Assembly: GCA_938016265.1 (NCBI GenBank)
Contig: CALLWB010000048.1
Span: forward strand, 1 to 46,590
Length of the DNA: 46,590 nt
From: an uncultured Saprospiraceae bacterium
GTDB taxonomy: Bacteria > Bacteroidota > Bacteroidia > Chitinophagales > Saprospiraceae
Reading direction: 5' to 3'
The translations under genes were made by a program, and so were the position numbers. Positions 1-46,590 of the stretch are shown here, piece by piece (within the stretch, counting starts at the first letter, position 1; every line of letters starts with the position of its first letter). The notes under the pieces are model-generated. The model did no database searches, was not told where the DNA came from, and saw nothing but the letters and a program-made list of their open reading frames with translations.

Positions 1-1665
1 GGGTTTGATCTGAAAGAAACTAAAGGTGGTAAGTATTATGGTGGGGTATTCCACTATAATGAAGAAGAATATTTTCGAGATTTGTTTCCGCTTAATATTA
101 CGGAGGTGATCGGGCATCGGATATCTACCAATATTTATGAAGGGTTGGTGACTGTGGAGCAGAGCAACTTGAAGATTAAGCCTGCGCTAGCAGAAAGCTG
201 GGAGATATCGGAGGATGGCAAACAGTATACCTTCAAAATAAGAAAGGGCGTTAAGTTTCATGATGATCCTTGTTTTCCTGGAGGAAAGGGTAGGGAAGTG
301 ACAGCAAAAGACTTCAAATTCTCTTTTGATTTATTGTGCAGTAAAGTGCCTAACAATGAAGGATTTTGGATTTTCAAAGATAAAATTGTTGGGGCAAGTG
401 ACCACTTTGAGCAAACAGGCGCTGGCAAAACGATTGCTGGTGGAGTATCTGGTATCAAATTGATCGATGATTATACAATACAACTTACGTTGAAGGAGCC
501 CTTTTCTGACTTTATCAGATTGTTGGTCACTCCATTCACTACCGTCATGGCCAAGGAAGCCTATGACAAGTATGGATCAAAAGGACTCCGAACACACGCT
601 GTCGGAACTGGACCATTTTCACTCGCAAAAGTAAGCGACAACGAAGCCGTACTCCTTAGAAAAAACCCAAACTATTGGGCTAAAGACAGCGAAGGGAATT
701 CTTTACCCTATCTAAATGGGATCCGCGTAGGATTCATAAAAGAAAAAAAGTCCTCCCTGCTGGAGTTTTCCAAAGGAAAAATGCACATGTTGTACCGATT
801 GCCCTATGAAATGGTGGACAATATCCTAGATGAAACCAAAGCAAAATTGCGCCCGGAATATTCAAAGTTTCAACTGCAAATCGAAGAAACCTTAGGCTAC
901 CAGTATTATGGATTTCAGAACAAAACAAAACCATTCAACAATAAAAAATTAAGACAAGCATTTTGCTACGCCATCGACCGCCAAAAAGTGGTTGATTTTG
1001 TCCTCAAGGGAATGGGCACACCTGCCAACCATGGTTTTGTACCACCAGGATTCAAGAAAGCAGATGACTATGACGTTACTAAGATAAAAGGATACACCTT
1101 CGACCCACAAAAAGCACGAAAGTTGATCGCAGAAGCTGGATACCCTGGAGGAAAAGGCCTGGAGAAAATCACCCTCCAGATCAACAGCGGCGGCGGAAGA
1201 AATTCGCAAATAGCAGAAGCCATCCAAAAACAATTGGAAGAAAACCTGAATATCGATGTCGAAATTCTCCAAATGCCATTCGCTCAGCACCTAGAAACTT
1301 GCGAAACAGGAAAAGCGCATCTCTGGCGCGCAGGATGGATAGCAGACTACACCAGCCCGGAAAATTTCATGCGCTTGTATTATGGAAAGTCGGTACCCGA
1401 AAGTCTGAGTACAAAATCTTACTTGAATACCGTTCGATACCAAAACCCCAAATTCGATAAAGCTTTTGAAGCAGCATTATCCACGCTCGACAAGAAAAAA
1501 AGACACGATTACTACCGCACCGCAGAACAAACAATGATCGATGATGCAGCTGCAATCCCTATTTTCTTCGATAAAGACGTCCGACTGCTGCACCCAAACA
1601 TCAGGAATTTTCCTCAAAATGCGATGGAGCACCGCACATTTCACGATGTCTATTTTGTGCCGTAA
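1..1665 (+). CDS. ABC transporter solute-binding protein, family 5 (peptide type), 5'-truncated
   Basis: The frame is open from base 1, so the N-terminus (signal or lipoprotein peptide) lies outside the window. The visible ~554 residues read as a family 5 extracellular solute-binding protein (OppA/DppA type). Early in the visible part come a Tyr-Thr-Phe-x-Ile-Arg-x-Gly-Val-x-Phe-His stretch and a T-A-x-D-F-x-F-S-x-D stretch. Both are family hallmarks, and LRQAFCYAIDR follows in the second half. Such proteins bind oligopeptides or related solutes and hand them to a membrane permease. No permease or ATPase gene follows: the next gene is scpA after 146 bases. The transported solute cannot be told from sequence. 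There is a TTG at 82, but it is internal to the open frame and should not be taken as the start. Confidence 0.85.
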   Translation, partial: GFDLKETKGGKYYGGVFHYNEEEYFRDLFPLNITEVIGHRISTNIYEGLVTVEQSNLKIKPALAESWEISEDGKQYTFKIRKGVKFHDDPCFPGGKGREVTAKDFKFSFDLLCSKVPNNEGFWIFKDKIVGASDHFEQTGAGKTIAGGVSGIKLIDDYTIQLTLKEPFSDFIRLLVTPFTTVMAKEAYDKYGSKGLRTHAVGTGPFSLAKVSDNEAVLLRKNPNYWAKDSEGNSLPYLNGIRVGFIKEKKSSLLEFSKGKMHMLYRLPYEMVDNILDETKAKLRPEYSKFQLQIEETLGYQYYGFQNKTKPFNNKKLRQAFCYAIDRQKVVDFVLKGMGTPANHGFVPPGFKKADDYDVTKIKGYTFDPQKARKLIAEAGYPGGKGLEKITLQINSGGGRNSQIAEAIQKQLEENLNIDVEILQMPFAQHLETCETGKAHLWRAGWIADYTSPENFMRLYYGKSVPESLSTKSYLNTVRYQNPKFDKAFEAALSTLDKKKRHDYYRTAEQTMIDDAAAIPIFFDKDVRLLHPNIRNFPQNAMEHRTFHDVYFVP

Positions 1666-1763
1666 GGACAATCCAAAAGTGAAGGAACCGCGACGGCAGG
1701 TATTGCTTTGCCAATTGCTTGGAACGGTGTGCACAACGATGCATCGCTCTACCAAAAAATAAG

Positions 1764-1771
1764 TATCTTTG
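1764..1771 (+). promoter_or_regulatory. Candidate -7 box for scpA operon
   Basis: TATCTTTG matches the Bacteroidota primary sigma factor -7 consensus TAnnTTTG and lies 40 bases before the scpA ATG. I see no convincing -33 TTG at the expected 19-21 base spacing, so this is a half-supported promoter. Confidence 0.4.
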
Positions 1772-1811
1772 ACAGCTATTTCAAAATAGGAAAATAAATA
1801 GTTTATCTGCC

Positions 1812-2552
1812 ATGTCTTATAATATCAAGTTGGCACAATTTGAAGGACCTTTTGACCTCTTGCTTTTCTTTATTGAAAGGGATGAACTAGATATTTCAAA
1901 TATTCCAATAGCAAAAATCACGGATGATTTTTTAGGATACATCCAAGAAATGGAGTCCTTGAATATTGATCTGGCCAGCGAATTTATTCTTGTAGCGAGT
2001 TCCTTGATGAGAATAAAGGCAAAATTGTTGATCCCAAGGAGAGAAATTGATGAAGCAGGAAATGAGATTGACCCTAGAGAAGAATTGGTACAGCGCTTGA
2101 TCGAATACAAAAGTTACAAGGCGGTGTTAGACGAAATGCGCGTCTTAGAAGAAGACCGATCGAAAAAAGAAGGAAGAGGGAATATCTCTGAAGAACTCAA
2201 AAAAATAGCCACCAAAGCGTTAGTGGATGTTGAGTTGGAGTCCGTAACGTTGTTTAAGTTGTTGCAATCATTCGAACGGGTGGTTCAACGATTTGAAGAT
2301 ACGAACAAAGAGGTTATTCATACTGTTATAAAATATAGTTATACCGTAGAAGGGCAAAGAAACTACCTTAAAGAAAAGGTAAAACTAACACCCAAAGCGG
2401 ATTTTGAAAATATTTTCGGAAATTGTGAAAACCGAATTCACGCTATTTTTACTTTTTTGGCCCTGCTGGAATTACTCCAAATGCAGGTACTCGGAATTAT
2501 AGCAGGAGAAGGAGCCAATAATTTTTGGATTATCGCGCAAGGCAAAGAATGA
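1812..2552 (+). CDS. scpA: Segregation and condensation protein A
   Basis: 246 residues, the usual ScpA length. The N-terminus contains the family signature: a phenylalanine-glutamate-glycine-proline-phenylalanine-aspartate-leucine-leucine run at residues 10-17, then a leucine-rich helix with D-I-S-N-I-P. ScpA is the kleisin subunit that bridges the SMC ATPase heads together with ScpB and organises the chromosome for segregation. The acidic central part and the C-terminal winged-helix region (FTFLALLELLQMQ) are both present, so the gene looks intact. Its TGA overlaps the ATG of the next gene (ATGA at 2549-2552), which implies translational coupling with the membrane protein downstream. scpB and smc are not in the window. 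Confidence 0.93.
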   Translation: MSYNIKLAQFEGPFDLLLFFIERDELDISNIPIAKITDDFLGYIQEMESLNIDLASEFILVASSLMRIKAKLLIPRREIDEAGNEIDPREELVQRLIEYKSYKAVLDEMRVLEEDRSKKEGRGNISEELKKIATKALVDVELESVTLFKLLQSFERVVQRFEDTNKEVIHTVIKYSYTVEGQRNYLKEKVKLTPKADFENIFGNCENRIHAIFTFLALLELLQMQVLGIIAGEGANNFWIIAQGKE

Positions 2553-3667
2553 GCTCAGACAAAAAGGAACAAGAAGACAGTTTAATAACTGCAGAGGAGC
2601 GGGAAGTCCTGGAGTCGGTCAATCTTAGTAAAGTACTAATTCCGGTCTTGATCGGTGTTGTAGTCGTTTTATTTTTGATGTACCGCCAGTTCGATTGGGA
2701 CGAGTTTGCCAATATCAATTGGTCAAGAGGCGCTACCAACTGGGTGATTGCCGCCATACTCGTTATCTGTGCCAGACATTTGGCCTACATGACTCGATTA
2801 CGGATTTTAACAGATGGAGAGTTTTCTTGGAAAAAATGTTTTGAGTTAATTTTTATCTGGGAGTTTAGCTCTGCTGTCACTCCAACTAGTGTTGGCGGAT
2901 CTGCGGTCGCCATGTTTGTTCTTGCTCAGGAAAAACTTTCGGCGGGAAAGATTGCGACTATCATTTTTTACACCATTGTTTTTGATACCTTTTTCTTCAT
3001 CTTAGGAATACCTTTTCTTTGGGTGTTTCACAGGAGCGCCATGCTTTCTCCGGGAGGAGGTAGTGCGGGATTGACTACGTGGTTTTTTATTGCCTACGGG
3101 ATTATGATCTTTTATGGCTCCTTGTTTTTTTACGGCATCATTATTAATACAAAAACAGTTCAGCGATTTCTGCTTTGGTTGTGTTCCTTCCGTTTGCTAA
3201 GCAGGTTTAGAGAACAGGCGATTCAACTAACAGAAGATATGGTGCTTTCGGCAGAAGAGATTCGCAAGAAACCCTGGTCTTATCACGTAGGCGGATTTTT
3301 ATCTACAGCCGCCGCATGGAGTTTTCGGTTTATCACGGTGATGTGTTTGATGCTGGCCTTTGTGCCCTCGCTTCGCGGCAATTTTGATATGTGGCAGCAG
3401 TTTTTGATCTTCTCCCGACTGTTGGTGATGTATGTGGTTTTGGCACTTAGCCCAACACCAGGAGGTGCGGGTATTGCTGAAAGTGCTTTTGGACCATTTT
3501 TGAATGACTTTATACCTGCAGCTGGTGTCGCACTGATCATTGCCTTACTGTGGAGAATATTGACGTATTACTCTTATCTGCTTGCCGGAGCTATTGTTAT
3601 TCCTAACTGGATACGTGGCGTTTTATACCGGAGAAAGAAAAAGAAAAAAGAAAGTACGGACACCTAA
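2549..3667 (+). CDS. Flippase-like membrane protein, lysylphosphatidylglycerol synthase TM-region family (YbhN/UPF0104)
   Basis: Starting at the ATG that overlaps the scpA stop gives 372 residues. An upstream in-frame start would lie inside scpA and is not needed. There are about eight hydrophobic segments, starting near residue 35. Family features are the S-A-V-T-P-T-S-V-G-G-S-A loop around residue 115 and the S-P-T-P-G-G-A-G-I-A-E-S-A loop near residue 310, both typical of the flippase-like domain shared by MprF, AglD and YbhN. The C-terminus is very basic (RRKKKKKE). These proteins are thought to act in lipid or glycolipid handling, but the substrate is unknown. Coupling to scpA looks like shared expression rather than a shared pathway. 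Confidence 0.82.
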   Translation: MSSDKKEQEDSLITAEEREVLESVNLSKVLIPVLIGVVVVLFLMYRQFDWDEFANINWSRGATNWVIAAILVICARHLAYMTRLRILTDGEFSWKKCFELIFIWEFSSAVTPTSVGGSAVAMFVLAQEKLSAGKIATIIFYTIVFDTFFFILGIPFLWVFHRSAMLSPGGGSAGLTTWFFIAYGIMIFYGSLFFYGIIINTKTVQRFLLWLCSFRLLSRFREQAIQLTEDMVLSAEEIRKKPWSYHVGGFLSTAAAWSFRFITVMCLMLAFVPSLRGNFDMWQQFLIFSRLLVMYVVLALSPTPGGAGIAESAFGPFLNDFIPAAGVALIIALLWRILTYYSYLLAGAIVIPNWIRGVLYRRKKKKKESTDT

Positions 3668-3714
3668 AAGTTGGTAATAGTAAATTGGGGATTGGTTAAT
3701 AGTGATTTTATTCT

Positions 3715-3751
3715 AAGACTAATAATTAGTTAATTCCCCCACTTTAGTCTT
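3715..3751 (+). terminator. Weak hairpin after the flippase-like gene
   Basis: AAGACTA (3715-3721) pairs with TAGTCTT (3745-3751) across a 23-base loop. There is no T-run, so the assignment as a terminator for the gene ending at 3667 is tentative. The rest of 3668-3880 shows nothing recognisable. Confidence 0.25.
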
Positions 3752-3880
3752 CCTGTTATTAAAGTCCCTTTACGGGAATATCTCCTACGATTCATTAATA
3801 TCCATTTTTCAAAAACAAACCTTCATCTACAGAAAAGACTAGCGTAAATACCTTTTCCAAAAAACGAATCGTGATAGACA

Positions 3881-3913
3881 AAAAAAAGAGACTGCTCGCC
3901 GACAGTCTCTTTT
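3881..3913 (-). terminator. Intrinsic terminator of the dockerin/cohesin operon
   Basis: An 11-bp perfect stem (AAAAGAGACTG at 3884-3894 with CAGTCTCTTTT at 3903-3913) and an 8-base loop are followed by a T-run on the minus strand, 24 bases after the stop at 3938. A weaker T4 on the plus strand could let it work in both directions. Confidence 0.85.
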
Positions 3914-3937
3914 GCATATTGATATTAAGGCAATATA

Positions 3938-6040
3938 CTACTCATGGACTAATTTCACCATGTGTTTGCCTGATCGAGTGTGGACTTCTATCCAATACAT
4001 CCCAGCTGCATAGGAAGAGAGATCTAAATCATAAGAGAAACTCGTTTTATGAATTTCTTCTAATTGGACGCCTTGTACATTGTAAATCGAAACACCCAGC
4101 ATCTCTTCTTTCCCATCCACAAAAACAGTAATCTGTCCTGAAGAAGGATTGGGTCGAACCATAGCCGTATTCCCATCTACAATATCCAAATTGGAAGAAA
4201 CAATCGGAGTAATCGGGAGAACTATAGACTGAGATGTTAAGGACTCTTCTGTTTCCTGGTTGTCCGCTAAATAGACATCTGAAAAGTCCAGTATCAACTC
4301 CACCGGAGCAAATAAGACGTCATCCTTTATCGTTAAATTAAGCGTTCCAATGATACCGTAGCCAGACTTATTTATCATATCTTTTCTAGTAAAACCTGTT
4401 TGGATCATACCTTCTGCATAAAAGTCCTTTTGCACTGCCAGGGCATTCGTGTTTAGCGAACCAATCCAGGAGGTAGAATAGTCTATCCACACAGAACTAG
4501 GTTCAATCAAACTTTCATCATACTCTATTGTATAGGCAAGGCCATAGGCCGCTGAAACAGGCTCATCGATCGTTCCTAGCAAAATTGGGATTGCCAATGT
4601 TGCCCCTGGTGTTACTACAATTGGTTCGAAATAAATCGGAGGACCTGTTGGTGATGGAGCAAATGCAGCCGGCGTATAAAACAACCCCCAGTTCTGAATT
4701 ATCGCAAGCGTATCATCAGAATTGATAATTCCATTGCCATCAGCATCGAGGTGCTTGTAGTTGACATTGTTGGCAGGCGTTGATTCTGTCCAGTTGTCTG
4801 CTAATTCTCCATCCCAGTTGGTGGTTGCACTTGGTCTTACTGGTCCAGTAGAACCATAACCAATTCCAATATTAAGCAGATCAAAATTATTGACCTTTGC
4901 GCTTTTGTCGGTATCTCCAGGCCAAACACAGTCATCGTCTAAAATTATGTTTACTGTTTCTGTATAGTTTGTTGGTACAGCAGGAAGGTTCCAAGTCAAA
5001 GTATAACTCCCTCCTGATAGATCAGAAAACGTCGCCTGTGGATCTGTATCGTCGGAAATTGCTAGCCCTCCATAGCCGTCCCAAGTACCTGTGAAGTTTA
5101 AGAAGTTTGCTGCGTCTAGCTGCATAGTAGAGCCATCCACAATACAAGTCTCCTGATCAGCCCCAGCCAAATTAACATCACCGACAAATATGTATGCCTT
5201 GGAAAGTTCACAAGTAACACCCGCTATATTGGGGAGGTCAGGATTGCAAACAAGATAGGATATAGAATCAATTCCATTAGTAAAACCAGGGTTAGGAAGA
5301 TAGCTAATACTGTCTTGGCCTATTAATGTTGCGGTTCCATTTGATGGAGGAACTGTTATTGGACTCCATATATATGGGATGCCAATGCCTTCTATATAGT
5401 CATTTACGATTGGCGCAAAAACAACTTCGGTATCAGGTTGGGTGACTACCAAATCATCCTTTGGCTCCACCAAGGTATAGCAGGCATAAAAGTCCAGGCC
5501 AGACAACGTACCTTCTGTTGCAAGAGATAAAACACCGTTAAACTTTTCCGAGATAAATGTTCCAGGAAAGGAGGTCGCTGGTCTCAAGGTAATAAAGGGA
5601 CTTCCCGATCCAATGATGTCAAACTCTACACGACCAATAGGGGTCCATACTGCATCTGAAAGCGGATAACCATCACCACCCGCCATAGAAACATTGTAAG
5701 AAACAAAGGAATCAATTGACCCGGTTAATGTGTGGGGGTCATAAAAAGAAGCAGTACCTCCTTGCTGCACAAAGCCAGATAAACTTAACTCTTGAGTTAT
5801 AACCGGGTTGGCAATCACATCTGGATTGAAAGTGAACCGATAGTTTTGATCGGCCATGTTAAACAACGTACTTGAGCTACTTGCTTTTACTTCAATGTCT
5901 ACAGAAAATTTTCCTATACTGCAACCGTTGCTGAATTCTGCTATTCTTATGTCGTACTGACCGGACTGGGCAAATGCCGAAGAAAGAATACAGAGTGTTG
6001 TTATAATGCTATATATAATTTTGATTAGTGTATTTTTCAT
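3938..6040 (-). CDS. Secreted multidomain protein: Ig-like, dockerin-type and cohesin-like modules with T9SS sorting domain
   Basis: 700 residues. A signal peptide (cleavage expected after S-S-A-F-A, residue 24) is followed by a beta-rich domain at about 28-190 that is homologous to the N-terminus of the upstream gene. A cadherin/Ig-like segment follows at about 195-290 (N-G-T-A-T-L, S-Y-L-P-N-P-G-F). Two calcium-loop repeats of dockerin type I pattern lie at residues 376-387 and 432-443 (D-x-D-x-S/N, then N at position 9 and D at position 12). A cohesin-like domain covers about 468-615 (V-T-P-G-A-T-L-A-I-P-I-L-L-G, then L-A-Y-T-I-E-Y-D). The last ~75 residues are a T9SS type A sorting domain (V-R-P-N-P-S-S-G ... 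A-G-M-Y-W-I-E-V). The protein should be exported by T9SS and anchored or released at the cell surface. Second gene of a two-gene operon, 33 bases after its partner. Function is unknown beyond surface adhesion or assembly by inference. Confidence 0.8.
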   Translation of the reverse strand: MKNTLIKIIYSIITTLCILSSAFAQSGQYDIRIAEFSNGCSIGKFSVDIEVKASSSSTLFNMADQNYRFTFNPDVIANPVITQELSLSGFVQQGGTASFYDPHTLTGSIDSFVSYNVSMAGGDGYPLSDAVWTPIGRVEFDIIGSGSPFITLRPATSFPGTFISEKFNGVLSLATEGTLSGLDFYACYTLVEPKDDLVVTQPDTEVVFAPIVNDYIEGIGIPYIWSPITVPPSNGTATLIGQDSISYLPNPGFTNGIDSISYLVCNPDLPNIAGVTCELSKAYIFVGDVNLAGADQETCIVDGSTMQLDAANFLNFTGTWDGYGGLAISDDTDPQATFSDLSGGSYTLTWNLPAVPTNYTETVNIILDDDCVWPGDTDKSAKVNNFDLLNIGIGYGSTGPVRPSATTNWDGELADNWTESTPANNVNYKHLDADGNGIINSDDTLAIIQNWGLFYTPAAFAPSPTGPPIYFEPIVVTPGATLAIPILLGTIDEPVSAAYGLAYTIEYDESLIEPSSVWIDYSTSWIGSLNTNALAVQKDFYAEGMIQTGFTRKDMINKSGYGIIGTLNLTIKDDVLFAPVELILDFSDVYLADNQETEESLTSQSIVLPITPIVSSNLDIVDGNTAMVRPNPSSGQITVFVDGKEEMLGVSIYNVQGVQLEEIHKTSFSYDLDLSSYAAGMYWIEVHTRSGKHMVKLVHE

Positions 6041-6073
6041 TGCTAATATTTTTCGAGGAGATTATACTAATTA

Positions 6074-7300
6074 TTACTGTTCGACTGTGGTGAAAATTCC
6101 ATTATTTCTGGACCAGAGTATTATGTCTTTGAGGTTGCAATCACCATCAAGATTTGCATCTGAGAACAAATACTTGTTAAATGTTCCATTTTCCATTTTC
6201 CATATGATGTTATCCGATCCATTTATATCGCCATTTGCAACAAAGTCTCCTGCGTACAAAGAAAAAACTCCTGGGGATAATTCCTTTTGTCCAAATGCAC
6301 CGGTATCCTCATAGGAGGGCTGAGTTCTAAAGTCAAAATCATAGGTTCTGCAACTAAAGTTGGTGAGTGTTGGAGTCATGATACCAAGGTGATTTCGATG
6401 TTTCACAACAATATATACCGACTGGCCACTAAAATTGCTAATTGGCTTATCTTCCGGAAACGTAATGGAACCGTCACGGTGGAGTAGTCCGGCTTGCTGA
6501 TGGAAAGTAGTAGCTAATTGTGGCGCGGTTCGCAGTTCGACCAAAATCCAGTCGACTACGTCTGACGGATAATCAATTACGGATTCTGTGCCTGAATAAT
6601 TGAATGGTGCACTGTTGAATGGTTGGCCAGCAGGCGTTGCCACTCCAGATGGTTGGTTTGGAGTTTGTCCAGGGAGCAAGCCATAGTCATTGAGTGTCGT
6701 CTTCATATTTCCAGTAGCGAGAATATACGGACCTTCCAACCAAGCAGATAGGTTTATACCTGGGCAAGCTGGCAAATCATAATAGTCGACCGGAATAGCC
6801 AAAGGGCCAGTGCTGGTAACTTCTTCAACATTGACTAAATCAAACGTCAAATCTGCACACAACAAAGGATCGACCAAATCAAAAGCCAATCGGCCAATTG
6901 GTATCCAGGATTGGTGATCTACTGGATATCCATCACCGCTTACGAGATCAACATTGTACACTATTGTGTTGCCCATACTTCCTGATAAATAATGGGTAGC
7001 ATAAGTGGTGTTCGTTACTGGTATTGTCGTCTGTACCGTTCCAGAGAGGGTTAGTTCCTGATCAATTACAGGAAGGTCTATTGTATTGGAATTGAAAGAA
7101 AACTGAATCTGCTGGCGCCCCAAAAAGAAGTTGTCGCCAGTAGCAGTTGCCTTTATTTCCAAATCAACATAATATTTTGAATTGGTACAGTCTGCTTGGT
7201 ATTCGGTAAAACGAATTTCTGCATTTCCTCCATAAACGGTAGGCCCTAGAAGGCTAATTAGGATGAAAATCCCTAGTTGTATATAGTTGTTTGTTCTCAT
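6074..7300 (-). CDS. Secreted protein with cohesin-like N-terminal domain and C-terminal dockerin-like repeats
   Basis: 408 residues with a signal peptide (hydrophobic 9-24). Residues ~28-165 align by eye with the N-terminal domain of the downstream 700-residue protein: I-R-F-T-E-Y, then V-D-L-E-I-K-A, Q-E-L-T-L-S-G, S-G-D-G-Y-P and I-P-I-G-R. A middle segment (V-D-W-I-L-V-E-L-R, then V-K-H-R-N-H-L-G-I-M) is of a type I recall from other Bacteroidota surface proteins, without known function. The C-terminus has two dockerin-like loops: a degenerate one (N-G-D-I-N-G-S-D) and a good one (D-A-N-L-D-G-D-C-N-L-K-D). It stops just after the second loop and has no T9SS sorting domain. It is the first gene of the operon, with a -7 box upstream. 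It may be exported to the periplasm, or displayed by binding a partner. Confidence 0.75.
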   Translation of the reverse strand: MRTNNYIQLGIFILISLLGPTVYGGNAEIRFTEYQADCTNSKYYVDLEIKATATGDNFFLGRQQIQFSFNSNTIDLPVIDQELTLSGTVQTTIPVTNTTYATHYLSGSMGNTIVYNVDLVSGDGYPVDHQSWIPIGRLAFDLVDPLLCADLTFDLVNVEEVTSTGPLAIPVDYYDLPACPGINLSAWLEGPYILATGNMKTTLNDYGLLPGQTPNQPSGVATPAGQPFNSAPFNYSGTESVIDYPSDVVDWILVELRTAPQLATTFHQQAGLLHRDGSITFPEDKPISNFSGQSVYIVVKHRNHLGIMTPTLTNFSCRTYDFDFRTQPSYEDTGAFGQKELSPGVFSLYAGDFVANGDINGSDNIIWKMENGTFNKYLFSDANLDGDCNLKDIILWSRNNGIFTTVEQ

Positions 7301-7342
7301 AGTCTTGGAGTTTAAATAAATTAGAACGATTGATTTCTAATT

Positions 7343-7373
7343 CAAATATAGAGGGATAAATTGCTCGTAGAAA
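7343..7373 (-). promoter_or_regulatory. Promoter of the dockerin/cohesin operon
   Basis: On the minus strand TATATTTG (7350-7343) matches TAnnTTTG exactly. A TTTT that could serve as a weak -33 lies 20 bases upstream. The ATG follows 42 bases after the -7 box. Confidence 0.45.
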
Positions 7374-7388
7374 ATACTTTTTACTAAC

Positions 7389-7466
7389 TTTATAGCGAAA
7401 ATTTGAAAGTAAAATTAATTCAAATGGCTGTGAATTAGTGTTTTATGTTTGGTTTTTATAGCGAAA
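7389..7466 (+). repeat. 12-bp direct repeat flanking the promoter of the 482-residue gene
   Basis: TTTATAGCGAAA occurs at 7389-7400 and again, exactly, at 7455-7466. The copies are 66 bases apart and the second ends 4 bases before the ATG at 7471. A -7 box (TATGTTTG, 7444-7451) lies between them. The position suggests an operator, but chance in AT-rich DNA is possible. Confidence 0.35.
7444..7451 (+). promoter_or_regulatory. Candidate -7 box for the 482-residue gene
   Basis: TATGTTTG fits TAnnTTTG and sits 19 bases before the ATG at 7471. There is no clear -33 TTG. If real, transcription starts within about 12 bases of the start codon. Confidence 0.4.
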
Positions 7467-7470
7467 TTCT

Positions 7471-8919
7471 ATGAAAAATTCTACCGTTGTTTGTATTTTA
7501 AAAACGCTAAATACTCGGGAAAGAACAAAGTTTAAGGAGTTTGTTCATTCTCCTTATTTTAATAAGAATAAGACACTGTGCGCATTGTGTGATTATCTGC
7601 TGGACTTAGCACCCAAATTTGACGATAAAAATAAAACGAGCAAACAGCACCTACACAAGGTCGTTTTTGAGAACAAAACATATGATGAATATCGCCTCAA
7701 TAACATCGTTTCAGACCTTCTGCAATTACTGTACAGTTATCTGTCCCTTTCCAATATAAAAAAACAGCCAAGCACCAAACAAATCTATCTCCTAGAAACG
7801 TTACAGCAACGCGGACTAGAAAAACCTTTCGAAAAAGTAAGCAAACGCTACCATAAACAGGAAAAGAATAAGGAAGTACAGGACTCGAAATTTTTTCTTC
7901 AACAATTGCAGTTTTATACCCAACAGGATTTTCAATTTCATAGTAAAAAAAGCAGAGTCTTCGATCAGAACCTACAACAGAAAAACAATTTTTTGGATTT
8001 ATATTACCTTTCTTCAAAGCTGAAGGTCGCCTGCGATATGACAAGTAGGAATATTGTTATCAATGCCGATTATAATAGTACCTACTTGGAGGAATTGTTA
8101 GGTTGGATAAAGAATGATATTGCTCACTTTCGAAAAATACCAGCCGTTTTTGTTTACTACAAAATTCTATTGACCCTGCGGGATAGTGAGGAAGAACAGC
8201 ATTACTTCGATCTAAAGGCAATGCTCGCAGACAATTTGAATACTTTTCATCAAAAAGAATTGCGGCTCCTCTTCGATTATCTACAGAACTATTGTATTCG
8301 AAAGATCAATATCGGCCAAACTCCTTACTACAAAGAGTTGTTAGATTCCTACAAACTAACCCTCGCCAACGAAATTGTGCTGGACAATGGTCAACTATCA
8401 GAATGGGATTATAAAAACATTGTAACGGTTGGTTTGCGACTCGAAGACAATGATTGGGTTCAAAATTTCATCCACGACTACAAAGAACGGGTGCCTAAAA
8501 ATGTGCGGGACAATGCATTCTTGTACAATCTGGCGTCTTATTATTATGTAACAAAGGATTACAAAAAAGCACTTCGCCAACTACTTAATGTAGAGTTCAC
8601 AGATACCTCCTACCACCTTGGGGCAAAAACCATCCAGCTCAAAAGTTATTTTGAACTTGATGAACAAGAAGCTTTTTTAGCCTTATGCGATGCCTTTTCC
8701 AATTACCTAAGAAGAAGTAAACAAATCTCCGAATACAGAAAAAAAGCCAATTTAAACCTAATCCGCATCTCCAAAAAACTGATGAATCTAAAGCACAGCA
8801 AAGAATTGATAAAAGATGCACAATACCAGAAAAAGAGGGCAGCTTCTCGTAAATATCTTCAAACCATCACCCCAATTGCTAACATTGACTGGCTCAATAA
8901 AATGATCTCTACCCTATAG
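7471..8919 (+). CDS. Hypothetical protein, all-helical, conserved-looking Bacteroidota family
   Basis: 482 residues, no signal peptide and no membrane segment, rich in Lys, Leu, Gln and Tyr. The N-terminus (L-N-T-R-E-R-T-K-F-K-E-F, then S-P-Y-F-N-K-N) has a pattern I associate with large uncharacterised Bacteroidota proteins that often occur in several copies per genome. The rest predicts as helical hairpins. The stretch near residues 360-380 (A-S-Y-Y-Y-V-T-K-D-Y-K-K-A-L-R-Q-L) resembles a TPR-like repeat, which suggests a protein-interaction scaffold. No catalytic motif is visible. It stands alone between a divergent operon and a convergent one, with its own -7 box. I do not assign a function. 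Confidence 0.7.
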   Translation: MKNSTVVCILKTLNTRERTKFKEFVHSPYFNKNKTLCALCDYLLDLAPKFDDKNKTSKQHLHKVVFENKTYDEYRLNNIVSDLLQLLYSYLSLSNIKKQPSTKQIYLLETLQQRGLEKPFEKVSKRYHKQEKNKEVQDSKFFLQQLQFYTQQDFQFHSKKSRVFDQNLQQKNNFLDLYYLSSKLKVACDMTSRNIVINADYNSTYLEELLGWIKNDIAHFRKIPAVFVYYKILLTLRDSEEEQHYFDLKAMLADNLNTFHQKELRLLFDYLQNYCIRKINIGQTPYYKELLDSYKLTLANEIVLDNGQLSEWDYKNIVTVGLRLEDNDWVQNFIHDYKERVPKNVRDNAFLYNLASYYYVTKDYKKALRQLLNVEFTDTSYHLGAKTIQLKSYFELDEQEAFLALCDAFSNYLRRSKQISEYRKKANLNLIRISKKLMNLKHSKELIKDAQYQKKRAASRKYLQTITPIANIDWLNKMISTL

Positions 8920-8934
8920 GCTCAAGACGCTCAT

Positions 8935-8958
8935 CTCTGCAGTATTGCGATGGCAGAG
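8935..8958. terminator. Short hairpin between convergent genes
   Basis: CTCTGC (8935-8940) pairs with GCAGAG (8953-8958) in the 49-base gap between two convergent stop codons. There is no T-run on either side, so terminator function is only suggested by position. Confidence 0.25.
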
Positions 8959-8968
8959 CAGTGACCCA

Positions 8969-9331
8969 CTATCCCAGAAGCGCTAGCAATCGAGGCAAGA
9001 AAACAATACCTCCAACAATAGCCGCACCAATCGCGATCACCAAAACAGCACCCGCTGCCAAGTCCTTCACCTTTCCAGCCAAAGGATGATAGTCAGGAGA
9101 AACCAAATTTGTGAGATATTCCAACGAAGTATTAAACGCTTCCGCAGCAATCACCAGAGAAATGGAAAGTACAATAGCACACCATTCTGCAGTAGATAGC
9201 CCAAAATACCCGCCCGCACCACAAACACAAAATCCTGCAAACAAGTGGAACTTGGCATTCGGTTGGGTCAGAAACAGTTCTTTCAGTCCCGAAAAAGCAA
9301 ACTTAAAGCTATTTAATCGATCCTTTAACAT
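8969..9331 (-). CDS. Diacylglycerol kinase family protein (DgkA/undecaprenol kinase type)
   Basis: The ATG at 9331 gives 120 residues, the normal size for this family. Longer in-frame starts only add unrelated sequence from inside the upstream gene. The N-terminal amphipathic part (MLKDRLNSFKFAFSGL) is followed by three membrane helices. The family motif is present: E-A-F-N-T-S-L-E near residue 60, then K-V-K-D-L-A-A-G-A-V. These enzymes phosphorylate diacylglycerol or undecaprenol at the inner membrane. Which lipid is used here cannot be decided from sequence. The start lies 23 bases inside the 3' end of the endonuclease-like gene, so the two are probably translationally coupled. Confidence 0.88.
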   Translation of the reverse strand: MLKDRLNSFKFAFSGLKELFLTQPNAKFHLFAGFCVCGAGGYFGLSTAEWCAIVLSISLVIAAEAFNTSLEYLTNLVSPDYHPLAGKVKDLAAGAVLVIAIGAAIVGGIVFLPRLLALLG

Positions 9332-10289
9332 ACTTGTACTTAAATTGGAATTTGCCCCTAATCCCGACACTTGCCGTCTCATTGCTGACAGGACCGAAAG
9401 ATACGCACTGGAAGTCATCAGAGTAAAAGATATGGTCGATTGGGATATCAAAAAATGGCATTGCGGCACTACCCGCTGTAGGGGTGAAATTTCTCCTGCT
9501 ATTGTTCAACTTCGATTTTAAACGAAAAGCTTGTAGCTCCACCGACCACGGCACTACATTGTAATCGCCCATCGTAAAAACAGGTGCTTTCAGTTTGCTC
9601 ACGATACTAGCCACGACACCCATGTGCTCTTCTATTCGTTGGTAGGCTGCCTGGCTAACAGGAGGCTCTGTATGACTGGTTACAAAAAATACCTCGCCAT
9701 GGGTACTATCTACTTCAATGCTACCAATGATATTGGGGATTTCTTCAAAATGAAAGGTGTCAATTCGTATGAAAGGATGTTTAGAATATACTGCAAGTCC
9801 ATGGAAATCAATCCGAACTACCGTTTTAGAGAAAGGATAGCTTTCAGCAAGTCCTTCCCGCAAAAAGAAATTCCAATCAGGTGTTACTTCTTGTATCGAG
9901 ACCAGATCAACTTCACTTTCTCTGATTACTTTTAGCATTTGCTCATAGTCATCATTGAATGCGGACACGTTGAAGTGGGCGATCTCTATTTTTCGTTCTT
10001 GGTTAAGCTTCGGATAGAAGGAGCGGGTTTGACTTTCGTCGAATGACTCTCTTAAAAACAAACAGAGTACTGCACAACTCAAAAAACTGACAAACATTAA
10101 GTTTTTTTGCCGTAGAGCAAGAAATACAAGACCTAATGCAAGGTACACCAACATGATTTGAACAGTAAAATTGGCTCCGGACTTAAATAGAATATGGTCT
10201 GGAGGAAAGATACAAAAGATCATTCCCAGTACAATCAACAAACCAATGAAGGCTTGAACAGACAAACTATTTAATATAAAACTTTTCAT
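9309..10289 (-). CDS. Membrane-anchored endonuclease/exonuclease/phosphatase family protein
   Basis: The ATG at 10289 gives 326 residues. A GTG three codons earlier lies inside the predicted -7 box and is rejected. Residues ~10-85 hold about three hydrophobic helices. The rest is an EEP (DNase I-like) domain: H-F-N-V near 110, S-I-Q-E-V as the metal-binding Glu motif, T-S-H-T-E, T-M-G-D-Y-N (G-D-x-N motif) and I-D-H-I-F near the end. The layout (N-terminal membrane helices plus catalytic domain) is common in Bacteroidota. Substrate could be nucleic acid, a phospholipid or an inositol phosphate, and sequence does not decide. The diacylglycerol kinase downstream makes a lipid role plausible, but this is inference only. 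Confidence 0.82.
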   Translation of the reverse strand: MKSFILNSLSVQAFIGLLIVLGMIFCIFPPDHILFKSGANFTVQIMLVYLALGLVFLALRQKNLMFVSFLSCAVLCLFLRESFDESQTRSFYPKLNQERKIEIAHFNVSAFNDDYEQMLKVIRESEVDLVSIQEVTPDWNFFLREGLAESYPFSKTVVRIDFHGLAVYSKHPFIRIDTFHFEEIPNIIGSIEVDSTHGEVFFVTSHTEPPVSQAAYQRIEEHMGVVASIVSKLKAPVFTMGDYNVVPWSVELQAFRLKSKLNNSRRNFTPTAGSAAMPFFDIPIDHIFYSDDFQCVSFGPVSNETASVGIRGKFQFKYKYVKGSIK

Positions 10290-10297
10290 TTCGGACA

Positions 10298-10329
10298 CAA
10301 AGATAAGGAAGATGCTGCTATCATTTCAA
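10298..10329 (-). promoter_or_regulatory. Promoter of the endonuclease-like/dgk operon
   Basis: Minus strand: TTG (10329-10327), 21 bases, TATCTTTG (10305-10298). This fits the Bacteroidota -33/-7 pattern. The ATG at 10289 is 8 bases after the box, so the message would be nearly leaderless. Confidence 0.6.
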
Positions 10330-10372
10330 TCTATCTTCGATTCTTATAAAGATGTTAAAAATATGTAGTTAT

Positions 10373-10450
10373 ATGACGGATAAAAAGGCTGAAGTAACGG
10401 AAACAACCAACCCCATTTTTCGTTCTGTATTGAAGCGGTTTAACAAATAG
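10373..10450 (+). CDS. Possible 25-residue small protein
   Basis: ATG to TAG, starting M-T-D-K-K-A-E-V and ending K-R-F-N-K. It is hydrophilic, with mixed charges and no membrane segment. It is isolated, has no recognisable -7 box and no relative that I know, so it is listed only because it lies in an otherwise empty region. A chance frame is more likely than not. Confidence 0.12.
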   Translation: MTDKKAEVTETTNPIFRSVLKRFNK

Positions 10451-10650
10451 ATCTATCCAAGCAACATTTCTGCTGAATTAGAGTTTATAAACAATAAAAC
10501 CATTAAAATTTACGTAAATTGGGACGAAAATTAACACTGTTTTTTGTTGGTTTTGTTAATTCTACTCAATCTTAAAACTGTTTTTTAGATAGCTGCTAAT
10601 CAGTTTTTTATAGAATTTTTTTCGGTGAAAATTTCTTTTTTGAAAATGAG

Positions 10651-10667
10651 TTGGCACGGCATTTGGC
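10651..10667 (+). promoter_or_regulatory. Sigma-54-like -24/-12 element upstream of the DUF4294 gene
   Basis: TTGGCACG, four bases, then TTGGC. The -24 half matches the sigma-54 consensus TTGGCACG fully. The -12 half has TTGG where TTGC is expected. It lies 59 bases before the ATG at 10726 in the right orientation. The -12 mismatch at the key GC is a real weakness. Confidence 0.3.
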
Positions 10668-10725
10668 TTTTCATAACCAAGAATGCTTGTTTTAACAGGC
10701 CAACAAATCACTAAATAGAAACACA

Positions 10726-11340
10726 ATGGATACTAAATATATAATAGCACTGGCAATGTTGTTCCTATCTTTCGGGCTGCTTGCGCAGACTGGGACAAAT
10801 GACCAACTGGAAACAATTGAGATAGATGGCCAGGTAGTAAAAATGATGGTCATTGAAGGAGACACCATTATTGTAGCAGATTTAGAAGACGTCTCCATTG
10901 CAAGTCCCAGAAAGTTTGAATCGAAAGAAGACTACCGGTATTGGTTGAGAATGCGGTACCACGCAGCCAAAGTTTACCCCTATGCAGTAGAAGCCATCAA
11001 ACTTTTCCGCGAACTAGAAGAGTTTTCAACAGATGCAAAAAAGAAAGAAAGAAAAAAACACATCAAACGATTGCAAAAGGAATTGAAGGTGAAATACGAA
11101 GATCCCCTTCGAAATCTTACAAGAACACAAGGGAAAGTGTTGACAAAAATGGTAGAACGTGAATTAGGCGTGCCCACCCACGAATTGATAAAACAGCTAA
11201 GAGGAAATATCAAAGCAACTTTCTGGACAAGAGTCGGCAGACTTTGGGGGTACAACCTCCGAGAAGGCTATATCCCGGAAGACGACCCGATCCTGGAAAG
11301 TGTACTTAGTACCTTTGATATTACCCACGATTTGGAATAG
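10726..11340 (+). CDS. DUF4294 domain-containing exported protein
   Basis: 204 residues. An N-terminal signal peptide (hydrophobic 5-19, cleavage likely after L-L-A-Q) is followed by the DUF4294 domain. The recognisable core is W-L-R-M-R-Y-H-A-A-K-V-Y-P-Y-A near residue 75 and L-T-K-M-V-E-R-E-L near 135, then F-W-T-R-V-G-R-L-W-G-Y-N-L-R-E-G-Y near 175. I know the family from Bacteroidota only, where it is uncharacterised. The protein is charged and basic after the signal and likely periplasmic. Transcription ends at the hairpin just downstream, so it is probably monocistronic. Confidence 0.85.
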   Translation: MDTKYIIALAMLFLSFGLLAQTGTNDQLETIEIDGQVVKMMVIEGDTIIVADLEDVSIASPRKFESKEDYRYWLRMRYHAAKVYPYAVEAIKLFRELEEFSTDAKKKERKKHIKRLQKELKVKYEDPLRNLTRTQGKVLTKMVERELGVPTHELIKQLRGNIKATFWTRVGRLWGYNLREGYIPEDDPILESVLSTFDITHDLE

Positions 11341-11382
11341 GCAGCGAAGTTGTTTACACCACTTCAAAATTAAATAAATCAT

Positions 11383-11421
11383 AAAACCTGCTCTCCGACT
11401 ATATTGGATGGCAGGTTTTTT
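11383..11421 (+). terminator. Intrinsic terminator between DUF4294 gene and lptB
   Basis: AAAACCTGC (11383-11391) pairs with GCAGGTTTT (11411-11419) with a 19-base loop and a run of seven T. Its T-run abuts the -7 box of lptB. Confidence 0.75.
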
Positions 11422-11429
11422 TATCTTTG
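11422..11429 (+). promoter_or_regulatory. -7 box of lptB
   Basis: TATCTTTG, 5 bases before the ATG at 11435. A TTG at 11404-11406 lies only 15 bases upstream, shorter than the usual 19-21, and falls in the terminator loop. The box rules out the earlier in-frame start at 11408. Confidence 0.5.
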
Positions 11430-11434
11430 ATCGT

Positions 11435-12190
11435 ATGGAAAAAATGATACTGAGGGCAGAAAACCTCGTCAAAAAATATGGACGCCGGACAGTGGTTAAA
11501 GAAGTTTCTCTAGAAGTCAATCAAGGAGAGATTGTCGGTTTGCTTGGACCTAATGGTGCTGGAAAAACGACGACTTTTTATATGACAGTCGGATTTATCA
11601 AACCAAATGCAGGTAAAGTTTACCTGAACGACAAAGACATTACTAGTCTGGCAATGTACAAGCGCGCACAACACGGTATTGGCTACCTGCCTCAAGAACC
11701 CTCCGTTTTTAGAAAATTATCTGTAGAAAACAATATCAAGGCAGTTCTCGAAATGACAAAGCTGTCAAAAAAAGAACAAAAAGAACGCCTGGAACAATTA
11801 ATCGGAGAATTCAGCCTCGAGAAAGTCCGCAAAAGTAAGGGTGATACCCTGTCTGGCGGAGAACGCCGAAGAACCGAAATCGCAAGAGCGCTAGCTGTAA
11901 GCCCAAAGTTTATCCTATTGGACGAACCATTTGCAGGAATTGATCCCATCGCTGTAGAAGACATTCAATCCATCGTCGAAAAACTAAGGGAGAAAAACAT
12001 TGGGATACTGATCACTGATCACAATGTGCAGGAAACACTTTCTATTACAGACCGAGCGTATTTGATGTTTGAAGGGAAAATCCTGAAAGCTGGAACCGCG
12101 GAAGAACTTGCAGCTGATGAAATGGTCAGAAAGGTTTATCTGGGAACAAACTTCGTCCTAAGAAGAAAAAACCCATCTCCTAATCGCTAG
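11435..12190 (+). CDS. lptB: LPS export ABC transporter ATP-binding protein LptB
   Basis: 251 residues from the ATG just after the -7 box; an ATG three codons later is equally possible. Walker A is G-P-N-G-A-G-K-T-T at residues 38-46. The signature is [15 protein letters not shown], Walker B is [13 protein letters not shown], and the switch His is in D-H-N-V-Q-E-T. The G-E-R-R-R-T-E signature and the F-A-G-I-D-P Walker B region are characteristic of LptB rather than of amino-acid transport ATPases. LptB drives LptFG to move lipopolysaccharide from the inner membrane to the Lpt bridge. The last 11 bases overlap the convergent BASS gene. Other lpt genes are not in the window. Confidence 0.92.
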
Positions 12191-13094
12191 CAGCAACTTC
12201 GCCAGTTTCATCCTCCTTGCGAGACCAAAAATAAGCAATCATCAAGCCTGCAATAATATGCCAGATGCCCCATCCCGCAGCAATAATCGCCATTCCTCCA
12301 AGGCCATTAAAAAAGTTAAAGATGAGGACAAGACCCAGTCCGGAATTTTGAATCCCAACTTCTATAGTCACTGCCTTCCGATCCCTTTTGTCTATTCCTA
12401 GTAGAGTTGCCGCAGTAAAACCTGTCCCAAGCGCCACCGCATTGTGAAGTAGGATAATGAAGAATATGACGCCGATGTATTCCAAAAAATAATTCCAATT
12501 CGCAGCAAGGGCGGCCAATACAAAAACGGCAAAAAATGTGAGGGAGAATAGTTTCATTCCTTTTTTTACGCGGTTGGCGATGGTTGGATGTTTTTCAGAA
12601 ATATAGATACCAAGCACCATCGGCAATGCCAATAGGACTAAAATGGTCCAAAATAAATCCATTGGGTTGAGCGCAACTGTTTTTAAAATCCCTGCGGTCC
12701 CAGGATGAAGCGATCCCCAAAAAGAAATATTGAAAGGCGTCATTACTACCGCAAACAGGGTTGAAATGGCAGACATCGTCACCGAAAGTGCGGTATTCCC
12801 TTTTGCATAATGGGTAATGAAATTGGAGATATTTCCACCAGGACAAGCGGCTACTAAAATCATCCCCAACCCTATGCTTGGTCGAGGGTTTATCAAATAA
12901 ACCAACATAAAAGTAAATGCCGGCAACAACAAAAACTGAGCAACCACCCCAATCAAAACAGACTTCGGCAAGGAGATAATCCGCTTAAAATCATCCAGCT
13001 TCATATCTAGTGCTACCCCAAACATAATAAACCCCAATATTCCATTTAAAATGGCCAGAGAAGTAGGACTAAAATTAAGTTGTATGCCGTCCAT
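12180..13094 (-). CDS. Bile acid:sodium symporter family (BASS) transporter
   Basis: 304 residues with about nine to ten membrane segments. Family motifs are A-C-P-G-G-N-I-S-N near residue 84 and [10 protein letters not shown] near residue 244. These form the crossed-helix sodium and substrate region in structurally known BASS proteins. The family moves organic anions (bile acids, pantoate, pyruvate, keto acids and others) with sodium, so the substrate here is open. The C-terminus is acidic. The stop lies inside the convergent lptB coding end, an 11-base tail-to-tail overlap. It follows recO on the same strand but is separated by an inverted repeat. Confidence 0.87.
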
Positions 13095-13122
13095 GTTGTA
13101 TAGTTATTAGTTATTGGGTTAC

Positions 13123-13175
13123 TAAGTTATTCGGTTTTTTGGGAGTACTTAAAAACTCAATATACCAATAACTTA
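13123..13175. repeat. Inverted repeat between recO and the BASS gene
   Basis: TAAGTTATT (13123-13131) and AATAACTTA (13167-13175) are perfectly complementary, with a nested GTTTTT/AAAAAC inside. Around it are variants of a TTAGTTATTGGGTTA-like motif in both orientations, reminiscent of short degenerate intergenic repeats. It could end recO transcription, but there is no GC-rich stem. Confidence 0.35.
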
Positions 13176-13183
13176 ACAACTAA

Positions 13184-13909
13184 CTAACCCAGTACCTCCT
13201 TCAGTATTTCGTAAGAATTAATAGGAGGCAAATTCTCAATACGCAATCGATAAAAAATCATCATTTTTTCTAAAAATTGATTTCTTACCTGTCGACTGAT
13301 CTTTCGGGTGCAGATATCTTCTAGAGAAGCTACCAGCAAAAAATCCAACAGATCTATCAATGTGCCATCAAGATAATTGAAATGATTGGGTTTTTCAGTT
13401 TGAAAACGTCCAGTCTCCAATTCAAAATAAATATGGTCGGTATTTGTGCGGGCAGTTGGTTCAAATCCTAAGAAACGAGTGAGCCGGACAACAAAGAAAA
13501 GATGAAAGTTGGCCACCCCTTCCTCCAACTGGTCTAAAAGGATAAAGCTATTCATTAGGAAGTCGAACAATGGAGGGTTGGGTTCAGATTCTTTGATGGT
13601 TTTTCGAGCAAGTTCCACCATAAACAATCCAACAGAAGACTTGATAATATCGAAAGGAATTGTACGGTAGAGAACAGCGGGTTTTATCTCTTTCGTACGA
13701 TTAAGATCTTTATTTTGTTTGTGGTAAACGACAAGATCCAACAATGTCATGACTTGCAATAGACTCGCGTTTACTTTCGCCTTTTTAGAGCGCACACCAG
13801 AGATAATGTAGGATTGCAAACCAAGTTCTTCCGTATAGATATCACAAATCACACTTGATTCAGAGTATTTGATGGAACGGAAAACAATACCTTTGGTTTT
13901 TTTAAGCAT
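13184..13909 (-). CDS. recO: DNA repair protein RecO
   Basis: 241 residues, normal RecO size. The N-terminal OB-fold region reads K-T-K-G-I-V-F-R-S-I-K-Y-S-E-S-S-V-I-C-D-I-Y-T, a clear RecO start. S-G-V-R-S-K-K-A-K follows, as is typical of Bacteroidota RecO. The C-terminal helical part (F-F-V-V-R-L-T-R-F-L-G-F-E-P) is also conserved. The four-cysteine zinc site of some RecO proteins is absent: only two scattered cysteines are seen. RecO works with RecR to load RecA on SSB-coated single-stranded DNA. It starts 18 bases after the porZ stop, so the two genes form an operon. Confidence 0.92.
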   Translation of the reverse strand: MLKKTKGIVFRSIKYSESSVICDIYTEELGLQSYIISGVRSKKAKVNASLLQVMTLLDLVVYHKQNKDLNRTKEIKPAVLYRTIPFDIIKSSVGLFMVELARKTIKESEPNPPLFDFLMNSFILLDQLEEGVANFHLFFVVRLTRFLGFEPTARTNTDHIYFELETGRFQTEKPNHFNYLDGTLIDLLDFLLVASLEDICTRKISRQVRNQFLEKMMIFYRLRIENLPPINSYEILKEVLG

Positions 13910-13927
13910 GTTGGAAGGGAGATTGTA

Positions 13928-16225
13928 TCAGTTGACAATCATGACCTTAGTTACCACTTTTTGACTGCCATCTTTTGAGGTAGCATACACCAGATAGACT
14001 CCGGTATTTGCACGTCTGCCATTGTAGTCCCTTCCATTCCAGACGGCCTGACCGCCTAGAGAGGTTGTTTGGTAGACAAGGCTGCCACTAATGTCAGTGA
14101 TTTTGATATCCGAATTTTCTACTAGTCCTTTAATGGCAATTTCTCCCTCAAAATCATGGCGGACCGGATTTGGAAAAGCGACCACTTCGTCTTTTTTGAT
14201 GAAGTTATTCCCAACAATGGCATTATTCCGATAAGAGATGATACCTGATTCTGTAGTAAAGAATACTTCGCCAGTGTTATCATTTATAGCAATGTCAATA
14301 ACGTTGTTGTCAAACAGTGGACTGTTTTCTGCGGTGAACCGGAAGACTTGTTTTTCAATGTCTTTGGAGAGCACAAAAACGCCGTTTGTCGTACCAAACC
14401 ACTTTCTGTTTGCCCCGTCAACAGCAATCGCATTGACGGACTCTGTTTTTAGCAAATAGTCATCAAAATTTCCTTCACGAAAGGTTGGACGGCGGCCAAT
14501 ACAGGAGGCTTCTACTGCTTGGTTGAAGCATTCAAAAACAAAAACGCCCTGCGCCGTTCCTACCCAAACACTTCCTTCCAAATCAACCGCAAGACTTAAA
14601 ACATCATTCGATTGCATTTCTGAATTATTGGTGTTGATCACTCGGTATCGATCGTCATCGATATCTTGGAGATTTGCGCCTGAGTCAAAGACTAATACTC
14701 CTTCTGCATTGGTACCAAACCATTTAAAATTGTTTTGATCAATCACCACCTTTGTCAGGTCCTTGACTGAAGTAGGCGGGCTAAATGAGGTCCATTGCCT
14801 GTCTGCAGAAAACACAGAGATCGGATTGGCCGCGCCATAATTGCTGACCCATAGGTTGTTTTCGGAGTCGAAAGCCAAGCCGCTCACTCGATAACTGTTA
14901 GGAGACTGCAATGGCGCTTGAAGTGTAGTATTGAGTTTATGGATGGTAAATGTTGGTGTATTGGTAGATCGGTCGTATTCTATAAGTCCTTCATTGTAGG
15001 AACCTGCAAATACTGAATTTGTAACAGGATGAATTTTGACAACATTGATGTCTCTGACGGGATTCAGAATGGGGGTCCAATTTGGTCGGAATACCTCCCA
15101 ATCTCCATCAATCAATGAATACAATCCATCACCTGCAGATTTAGGATTCCATTTGGACTCCAGATTGGTGGCTGCAATCCAGACTTCATCATTGTCAATT
15201 GTTACATCTCCGGCACTTAGACTGTAGGGGCCTTCGACTCTAAATTTGACGACATCTCCATTTGAGGTATATTGCCCGAACCCTCTGGAAATATCTGAAA
15301 CCCAAATATTGCCTTCTTCATCTTCGATGGCTTGTGGTTCTTTGAGGGCGATTTCATTTTCCCAAATTTGAGAAGACGAACCATTTTTTTGAATTCGAAC
15401 GACCCGATGGATTGCTGTTGGATGTACCATTCCAGCCAACAATTGATCATTGCCAGCTAATAAATATTTAAATCCAAAGTCTTGTTTATAATAGTGAAAA
15501 GTCCAATTTACTCCTCCAAAAACAAAAAGCGAATCATTGACATCAGCAAAAAGTTGTCCGTCCAATTCTTCCAACGCATTGGAATAGTAGGCAGAAGGCA
15601 ATCCATTTGCAGTAGACATTCGTTCCCAAATACTGAAGTCCTGAATGTTGGCACTCCCATCATTGATAATTCGGTAAATACCATTCTCCGTAGAGGCAAA
15701 AAGATACCCATTATGAATCCTGACCGCATTAACAATAAACGGAGTGAATGTGGTAGACTTTGTTTCTTCATTGACCAAATCCATTTGCACGACACCAAAG
15801 CCACAAGAAAGCCAGGCAAAATCACCATTAAAATAAATATTGTTGATGCGTTTATCTCCTGGAATACTTTTTCGTTTGATGTCTGAGATATTGGTGATTC
15901 CATCTGCATCAAGCAAATCAATATTACTATTAGAATAAGCAATAAGCAAAACATTTAAGGACTGATTGTAGTTGATCTGGCGAATACCAATATCACTAAG
16001 GCCACTTACTTTATTGTATAGTTGAATGGAATGTTCTTCCTTATCGACAGAAAACAGTGACTGGTCGGTAGCAAAAAAAACGGTTTCCGCACTTTGGGTA
16101 ACAGAGACTCCCGTGGAATAGGGTAAGTGCGACTTCCATTGACCAAGAGCAAGGTCCCCTTGCGGTTCTTGTCCACTGACAATAATGGAGGTGAGCATTA
16201 ATAAACAAAAGAAGAACCTTATCAT
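13928..16225 (-). CDS. porZ: T9SS attachment-complex protein PorZ (beta-propeller with sorting domain)
   Basis: 765 residues, close to the ~780 of Porphyromonas PorZ. A signal peptide (1-18) is followed by the family start G-Q-W-K-S-H-L-P-Y. Repeated propeller blades follow, of the form V-W-V-G-T-x-x-G-V-x-V-F and K-W-F-G-T-x-x-G-V, across about 40-680. The last ~80 residues are a T9SS-type C-terminal domain (A-F-P-N-P-V-R, then N-T-G-V-Y-L-V-Y-A). PorZ sits on the cell surface with PorU, PorV and PorQ. In Porphyromonas it delivers anionic LPS to the PorU sortase, which attaches cargo. Linkage to recO is, as I recall, common in the phylum and supports the assignment over a generic two-component-type propeller protein. 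Confidence 0.85.
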   Translation of the reverse strand: MIRFFFCLLMLTSIIVSGQEPQGDLALGQWKSHLPYSTGVSVTQSAETVFFATDQSLFSVDKEEHSIQLYNKVSGLSDIGIRQINYNQSLNVLLIAYSNSNIDLLDADGITNISDIKRKSIPGDKRINNIYFNGDFAWLSCGFGVVQMDLVNEETKSTTFTPFIVNAVRIHNGYLFASTENGIYRIINDGSANIQDFSIWERMSTANGLPSAYYSNALEELDGQLFADVNDSLFVFGGVNWTFHYYKQDFGFKYLLAGNDQLLAGMVHPTAIHRVVRIQKNGSSSQIWENEIALKEPQAIEDEEGNIWVSDISRGFGQYTSNGDVVKFRVEGPYSLSAGDVTIDNDEVWIAATNLESKWNPKSAGDGLYSLIDGDWEVFRPNWTPILNPVRDINVVKIHPVTNSVFAGSYNEGLIEYDRSTNTPTFTIHKLNTTLQAPLQSPNSYRVSGLAFDSENNLWVSNYGAANPISVFSADRQWTSFSPPTSVKDLTKVVIDQNNFKWFGTNAEGVLVFDSGANLQDIDDDRYRVINTNNSEMQSNDVLSLAVDLEGSVWVGTAQGVFVFECFNQAVEASCIGRRPTFREGNFDDYLLKTESVNAIAVDGANRKWFGTTNGVFVLSKDIEKQVFRFTAENSPLFDNNVIDIAINDNTGEVFFTTESGIISYRNNAIVGNNFIKKDEVVAFPNPVRHDFEGEIAIKGLVENSDIKITDISGSLVYQTTSLGGQAVWNGRDYNGRRANTGVYLVYATSKDGSQKVVTKVMIVN

Positions 16226-16401
16226 AGAAAAGCTTTGAAATAATAACTAGTAAGATCAAATTTTATTGCGATCGCATAAAAATAATCGTTTTTAATTAGA
16301 AATCTGCGCGCGATTGTCAAGACGGAGTAAAATGATCTTTAAAAATTGATTAGCAGGCAAAAAATAGTCCTCGCAGATTAAATTTGACAATGCAACCTCT
16401 G

Positions 16402-17124
16402 TTATTTACCGCGGAACAAGTTTTTAAAAAATATTTGTACAAAGCTAAGTCCTTCTCTGGCCAGCACAGGGAAATTCATAGCAGAAAACTCGACATTGGG
16501 TTTTAAAACAACAGGCACCGCCACGATAGCTTTTGGCAGCTTTTTGGAAACCAGCTGGATAAATTCGAGATCAAACAAATATCGATCTGTTGTGGTCTGG
16601 AGAAAAAGGGCCTTGCCTTTACTTCGAAAACCCTTCAACCCACATTGAGTATCGGTTACTTTGAGGAAGAAAAATTTACCAATAAAAAAACGAAAAATTT
16701 TGCTGATTCGAATGCGCACTTTAGGTACATGTTCATAATAGGTCTCGTCTCTCGTTCCGACGGCAACTTGTGTAGAAGGAATCAAGAGTTGGTTAAGGAT
16801 GGCTGAAATACTTGTGGTGGTATAAGGGAAGTCAATGTCGGTGTAGATGCAGATTTCGCTGGTGGAGTGCTGGACGCCTTTTCGCAAAGCGTGCCCTTTT
16901 CCCTTGTTTTTTTCATAGTTGATATAGGAAAACTGGGGAAGCTTCTGTTCAAGCAATGCGAGTTGTTCAGGCAAAATACCTTTGGTAGAACCATCATTTA
17001 CTAAAATAACATGTAGCTGAATATTTGGGTTAAGCGCTTGGAAATCAGATGTGGCTGCCAGAATTCGCGTTTCCCAGTTTTGCAAAGGGTTGTAACAAGG
17101 TAATATGATATCTATCTGCTGCAT
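16402..17124 (-). CDS. Family 2 glycosyltransferase (polyprenyl-phosphate sugar synthase-like)
   Basis: The ATG at 17124 gives 240 residues. The TTG three codons earlier overlaps a -7 box and is rejected. The GT-A fold motifs are I-I-L-P-C-Y-N-P at the start, V-N-D-G-S-T near 45, K-G-K-G-H-A-L-R near 75 and the D-x-D motif Y-T-D-I-D-F-P-Y near 95. D-T-Q-C-G-L-K-G-F near 160 is typical of dolichyl-phosphate glucose/mannose synthase relatives. No membrane segment is obvious beyond a hydrophobic patch near 145. It likely moves a hexose from a nucleotide sugar to a lipid phosphate, although a direct glycan acceptor is possible. It appears monocistronic. Confidence 0.85.
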   Translation of the reverse strand: MQQIDIILPCYNPLQNWETRILAATSDFQALNPNIQLHVILVNDGSTKGILPEQLALLEQKLPQFSYINYEKNKGKGHALRKGVQHSTSEICIYTDIDFPYTTTSISAILNQLLIPSTQVAVGTRDETYYEHVPKVRIRISKIFRFFIGKFFFLKVTDTQCGLKGFRSKGKALFLQTTTDRYLFDLEFIQLVSKKLPKAIVAVPVVLKPNVEFSAMNFPVLAREGLSFVQIFFKNLFRGK

Positions 17125-17130
17125 GCGCTG

Positions 17131-17138
17131 CAAAGGTA
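17131..17138 (-). promoter_or_regulatory. -7 box of the glycosyltransferase gene
   Basis: TACCTTTG on the minus strand, 6 bases before the ATG at 17124. No convincing -33 TTG. It decides the start codon. Confidence 0.5.
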
Positions 17139-17182
17139 AATTTTAAACACAGATATTTCTTAATACAAATGGAAAACCCCGC

Positions 17183-18259
17183 TTAACATTGAGGGCTGAC
17201 GCAGTATTTCATTGCCTGTTCTACTGGTACGCGGGCGGTTCGTTTTTTCAGAAAAGCGATGATTGCCTCTTGGTCGCCATTAAAACGGTTGCCGACATCA
17301 ATAAACTGCTTGGCCAACTTCTTGTAATTTTTAGTCATTAGCAGAAACCAAACAATAAAGAAATCAACCCCTTTGAAGACAATTGCTTCATTTTTGCCGT
17401 ACTCCTCCATGTTGTCATGGAAGTCTGTTGACATTTCTGTCCAGTGGCGGTTGGGGCGGATGTGATGGCCGATATGATAGCCGTCATTGAAGCACAAGTG
17501 GTTGTATCGAACATTGACACAAGTAATACTGTTTTTATAGTTGTTGGCGGCATCTTCGGCATCGATAAAGGCGTGTTGGCCCCAATTGCCGGCCATCATC
17601 CCAAATCGGATAAATATGAAAGGGATAATAAACACCATTACGGTCGCTGGTACACTGACAAATAGCAGAAGGACAATCATCAGGAAAAAAGTAACCTCTC
17701 CTGTCAATAGCCATTTTACAAACCACCATCTTTTTCTTATTCTGAAATAGTTGACTAGTCGTACCAAGCCTACAAAAAAGAAGTCTCCAAAGTAGTGTAA
17801 AAAACCTCGTACACTGTCTCTTTGGTAGAGAATGGTGGCGCTCAAGTCTGGTGGCAGGTTGTTCTCAAGATGGTGCATTCCGATATGATGTGCGAAATAG
17901 GTTTCTGGTGATTGTCCGAAAAAAGGCCCTAGTAGCCATGGGATGATGTTGTTCATTTTTTCATACTCCTTCTTGAAAAACTTTCGGTGGCTGGTATTGT
18001 GCAACATCAGCGTAAAGGGCGCATTAAAAAACAAACAGACTACCGTAGTATAGGGTATCGCTATCCACCAAGTAAATCTACCAGGCAGAAATAGGTAGAT
18101 CGCCACCGGTATAATCAAAAAGACAATCTTTAACATCAAGTAGATGAAAGGGAGATCTCGCTCATCCCGGATAAATTTCAACGCGATATTGTCGATGAAG
18201 TTATAGGAATCCTTTTTTTGGAATACGGGGTCTGTTAGTACTAAATCAGCTGAAGACAT
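17183..18259 (-). CDS. Fatty acid desaturase family protein
   Basis: I choose the ATG at 18259 (358 residues, M-S-S-A-D-L-V-L). Two earlier in-frame ATGs would add a non-conserved extension of 19 or 22 residues and cannot be excluded. Histidine clusters of membrane desaturases are present: H-N-T-S-H near residue 85, H-H-I-G-M-H-H near 125 and Y-H-I-G-H-H near 260, with H-A-F-I-D at about 230. Four or so hydrophobic helices surround them. The enzyme would bind two irons and introduce a double bond, or hydroxylate a lipid acyl chain, at the membrane. The substrate is unknown. Terminal cysteines (Y-C-V-S-P-Q-C) are of no evident meaning. Confidence 0.83.
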   Translation of the reverse strand: MSSADLVLTDPVFQKKDSYNFIDNIALKFIRDERDLPFIYLMLKIVFLIIPVAIYLFLPGRFTWWIAIPYTTVVCLFFNAPFTLMLHNTSHRKFFKKEYEKMNNIIPWLLGPFFGQSPETYFAHHIGMHHLENNLPPDLSATILYQRDSVRGFLHYFGDFFFVGLVRLVNYFRIRKRWWFVKWLLTGEVTFFLMIVLLLFVSVPATVMVFIIPFIFIRFGMMAGNWGQHAFIDAEDAANNYKNSITCVNVRYNHLCFNDGYHIGHHIRPNRHWTEMSTDFHDNMEEYGKNEAIVFKGVDFFIVWFLLMTKNYKKLAKQFIDVGNRFNGDQEAIIAFLKKRTARVPVEQAMKYCVSPQC

Positions 18260-18637
18260 AATTTGTAAAGTTGAGAATTGATATGTTTTGAACTTCAAAT
18301 CTGCCGCAAAGTTCATATAATTCATGAAGAATTTAGAATTATGGTCAATTTTTTAAATAATAATCCTCTGAAAAGGGGAAGAACTGCCGACTTTTTCTAA
18401 AAATAAGCGGTCTATTCCCATCAATAAAAAAAGGTAATACAATTCTAAAATGTTCCTCCTCCAAAGAACAACTTAATTGTATTACCTTATACACTACCTA
18501 TGAAAAGTTTCTTAACTCATAAAAAGTAACTCACGTTTGAATTACACCTATATAACGCGTGTTATTGCAGTTTGATATAATAAAACCCAGGTATAACATT
18601 TTTTTAACGGGAGTAAAGGAATCGTTAAGGAAAAACC
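18260..18637. other. Intergenic region between desaturase and ppa
   Basis: It holds the desaturase leader and a large hairpin terminator at 18425-18488. The rest (18489-18637) shows no gene, no clear promoter and no recognised RNA. Confidence 0.4.
18425..18488 (-). terminator. Intrinsic terminator of ppa
   Basis: A 14-bp perfect stem (AAGGTAATACAATT at 18431-18444 with its complement at 18475-18488) encloses a 30-base loop with a nested TGTTC/GAACA hairpin. The stem is followed on the minus strand by a T-run. It lies 150 bases beyond the ppa stop. The long, perfect stem is unusual for a simple terminator. Confidence 0.7.
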
Positions 18638-19270
18638 TCACACCCTCCCAGACATCAATGCTGCATAATCAGACTGGCTATGCCTTATCACTTCGTATGC
18701 CTCCTGTTTGTCATAAACATGAGTAATTTCGCACTTTGGAGTTTCTCCAGGCAATTGTTTGTAAGTAAGGAAATAGTGCTTTAGTCTGTTGATGATGGAA
18801 AGTGGTACGTCACCAATATCTTTCCAGGTATGATAAACTTCGTCGTCTTTGAGTATGGCAATAATCTTATCGTCAGCTTCTCCGCCATCTATTAGTCGCA
18901 GACCACCAATAGGAATCGCCTGCACCAACAAATCTCCATGCATAATCGTCCGTTCCGTCAATACACAAATATCCAACGGGTCATGATCACCAACGATATT
19001 AGAACGTCCGGTTTGCTCCATACAATAAGCGCCTACCTTGGTATCGCAATACGTCTGTGGCAAAAATCCATACAAGGCAGGAATAATGTTGGAAAATTTT
19101 TGAGGGCGATCTACCTTCAGATAACCAGAAGTCTTGTCAATTTCATACTTCACGGTATCCGTAGGGACAACTTCAATAAATGCAGTAACAATCACAGGAC
19201 TTTGGTCCCCAATTTTGATCCCGTGCCAAGGGTGCGCCTTGTAAGGAGAAGGGAGCGTTTTCATATCCAT
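18638..19270 (-). CDS. ppa: Inorganic pyrophosphatase, soluble family I
   Basis: 210 residues. Conserved features of family I enzymes are K-Y-E-I-D-K near residue 40, Y-G-F-L-P-Q-T-Y near 68 and the active-site signature D-H-D-P-L-D-I-C-V near 95, which supplies metal-binding aspartates. D-D-K-I-I-A follows near 135. It hydrolyses cytosolic pyrophosphate to phosphate and pulls biosynthetic reactions forward. An internal ATG at residue 3 is an alternative start. The gene is divergent from the membrane pyrophosphatase, so both PPi-consuming enzymes share one intergenic region. Confidence 0.92.
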   Translation of the reverse strand: MDMKTLPSPYKAHPWHGIKIGDQSPVIVTAFIEVVPTDTVKYEIDKTSGYLKVDRPQKFSNIIPALYGFLPQTYCDTKVGAYCMEQTGRSNIVGDHDPLDICVLTERTIMHGDLLVQAIPIGGLRLIDGGEADDKIIAILKDDEVYHTWKDIGDVPLSIINRLKHYFLTYKQLPGETPKCEITHVYDKQEAYEVIRHSQSDYAALMSGRV

Positions 19271-19356
19271 TTTATACTTGATTTGTTGTTAATACGCAAT
19301 ATCTTCAATTTAAGTAGTAAAAAGAAGCGAAACCGTGAAATAAGAGTAAACACAAA

Positions 19357-19387
19357 TTGGATAAACTGGAATAAAATTTTACCTTTG
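19357..19387 (+). promoter_or_regulatory. Promoter of hppA
   Basis: TTG (19357-19359), 20 bases, TACCTTTG (19380-19387): a full Bacteroidota -33/-7 match. The expected transcription start near 19394 places the upstream ATG at 19389 outside the message and supports translation from 19449. Confidence 0.7.
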
Positions 19388-19448
19388 CATGCCGAATTTC
19401 GATTCGAATTTTGATTTCAATACATTAATACACACAAAACAAAACACT

Positions 19449-21719
19449 ATGGGTTCATTGATATATACCCTACCTTTATTTGGAGTGATCGCGTTGATCT
19501 ATATGGTCTACCTTACCAAATGGGTAAATGCACAGGATGCAGGAGATGATAAAATGAAAGATTTAGCTGGAGCTATTCACGAAGGAGCTTTAGCTTTCTT
19601 AAAAGCGGAATATCGAGTATTGTTTATTTTCGTTATTGCAGCTAGCGCCGCCTTATTGGGAATTGCCTCAATGGTTGAATCTACTCCTTACATTATTGTT
19701 GTCGCCTTTGTAATTGGGGCCGTTTTTTCTGCAGCAGCAGGAAATTTAGGTATGCGGATTGCAACAGCAGCCAATGTAAGAACGACACAAGCAGCAAGAA
19801 CTTCCTTACCAAATGCCTTAAATGTATCCTTCAAAGGAGGTACTGTTTTAGGACTTGGAGTTGCAGGCCTCGCCGTTCTTGGTTTGAGTCTATTGTTCAT
19901 CGTTTTCCTCAAAATGTTTATGGTAGAAGGAGGAAATTTTTATCACGACATGACGAAGGTACTAGAAGCTTTAGCAGGATTTTCGCTTGGAGCAGAATCT
20001 ATCGCTTTGTTTGCTAGAGTTGGTGGAGGTATCTACACGAAAGCGGCAGATGTTGGCGCTGACCTTGTAGGAAAAGTAGAAGCTGGTATCCCTGAAGATG
20101 ATCCTCGTAACCCTGCAACAATTGCAGATAATGTAGGAGACAACGTAGGAGATGTTGCTGGTATGGGAGCAGATCTATTCGGTTCTTATGTAGCAACAGT
20201 GCTTGCCGCAATGGTGCTTGGTAATTATATAATTCATGATACAGCGGTCCACACTAAAACAGCTTTCGTTGATGATTTTGGTGGAATGGGACCAATCCTA
20301 TTACCGATGTTCATTGCTGGACTGGGAATTATCTTTTCTATTATTGGTACATTCTTCGTTAAGATAAAAGATAACAATGCGAAAGAACCAGAAGTGCAAC
20401 GTGCCCTAAATATGGGGAACTGGTCTTCTATGGTCTTAACATTGATCGGATCATTTTTAGCAATCAAATTGTTGCTGCCTGAGTCTTTATACATGAAATT
20501 TTACGGAGAGGGCTATATTGCTATCTCACAAATGCGTGTATTTTATGCGGTATGTGTAGGATTGGGTGTAGGATTGTTAATCTCCGCCTTGACAGAATAC
20601 TATACCGGTCTTGGTAAAAAACCAGTTGTCGATATCGTTCAGAAATCAAGTACTGGAGCAGGAACAAACATCATTGCAGGTTTAGCGGTTGGTATGAAGT
20701 CTACGTTTGGAGCAGTACTATTATTTGCTGCGGCGATCTGGGGTTCTTACGAATTAGCAGGATTCTACGGAGTGGCGATTGCGGCTTCTGGTATGATGGC
20801 GACAACAGCAATGCAATTAGCGATCGATGCCTTCGGACCTATCGCAGACAACGCTGGTGGAATCGCTGAAATGAGCGAATTGCCTAGTGAAGTTAGAGAG
20901 CGCACTGATATTTTGGATTCTGTAGGAAACACAACAGCTGCTATTGGAAAAGGGTTTGCGATTGCCTCAGCGGCATTGACAGCACTTGCTCTATTTGCAG
21001 CCTACGTTACCTTCACAGGAATCGATGGTATCAATATTTATAAAGCAGATGTTCTAGCCGCCTTATTTGTAGGAGGTATGATTCCTGTTGTTTTCTCTGC
21101 ACTTGCAATGGAAGCAGTAGGTAAAGCAGCCATGGAAATGGTAAAAGAAGTAAGACGTCAGTTCAAAGAAATTCCTGGTATCATGGAAGGTACTGGAAAA
21201 CCAGAATACGACAAATGTGTAGCAATCTCTACCGAGGCTGCATTGCGAGAAATGGTCCTACCTGGCGCATTGACAATCATTCCACCGATCATCATTGGTC
21301 TAGTAATGGGCGCAGAACCATTAGGAGGTTACATGGCAGGAGTTTGCGTTTCTGGTGTAATGTGGGCGATTTTCCAAAACAACGCCGGTGGTGCATGGGA
21401 TAATGCTAAAAAATCATTTGAAGCAGGTATCGAAATCGACGGTAAAATGACGTACAAAGGATCTGACGCGCACAAAGCCGCAGTAACTGGTGATACAGTA
21501 GGTGATCCATTCAAAGATACTTCTGGACCTTCTATGAATATCTTAATTAAATTGACGTGTTTGATCGGGTTGATCATGGCTCCAATTTTAGGAGAGCGAG
21601 AAGGCAACAGCCACAGCCACGGAAGTATCAACGTCCCTAGCATCGAAAAGACAATTAGTTTTAATCACGATGCAAATACTGTTACCCCTAAATTAGAAGA
21701 CACTTATTACATAAAGTAA
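19449..21719 (+). CDS. hppA: Membrane-bound ion-translocating pyrophosphatase (K+-dependent type)
   Basis: From the ATG at 19449, 756 residues with about 16 membrane helices. The PPi-binding region A-D-V-G-A-D-L-V-G-K-V-E, then D-D-P-R-N-P-A-T-I-A-D-N-V-G-D-N-V-G-D, is intact. The second acidic site, D-A-F-G-P-I-A-D-N-A-G-G, is also present. The G-N-T-T-A-A-I-G-K-G motif carries Ala where potassium-independent enzymes have Lys, so potassium dependence is predicted. It couples PPi hydrolysis to pumping of sodium or protons out of the cytoplasm; the ion cannot be read with certainty. The C-terminus has a His-Ser stretch (N-S-H-S-H-G) and a non-conserved tail. Confidence 0.94.
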   Translation: MGSLIYTLPLFGVIALIYMVYLTKWVNAQDAGDDKMKDLAGAIHEGALAFLKAEYRVLFIFVIAASAALLGIASMVESTPYIIVVAFVIGAVFSAAAGNLGMRIATAANVRTTQAARTSLPNALNVSFKGGTVLGLGVAGLAVLGLSLLFIVFLKMFMVEGGNFYHDMTKVLEALAGFSLGAESIALFARVGGGIYTKAADVGADLVGKVEAGIPEDDPRNPATIADNVGDNVGDVAGMGADLFGSYVATVLAAMVLGNYIIHDTAVHTKTAFVDDFGGMGPILLPMFIAGLGIIFSIIGTFFVKIKDNNAKEPEVQRALNMGNWSSMVLTLIGSFLAIKLLLPESLYMKFYGEGYIAISQMRVFYAVCVGLGVGLLISALTEYYTGLGKKPVVDIVQKSSTGAGTNIIAGLAVGMKSTFGAVLLFAAAIWGSYELAGFYGVAIAASGMMATTAMQLAIDAFGPIADNAGGIAEMSELPSEVRERTDILDSVGNTTAAIGKGFAIASAALTALALFAAYVTFTGIDGINIYKADVLAALFVGGMIPVVFSALAMEAVGKAAMEMVKEVRRQFKEIPGIMEGTGKPEYDKCVAISTEAALREMVLPGALTIIPPIIIGLVMGAEPLGGYMAGVCVSGVMWAIFQNNAGGAWDNAKKSFEAGIEIDGKMTYKGSDAHKAAVTGDTVGDPFKDTSGPSMNILIKLTCLIGLIMAPILGEREGNSHSHGSINVPSIEKTISFNHDANTVTPKLEDTYYIK

Positions 21720-21744
21720 TTTCCTCTACTTCCTCAATTTATAG

Positions 21745-21776
21745 GCCGAATGCAGTTTACTGTGTTCGGCTTTTTT
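21745..21776 (+). terminator. Intrinsic terminator of hppA
   Basis: GCCGAA (21745-21750) pairs with TTCGGC (21765-21770), with an inner CAG/CTG, followed by six T. It starts 26 bases after the stop codon. Confidence 0.85.
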
Positions 21777-21799
21777 ATTGATAATAGGTCTTAACCAAC

Positions 21800-21845
21800 C
21801 CTACCATTCTCCGTAAGGATCGTTCCATCTGACAAGATGGGTAGG
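21800..21845. repeat. Nested inverted repeat between hppA and the 147-residue lipoprotein gene
   Basis: CCATCT/AGATGG (21825-21840, 4-base loop) sits inside CCTAC/GTAGG (21800-21804 and 21841-21845). It lies between convergent genes and could end the minus-strand transcript, but has no T-run. Confidence 0.3.
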
Positions 21846-21883
21846 TCGATATGGCGAATAAAGTCTTGTTTTTAAGAATTGTA

Positions 21884-22327
21884 TTACTTGGAAAGTTCGA
21901 ATTTCGCTCCTTGTTGGCTGGTTCCGTTTACTTGATAGTTTGTAAACTCGAGGTTGTTGTCTTTTTTTAGAAAACACTTATTGCATCGATATTCTCCAAG
22001 CTCAATGTTTGTAATATTGTAGGTGAGTCCGAGATCTCTAAACTCAAATCGGTAGTCATTTTCCGCATTCAAATCAATAGACAAAGAAACATTAATCCGA
22101 CTATTCATTTCTGAAATATTAAAGTCTTCCGAGAATGCGCTGTCTATAGGGTTTGTAAAATTGGAGCCTGCCAGAAAGGACGAAACAACAAGACTGTTAG
22201 TTTCTGCTAGGGTGAAATTTAGTAGGTCAACTTCATCTTGATCAAGTCCTGTGCTAAGACATGCCTTTTTTGTGCAACAGGAAGAAATAATTAGAAAAAG
22301 AATGGTCGAGAAGAGAATTTTTCTCAT
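21884..22327 (-). CDS. Putative lipoprotein, unknown function
   Basis: 147 residues. The N-terminus (MRKILFSTILFLIISSC) ends in a lipobox-like S-S-C at residues 15-17, so lipidation and membrane anchoring are predicted. The mature part is mainly polar beta-type sequence with a C-x-x-C pair (R-C-N-K-C) near residue 120. I recognise no family. The gene follows a strong terminator hairpin on the same strand by 24 bases, so its expression either depends on readthrough of that hairpin or on a promoter hidden in it. Confidence 0.6.
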   Translation of the reverse strand: MRKILFSTILFLIISSCCTKKACLSTGLDQDEVDLLNFTLAETNSLVVSSFLAGSNFTNPIDSAFSEDFNISEMNSRINVSLSIDLNAENDYRFEFRDLGLTYNITNIELGEYRCNKCFLKKDNNLEFTNYQVNGTSQQGAKFELSK

Positions 22328-22345
22328 GGGAATAGTTTGCTAAAT

Positions 22346-22406
22346 AAAAAGAGCAGGGACAACAGGTGTGAAATGAAAAGGGAAAAAACATCTGTTGTCT
22401 CCTGCG
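22346..22406 (-). terminator. Hairpin terminator upstream of the 147-residue lipoprotein gene
   Basis: An imperfect stem of about 16 bp pairs 22388-22406 with 22351-22368 (shared core ACAACAG/CTGTTGT), followed on the minus strand by five T. It may end the DUF4837 transcript, or act as an attenuator for the lipoprotein gene. Confidence 0.55.
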
Positions 22407-22510
22407 CTGGCTTACGTTACTTAGAATCAGAGGTTCCGATGAGTACCTCTTTCCTATGACTTTCTTGTATTACTTAGTGTGAGCAATTTCAAAAAGCGTA
22501 ACCACAGGCA
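22351..22510 (-). ncRNA. Candidate structured RNA or attenuator leader
   Basis: On the minus strand, downstream of the DUF4837 stop, several helices can form. CCTGC (about 22510) pairs with GCAGG (about 22402). GGTTACG pairs with CGTAAgCC (one bulge). AGAGGT pairs with ACCTCT (10-base loop), extended by GGAA with TTCT across a 2-base bulge. The GCAGG strand is also part of the terminator stem at 22388-22406, so the two folds exclude each other. I could not match it to a known riboswitch or to 6S RNA. It may be a 6S-like RNA, a cis-regulator or chance. Confidence 0.3.
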
Positions 22511-22562
22511 GGAAAAAAAATACTTTTATTTTAAAATTAGACGATTCGCATCAAAATTTTGA

Positions 22563-23636
22563 CTAGAATTCCGTTGTTCCGATGATCAATTCAACTTGTT
22601 GTAGGAGGGTACGTTTTTCTTTTCCCGGAGCGTGTATGAAACCGTCTATCAGTGCGACTTTTTGGGTTTCAGGGTTCAAAATCATATAGGTAGCAAATGG
22701 TCCTCCCATAAAATCGTTGTGCATTTTCCAAAGACCTCTGGCCTGCAAAGAAAATTTATCCTTCACTTGTCTTTCTCCAAAAACAATTGGCAAATTAACC
22801 TTGTCAGACAGCATGTAAGCATCCTTCGCGGCGGTAGTTATGAATTTTCTACCCAGCGTATCTCTAAAATTGATAATGTTTTCCTTGGTCAATTTGTTTT
22901 TTTCCGTATAGTCCATCATTTTGATCAGAAGATTGTTGCTCGTGCTTCCTGTTTCCTTTCTGATCCACACGGTCTGCTCTAAACTATCATAAACGGCGAG
23001 TTCGTAGTTTACAGGGATTTTTATAGAAAGCCCTAAATCCTTTTTCAGTTTATTAACGAGTTTGGTGTTTTCTCCGCCTTGGTAGTTGTTTGCCCAAAGT
23101 TGCTCGTTGTCCGATTTGATGACTCTTCCTTCGATCGTATTTTGCCGCTTCTGAATGGCAGCAATCAGTTCTGCCTGGTTAGGAGCAAAGATCATAAATA
23201 TCTGTTGACCATCAGCCCATCGATCCTCCAAAACGACCGAGGAGAAGCTAGGATCTTCTTGTGCTCTGATTTGTCCCTCTTTACCGACTACGTTCATAAT
23301 CTCTTTTGTGGCGGCTGATTTGTCTCCTAGTACACCGAGGAAAATGATGTTTCGCCACTCTTTGTGCAATTCTTTCAATTTGGCGGCTTCCACAAACTTT
23401 AGGTCGAAAGTCGGTTCTGGTTGGGGCAGAATTTCATACGTTCTTCCAAAGTGATCTTTGAATGCTTTTCCTGCGACACCTTCCCAAACGTAGTTCTCGG
23501 CAACTACCAGAATAGAACCTGCCTTTCCGACAGCAGAAGGTTTCATTTCAAATCCTTTCCGCTGATCTTCCGTGCAGGAGGTCATTACAAAAAACAAAAA
23601 GAAAAGCAATACAGGAATTTTATATTTGGCCGTCAT
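22563..23636 (-). CDS. DUF4837 family lipoprotein
   Basis: 357 residues. A lipoprotein signal ends in V-M-T-S-C (residue 21). The mature protein matches my memory of DUF4837: K-P-S-A-V-G-K-A-G-S-I-L-V-V near residue 32, then the motif A-R-G-L-W-K-M-H-N-D-F-M-G-G-P-F near 300 and G-F-I-H-A-P-G-K-x-K-R near 335. The family is restricted to Bacteroidota and has no known function. It is followed on the same strand by the structured region and the 147-residue lipoprotein. A LysM lytic transglycosylase lies upstream, with its own terminator between, so a joint envelope role is only suggested. Confidence 0.83.
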   Translation of the reverse strand: MTAKYKIPVLLFFLFFVMTSCTEDQRKGFEMKPSAVGKAGSILVVAENYVWEGVAGKAFKDHFGRTYEILPQPEPTFDLKFVEAAKLKELHKEWRNIIFLGVLGDKSAATKEIMNVVGKEGQIRAQEDPSFSSVVLEDRWADGQQIFMIFAPNQAELIAAIQKRQNTIEGRVIKSDNEQLWANNYQGGENTKLVNKLKKDLGLSIKIPVNYELAVYDSLEQTVWIRKETGSTSNNLLIKMMDYTEKNKLTKENIINFRDTLGRKFITTAAKDAYMLSDKVNLPIVFGERQVKDKFSLQARGLWKMHNDFMGGPFATYMILNPETQKVALIDGFIHAPGKEKRTLLQQVELIIGTTEF

Positions 23637-23713
23637 ATTTAAATTTTATGCGAAATTAATACATTTAGACAACTTCATAATTAAAGATGCAAAAAATACT
23701 GTTTTTGGTGTAT

Positions 23714-23748
23714 AAAAAAAGGCAACCCCTTCGAAAAAGAGGTTGCCA
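23714..23748 (-). terminator. Intrinsic terminator of the lytic transglycosylase gene
   Basis: GGCAACC and GGTTGCC (23721-23727 and 23741-23747) form a stem followed on the minus strand by seven T, 22 bases after the stop at 23770. Confidence 0.88.
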
Positions 23749-23769
23749 TCTAAAAGCGGATAAGCTTTT

Positions 23770-24987
23770 TTATATTTTTGGATCGATCAGCAATTTGGTA
23801 CCTGCCCGTAGCTTACGATAATCTTTTATTTTGTTTAGCTTGATAATATCTTTAGCAGAAACACCGTCATAATTTTTAGCAACTTCCCAAAGATTGTCTC
23901 CTTTTTTAAATTCATAAACCAATAAATCTCCAGAAGCAATTTCTTTATTAACTTTTGCTGTTACTGGTGGTTTTTTAGTTTTTTCTACTTCAGCGACCAC
24001 TATACTTTGTACTGGAAGTGGTTCATTACCTTCAAAGTAAGCCATGTTTTTAGCAGGCAAGGTCAACTTATACCCCTCGTCACTTGCTGGAATAACATTC
24101 TTTTTGAAAGCAGGATTCAAATACTTTACCCGTTCTAAAGGAACACCACTTTGACTTGCAATAAATTCAAAGTCGATTTCTTGGTAGATCGTTTTGGTGG
24201 TTGTATTCTGAAGGTCATATTCAGGATATTCAGGATAAATTTCATGTTTGTCATAATAATTCATCAAGTATGCCGCTGAAATAAAGGCAGGAATATAGCC
24301 TCTTGTTTCTTTTGGCAAAAATTCATAGACGTCCCAAATGTCTCGACTGCCTGCAAGTTTTATTGCTTTATTTACTCTGCCAGGACCGCAATTATATGCA
24401 GCGATGGTAAGCATCCAGCTGTCAAACTTGCGATTCATGTCTTTCAAATAGCTGGCGGCTGCGTCAGTTGCCAGATAGACATCGCACCGCTCATCTACTT
24501 TAGCATTTTGTAGTAGGTGGTATTGTCTACCTGTACTAGGCATAAACTGCCACAATCCTTTGGCGCCTGCTTTCGACAGTGCTGTTGGGTTCAAGGTGGA
24601 CTCTATGACCGCAAGGTATTTTAGGTCTTTCGGAATTTTGTGTTTAGCCAAAATTTCTTCAAAAATCGGGAAGTAAATCGTACTTCGTCCAATCACTTTT
24701 TCCGACCGATTGCGGTTCCTCACCGTATAGTTTTCAATATGTCTTTTGACGTGAGCGTTGTAAGTAAGCTTTACATCGTCAGATATTTGATCAATTCTAT
24801 TTTGGTATTCATCATCTACAAATTGTGGAGGAGTCAAGTCTGCTTTAGATTTTACAACCTCTGTATTGCTTAAAATGATTTCATTGGATGTTTTATTTTC
24901 TTCTTCTCTTTCCAATGCGTAAGAGATAAAATTAAAGGGTAATAATATGGCGATTATAATTACGAGAATTAGCCTATTTGATTTCAT
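23770..24987 (-). CDS. Membrane-bound lytic murein transglycosylase with LysM domain (MltD-like)
   Basis: 405 residues. A signal peptide (7-25) is followed by an SLT domain at about 100-260. The catalytic Glu is E129 in L-A-V-I-E-S-T-L-N-P, and the family motif A-K-G-L-W-Q-F-M-P-S-T-G-R follows. A-A-Y-N-C-G-P-G-R-V-N-K-A near 200 is also diagnostic. A C-terminal LysM repeat (Y-E-F-K-K-G-D-N-L-W-E-V-A-K, residues ~358-402) would bind peptidoglycan. There is no lipobox, so it is probably periplasmic and soluble. It cleaves the MurNAc-GlcNAc bond with formation of 1,6-anhydro ends and serves in wall turnover. Confidence 0.9.
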   Translation of the reverse strand: MKSNRLILVIIIAILLPFNFISYALEREEENKTSNEIILSNTEVVKSKADLTPPQFVDDEYQNRIDQISDDVKLTYNAHVKRHIENYTVRNRNRSEKVIGRSTIYFPIFEEILAKHKIPKDLKYLAVIESTLNPTALSKAGAKGLWQFMPSTGRQYHLLQNAKVDERCDVYLATDAAASYLKDMNRKFDSWMLTIAAYNCGPGRVNKAIKLAGSRDIWDVYEFLPKETRGYIPAFISAAYLMNYYDKHEIYPEYPEYDLQNTTTKTIYQEIDFEFIASQSGVPLERVKYLNPAFKKNVIPASDEGYKLTLPAKNMAYFEGNEPLPVQSIVVAEVEKTKKPPVTAKVNKEIASGDLLVYEFKKGDNLWEVAKNYDGVSAKDIIKLNKIKDYRKLRAGTKLLIDPKI

Positions 24988-25156
24988 AATTTATTTATTC
25001 GTGAAACAATTACCGTCAGTTACTTATGTGATTACGTAGTTTTTTTGGTTTTGTTATGTAACCTGGAAGTAAGTAAAGCGGTCGTTTTTATAGTTTTTTA
25101 AAGGGTATTACTTGTTTTTCTTTATAAATCAGTTGTTAAGAATAAATCGTTACAAC

Positions 25157-25204
25157 ATGAAGAACATTATTTTAGTTCTAATTTTTTTATTTTTCTTATG
25201 TTAA
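25157..25204 (+). CDS. Possible 15-residue hydrophobic peptide
   Basis: ATG to TAA encodes MKNIILVLIFLFFLC, a bare lipoprotein-like signal sequence ending in Cys. It lies in the 218-base gap between two minus-strand genes and ends 1 base before the gatA stop. It could be a remnant of a lost lipoprotein gene or a small toxin-like peptide, but a chance frame in AT-rich DNA is equally possible. No promoter is evident. Confidence 0.15.
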   Translation: MKNIILVLIFLFFLC

Positions 25205-25205
25205 T

Positions 25206-26636
25206 TCAAGCCAAAATTCTGTTCATTATATAATTTGCAAATGCCAAAATTTTAGTTTCTTCAAATTTTCCAGCCATCAGCTGCACCCCAATCGGCAATC
25301 CGTTTGAATGTTTTCCCAAAGGGATATTGATCGCGGGGACACCTGCCATGTTTGCTTGGACTGTATATATGTCTGCCAAATACATTTCCACAGGGTCTTT
25401 CATCTTTTCTCCGATTTTGAAGGCGGTACCTGGAGTTGTCGGCATAATGATAAAATCATATTCCTTCAAAATCTCCAATGTTCTATCCTGTATCAGTCTC
25501 CTTGTTTTTTGCGCTTTCGCATAATAAGCATCATAATATCCAGCACTTAGGACGAACGTTCCTAGCATAATTCGTCTTTTTACCTCTTTTCCAAAACCCT
25601 CAGACCTCGAAAGAAGGTACGTTTCTTCTAAATTGGTAGCGTTTGGACTTCTATAGCCATAACGAATACCATCAAAGCGAGACAAATTGGAAGAAGCTTC
25701 TGCGGTTGTCAATACATAATAGGCAGGTATGATGTATTCCAACAAATCAAAATCAACGGCCTCCACGGTATGTCCTTCAGTTTTTAGTTGCTCAATCAAG
25801 TCCGTTGTCTGCTCCTTTATATTACTATCCAGACTTTCATGCTGTAGCGCAGCATCGAAATAGGCAACCTTCGCTTTTCCTTCAAAATTTAATGCAGATG
25901 TATATTCTTGAACCGGTTTTGAGCTAACGGTACCATCATATTCATCCATCCCTGCCATGACTTCAAGCATCAAGGCGATATCTTCTACTGATTTTCCAAG
26001 TACACCGATCTGATCAAAGGAAGATGCGTAAGCAATCAATCCATGCCTAGAAATTCGACCGTACGTCGGTTTGAAGCCGATAACGCCACAGAAAGCTGCT
26101 GGCTGTCTTACTGAACCACCAGTATCCGTTCCAAGCGATGTCAGACATGTATCTGCTTGCACAGCTACTGCAGAACCACCGGAAGATCCTCCTGGCACAC
26201 AACTTTCGTCTGCTGCATTTAAGGTGGGACCATATACTGAATTTTCGTTGGTGGACCCCATCGCAAACTCATCACAGTTCAACCGACCCAAAATAATAGC
26301 GTCTTCCTGAACCAACCGATCTACTGCTGTGCTTGAATAGATAGAGGTAAACCCGGACAAAATTTTTGAGGCTGCTGTTACTTCATGATCTTTATAACAG
26401 AGTACATCTTTTATAGAGGTGACCATCCCAAACAACTTACCAACATTCTGAGGGTCAACTTTATATTTTTGGTCAAGGCTTATTGCCTTGGCTCTTGCTT
26501 CTTCAGCGTACACTTCTACATATGCATTAAGTTGTTTGGTTTCCTCAATACGTGACAGGTAATAATTGACCAGTTTCAGGCAAGAAGTTTCTCCTTGCTG
26601 AATGGCTAATTTGATATCTGACAATGTTTGGTACAC
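25206..26636 (-). CDS. gatA: Asp-tRNA(Asn)/Glu-tRNA(Gln) amidotransferase subunit A
   Basis: I take the GTG at 26636, giving 476 residues, the normal GatA length. The frame extends 51 codons further but that part lacks similarity and includes the -7 box at 26676-26669. The amidase signature is complete: the catalytic Lys is K76 (S-I-K-D-V), the cis-Ser is S151 in P-G-G-S-S-G-G-S, and the nucleophile is S175 in T-D-T-G-G-S-V-R-Q-P. Spacing matches known GatA. With GatB and GatC it converts Glu-tRNA(Gln) and/or Asp-tRNA(Asn) using ammonia from glutamine. gatB and gatC are not nearby, which is common in this phylum. Confidence 0.92.
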   Translation of the reverse strand: MYQTLSDIKLAIQQGETSCLKLVNYYLSRIEETKQLNAYVEVYAEEARAKAISLDQKYKVDPQNVGKLFGMVTSIKDVLCYKDHEVTAASKILSGFTSIYSSTAVDRLVQEDAIILGRLNCDEFAMGSTNENSVYGPTLNAADESCVPGGSSGGSAVAVQADTCLTSLGTDTGGSVRQPAAFCGVIGFKPTYGRISRHGLIAYASSFDQIGVLGKSVEDIALMLEVMAGMDEYDGTVSSKPVQEYTSALNFEGKAKVAYFDAALQHESLDSNIKEQTTDLIEQLKTEGHTVEAVDFDLLEYIIPAYYVLTTAEASSNLSRFDGIRYGYRSPNATNLEETYLLSRSEGFGKEVKRRIMLGTFVLSAGYYDAYYAKAQKTRRLIQDRTLEILKEYDFIIMPTTPGTAFKIGEKMKDPVEMYLADIYTVQANMAGVPAINIPLGKHSNGLPIGVQLMAGKFEETKILAFANYIMNRILA

Positions 26637-26668
26637 AATAAAGTTTTTATTTATCTCAAAACAAGGTG

Positions 26669-26676
26669 CAAAGGTA
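26669..26676 (-). promoter_or_regulatory. -7 box of gatA
   Basis: TACCTTTG on the minus strand, 32 bases before the chosen GTG. It supports the shorter start because the long frame would begin upstream of transcription. The -33 element is weak. Confidence 0.5.
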
Positions 26677-27035
26677 TGATATATTTCAATACCAGTAAAG
26701 TTCTTTATGTTAATTTTGTTGGAAGGGTGGTTTTGACCGTCTTTGGCAAATAATATTCTGTAAGGCGAGGGCAGGGGTAAATTTTGCAAAACAAGAAAAC
26801 ACTTAAAATTTTTGTTTGTTTTCTTTTAGAATACCGTTTTTAGTTCTTGAATTATAAAAACAAATATTCCAATAAATGGAGGAGATTTTTTTTTCCGAAT
26901 TATACTAATTTATCCGTTTGTTTAAGAAATATTGTTCTGCCCTATACTATTAAAGATACAAAACTTTTATAATAGGTGCTGAATTATTAACAGGAACCCA
27001 ACAGGTTTGCTAACAATAAATGTGGATAACTAAAT

Positions 27036-27076
27036 TGCAAATGCCGATCCACATTTTTTGTGAACCGGCATTTGTA
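27036..27076 (-). terminator. Hairpin after the DUF2147 gene
   Basis: CAAATGCCG (27038-27046) pairs perfectly with CGGCATTTG (27066-27074), with an inner CAC/GTG. It starts 24 bases after the stop at 27101 on the minus strand. No T-run follows, so the terminator call rests on position and stem strength. Confidence 0.5.
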
Positions 27077-27100
27077 CTTAAAAATTCTTAGAAACGTGAC

Positions 27101-27523
27101 CTATTTTACTGGCAACCAAGTTTGAGTTCTGTACAAGAATGCTACATATCCTCTTACCATCAGGTTGTCCCCGTCTCTCCACATTTTAGCGCGGTAAGTT
27201 TTTCCATTTTCAGGGTCTACAATCTCTCCACCAGAATACGTGTCTCCATCCAAAGACATATCACTTAGGATTTCCATACCAAGGATAGGCTTGTCTTTGC
27301 GGTAGTCATTGCATTGTGAGCAGACATCATTCACATGTTCTTCTCTTAATATCTTCGATACAGTACCGTAGTATTTTCCATCTTTTTCAACAATCTCTAC
27401 ATATGATTTTTCCTCTCCCGTTTCGTCATCAATAGTTTTCCATGTACCTACTGCTGATTGAGCAATTGAAGTTACGCTAAATAGCATTAGGGCAAGAAAG
27501 CTTAGTAAGAATACCTTTTTCAT
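27101..27523 (-). CDS. DUF2147 domain-containing exported protein
   Basis: The ATG at 27523 gives 140 residues with a clean signal peptide (M-K-K-V-F-L-L-S, cleavage after I-A-Q); an ATG four codons earlier is possible. The mature part is one DUF2147 domain: V-G-T-W-K-T-I-D-D-E-T-G, then V-E-I-V-E-K-D-G-K-Y-Y-G-T-V, and near the end M-W-R-D-G-D-N-L-M-V-R-G-Y-V. The C-x-x-C pair in V-C-S-Q-C is usual for the family. The fold is lipocalin-like by family knowledge, and the function is not established. It stands alone, between gatA and kbl. Confidence 0.87.
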   Translation of the reverse strand: MKKVFLLSFLALMLFSVTSIAQSAVGTWKTIDDETGEEKSYVEIVEKDGKYYGTVSKILREEHVNDVCSQCNDYRKDKPILGMEILSDMSLDGDTYSGGEIVDPENGKTYRAKMWRDGDNLMVRGYVAFLYRTQTWLPVK

Positions 27524-27751
27524 AGTTTTAAACATTTAGTAATTATGATGAATATTGTGTTTGCTTATCCATAAACCAAACACCATTCCAAATTTAATTT
27601 ATTTAGGAACAATAATGACATCTTAACTAAGGAAATCCTACAAAATGAATGAAATAAGTCATAAAATTGTCTACTATATCTCCAGAAACATTTTTTTTGA
27701 ATACTTCAACATTAAAATCGATACATTTTCTTCTTTTTAAAATACTCCCTT

Positions 27752-27759
27752 TATTTTTG
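27752..27759 (+). promoter_or_regulatory. Candidate -7 box of kbl
   Basis: TATTTTTG fits TAnnTTTG and lies 43 bases before the kbl ATG. No -33 TTG is seen at the expected distance. Confidence 0.4.
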
Positions 27760-27802
27760 ACCACAAATTAGTTTTCCTTCTATAAATAAATTCCCCAGCA
27801 CA

Positions 27803-28993
27803 ATGAATAACGACCTAAAAGTCAGATTGCAAGAAGAGCTAGCAGCAATAAAAGCCTCTGGTTTATACAAAGAGGAACGCGTCATCACCTCCGAACAAGG
27901 AGCAGACATCAGTCTAAATACCGGTAGCGAAGTGGTCAATTTTTGCGCAAACAACTACCTCGGACTTTCCTCCCACCCGGATTTGCTAGAAGCTGCAAAA
28001 GCAACAATCGATTCTCATGGATATGGCCTAAGCTCTGTACGATTTATTTGTGGTACGCAGGACATTCATAAAGAACTAGAGCACACAATCGCCGACTTCC
28101 TGGGGACAGAAGACACCATATTATATGCAGCGGCTTTTGATGCGAATGGGGGAGTATTTGAACCACTATTCAACAAAGAAGATGCAATCATCTCTGATAC
28201 GCTCAATCACGCCTCCATCATTGACGGTGTGCGATTGTGCAAAGCTGCCAGGTTCAGATACAAGCACAACGACATGGCAGATTTAGAAGAGCAGCTTAAA
28301 GCAGCCAGCGAGCACCGATCCAGAATAATCGTTACAGACGGCGTTTTTTCAATGGATGGTACAATCGCACAACTAGATAAGATTTGCGATCTAGCAGATA
28401 AATACAACGCCATTGTTATGGTTGATGAATGCCACTCAACAGGTTTTATCGGAAAAACAGGTCGTGGAACACATGAATATCGAAATGTAATTGGCAGAAT
28501 TGACATTATTACCGGAACGCTAGGAAAAGCATTAGGCGGCGCCAGCGGCGGATTCACTACTGGCCGCAAGGAGATTGTCGAAATGCTGCGTCAACGTTCA
28601 AGACCTTATTTATTCTCCAACACCGTCGCGCCATCAATTGTCGGCGCATCTATTAAAGCCATAAACCTGCTTACGTCAAGCACCGACCTTCGCGATAAGC
28701 TAGAACACAACACGACCTATTTTCGCGAAAAAATGACTGCTGCCGGATTTGATATTAAACCGGGTGTACACCCAATTGTACCCATTATGTTATATGAAGC
28801 TGAATTGGCGCAACAAATGGCCAGCCAACTGCTAGAGGAAGGTGTTTATGTCATAGGATTTTTCTTTCCAGTAGTGCCAAGAGGACAAGCTAGAATCCGT
28901 GTTCAAATTTCGGCCGCTCACGAGCAACACCACTTAGATAAAGCAATAACAGCATTCACCAAAATCGGAAAAAACCTAAAGGTGATTTCATAG
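27803..28993 (+). CDS. kbl: Glycine C-acetyltransferase (2-amino-3-ketobutyrate CoA ligase)
   Basis: 396 residues, matching the family length. PLP-dependent alpha-oxoamine synthase features are [11 protein letters not shown] near 46, [13 protein letters not shown] near 73, D-E-C-H-S-T-G-F near 208 and the PLP lysine K242 in [14 protein letters not shown]. The substitution pattern [10 protein letters not shown] identifies Kbl rather than BioF, HemA or serine palmitoyltransferase. It converts 2-amino-3-ketobutyrate and CoA to glycine and acetyl-CoA in threonine breakdown. The threonine dehydrogenase partner is not adjacent. Monocistronic, convergent with the peptidase gene. Confidence 0.93.
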
Positions 28994-29002
28994 TTAATCT
29001 GC

Positions 29003-29032
29003 TAGCCATGTTATTTGATCAGCTTATGGCTA
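29003..29032. terminator. Inverted repeat at the kbl/peptidase convergent ends
   Basis: TAGCCAT (29003-29009) and ATGGCTA (29026-29032) flank and overlap the stop codon of the peptidase gene. A T-run follows on the plus strand a few bases later, so it may end kbl transcription. Confidence 0.4.
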
Positions 29033-30756
29033 ATAATATTTTTGCCTTGCTTTATTTTGTAAAAATAAACGCCACTAGACAATTGTTCAGTCGGAATAGT
29101 CATCTCGGATTGCTCTGCCGTCCATGTTTTTTGCAATAACAATTGGCCGGAGGTAGTATACAATTCAAAACTAATCGTTCCTCTTAGATCTTTTGTTGCT
29201 ATCTGGATATAATCTTCAAATGGATTAGGGAAAACATCAATTTTTTCCTGGAGGAAATCATCCTCTGTCCCTACCGTCAATCCAACTACCGCACTCAGAA
29301 TGTCTAGTCTTCCATGCCCATAAGTGTTGTTTGGAACGGCAGTGCCTGAATCTCCTCCACAGCCTTCCGTTGTCGTTTTTGTTGCAGCAGATGCGTTTAA
29401 TACATTTTCGATAGCAGTGACATCTCCAGCCAGTGTTGGGTCCGCAGAAATCAATAAAGCAACCGCTCCTGCAACATGAGGTGCAGCCATACTAGTACCG
29501 CTGTAGGTGGCATAAGCCCCATTCCGAATACAAGAACGAACCCCAGAACCCGGAGCCGAAATATCTGGTTTCATAACACCAGGATTAAAGCTAGTAACTG
29601 GACCACGACTACTAAAGCCGCTAATCGTATCATTGGACCGCGTAGAACCGACAGCGTAAGAGTCGTCAAAAATTGCTGGAGGGCTAAATACCGAACTGCA
29701 TCCATTGGAACCACTATTGCCAGCAGAAACAACCACCATTATTCCAGCAGTACGAAGATTGGTAATCGCAGTTGACATAGTTGCCCAATTGCTAGCATCA
29801 CACCCTTCACTGGTCGGACATCCCCATGAATTGGAAATAACGTGTGGTGCTTTGGAAGGGTCTGGATTGGCATTATTTAAGTCAGTTGGTGCTAGAAACC
29901 ACTCAAAACATTCTAGATAAGTAAACGGTGTGCCTGCTCCACGTTCCATATTTCTACAACAGATATACTTTGCTCCCGGTGCAACACCTATCTGATTGCC
30001 CGTTTCGTCATCGCCAAGCATGGTACCCATGGTATGTGTACCGTGATTGTGATCATCACATGGCTCCAGGGCATCATAACCGCATGGGTTTACAGAGTCT
30101 GCATTCATTGGGTTCCAGCCATGGATTGCGTCGTGCCAATTGTAGTTATGGTCCGCATTTGTTCCATCCCAGCCTCGATATTTGTTTTTTAATGCTGGGT
30201 GATCCCATTCATAACCAGTGTCTTGCCCTCCAACTACTACATTTTGACCTGTGTAGCCTAATGCCCAAACATCGTCGGCGTTTATCATGTCAAGTCCCCA
30301 TTCGATGGTAGATCGTGCGTTGTTTGATGTCCTTCTTGGGTCTTCCATTCGGATGGACGGATTCGGTTGTAGGTTGGCAACTTCCGGTCTTCTTGCGATG
30401 CTTTCTATTAATGCCAGATTGCCAGTTGTCTTAAGTGCATTAACAATAAAAAGTGACTGAAATTCTATGTTGTTTAGTTTCAAATGCTGAATTAAACTGC
30501 CTTGTGTTTCTTTTGCGGTTTGTTTTAACCTTTGGTAGACATAATGGCCTTTATCTTCTTTATTTACAATAGACTTAGGGGGTGTAATTGCTGCTTGGTT
30601 TTTGAAGAAAACTATAAACTCTGGTGTTTCTCCAGCGATTGCTTTTTGTAAAATTTCTGGACTGACTTTTTCTCTCCAGGTATCATTCGTTTTCCAGGAA
30701 GAAAACAGAAAGACAATAAGCAGGCTTAATCCCGTAACACCAAGTTTAATTTTCAT
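29011..30756 (-). CDS. Secreted S8 family serine peptidase (subtilase) with T9SS sorting domain
   Basis: 581 residues. A signal segment (5-20) is followed by an I9-like propeptide (about 28-138) and the catalytic domain at about 150-490. The catalytic triad is D179 (G-G-Q-D-T-G), H238 (H-N-H-G-T-H) and S422 (S-G-T-S-M-A-A-P-H), with N309 in S-N-S-W-G as oxyanion residue. Several cysteine pairs suggest disulfides after export. The last ~75 residues form a T9SS type A domain (V-F-P-N-P-F-E-D, then S-S-G-V-Y-F-Y-K-I). It is thus an outer-surface or secreted protease, resembling bacillopeptidase F-like subtilases. It is one of two T9SS cargo proteins in the window, besides porZ. Confidence 0.92.
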   Translation of the reverse strand: MKIKLGVTGLSLLIVFLFSSWKTNDTWREKVSPEILQKAIAGETPEFIVFFKNQAAITPPKSIVNKEDKGHYVYQRLKQTAKETQGSLIQHLKLNNIEFQSLFIVNALKTTGNLALIESIARRPEVANLQPNPSIRMEDPRRTSNNARSTIEWGLDMINADDVWALGYTGQNVVVGGQDTGYEWDHPALKNKYRGWDGTNADHNYNWHDAIHGWNPMNADSVNPCGYDALEPCDDHNHGTHTMGTMLGDDETGNQIGVAPGAKYICCRNMERGAGTPFTYLECFEWFLAPTDLNNANPDPSKAPHVISNSWGCPTSEGCDASNWATMSTAITNLRTAGIMVVVSAGNSGSNGCSSVFSPPAIFDDSYAVGSTRSNDTISGFSSRGPVTSFNPGVMKPDISAPGSGVRSCIRNGAYATYSGTSMAAPHVAGAVALLISADPTLAGDVTAIENVLNASAATKTTTEGCGGDSGTAVPNNTYGHGRLDILSAVVGLTVGTEDDFLQEKIDVFPNPFEDYIQIATKDLRGTISFELYTTSGQLLLQKTWTAEQSEMTIPTEQLSSGVYFYKIKQGKNIISHKLIK

Positions 30757-30852
30757 GATTTTGAATTTTGTACCTTAATTTAAAGAAAAGAACAAAAAGA
30801 AAGAAGGTCAACTATAAAATATGACAATGAAATGGTTATTTGTAGGGCTTTA

Positions 30853-33800
30853 TCAGGAAGCAGGCTTTGAAAACCCAACGCCTTCTTTGATTTCATTTAA
30901 GATTTTAAGTGCAGCGCTCAAATTTTTAACATCTTCTCTGACTAAAATAAAGTGACTGGCAGTTTTCTTGAACGTTAGCTTTCGGTCTCCTTTTGCAGGA
31001 ACATATTGGAGAATCTGGTGGAATAGATTGGTCTGAAAATAAGGAGATTCAGGATTCCCAATAAAATAACATCGGAGTTTTTTCCCTTTTAATAACAACC
31101 GTTCAAAGCCCAATTCCTTGCAAAGCCACCGCAACCTTAACGCGTCAAAAAGTTGATTAATTTGAAATGGAATTTTGCCAAATCGGTCAGTAAGCTTAGT
31201 GCTGAATTGGTCAAGTTCTTCTTCGTTTTTCACTTGATCCAATTCTTGATAAAGGTTCAATCGTTCCTGGATATGAATGACATATTGGTCAGGAATCAGC
31301 ATTTCGATATCCGTTTCCAGCAACACATCCCTTACATATTTGTGTTCTCGCTCCAAATCCTCCTTAAACAAATCTTTAAACTTGCTTTCCTTCAGTTCCT
31401 GGATGGCTTCGTCCAATATTTTTTGATAAGTTTCATAACCAATATCGGAGATAAATCCACTTTGCTCTCCACCTAGAAGATTACCGGCTCCTCTAATGTC
31501 CAGATCTCTCATTGAGATGTTCAATCCACTACCCAATTCGCTAAATTCCTGGATGGTTTTTAGTCGTTTTCTAGCATCAGAGGTCAATGCAGAAAGTGGA
31601 GGACAAAACAAATAACAAAATGCTTTTTTATTGGAACGACCAACTCGACCTCTTAACTGGTGCAGATCACTGAGTCCGAAGTGGTGTGCATTGTTGATAA
31701 TGATCGTGTTCGCATTAGAGATGTCAAGTCCTGTCTCAATGATATTCGTACAGGCTAAAAGATCAAATTTGCCATGAATGAAATCGATCAAAGTGGTTTC
31801 CAGTTCTTTGGATTCCATTTGTCCATGGGCCATTGCGATGTCAATGTCTGGGCACATTTTCCGCAGCATGGCAACCACATCAGGCAAATCTTTCACTCGG
31901 TTATGCAAGAAAAACACTTGTCCGCCCCGATAAATTTCGTAGTAAATTGACTCCTTTATTAAGTCATGGTTGAACGTTCGGACTTCTGTGTGAATCGGTT
32001 GTCTGTTCGGGGGTGGGGTATTGATGACCGACAAATCCCTGGCAGCCATTAGCGAAAACTGCAGCGTTCTTGGTATTGGTGTTGCCGTTAGGGTTAGCGT
32101 ATCAACATTTACTTTGAAACTTCTAAGTTTTTCTTTCGCAGCAACTCCAAATTTTTGTTCTTCATCAATGATCAAAAGCCCCAAATCTTTGAAACCTACT
32201 TTTTTATTTAGTATTGCGTGCGTTCCAATTACGATATCGACTTTCCCAGCCTTCAGGTTTTCTATGGTCTCCTTTTTTTCCTTTGTGGATCTAAATCTAT
32301 TGATGTAGTCAACTTCAACGCCAAACGGAGCTAGCCGTTCTGTAAAGGTATTAAAGTGTTGCAATGCTAAAATTGTGGTCGGCACTAGCACTGCGACCTG
32401 TTTTCCATCAACTACTGCCTTGAAGGCAGCACGGATCGCAATTTCTGTTTTTCCAAAACCAACATCCCCACAGATTAGCCGATCCATTGGATACGGTTTT
32501 TCCATGTCTCGTTTTACATCGAGGGTTGATTTTTCTTGATCGGGGGTGTCTTCATAGATGAAGGAGGCCTCCAATTCAGTTTGCAAGTAGCCGTCTTCTG
32601 GGAATGCGTGGCCTTTTGACGCTCTGCGTTGTGCATAAAGTTTGATCAATTCTTCTGCAATGTCCTGTACTTTTCTTTTTGTTTTTCGTTTTAGGTTGGA
32701 CCATGCTTCAGAACCCAGCTTCGATAGCTTCGGTGGTTTGCCTTCTTTGCCGACAAACTTTGATATTTTATGGAGGGTGTTTATACTTACGTATAATAGG
32801 TCGTTGTCTCTATAAATAAGACGTACAGATTCTTGAATGTGCCCATTTATGTTCATTTTTTCTAAGCCGGAATACTTGCCGACTCCATGATCCATGTGGG
32901 TAACAAAATCACCGGGAGTGAGTTCTCTCAGCAACTTCATGTTTAAGGCTTGTCCTTTGTCGAACCCTTTTCTGATTTTGAATTTATGGTACCGTTCGAA
33001 AATCTGATGATCGGTATAGCAGGTCAACTGAAGTTCATTGTCTACAAATCCCTGATTAAGAGTGCTTATTATAGGGTGAAATTGAACATTAGCTTTAAGG
33101 TCTTCAAATATGCTGTAAAACCGTTGAACTTGTTTTTTATTATTGCTGAAAAGGTAGTTTTCAAATCCGTTTTCCGTCTTCTCATTCAGGTGTTTGATTA
33201 TTAAATCAAAATTTTTGTTGAAGGAAGGCTGCGGACTTGAATTGTAGACGATTTGAATTTTTTCTTCCTTAAAATAGGATCTAGGACTCAACTCTACCGT
33301 ATGGAAATTTAACAAACTTTGAATCACATCTTTCGGAAAAATAAAAACTCGATCATTCAAAAATTTAAACTCCTCGTTTTCTTCTAGTTGTTTGTCTGGC
33401 AATTGGTCTGCTAGTTCCTTTGCCTTTTCAAAACAGGTTTGTATTCTATCAATTAACACCTCGACATCATATATCCAAATGCTAGTATCTTTGGGAAGTA
33501 TGTCAAGAATTGGTTTTTTTTCTTCTTTCTTAAAATGAGATTGTATGTTGGGAACAATGGTGACTTTTGCTATTTTTCTGTCAGACAATTGATCAAATAC
33601 ATTGAATGTCCGAATACTTTCCACTTCGTCATCAAACAACTCTACGCGATAAGGCTGTTCATTCCCAAAAGAAAAAATATCAACGATCCCTCCACGAATA
33701 GAAAACTGCCCCGGCTCATAAACAAAGTCGACTCGTTCAAAGTGGTATTCAACCAAAAGTTCAGAAAGAAAATCGACATCTAGCTTTTCATTGACAGCAA

Positions 33801-34227
33801 TGCTGATTTTTGTTTTATTAAGTGCGGCGGGAGCAACGACTTTTTCAAAAAGGGCTTCTGGGTAAGTGACAATAATGTTTGCTTGGTGGCTACTGATCAA
33901 TCTATTGACTGTTTCCGCCCGCATTAGCAAATTGTTTTTATTTATTTCCTCAAAAGAAGCTGGCTGTTTGAAACTATCAGGGAAGAACAGAATATTCTTG
34001 CTTTCAAACAATCCATTGATGTTGTTTTGGATATAAGCGGCCTCTTCTTTGTCATTTGCAATCAGCATAATATGGTGCGGATTGCTAAGATAGGTTCCAG
34101 TAAGGACAAAGGATGCCTGCGCGCCAATCATTCCTGGAAGATGTATTCGAATTGGCGTTTTTGATTGTAAACCAGCTAAAACTTCTTGCGTACGTTGGTC
34201 GTCACGATAACGTTCCAACAGCCCCAT
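30853..34227 (-). CDS. mfd: Transcription-repair coupling factor Mfd
   Basis: The ATG at 34227 gives 1124 residues (M-G-L-L-E-R-Y). The frame opens 16 codons earlier with a TTG, which is less likely. Domain order is complete. A UvrB-like N-terminal module is followed near 435 by the RNA-polymerase-interacting domain (P-G-D-F-V-T-H-M-D-H-G-V-G-K-Y). The RecG-like translocase comes next, with G-D-V-G-F-G-K-T-E (Walker A) near 585 and I-I-D-E-E-Q (motif II), and then the C-terminal TRCF domain. Mfd removes RNA polymerase stalled at DNA damage and recruits UvrA. A HAD hydrolase gene lies 94 bases upstream on the same strand and may share its transcript. Confidence 0.95.
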   Translation of the reverse strand: MGLLERYRDDQRTQEVLAGLQSKTPIRIHLPGMIGAQASFVLTGTYLSNPHHIMLIANDKEEAAYIQNNINGLFESKNILFFPDSFKQPASFEEINKNNLLMRAETVNRLISSHQANIIVTYPEALFEKVVAPAALNKTKISIAVNEKLDVDFLSELLVEYHFERVDFVYEPGQFSIRGGIVDIFSFGNEQPYRVELFDDEVESIRTFNVFDQLSDRKIAKVTIVPNIQSHFKKEEKKPILDILPKDTSIWIYDVEVLIDRIQTCFEKAKELADQLPDKQLEENEEFKFLNDRVFIFPKDVIQSLLNFHTVELSPRSYFKEEKIQIVYNSSPQPSFNKNFDLIIKHLNEKTENGFENYLFSNNKKQVQRFYSIFEDLKANVQFHPIISTLNQGFVDNELQLTCYTDHQIFERYHKFKIRKGFDKGQALNMKLLRELTPGDFVTHMDHGVGKYSGLEKMNINGHIQESVRLIYRDNDLLYVSINTLHKISKFVGKEGKPPKLSKLGSEAWSNLKRKTKRKVQDIAEELIKLYAQRRASKGHAFPEDGYLQTELEASFIYEDTPDQEKSTLDVKRDMEKPYPMDRLICGDVGFGKTEIAIRAAFKAVVDGKQVAVLVPTTILALQHFNTFTERLAPFGVEVDYINRFRSTKEKKETIENLKAGKVDIVIGTHAILNKKVGFKDLGLLIIDEEQKFGVAAKEKLRSFKVNVDTLTLTATPIPRTLQFSLMAARDLSVINTPPPNRQPIHTEVRTFNHDLIKESIYYEIYRGGQVFFLHNRVKDLPDVVAMLRKMCPDIDIAMAHGQMESKELETTLIDFIHGKFDLLACTNIIETGLDISNANTIIINNAHHFGLSDLHQLRGRVGRSNKKAFCYLFCPPLSALTSDARKRLKTIQEFSELGSGLNISMRDLDIRGAGNLLGGEQSGFISDIGYETYQKILDEAIQELKESKFKDLFKEDLEREHKYVRDVLLETDIEMLIPDQYVIHIQERLNLYQELDQVKNEEELDQFSTKLTDRFGKIPFQINQLFDALRLRWLCKELGFERLLLKGKKLRCYFIGNPESPYFQTNLFHQILQYVPAKGDRKLTFKKTASHFILVREDVKNLSAALKILNEIKEGVGFSKPAS

Positions 34228-34321
34228 TAAATTACTCACGGCAGCAAAGATAGGAGTAAAAAGGCGGATTGGCAACCAACTTATTAATCCTGGAAAAAAA
34301 TGAGTGAGAATCAGCTATGAA

Positions 34322-34939
34322 TTACACAAAATCTGACAAGCGCGATTTGAAATTTACTACGTCCTCTTTTCCGACCAGGAGTGTCCAGCATTTGATGCCT
34401 ATTTTCTCCGCACTTGCAGTATTCTCCGCACTATCATCAATAAAAAATGTTTCCTCAGCAGCAATATTATTGTTGGTTAACACATACTCATAAATTGCCG
34501 TATTCGGTTTTCTTAATTTGATCTCATGGGATAGATAAAACTTTTCGAAACAAGCTTTGAATTGATTGAATTTGTCTAAGCCCATTTTTGCTTGTATCTG
34601 GTCAATATGAATGGAGTTGGTATTGCTAAGAAGGAAAAGTCTGTAGCTGCTTTCTCTTGCCAGATTCACAATAAAATCTATCCTATAATCGGGGATTTCA
34701 AGCAGAATTGAGTTCCAAATCTCAATTACCTCTGTTTTGATCGCCTTCGGAAATAGCTTATTAAACTGCTGAATAAATTGTTCAGCACTGATTTCTCCAA
34801 TTTCAAAAGAGGCATTCAACCCAAATAGTTTGGACTTTAAAGTAGGATCCCCGCCGAATTTTTTTATCCCACGATCAATTGCGGTTTTGTCTAAATTTAT
34901 GAAAATATCTCCCAAGTCAAATATGATGTTTTTTATCAC
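34322..34939 (-). CDS. HAD family hydrolase (YihX-like phosphatase)
   Basis: 205 residues, starting with GTG at 34939. Motif I is I-I-F-D-L-G-D-I-F near residue 4; Gly replaces the second Asp, as in the YihX-type subgroup. Motif II is L-F-L-L-S-N-T-N near 100, motif III the Lys in H-E-I-K-L-R-K-P, and motif IV F-F-I-D-D-S-A-E-N near 170. The helical cap between motifs I and II fits a small-molecule phosphatase of the alpha-D-glucose-1-phosphate type, but the substrate is not fixed by sequence. It is transcribed towards mfd and divergent from the small membrane protein. Confidence 0.86.
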   Translation of the reverse strand: MIKNIIFDLGDIFINLDKTAIDRGIKKFGGDPTLKSKLFGLNASFEIGEISAEQFIQQFNKLFPKAIKTEVIEIWNSILLEIPDYRIDFIVNLARESSYRLFLLSNTNSIHIDQIQAKMGLDKFNQFKACFEKFYLSHEIKLRKPNTAIYEYVLTNNNIAAEETFFIDDSAENTASAEKIGIKCWTLLVGKEDVVNFKSRLSDFV

Positions 34940-35006
34940 GGTCAGAATTTTAGGAGTGAAGATAATATGGGATACTGGCCAAACAAATTTTTACATAAAT
35001 CTTTAC

Positions 35007-35014
35007 TACTTTTG
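35007..35014 (+). promoter_or_regulatory. -7 box of the small membrane protein gene
   Basis: TACTTTTG (TAnnTTTG) ends 4 bases before the ATG at 35019. The transcript would be leaderless or nearly so. The -33 region is weak. Confidence 0.5.
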
Positions 35015-35018
35015 CACC

Positions 35019-35180
35019 ATGGCAAGGATAAAGAAAAAGAGGTATTTAACTCCTCAAGAAAAATTTAAAGAACACAAGAGAATTGGGAAATTGGTAGCAA
35101 TTTTCCTTGCAATTGCAATTGTTTTTTTGATTATTCGCGATCGACAGCGGATACAATGGTGGTTTGAGTCCTGGCTTTAG
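35019..35180 (+). CDS. Small single-pass membrane protein, 53 residues
   Basis: The ATG at 35019 gives M-A-R-I-K-K-K-R-Y-L-T-P, a basic head. One hydrophobic helix (L-V-A-I-F-L-A-I-A-I-V-F-L-I-I, residues ~30-44) and a W-W-F-E-S-W-L tail follow. The positive-inside rule puts the N-terminus in the cytoplasm. The frame extends upstream, but the -7 box just before this ATG makes the short form convincing. The head sequence resembles that of small basic Bacteroidota membrane proteins, though I cannot name a family. Its stop overlaps by 4 bases the stop of the convergent hydrolase gene. Confidence 0.6.
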   Translation: MARIKKKRYLTPQEKFKEHKRIGKLVAIFLAIAIVFLIIRDRQRIQWWFESWL

Positions 35181-36100
35181 CCCTTTAGGAAGGATTTTAA
35201 ATCTTTAAGTGATTTTTCGGGTTCCTCTACATGCGGGATATGACCTGCTCCTTTATAGATAACTAGCTTGCTTTTTTTGATGTCTTTGTTAAACTTGAAG
35301 GCATCAGTCACTGCAATAACCCGATCTAGTGTCCCCCACATAATTAAGGTTTGATTTTTAATTTTCCGAATCTTCTTGGAGTTGGTTACCACATTTTGGC
35401 TAGCAATTTTGAATAAAGAAAGTAAATTCCCTTCTCGGTTGGCCAAGCCGTAGTACCTGTTGATTTCGTATTCCGTTATTTTTTTCTTGTCTCCGTAAGA
35501 GTTGGACAATATTTTTTTAATGATGAATCTAGGAACACCCGTTTTTAGCATTTTTACAAAAAAAGGTTTGGTGGTCAGTTCTGCAGTCCTAGGCTTTGTT
35601 CTGTCTGTAAAATAACCAGCTGCAGAGACGAGCACAATTTTATTGACCATGTCAGGATAGGCAAGCGCATACTCCCAAGTCAGCCATCCACCAAATGAAT
35701 TTCCAACCATATGGCACTCTTCTACATGCAGATCGATTAGTAATTCTCGGATATACCCGAGATAATGTAAAACGTCAATTTTATTTTTAGGCGGGGCATC
35801 CGACAACCCAAAACCAGGAAGATCTAAAGTAATCACTCTGTACTTTTTGGCCAACTCATCTACCCAGTCTTGCCAAAGATGCAGTGACGCAGCGAATCCA
35901 TGCAAGAGAACAAGTGGATACCCCATGCCTTCATCTCGATAATGAATTCTCAATCCATCAATGATGATAAACTTGGACTTATAACTAGTATACAGTTCAT
36001 CTGCCTGCGCTTTAGTCAGTATATGTCGCCCCTCAAACCGAGGAGAAGCAATCAGTGAAAACCCAAAATTGGTAATTGTTTCAGATAGGAACTTCCTCAT
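35177..36100 (-). CDS. Alpha/beta hydrolase
   Basis: 307 residues. Motifs are L-L-H-G-F-A-A-S (oxyanion hole) near 65, the nucleophile elbow G-N-S-F-G-G near 135, the acid region W-G-T-L-D-R-V near 255 and the catalytic His in G-A-G-H-I-P-H-V-E-E-P near 285. These are features of the esterase/epoxide hydrolase-like group. The N-terminus has a short amphipathic segment and no clear signal peptide. It is the last gene of an operon of three (epimerase, SDR, hydrolase; gaps of 5 and 37 bases), so it probably processes the product of the two oxidoreductases. The substrate is unknown. Confidence 0.85.
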   Translation of the reverse strand: MRKFLSETITNFGFSLIASPRFEGRHILTKAQADELYTSYKSKFIIIDGLRIHYRDEGMGYPLVLLHGFAASLHLWQDWVDELAKKYRVITLDLPGFGLSDAPPKNKIDVLHYLGYIRELLIDLHVEECHMVGNSFGGWLTWEYALAYPDMVNKIVLVSAAGYFTDRTKPRTAELTTKPFFVKMLKTGVPRFIIKKILSNSYGDKKKITEYEINRYYGLANREGNLLSLFKIASQNVVTNSKKIRKIKNQTLIMWGTLDRVIAVTDAFKFNKDIKKSKLVIYKGAGHIPHVEEPEKSLKDLKSFLKG

Positions 36101-36137
36101 TGATAAAATTTATTGGACTTTACTTGTTGAACTAAAG

Positions 36138-36920
36138 TTACTTAACATCTTTCATTTTTTCTATCATTAATCGTTCGTATAATCCAGGAGCCAACTTTCG
36201 AATTATCCAGCTTAACTTGCCTGTGGTCCCTGTGATTAGTTGTTTTTTCTCCTGCTCTGCGGCTACAAATATCAAATTGGCAACATCCGAAGGTAATGCA
36301 TAGTTTCCTACCTTCACCTTAGCCTTCTCTTCCGTTTCTCCGATGCCGGTATTTATGAATGATGGACAAACCATCAGTACTTTAACGCCATCTTCTTTAA
36401 GTTCTGCTTGAAGTGATTCAAAAAAACCATGCAATGCAAATTTGCTAGCCGAATAACCAGTTCGACCAACCAATGGCGCAAACCCAGCCACGCTGGACAG
36501 ATTAATAAACATCCCTTTGTTCTTAATAATGTCATCTAAAACAGCCGCTGCACAATAGACGCACCCCATTACGTTGACGTCCATGATCTTTTTGACAATT
36601 TTTGTTTGTTCCGGTATGAATCGTTCAATGTGTGTAATGCCAGCATTATTTACTAAGACATCAATAGGGCCTAAATTTTGACGCGCGGACAAAACTGCCG
36701 ATTTACAATCTTCTTCTTTTGTAACATCGCATTCAGCAATGAAAACCTTTATGTTTTTGGAGGCAAGTTCTTTTTCTAAATCTGACAATGGGGTTCCTTG
36801 CAAATCGAGGGCGGCAATTTTAGCACCTGCTTTCCCAAACCTTAAGCATAGTTCCTTTCCTAACCCACCTGTAGCACCTGTTATGACTACTACTTTATCT
36901 TTAAAATTTCGTTTTGCCAT
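36138..36920 (-). CDS. Short-chain dehydrogenase/reductase
   Basis: The ATG at 36920 gives 260 residues; a TTG just before is rejected. The classical SDR pattern is T-G-A-T-G-G-L-G near 14 (NAD(P) binding), N-N-A-G near 90, the catalytic Ser in N-L-S-S-V-A-G, and Y-S-A-S-K near 155. The C-terminal part (L-S-W-I-I-R-K-L-A-P-G-L) is like that of membrane-associated SDR enzymes acting on lipids or retinoid-like substrates, which is only a hint. It starts 5 bases after the stop of the epimerase and shares its operon. Confidence 0.88.
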   Translation of the reverse strand: MAKRNFKDKVVVITGATGGLGKELCLRFGKAGAKIAALDLQGTPLSDLEKELASKNIKVFIAECDVTKEEDCKSAVLSARQNLGPIDVLVNNAGITHIERFIPEQTKIVKKIMDVNVMGCVYCAAAVLDDIIKNKGMFINLSSVAGFAPLVGRTGYSASKFALHGFFESLQAELKEDGVKVLMVCPSFINTGIGETEEKAKVKVGNYALPSDVANLIFVAAEQEKKQLITGTTGKLSWIIRKLAPGLYERLMIEKMKDVK

Positions 36921-36925
36921 CAATT

Positions 36926-37885
36926 TTATTTTCGAGAAGATAAGTAAAAGTCAAAGACTTCACTACTTGTTTTCATTGGTTTATACCCAAATTCTTTTTT
37001 AAGCTTTGTATTTAAAAGGACTGGTCTGAATTGCAGGAATCGGACTTGTTCTGGTCCGTATTGAGACAACCCGACCTTTTTCAAAATAAACAATAGCGCT
37101 TTAAGGAACCAAGGAGGGAATTGGATGATTTTTTTTCCTAGACGATCAGCTATTTCGTGGATTTTCAACGCTCCGTCTCCCGCTACATTGTAAATCCCAG
37201 ATTGATCGGTAAAAATAGCGGTGTATAAAATTTCTACCATATCCTGATCCCAAATGAACACAAATGGGCTGTCTGATCCTTTTACGGCAATTTGAATCGA
37301 TTTGTCAAAAAGCGCTGTTATTTGGTTGTTTGTCGAAGCACCGAATATTGTCCCAACTCGAAAAATAGTTTGTTCCAACTCCGGCTGATTTGTGCGGTAG
37401 TCTACTAGCATTTCCTCTACTAGTCGCTTATGGTAAGAGTATGGGAATTCATAGTTTCCACGTATTGGGTCGTTTTCGGTGAGCCACTCAGGATTGTCGG
37501 AGTGATATCCGTAAGCTGCACCACTACTTGTTACAATAAACCGTTTTGTAGAAGCCGCGGTACATGCATCCAGCACATTCTTTGTACCATCCACTTCAAC
37601 AGATTGGAGAAATTCTCGTGTACTATTTTTGGGAGGAGACACTATTGCTGCCAAGTGTACCACAGTTTTTATCTCATACTGCTTGAACAGATCAACTAGT
37701 TTTGGAGACCGGATGTCTTCGGTTAGATAGACAATACCTTCCAGCCGTTTTTCTTCAGGAACGGGCCGAATATCAAGAGCAACAATTTTTAATTTATGGT
37801 CGGTTCGCTGCTCAAATAATTTTTGAAGGAGCAAACTGCCAAGGTATCCTGTTGATCCGGTTACTAATACAGCGTTTGAGGTCAT
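36926..37885 (-). CDS. NAD-dependent epimerase/dehydratase family protein (extended SDR)
   Basis: 319 residues. The N-terminal Rossmann motif is V-T-G-S-T-G-Y-L-G. V-V-H-L-A-A-I-V follows near 75, then a Ser motif V-T-S-S-G-A-A-Y-G and the active pair Y-S-Y-H-K near 150. A hydrophobic stretch near 260-275 (P-P-W-F-L-K-A-L-L-F-I-L) suggests membrane association, as in 3-beta-hydroxysteroid dehydrogenase-like enzymes. It is the first gene of the epimerase-SDR-hydrolase operon. The reaction is not determined; a sugar nucleotide or lipid substrate are both possible. Divergent from the RidA-family gene, with 82 bases between the starts. Confidence 0.82.
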   Translation of the reverse strand: MTSNAVLVTGSTGYLGSLLLQKLFEQRTDHKLKIVALDIRPVPEEKRLEGIVYLTEDIRSPKLVDLFKQYEIKTVVHLAAIVSPPKNSTREFLQSVEVDGTKNVLDACTAASTKRFIVTSSGAAYGYHSDNPEWLTENDPIRGNYEFPYSYHKRLVEEMLVDYRTNQPELEQTIFRVGTIFGASTNNQITALFDKSIQIAVKGSDSPFVFIWDQDMVEILYTAIFTDQSGIYNVAGDGALKIHEIADRLGKKIIQFPPWFLKALLFILKKVGLSQYGPEQVRFLQFRPVLLNTKLKKEFGYKPMKTSSEVFDFYLSSRK

Positions 37886-37967
37886 TCTGTAATTTCGTAA
37901 AATGTTTTGAAAGATTCAAACAGGTTTTGTGTTTATCCTATTCAATCCATACTTTTACAAAAAAAAC

Positions 37968-38387
37968 ATGTCTTCCAAAAAAATTAATGCAGATAAAGCA
38001 CCGAAGCCTGTAGGTTTGTATCCTCACGCTAGAAAAGTTGGTAATCTTTTGTTCCTTAGCGGAATTGGTCCCCGCGATCCAAAAGACGACAGTGTGCCAG
38101 GACTCCAGCAAAGCAAAACCGGAAACTACACAGAATTCGACTTCGAAGCGCAATGCCATTCCGTTTTTAATAATGTAAAACGTGTCCTAGAAGCAAGCGG
38201 TGCAAGCTGGGAAAACCTAGTTGATGTTACCGTTTTTCTAACAGACATGAAAAGAGATTTTCATACCTACAACCGAGTATATGCGGAATACTTCAAAGAT
38301 AATCAACCCTGCAGAACTACTGTTGGTATTGATTCGTTGCCAACTCCAATTTGTATTGAGTTGAAGTGTATGGCTTATGTCGACTAG
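37968..38387 (+). CDS. RidA family protein (2-aminomuconate deaminase-like)
   Basis: The ATG at 37968 gives 139 residues; the longer frame adds a non-conserved 13-residue extension. Family features are K-V-G-N-L-L-F-L-S-G-I-G-P-R near 25, the conserved Arg in P-C-R-T-T-V-G near 115 and the C-terminal I-E-L-K-C-M-A-Y-V. The Y-P-H-A-R start in place of G-P-Y-S-Q-A and the G-P-R motif resemble the 2-aminomuconate deaminase branch rather than classical RidA. Likely reaction: hydrolysis of an enamine/imine. No tryptophan-degradation genes are adjacent, so the pathway is not certain. The stop is 3 bases from that of the convergent lipoprotein gene. Confidence 0.82.
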   Translation: MSSKKINADKAPKPVGLYPHARKVGNLLFLSGIGPRDPKDDSVPGLQQSKTGNYTEFDFEAQCHSVFNNVKRVLEASGASWENLVDVTVFLTDMKRDFHTYNRVYAEYFKDNQPCRTTVGIDSLPTPICIELKCMAYVD

Positions 38388-38390
38388 AAG

Positions 38391-38795
38391 TTATTCTCCG
38401 CTTTGTGGTTGGACGATGGTATGAAGCACGCTTTCAATCTGCTTTTTTTCATCTGAGGATGGTCGAAGAATGATGGACTTCTGTTCTTTTCTAGTATTTA
38501 TCATTACCAAGCCAGTCATCATCTTTCTTTTAGAGGTGTGTGCTGATTTGTTTTTCGCTGCCTCTTCGAAGAGGGTAGCTATTTCGTGGTATTGGCTGGT
38601 TGGAATTGCAACTTTTTTTTCAAGCCCACCACTATAAATGCCACTTGAACTGGTTTCTTGAGTAATTGGGATATAGTGAATTTCTGTAGTAGAAATCTTG
38701 AATAAGTTTCCATTTCCATCTGCATAGGAATAATGTTTCATATCTGGTTGATTACATCCAATTAATAGAATAAATAAGATAAAATTAGGTTTCAT
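38391..38795 (-). CDS. Putative lipoprotein, unknown function
   Basis: 134 residues. A very short lipoprotein signal M-K-P-N-F-I-L-F-I-L-L-I-G-C ends with Cys 14. The mature part is hydrophilic (Tyr, Ser and Lys-rich). It has no family I recognise and no cysteines apart from the lipobox. It follows the beta-barrel gene on the same strand after 41 bases and may be cotranscribed. Confidence 0.6.
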   Translation of the reverse strand: MKPNFILFILLIGCNQPDMKHYSYADGNGNLFKISTTEIHYIPITQETSSSGIYSGGLEKKVAIPTSQYHEIATLFEEAAKNKSAHTSKRKMMTGLVMINTRKEQKSIILRPSSDEKKQIESVLHTIVQPQSGE

Positions 38796-38836
38796 TTAGC
38801 AGTTTGTCAGTGAGTTAGTGTTCTTTGACTTAATTG

Positions 38837-39862
38837 TTAGTTTAACATGTTGCCGATGCTGGAGTCAAACAATGATTTTCCCAACTTTTTGTCAATACCA
38901 AAACCGATATAGGGTGTTCCTTGTAAGCGGGCCTTTGTTGCTTCCGTAGTGGTAACGCCAAAATTAAATCTTCTCCAATCTGCCCAGCCGGCATCTATGT
39001 AGAATCGCATCCGTTTGCCAACTTTCAAATTGTAATTGAGTCCTGTTTTGAAAAAACTTGCGGTCAATGCTCCAGTGACATATTGATTTGACGAGTTTTC
39101 AAACCCTGATAGAAAACCACTTAATGCTACATAAGCGGAAAGTTTGTTTTTCTTTTGTTTGTAGGTCAATTTCACCTGAACAGGCAATGTTACGTTCAAG
39201 CGTAGTTTTTTTGCAATTTTTGTGTCGAATCCAAATATTGGTGCTGGCAGGACGGTTCCATTTCCTGCGCCCAGATAGGCTCCAAAATACATGACAGAAT
39301 TGATTCCTGTCATTTGCGCTACACCTCCTAATATTGCGCCGTGTGGTCTTGTTCCTTTTATTTCTGATATGTTTTCAACCAAACCGACATTTCCAGAATA
39401 AAATAAGACCCTAGCTTTTTTTAGATAATGAAATCCCGTAACACCTGTGTTCAGTCCGACAAGGTTTAGTTCAGCATTAAAATCTGGTTGATTGTCAAAA
39501 ACGTCTCTCATTTGCAGTCGATAGTAGTTTACATTCACATTCCAAATGATCTGATGCATTTTGGGAGTAAGGTATTTTTGAAGGTTAGATCCCAGTTTTT
39601 TCCAATTTCCTAAGTCTTTTAAGTCTGTCCATTTGAATTTGGACAAATCGGCTTTGATGGCAAACTTGCTTTTTATAGGAATAGACAAGCCAATCCTGGC
39701 ATTTCCCATATCCAAGAAATTTTCATGTAGCAATTGATCTGGATGATAAAGTAGTTCCGCTTTGAGACCAGGTTTAAAAAATTTACTCATTAAAAACCCT
39801 TGACCAAATGCAGAAGAACAGACTAGAATGGAAATGCTGAGTAGGAGGAGTTTACATTTCAT
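38837..39862 (-). CDS. Outer-membrane beta-barrel-like protein, unknown function
   Basis: The ATG at 39862 gives 341 residues with a signal peptide (M-K-C-K-L-L-L-L-S, cleavage after A-F-G-Q). The longer frame adds 33 codons without similarity. The mature part alternates hydrophobic and polar residues with many Gly and aromatic positions, as in a beta-barrel (for example G-L-N-Y-N-L-K-V-G-K-R-M-R-F-Y-I-D-A-G). It has a basic character and ends in a non-aromatic tail. I cannot name the family. Its start is divergent from fumarylacetoacetase with 79 bases between. Confidence 0.65.
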   Translation of the reverse strand: MKCKLLLLSISILVCSSAFGQGFLMSKFFKPGLKAELLYHPDQLLHENFLDMGNARIGLSIPIKSKFAIKADLSKFKWTDLKDLGNWKKLGSNLQKYLTPKMHQIIWNVNVNYYRLQMRDVFDNQPDFNAELNLVGLNTGVTGFHYLKKARVLFYSGNVGLVENISEIKGTRPHGAILGGVAQMTGINSVMYFGAYLGAGNGTVLPAPIFGFDTKIAKKLRLNVTLPVQVKLTYKQKKNKLSAYVALSGFLSGFENSSNQYVTGALTASFFKTGLNYNLKVGKRMRFYIDAGWADWRRFNFGVTTTEATKARLQGTPYIGFGIDKKLGKSLFDSSIGNMLN

Positions 39863-39906
39863 AAAAAAGATACGTTTGAGCAAGTTAAAATGTCGATGTC
39901 TAATCG

Positions 39907-39914
39907 TACATTTG
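39907..39914 (+). promoter_or_regulatory. Candidate -7 box of the fumarylacetoacetase gene
   Basis: TACATTTG (TAnnTTTG) lies 27 bases before the ATG at 39942. A second TAnnTTTG (TACGTTTG, 39871-39878) occurs upstream. Neither has a good -33. Confidence 0.4.
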
Positions 39915-39941
39915 TGAAATATTACAACAAAAATAACAAAT

Positions 39942-41219
39942 ATGATTCCAGCTAATAACATAGCACTAAAATCTTGGCTTCCGTACTCGGAAGATAGTGA
40001 TTTCCCTGTTCAAAACATTCCCTTTGGAATATTTCAGACTTCAGACAAATCACCAAGATTGTGCACCAGAATTGGAGACACCGTCATCGATCTCCTAGAA
40101 TTGGCGGAGGCTGGTTTGTTTAGACACCTTTCTGTAGAAATCGAGGTCTTTGAAGAACCCTTTCTAAACAAATTTATGGCCTTGGGTAAAAAATCGACCA
40201 ATGCTGTCCGTAATCAACTCTCCAGTCTTTTCGCCCTTGATCAGGACTCCAGTTTAAGCGGTGATGCAGACCTTCAGAAGGTCGCTTTCCATCAAATAAG
40301 TGAAGTGGAAATGTTGCTGCCCGTGAAGGTTGGTGATTATACTGATTTTTATTCCAGTCGGGAACACGCGACAAATATTGGAACCATGTTTAGAGATCCA
40401 GAAAATGCGTTGTTGCCAAACTGGTTGCACTTGCCTGTTGGGTATCATGGGAGAGCGTCTTCAATTGTTGTCTCGGGCACTAATTTCCACCGTCCAAAGG
40501 GGCAGATGATGCCTGCAGATGCGAAAGCTCCAGTCTATGGGCCATGCAAGCTGATGGATTTCGAACTTGAAATGGGTTTTGTTATTGGTCAGCCATCTGA
40601 ACTTGGATCATCGATTAGTACGGAGGAAGCAGAGGACCACATTTTTGGTCTTTGTTTGTTTAATGACTGGTCAGCAAGAGATATTCAGAAGTGGGAATAT
40701 GTGCCATTAGGCCCATTTTTAGGAAAAAGTTTTGCTTCTTCAATTTCTCCATGGATTGTGACTTTGGAAGCCCTTGATCATTTCAGAATTTCAGGCCCAG
40801 AACAAACAAACCCCGAAACCTTACCTTATCTAAAATACTCAGGAAATAAAAGATACGACATAAAACTTGAAGTTTTAATTCAACCAGAAGGAGGAGAAGA
40901 AACAAGCATCAGTAAGTCAAACTTTCAATACATGTATTGGAATATGTGCCAACAACTCGCCCATCATACGGTAAACGGTTGCAATGTGAATGCTGGAGAT
41001 ATGTGCGCTAGCGGAACAATCAGTGGCCCAACTCCAGAATCCTACGGTTCTATGTTAGAATTGAGCTGGAAAGGCACAAAACCTTTAAAACTTAAAGATG
41101 GTTCAGAACGAAAATTTCTTCAAGACCACGATACTTTAATTTTAAGAGGGTATGGTGAAAAAGATGGTGTTAGAATAGGTTTTGGAGAGGTTACTGGCAA
41201 GGTGTTACCTGCAAAATAA
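39942..41219 (+). CDS. fahA: Fumarylacetoacetase
   Basis: 425 residues, typical length. N-terminal F-P-V-Q-N-I-P-F-G-I-F is the family start. The active-site region contains D-Y-T-D-F-Y-S-S-R-E-H-A, then P-V-G-Y-H-G-R-A-S-S-I, D-F-E-L-E-M-G-F and L-F-N-D-W-S-A-R-D-I-Q-K-W-E-Y-V-P-L-G-P-F. N-V-N-A-G-D-M-C-A-S-G-T-I-S-G follows near 345. These metal-binding and catalytic motifs are intact. It hydrolyses fumarylacetoacetate to fumarate and acetoacetate, the last step of tyrosine degradation. The preceding enzymes (homogentisate dioxygenase, HPPD) are not in the window. Confidence 0.95.
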   Translation: MIPANNIALKSWLPYSEDSDFPVQNIPFGIFQTSDKSPRLCTRIGDTVIDLLELAEAGLFRHLSVEIEVFEEPFLNKFMALGKKSTNAVRNQLSSLFALDQDSSLSGDADLQKVAFHQISEVEMLLPVKVGDYTDFYSSREHATNIGTMFRDPENALLPNWLHLPVGYHGRASSIVVSGTNFHRPKGQMMPADAKAPVYGPCKLMDFELEMGFVIGQPSELGSSISTEEAEDHIFGLCLFNDWSARDIQKWEYVPLGPFLGKSFASSISPWIVTLEALDHFRISGPEQTNPETLPYLKYSGNKRYDIKLEVLIQPEGGEETSISKSNFQYMYWNMCQQLAHHTVNGCNVNAGDMCASGTISGPTPESYGSMLELSWKGTKPLKLKDGSERKFLQDHDTLILRGYGEKDGVRIGFGEVTGKVLPAK

Positions 41220-41324
41220 TTCAGATTAGATTAAATAAGTTTAACATAATCATAAGATTGGTGCAACACTAACTCAAAATTGTTGTCGTTTATAAGAAAA
41301 TCACCAACATCAAACTTTAATATT

Positions 41325-41858
41325 ATGAAAAAGTCATTTTTTTTAATTCCAGTCCTAAGTTTTCTAATTTCTACTTCTGCATTTGCTCAATTTGATCAAG
41401 GAATGATGCAAATAGGAGCAGGGATCTTCGCAATCCCACAATACAACTCGGTAGAAGTCACTACTCGGGTAAATGTGGGGTATTTTATTATGGATAATGT
41501 GGCGGTGGGATTATTGCCTCACTTTAGCAGAACAGTTCGAGGTAACAGCAACGATTTGACGGATGTGATAAATAACGCAGGTATTTCCTTGTATGGACGG
41601 TACTATTTCACATTCCCTTTTTCTGACAGATTTGCTGCCTTCCCAGAGATAAGTGCAGGTCCAGGCACTAGAGGTTATAAGGGAAACAGTGGTTTAAGCT
41701 TGAATCTTACTGCTGGGGCAGGAGCGAATTATTTCTTTTCAGACAATGTTGCGGTGGAGGTTGTTTTGCCAATCGTTCACAATAGAAATTTGACAGACAA
41801 TGGGATTTCATCTCACGTTTCGATTTCGCCAGTAATTGGCCTCCAGTATCACTTTTAG
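41325..41858 (+). CDS. Outer-membrane beta-barrel protein, 177 residues
   Basis: The ATG at 41325 gives a clean signal peptide (M-K-K-S-F-F-L-I-P, cleavage after S-A-F-A). The mature part shows alternating strands with Gly and aromatic residues (Y-F-I-M-D-N-V-A-V-G-L-L-P-H-F, A-N-Y-F-F-S-D-N-V-A-V-E-V-V-L-P) and ends in G-L-Q-Y-H-F. The terminal Phe is the hallmark of a BamA-inserted barrel. Eight strands fit the length, as in OmpW/OmpA-like porins. Function is unknown. It lies in a same-strand row after fumarylacetoacetase (105 bases) and before the CYTH gene (31 bases). Confidence 0.75.
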   Translation: MKKSFFLIPVLSFLISTSAFAQFDQGMMQIGAGIFAIPQYNSVEVTTRVNVGYFIMDNVAVGLLPHFSRTVRGNSNDLTDVINNAGISLYGRYYFTFPFSDRFAAFPEISAGPGTRGYKGNSGLSLNLTAGAGANYFFSDNVAVEVVLPIVHNRNLTDNGISSHVSISPVIGLQYHF

Positions 41859-41889
41859 TTATTCTTTTAATTCTTTAATTTTCAATTAA

Positions 41890-42411
41890 ATGCCTTTATT
41901 AGTCGAAATAAAAGCACGTTGTGCTGATCCAGATGTAGTGAGAAAAATTTTGCTGGAAAACAAAGCAGACTATCAAGGGTTAGATCACCAAATAGACACC
42001 TACTTTATAGTTGACCAGGGAAGGCTAAAATTGAGAGAGGGCAATATTGAAAACACATTGATTCATTACTCCAGAGCTAACCAGACGGGGCCTAAAACCT
42101 CCAAAGTGAGCTTGTACAAACCGAATCCGGGACCAGCAATCAAAGAGGTGTTAACAAATGCACTCGGGGTGCTGATTGTGGTGGATAAACAACGGGAGAT
42201 TTATTTCATTGATAATGTGAAATTTCATATTGACCAAGTCGCTCAGTTAGGCAGTTTTATGGAAATTGAGGCGATTGATGAAGACAATACCATTGGCCAA
42301 ACGGAACTGGATCGACAGTGTAATTATTACATGAATTTGCTGGGAGTTGATGCTAAAGATTTGGTTTCTAACTCCTACAGTGATATGCTTATGGACGTAA
42401 AACCGGCCTAA
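41890..42411 (+). CDS. CYTH domain protein (class IV adenylate cyclase-like)
   Basis: 173 residues. The N-terminal strand V-E-I-K-A-R-C is the start of the CYTH fold, with the usual E-x-E-x-K reduced to E-I-K. The motifs R-L-K-L-R-E-G near residue 50, V-D-K-Q-R-E-I-Y-F near 97 and F-M-E-I-E-A near 126 are typical. Relatives bind triphosphates and divalent metals and include adenylate cyclases and thiamine triphosphatases. Which activity applies is unclear. It lies 23 bases before the epimerase-like gene on the same strand. Confidence 0.82.
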   Translation: MPLLVEIKARCADPDVVRKILLENKADYQGLDHQIDTYFIVDQGRLKLREGNIENTLIHYSRANQTGPKTSKVSLYKPNPGPAIKEVLTNALGVLIVVDKQREIYFIDNVKFHIDQVAQLGSFMEIEAIDEDNTIGQTELDRQCNYYMNLLGVDAKDLVSNSYSDMLMDVKPA

Positions 42412-42434
42412 AATTATTCGATATTCAAAACACT

Positions 42435-43436
42435 ATGAAAACAATACTTATCCTTGGAGGTACAAGGCTGATGGGACGATTGCTTGTAGAGAAACTCCTA
42501 GAGCAGAACCAGCATAAAATTACCCTGTTCAACCGGGGAAAAACAGAGCCGCAACTTTTTCCAGATGTCGAGAAGATAATTGGCGATCGAGAAACCACAG
42601 ATATTGAGAAGATTTGGGCGCGTTCCTGGGATGTGATTATTGATTTTTCAAGTTACCATCCAAGATCCTTACAGCCACTTATTCACAACATAAAAGGAAA
42701 AGTAGGTCGGTACATTTATATATCAACCGTTTCTGTCTACGACTATGAAGCGCCTGGGATAAAGGCGGAGGATGGCAAACTAAGTCCGTATACAGAACCA
42801 TTGGTCGCTGAAGAGAAAGTGACCGGAGCCAATTATGGGCCCAAAAAGGTGGCCTGCGAGAATCTCCTGCTGGAAGCAGATTGGCTAGACAAAATAATAC
42901 TGCGTCCAAGCATTGTTTATGGGCAATATGACTACACCGAACGGCTATATTATTGGATGCATCGGGTCAAAACACAACAACAGTTTATTGTGCCGGATGA
43001 GGGGAAAGAGCTGTCTAATTTTACTTTCGTGAATGATATGGTAGAAGTTCTGTTGCAGTCGATAGATATCGAAAACCATCGAACCATTTATAATGTTACT
43101 ACGCACACTCCAAATACCTGGTTGACGAAGCTCAATACGATGAAAAACTTGCTAGAGACAAATCCTGAATACGTCTTTATGCCAAAATCAATCTTGGAGG
43201 AAAATAAGGAGCGTCTCAAAGGTGGCCTTCCAGGCTGGCGAACGAATGATAACTTGCGGTATGATCATCGTCGGGTTCTCGAAGATTTTTCAATTACATT
43301 TACCTCTTTCGAGGATTCTATCCGCCAAATGATAGAATATCATAACAAAACCGACTTGTGGCGAGAAAGTGTAGCAGGAGTGAGGGTTGCAGATGAACAG
43401 AAATTTATTGCTGATTATAAGGATGGGGCAGTTTAA
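42435..43436 (+). CDS. NAD-dependent epimerase/dehydratase family protein
   Basis: 333 residues. The Rossmann motif is L-I-L-G-G-T-R-L-M-G-R, an atypical form in which G-G-T replaces the usual T-G-x-x-G and which also occurs in atypical extended SDRs of the isoflavone-reductase/RNA-binding CSP41-like group. The Y-G-P-K-K near residue 137 and S-T-V-S-V-Y near 98 serve as the active-site candidates. The second half matches the CSP41-like pattern (R-P-S-I-V-Y-G-Q-Y-D). Function is not known; some relatives bind RNA. It sits in a compact row with the CYTH gene before and the flavin reductase after. Confidence 0.8.
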   Translation: MKTILILGGTRLMGRLLVEKLLEQNQHKITLFNRGKTEPQLFPDVEKIIGDRETTDIEKIWARSWDVIIDFSSYHPRSLQPLIHNIKGKVGRYIYISTVSVYDYEAPGIKAEDGKLSPYTEPLVAEEKVTGANYGPKKVACENLLLEADWLDKIILRPSIVYGQYDYTERLYYWMHRVKTQQQFIVPDEGKELSNFTFVNDMVEVLLQSIDIENHRTIYNVTTHTPNTWLTKLNTMKNLLETNPEYVFMPKSILEENKERLKGGLPGWRTNDNLRYDHRRVLEDFSITFTSFEDSIRQMIEYHNKTDLWRESVAGVRVADEQKFIADYKDGAV

Positions 43437-43475
43437 CCCCTCATTTTCTTGTATCTTCGACGCAAAATATACACC

Positions 43476-44363
43476 ATGAGAATTATAGATCCAGAAAAAA
43501 CACCAACCAGAGACTTACATCAATTTTTGCTTGGGGCAGTTGCTCCAAGGCCAATTGCATTTGCTAGTACAATAAACGATGATGGGACCGCCAATTTAGC
43601 GCCCTACAGTTTTTTTAATGCGTTTAGCTCGAATCCGCCAATTGTAGTATTTTCTTCTAATCGCCGGGTTTCAGACAATACCACTAAGGATACGCTTCAT
43701 AACATTCAGAAAAATAAAGAAGTCGTTATCAATGTGGTCAACTATGCGATCGTCAGGCAAATGGCCGTTGCCAGTGTTCAGTTTGATAGTGCTATCAGTG
43801 AGTTTGATAAGTCCGGGCTGACGCCAATCCCTTCTGATTTAGTAAAGCCATTCCGAGTAAAAGAATCTCCAGTCCAAATGGAATGCAAAGTAAGTGAGAT
43901 TGTTACTCTAGGAGAAGAAGGGGGAGCAGGGCATCTGATTATTTGTAATGTGGTAAGGATGCATGTCGCAGAATCGGTAATAGATGAAGACAATCGAATT
44001 GATCCGCATAAAATTGATTTAGTCGGTCGAATGGGAAGGGCATATTACACACGAGCCAGTGGAGATTCTATTTTTACAGTCGTGCAGCCTGTTATGGGCA
44101 AGGCGGTCGGCTTTGATGGTCTGCCTGTACACGTAAGAAATAGCAAAATACTCACGGGCAATGACTTAGGCCGCCTTTCCGGGCTACAAGAGTTGCCATC
44201 TGAGGAAGAAATGAATGCCTTCAAAAGTGACCCTGAAGTTCAAAATTTCCTTAAACATTTCAAAGAGGCCGCAGATTTTCAAGATCGGTTGCATATTTGG
44301 GCAGGGTTGGAACTAGAAAATAATAATACAGAATTTGCCATCAAATTACTACTTCTAAAATAA
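43476..44363 (+). CDS. Flavin reductase family protein
   Basis: The ATG at 43476 gives 295 residues. The flavin reductase-like (split-barrel) domain covers about 10-200: L-L-G-A-V-A-P-R-P-I-A-F-A-S-T, then N-L-A-P-Y-S-F-F-N-A and P-P-I-V-V-F-S-S-N. This group binds FMN and is found in many Bacteroidota next to aromatic amino-acid breakdown genes, as I recall, but the substrate is unknown. The C-terminal ~90 residues form an extra helical tail. It is the last gene of the fumarylacetoacetase row. The following 200 bases are empty until the terminator at 44578. Confidence 0.82.
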   Translation: MRIIDPEKTPTRDLHQFLLGAVAPRPIAFASTINDDGTANLAPYSFFNAFSSNPPIVVFSSNRRVSDNTTKDTLHNIQKNKEVVINVVNYAIVRQMAVASVQFDSAISEFDKSGLTPIPSDLVKPFRVKESPVQMECKVSEIVTLGEEGGAGHLIICNVVRMHVAESVIDEDNRIDPHKIDLVGRMGRAYYTRASGDSIFTVVQPVMGKAVGFDGLPVHVRNSKILTGNDLGRLSGLQELPSEEEMNAFKSDPEVQNFLKHFKEAADFQDRLHIWAGLELENNNTEFAIKLLLLK

Positions 44364-44681
44364 GTAAGTGCTTGATTTTCAGTTTGAGGAAATCTATGGT
44401 TTCTTAATTGGACCTGTAAGAACATAGAATATTAACTTGGCAAGACCTACTTTAATTCAATAACTTAGGCTTAGAAGTTTTCAATTCTCCTTATTTGGAG
44501 AATACAGTTAAATGTGGTTTTATCAGATTTAATGCATTATAGTATTCTAAGTATTAGTTGCTACCCAGAATTTAGACAAAAGCCGGTTTTGAATTTTATT
44601 CGAAATCGGCTTTTTTTATCAGAATCCACATTGAACTGATCTTTGGAAACCTTTTTCAAGGAATTGTGGTTTAGACATTAA
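44364..44681 (+). other. Intergenic region between flavin reductase and the Ile-rich frame
   Basis: It holds a hairpin ATTCTCC/GGAGAAT (44484-44503, no T-run) and the intrinsic terminator at 44578-44617. No other gene or RNA is recognised. A sequence GATCTTTG at 44638-44645 is one base off the -7 consensus and could start the leader transcript. Confidence 0.4.
44578..44617 (+). terminator. Intrinsic terminator upstream of the ileS leader
   Basis: AAAAGCCG (44578-44585) pairs with CGGCTTTT (44607-44614), extended by inner A/T pairs, followed by a T-run to 44617. It probably ends the flavin reductase transcript and so isolates the region downstream. Confidence 0.8.
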
Positions 44682-44744
44682 ATGAACAACAAAAATCAAC
44701 ATATCACTATCAGCATTATTATTATAGATTCCCCGGATCTGTGA
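44682..44744 (+). CDS. Candidate Ile-rich leader peptide (attenuator) upstream of ileS
   Basis: ATG to TGA encodes 20 residues: MNNKNQHITISIIIIDSPDL. Six are Ile, and codons 12-15 are ATT-ATT-ATT-ATA in a row. TATCAGC (44708-44714) just before this run pairs perfectly with GCTGATA (44747-44753) just after the stop codon. A ribosome stalled at the Ile codons would cover the first strand and change which downstream hairpin forms. The terminator follows 20 bases after the stop and ileS 143 bases after it. This is the classic arrangement of a ribosome-mediated attenuator, predicted only. Confidence 0.5.
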   Translation: MNNKNQHITISIIIIDSPDL

Positions 44745-44764
44745 TCGCTGATATTCATTTTATG

Positions 44765-44803
44765 AAGCCTTGACAGATTACTGAATTTGTCAAGGCTTTT
44801 TTT
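44765..44803 (+). terminator. Intrinsic terminator in the ileS leader (candidate attenuator)
   Basis: AAGCCTTGACA (44765-44775) and TGTCAAGGCTT (44788-44798) form a perfect 11-bp stem with a 12-base loop, then a T-run. It lies inside the leader, 84 bases before ileS, not at the end of a known gene. TCAAGG at 44656-44661 could pair with its 5' arm. Confidence 0.85.
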
Positions 44804-44859
44804 ATCGAAAAATATTTCATCATAATACCAAGTTAAAACCTGTTTTTTAGGAAAAACCT

Positions 44860-44867
44860 TACCTTTG
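44860..44867 (+). promoter_or_regulatory. -7 box close to ileS
   Basis: TACCTTTG, 20 bases before the ileS ATG and downstream of the terminator. No convincing -33 TTG is seen. If it is used, part of ileS transcription would bypass the attenuator. Confidence 0.45.
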
Positions 44868-44887
44868 CAACCTTAAATAATATCGGA

Positions 44888-46590
44888 ATGGCAAATTACA
44901 AACAATACAAGGGATTAAACCTCCCTGAAATAGACAAAGAACTTCTTGAATACTGGAAAAATAACCAGGTTTTCGAAAAAAGTATGGAAGAGCGAGATGG
45001 TCGTCCTACTTACGTTTTTTATGAAGGACCACCTTCTGCCAACGGGAAACCGGGGATTCACCATGTACTTGCCCGAACGGTAAAAGATGTTTTCTGCCGT
45101 TTTCACACCATGAAAGATAAGCTGGTAGAAAGAAAAGGAGGCTGGGATACCCATGGGTTACCTATAGAACTTGCTGTCGAGAAAGAGTTAGGGATTACTA
45201 AGGAAGATATCGGAAAGTCTATCTCTATAGAAGACTATAATCGTAAGTGTCGGGAAACGGTTATGCGATATAAAGGACAGTGGGACGACATTACACAAAA
45301 AATGGGTTATTGGGTAGACCTTGACAATCCATACATAACTTTTAAAAACGAGTACATTGAATCTGTTTGGAATCTTCTTAAACGGCTATATGACACGGAA
45401 TATCTCTACAAGGGATATTCTGTCCAACCATACTCTCCAGCTGCAGGCACGGGACTAAGTACCGCAGAACTAAACATGCCTGGTTGCTATAAAGATGTTA
45501 AAGACACTAGTGCCGTCGCTCAATTTCGCCCGGTAAGAAACGAACAATCTTCTTTCTTGTTTGATGATGAAAAGGAGGATGTTTGCATCATCGCATGGAC
45601 AACAACTCCCTGGACACTACCATCAAACACTGCATTGGCCGTAGGCAAAAAAATAACTTATGTAAAGGTGAAAACCTTCAACACTTATACGCATAAACCT
45701 ATAAGCGTAGTACTCGCTAAGGATCTGCAAAACAAATGGTTCAAGCCAGAATTAGCAGAATTGTCGATGGCAGATTACGAAGCAGGCGCGAAAAAAATCC
45801 CGTACGAGGTCGTCAAAGAATTTCAAGGAGCAGAGTTGATTGGTGTGCGGTATGAGCAATTATTGCCTTATGCACAGCCAGAAGACGGGGATGCATTTTT
45901 GGTGATACATGGTGATTTTGTTTCTACCAGCGACGGTACGGGTATCGTGCACATTGCACCTTCTTTTGGAGCAGATGATATGTTTGTTGCGAAACAAAAT
46001 GGTATCGGGTCATTGACCATGGTAGACAAGCAAGGGAAATTTGTGGAGGAGATGGGCGAATTTGCAGGACGATATGTCAAAAACTACAAGGACGATCCGA
46101 ATTATGTCAATGCAGATATCGACATTTCGGTCAAGTTGAAAATAGACAACAAGGCGTTTAATGTCCAAAAATATAGTCACAACTATCCACATTGCTGGCG
46201 TACAGACAAGCCGATCCTGTATTATCCATTGGATAGCTGGTTTGTGCGTGCTACGAAAGCAAAAGCCCGAATGGCAGAATTGAACAAAACCATCAATTGG
46301 AAGCCTTCGCATACTGGCGAGAAACGGTTTGGCAATTGGTTGGAAAATCTACAAGATTGGAATCTTTCCCGCTCCCGGTATTGGGGTATCCCTTTGCCAA
46401 TCTGGCGCACGGAAGATGGCGAAGTAGAAAAATGTATTGGCTCGCTGGAAGATTTGAAGGCGGAAGTCGCCAAGTCGGTGGCTGCGGGGCATATGGACGC
46501 TCCTCTGGCAGATGATTTTGATTTGCACCGCCCATTCATTGATGGCGTTATCTTGACTGCAGATGATGGTCGGCCGATGAAGCGGGAGCT
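44888..46590 (+). CDS. ileS: Isoleucyl-tRNA synthetase, 3'-truncated
   Basis: The frame runs from ATG 44888 without a stop to the window end, so about 567 of an expected ~1100 residues are visible. The sequence is clear class I synthetase: E-G-P-P-S-A-N-G-K-P-G-I-H-H-V-L at 46-61 is the HIGH region in the G-I-H-H form, then G-W-D-T-H-G-L-P near 85. The editing (CP1) domain includes A-W-T-T-T-P-W-T-L-P-S-N-T near 235. The pattern resembles the eukaryote-like type of IleRS common in Bacteroidota. It charges tRNA(Ile). The N-terminal start is supported by good alignment of A-N-Y-K-Q-Y-K-G-L. Regulation may involve the upstream Ile-rich leader. Confidence 0.95.
   Translation, partial: MANYKQYKGLNLPEIDKELLEYWKNNQVFEKSMEERDGRPTYVFYEGPPSANGKPGIHHVLARTVKDVFCRFHTMKDKLVERKGGWDTHGLPIELAVEKELGITKEDIGKSISIEDYNRKCRETVMRYKGQWDDITQKMGYWVDLDNPYITFKNEYIESVWNLLKRLYDTEYLYKGYSVQPYSPAAGTGLSTAELNMPGCYKDVKDTSAVAQFRPVRNEQSSFLFDDEKEDVCIIAWTTTPWTLPSNTALAVGKKITYVKVKTFNTYTHKPISVVLAKDLQNKWFKPELAELSMADYEAGAKKIPYEVVKEFQGAELIGVRYEQLLPYAQPEDGDAFLVIHGDFVSTSDGTGIVHIAPSFGADDMFVAKQNGIGSLTMVDKQGKFVEEMGEFAGRYVKNYKDDPNYVNADIDISVKLKIDNKAFNVQKYSHNYPHCWRTDKPILYYPLDSWFVRATKAKARMAELNKTINWKPSHTGEKRFGNWLENLQDWNLSRSRYWGIPLPIWRTEDGEVEKCIGSLEDLKAEVAKSVAAGHMDAPLADDFDLHRPFIDGVILTADDGRPMKRE

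Follow-up and report, generated by a model that had tools for sequence, protein, structure and literature searches.

Probable ribosome-mediated attenuation of ileS by an isoleucine-rich leader peptide in the Saprospiraceae

The isoleucyl-tRNA synthetase gene (ileS) of an uncultured Saprospiraceae bacterium is, with high probability, controlled by ribosome-mediated transcription attenuation. This was proposed in a preliminary description of the 46,590-nt stretch of DNA analyzed here (the window), and the proposal is now supported by a leader, a terminator and helices that are conserved and covary in relatives, and by an antiterminator that we have found. This analysis establishes the parts of the attenuator, their conservation and covariation, and their predicted mutual exclusivity.

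All of the parts lie on the forward strand. Upstream of the leader is a terminator-like hairpin with a T-run (44578..44617; inverted repeat I2, with 17-nt arms that are 88% complementary), which probably marks the end of the preceding transcription unit. The leader peptide ORF, MNNKNQHITISIIIIDSPDL, occupies 44682..44744, and inspection confirmed the 20 codons ascribed to it, six of them for Ile, including four in succession (ATT ATT ATT ATA at 44715-44726). The 7-bp helix noticed previously is perfect. In it region 1 (TATCAGC, 44708..44714), which overlaps Ile-Ser codons and for which there is covariation in relatives, is predicted to pair with region 2 (GCTGATA, 44747..44753). The resulting 1:2 structure is predicted to contain an inner hairpin (44721..44745) in which 44721-44731 pairs with 44735-44745. 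A putative intrinsic terminator, identified by folding and by covariation in relatives, is located between the leader ORF and the first gene, as in known attenuators (44765..44803, with arms at 44765-44779 and 44784-44798). The preliminary description was correct as to its presence and its T-run (44797-44803) and in error as to its length, which is 15 pairs, one of them G-T, rather than 11 bp. It was also mistaken in finding no convincing antiterminator. The sequence GATCTGT (44736..44742), whose final base opens the leader stop codon, is complementary to ACAGATT (44773..44779) within the 5′ arm of the terminator, and this pairing is conserved and covaries in relatives. The segment from 44676 to 44806 has a predicted folding energy of -40.1 kcal/mol (z = -8.3, compared with 200 dinucleotide shuffles). 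The ileS gene (44888..46588) was recognized by TIGR00392 and runs off the window; the 566 aa given score 581 bits, and the full-length cut-off of 621 is not reached because the rest of the gene lies beyond the window.

From this arrangement we infer where transcription starts, how the ribosome stalls, how read-through occurs and what physiological signal is sensed. Transcription would begin upstream of 44682, and a ribosome would follow on the leader. With ample charged Ile-tRNA, the ribosome would reach the stop codon at 44742 and cover GATCTGT, so that the terminator would form and the transcript would end near 44803. If Ile-tRNA were uncharged, the ribosome would stall on the Ile run, covering region 1 and breaking the 1:2 hairpin. 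The freed GATCTGT would then pair with ACAGATT of the terminator 5′ arm before the 3′ arm had been made, and polymerase would continue into ileS. In the absence of a ribosome the 1:2 hairpin would hold GATCTGT, and termination would be the default. Because more IleRS restores charging, such an attenuator would provide negative feedback.

In the window, the predicted probability of the antiterminator is 0.92-0.98 when the A site of the ribosome is placed at Ile 44715-44721; without a ribosome it is 0.00, and that of the 1:2 helix is 0.98. The window was folded separately from the relatives, for which the folding set comprised the 41 of 102 leaders that possess ATCTG or GTCTG and a complementary partner. 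The antiterminator exceeded P>0.5 in all 41 of these with a stalled ribosome and in 14 without a ribosome, so that in 14/41 relatives the 1:2 hairpin, as computed, fails to prevent the antiterminator. The folding outcome for a ribosome at the stop codon is a consequence of masking, by construction. In these models the position of the ribosome decides whether the 1:2 hairpin exposes or conceals the antiterminator strand, as is characteristic of an attenuator.

The three alternative helices (1:2, terminator and antiterminator) covary across relatives. An alignment of 15 hand-picked rows, A1, served to build a covariance model, R1, which includes the sequence of the antiterminator and leaves its pairing outside the model. 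In the 100 distinct rows of a further alignment, A3, which leans to the R1 structure because R1 was built on A1, the 1:2 helix and terminator together are 93.4% paired, with two-sided changes at 16 of 20 pairs, and the antiterminator is 93.7% paired, with two-sided changes at 6 of 7. The 1:2 helix is the loosest of the three, with 86.0 and 79.5% paired in A3. Two-sided changes occupy 36 antiterminator cells in A3, compared with 9.7 in shuffles. Controls in which the antiterminator was slid gave at most 42.3% pairing, with two-sided changes at as many as 5 pairs and in as many as 19 cells; since these controls also reach two-sided changes, more weight attaches to the paired fraction and to the covariation score. 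Seven divergent leaders (L006, L007, L031, L038, L095, L097 and L105) were omitted before the initial counts of antiterminators and helices, and 27 opposite-strand terminator echoes were excluded by hand and by E-value, with L007 and L038 outside the E-value step. Among 22 ileS-anchored leaders not chosen for complementarity, all of which entered the test, antiterminator complementarity gave a combined Fisher p of 6e-8. Taken singly only 7 of these 22 loci had p<0.05, and the window, with p=0.108, is weak on its own. ATCTG (or GTCTG) was found in 45 of 64 leaders, and in 30 of the 45 its first base lies 5 nt upstream of the leader stop codon. On the evidence of these alignments, the predicted antiterminator is exclusive with the terminator and is kept by compensatory change, as an attenuator demands.

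The core of the window leader is ITISIIII, and NIIISIIII is typical of relatives. At least five Ile in 8 residues were present in 93 of 102 distinct leader cores (the window not among them), compared with 0.4% of 2040 shuffled segments, and the residues of these leaders are 31.8% Ile and 0.8% Val. The codon analysis was anchored on the motif I{2,4}[SND]I{2,5}, outside which the window leader falls and which places Ile at -2, -1, +1 and +2 by construction; at positions not fixed by the motif, Ile occurs at -3 in 55/64 leaders and at +3 in 60/64. The Ile codons of relatives are ATT, ATC and ATA, and their third positions vary (0.8-1.4 bits) while Ile is retained. As judged from its sequence, the leader is a short open frame that contains consecutive codons for the amino acid that would be sensed.

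A priori, an Ile-rich frame might have arisen by chance in AT-rich DNA beside an ordinary terminator, since ATT and ATA codons are cheap in such DNA. The comparative data refute this, the shuffled segments also argue against it, and we regard its probability as negligible. A terminator-like hairpin was present within 500 nt in 34 of 105 distinct ileS-upstream regions and in 227 of 2002 control windows drawn from those loci, and a short ORF with at least five Ile in 8 residues stood just before 18 of the 34 ileS-upstream hairpins but only 2 of the 227 control hairpins; the control windows span both strands and genes, and are therefore not matched for intergenic composition. It might also be supposed that tRNA is sensed directly, as by a T-box, without a translating ribosome. 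T-boxes are described upstream of ileS in Actinobacteria, where passages of the report propose that they act on translation initiation (PMC1262725). Those elements share with the present one an RNA control of ileS tied to tRNA(Ile), but have no leader peptide in those passages, whereas the element conserved here is an open frame with third-position drift. An Rfam search of the window, which included T-box and described amino-acid leader families, yielded no family at the gathering threshold, and direct sensing is highly improbable. Sub-threshold matches such as those to MicF (27.2 of 79 bits) and to S15-Flavobacteria (28.5 of 46.5 bits, overlapping the -7 box and the beginning of ileS) were attributed to chance, and one to Thr_leader (13.6 of 55 bits, 44551-44619) lies outside the leader.

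At E<=1e-3, R1 matched 151 genomes among 398 sampled from one Bacteroidota family, which its named records identify as Saprospiraceae. Loci were fetched from the better-scoring 88 of these genomes, and in 83 of the 88 (38 genera) ileS lies within 2 kb downstream of the match, so that the gene behind the putative attenuator is linked to the amino acid that would be sensed. Among the relatives with the leader is a named, cultured isolate, Aureispira sp. CCB-QB1 (locus L074). Conservation upstream of ileS had been suggested as a check, the adverse outcome being a hairpin kept by relatives that had lost the frame or its Ile codons. The opposite was found: many genera share the frame, the Ile run, the terminator and the alternative helices, which are conserved and covary. 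This bears also on whether the stretch between the two terminator-like hairpins might be a free small RNA or encode a functional small peptide, with no part in ileS control. Hairpins on both sides and a very stable fold are consistent with that reading, but the linkage to ileS argues against it, the covariation of the antiterminator is meaningful only for read-through, the peptide drifts outside its Ile core, the window has no Rfam match at a family cut-off, and like leaders with matching amino acids precede ilv genes. We consider a small RNA or peptide very unlikely.

The leaders of ilv genes in Saprospiraceae contain Ile and Val, whereas those of ileS are nearly Ile only. No R1 match was obtained at threshold in 247 of the 398 family genomes, and a genome of the same genus (G002, locus L083) had neither a match nor a terminator within 500 nt upstream of ileS; the attenuator is therefore dispensable. 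Outside the family no ileS leaders were identified among the loci read, one in each of 26 genomes. At E<=0.01, R1 had matched these 26 and the source of the window, 27 in all, out of 395 genomes of the phylum. Four of the 26 loci have genuine Ile-rich leaders, in every case upstream of ilvE, and the others resemble plain terminators or are ambiguous. Plain BLAST of the leader DNA was largely uninformative, and no leaders were seen at three other PF00133 genes of the source genome (L269-L271). That genome has no PF00920 (ilvD-type) match. A lost capacity for isoleucine synthesis was considered as the reason for the ileS leader and dropped, because in the 398 family genomes the leader is associated with the presence of PF00920 rather than with its absence: 120 have both, 31 the leader only, 142 PF00920 only and 105 neither, uncorrected for kinship and with the leader counted as the 151 R1 matches, of which only part have a confirmed ileS position.

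The preliminary description noted a -7 box at 44860 that might bypass the terminator. The box is present (TACCTTTG, 44860..44867, promoter P2, in the gap between the terminator and ileS), and the doubt stands, since the box is itself conserved: an exact TAnnTTTG occurs in this gap in 62 of 76 loci, compared with 4.5 expected. Expression of ileS therefore need not depend on read-through. In the extreme, P2 would be the main driver of ileS and the leader would add little except in severe starvation, a reading that is compatible with attenuation and that we consider possible though rather doubtful. It is favored by the leaderless locus L083, which retains TACCTTTG at this place. Against it, the leader, the antiterminator and the terminator are conserved and covary, which implies selection on read-through, and 54 of 102 relatives (4.4 expected) also have an exact TAnnTTTG in the 80 nt preceding the leader. 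In the window this upstream region has no exact match, only a weak candidate -7 box with one mismatch (GATCTTTG, 44638..44645, promoter P1). The second promoter, immediately upstream of ileS, probably provides basal expression, to which, given its conservation in 62/76 loci, the attenuator probably adds a starvation-inducible output.

In the ribosome-mediated attenuator of E. coli ilvGMEDA, a leader peptide with codons for the sensed amino acids is combined with alternative hairpins and a terminator, and in that of E. coli pheST a synthetase gene is controlled by codons for its own amino acid. The present system resembles pheST in the latter respect and differs in using Ile, not Phe, and in its phylum. 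Another attenuator of a branched-chain amino acid operon is described for C. glutamicum ilvBNC (PMC11857589). The branched-chain operon attenuators have in common with this one the leader peptide with cognate codons, the alternative hairpins and the terminator; here the gene encodes a tRNA synthetase, the codons are nearly Ile only (Val 0.8%) and the phylum is Bacteroidota. Histidine leader peptides that precede hisS paralogs of Bacillus, as described in parts of PMC2965389, likewise stand before a synthetase-family gene, but in Firmicutes and for His; the terms "Bacteroid" and "ileS" are absent from the main text of that paper. In Bacteroidota, main-text passages give clues to leader-peptide attenuation upstream of operons for amino-acid biosynthesis in Flavobacterium psychrophilum, along with structured 5′ UTRs in synthetase mRNAs (PMC9723704), and describe leader-like short ORFs in 5′ UTRs of Bacteroides thetaiotaomicron (PMC7366714); the passages of neither contain an ileS leader. 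No report of ribosome-mediated attenuation of ileS was found in the literature searched.

In 13 genomes, one of which has five copies of the attenuator, genes for toxin-antitoxin, Fic, Uma2 and other proteins lie between the attenuator and ileS. One may ask whether accessory genes are in this way coming under the control of tRNA charging. Conceivably, though we think it improbable, promoter, leader and terminator form a portable control cassette that has been duplicated upstream of ileS, with toxin-antitoxin, Fic, Uma2, Abi_C and SIR2-family genes captured behind it and placed under isoleucyl-tRNA charging. If this were true, depletion of charged tRNA(Ile), by starvation or by phage or toxin attack on tRNA, would induce toxin-antitoxin and defence-like genes together with ileS. 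A leader ORF before a toxin-antitoxin operon, as in some of these loci, is described for topAI-yjhQ of E. coli, which by the title of the report senses ribosome-targeting antibiotics (PMC12121999).

On these results as a whole, ileS would join the small group of tRNA synthetase genes that have a leader-peptide attenuator. The covariance model is usable for annotation, and the contrast between Ile-only leaders at ileS and Ile plus Val leaders at ilv genes makes cognate specificity testable. The locus also lends itself to separating the contributions of a basal promoter and an attenuated one. Finally, covariation over 100 distinct sequences points to classic attenuation at work in a phylum for which we found only general mentions of it.

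In the window, a 20-codon frame (MNNKNQHITISIIIIDSPDL, 44682-44744) lies between a terminator-like hairpin at 44578-44617, which forms the upstream boundary of the leader stretch, and ileS, which was identified by a family model and starts at 44888. As claimed in the preliminary description, the frame is rich in Ile codons and is followed ahead of ileS by a terminator (44765-44803), a strong intrinsic one with arms at 44765-44779 and 44784-44798 and a T-run at 44797-44803. The folding energy of 44676-44806 is -40.1 kcal/mol (z = -8.3). The same order, Ile-rich peptide and then terminator, is found upstream of ileS in related genomes; examples of the peptide are MNTQHLNIIISIIIIHDYGNL, MNCQSKNIIISIIIIQSERICRS (Aureispira sp. 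CCB-QB1) and MKFYSNIIISIIIIPRLPDNL. A terminator-like hairpin is present within 500 nt in 34 of 105 distinct ileS-upstream regions, and in 18 of these 34 it is directly preceded by a short frame in which 5 or more of 8 residues are Ile. The same loci supplied 2002 control windows; 227 of them contained such a hairpin, and an Ile-rich short frame accompanied 2 of the 227. R1, a covariance model built on 15 leaders, matched 151 of 398 sampled Saprospiraceae genomes (E<=1e-3) in a search whose stricter filters lose weak matches. Loci were taken from the better-scoring 88 of these genomes, and in 83, with 38 genera represented, ileS lies within 2 kb downstream of the match. In the other five (G016, G145, G206, G297 and G324) the available downstream sequence contained no recognised ileS; it amounts to 16 to 707 bases for four of these genomes, and to 195 and 1997 bases for the two places in G324. 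The window's own genome has a single good match (85 bits); the second-best, at 34 bits, falls on the same ileS-leader terminator, read on the opposite strand. The proposed comparison of ileS-upstream regions, made here within Saprospiraceae, thus finds the frame, its Ile codons and covarying helices kept across many genera.

On comparative grounds the leader is to be regarded as a genuine frame. Excluding the window's own leader, 93 of 102 distinct cores contain 5 or more Ile within 8 residues and seven contain 4; the two that remain, both from locus L170 (discussed below), have none or one. Shuffled segments reach at least 5 Ile in only 0.4% of 2040 cases. Ile makes up 31.8% of leader residues and Val 0.8%. 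Among the 64 leaders with an II-[SND]-II core, to which the codon analysis was confined, the third position of the Ile codons varies (ATT, ATC, ATA), and Ile occurs at -3 in 55 and at +3 in 60, both positions being free of the search motif. In 53 of the 64, the Ser that separates the Ile runs is coded by AGC, and this codon sits inside the 1:2 helix.

The 1:2 helix, already recognized from the window alone, pairs 44708-44714 with 44747-44753; across 100 distinct sequences its two parts are 86.0 and 79.5% paired and the terminator 97.3%. Jointly these helices are 93.4% paired, with two-sided changes in 16 of 20 pairs. The preliminary description saw no convincing antiterminator, but the pairing of GATCTGT (44736-44742) with ACAGATT (44773-44779) had been missed and is conserved in relatives. 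It is 93.7% paired in the alignment, with two-sided changes in 6 of 7 pairs and in 36 cells, versus 9.7 in shuffles. When the partner is slid along, pairing falls to 42.3% or less, although two-sided changes still turn up in these controls, in as many as 5 pairs and 19 cells. The 3' strand doubles as a terminator arm and is constrained anyway, whereas the 5' strand is under no such constraint. For 22 ileS-anchored leaders, including ones without the AATCTGT motif, complementarity between the leader end and the terminator arm exceeds that of dinucleotide shuffles (combined Fisher p 6e-8); tested singly, only 7 of the 22 pass, with p=0.108 for the window. A complementary pair persists with different letters in some divergent leaders (CTACAAT:ATTGTAG in L006, TGCAATC:GATTGCA in L031), singly not significant.

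The placing of the antiterminator strand bears on how switching would occur. Of 64 leaders, 45 carry ATCTG or GTCTG close to their end. In 30 of these 45 it starts 5 nt ahead of the stop codon, and its median distance past the first Ile codon after the Ser is 25 nt. Given this placing, a ribosome on the stop codon would cover the strand, and stalling early within the Ile codons would leave it free. Folding was predicted for the RNA present before the 3' arm of the terminator exists, with an assumed ribosome footprint. In 41 leaders selected for an intact antiterminator pair, the predicted antiterminator probability exceeded 0.5 in all 41 with a stalled ribosome and in 14 without one. In the window, over three end points, it was 0.92-0.98 with the A site at Ile 44715, 44718 or 44721, 0.91-0.97 at 44709 and 0.56-0.69 at 44724. 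Without a ribosome the antiterminator stood at 0.00 and the 1:2 helix at 0.98, and termination is therefore the predicted default in the window.

The claim that ileS is governed by the attenuator is limited chiefly by a Bacteroidota-type -7 box (TACCTTTG, 44860-44867), which had been noted as a possible bypass of the terminator. It matches exactly TAnnTTTG, which we take to be the -7 consensus of Bacteroidota. Among the 76 loci with terminator and ileS at most 300 nt apart, 62 have this motif in the interval (4.5 expected from single-base shuffles). The motif further stands within 80 nt ahead of the leader in 54 of 102 cases (4.4 expected likewise); in the window the upstream -7 box is a one-mismatch candidate only. 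The design is likely to be a basal promoter adjoining ileS together with an attenuated promoter upstream. Positions 44860-44890 also resemble the Rfam S15-Flavobacteria leader below its threshold; the likeness comes down to the -7 box and the surroundings of the ileS start.

In 13 genomes of five genera, genes lie between attenuator and ileS (L170, L171, L172, L003/L134, L139, L173, L182, L191, L196, L202, L205, L206 and L208); L226, L228 and L229, with 419-477 nt in this interval, contain no convincing gene and were left out. The inserted genes include toxin-antitoxin types. Their Pfam families are 23S_rRNA_IVP, Abi_C, SIR2, DUF5131, DUF922, Fic, PIN and Uma2, with DUF433 and DUF5615, UPF0175 and DUF3368, and VapB and PIN occurring as pairs; DUF6308 appeared below its cut-off only, and no Pfam match was obtained for L182, L191, the minus-strand gene of L003 or one gene each of L205 and L208. 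In L170 (G374:C13), five leader-terminator copies (4492, 3673, 2848, 1638 and 774, minus strand) alternate with accessory genes ahead of ileS: two Uma2-like, so assigned by likeness to the scanned L171 gene, UPF0175 with DUF3368, and VapB with PIN. Two of the five copies lack a short Ile-rich frame (in one of them the frame continues through the terminator), and this speaks for decay. Internal repeats in L003, L170, L171 and L172 are mostly 156-227 bp, span the leader and stop 0-11 nt beyond the end of the terminator in the model (51 nt for L172); one L170 repeat, of 947 bp, includes a Uma2-like gene. In genus g83 the inserted gene starts past the T-run and ends adjoining the ileS start codon. 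The insertion site is gene-free in G338 (L147) and G365 (L200) of this genus and in G263 (L136) of genus g4. By eye, no recombinase stands out among the listed neighbours, and these sites may be either a special hotspot or ordinary traffic.

Taken beyond Saprospiraceae, R1 matched 27 of 395 phylum genomes (E<=0.01), the window's own among them; matches in the others were all weak (<50 bits). In 4 of 26 loci from other Bacteroidota families (L231, L232, L235 and L242) there are real Ile leaders with terminators, each preceding an ilvE-like gene that is followed by an ilvD-like ORF; family models, applied to the printed N-terminal parts, confirmed ilvE in all four and ilvD only in L231. Within Saprospiraceae, leaders with Ile and Val, and terminators, occur at 6 of 19 loci upstream of a gene of PF00920, the ilvD-type family (L273, L282, L277, L281, L284 and L286), as tandem pairs of attenuators in L273 and L282. 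With Ile almost alone at ileS, and Ile plus Val at ilv genes, the leader amino acids therefore fit the pathway. The window's genome, rated 100% complete, gave no PF00920 match, which suggests a possible auxotrophy for branched-chain amino acids. Because of this the idea was considered that the ileS leader arises where Ile synthesis is lost; the Saprospiraceae census weighs against it.

Among the matches listed in open PMC full text, no report of a leader-peptide attenuator of ileS was recognisable from titles and abstract openings. One study describes strong indications that leader peptides attenuate biosynthesis operons in F. psychrophilum, and structured 5' UTRs on its synthetase mRNAs (PMC9723704); another mentions leader-like short ORFs for B. 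thetaiotaomicron (PMC7366714). The original proposal of ribosome-mediated attenuation of ileS is backed by conservation, covariation, the Ile codons and predicted folding, and by all comparative measures the device is a real, conserved attenuator of this kind, with a predicted role in the cell. The mechanism is already known; the gene and the clade are apparently new within the literature searched.
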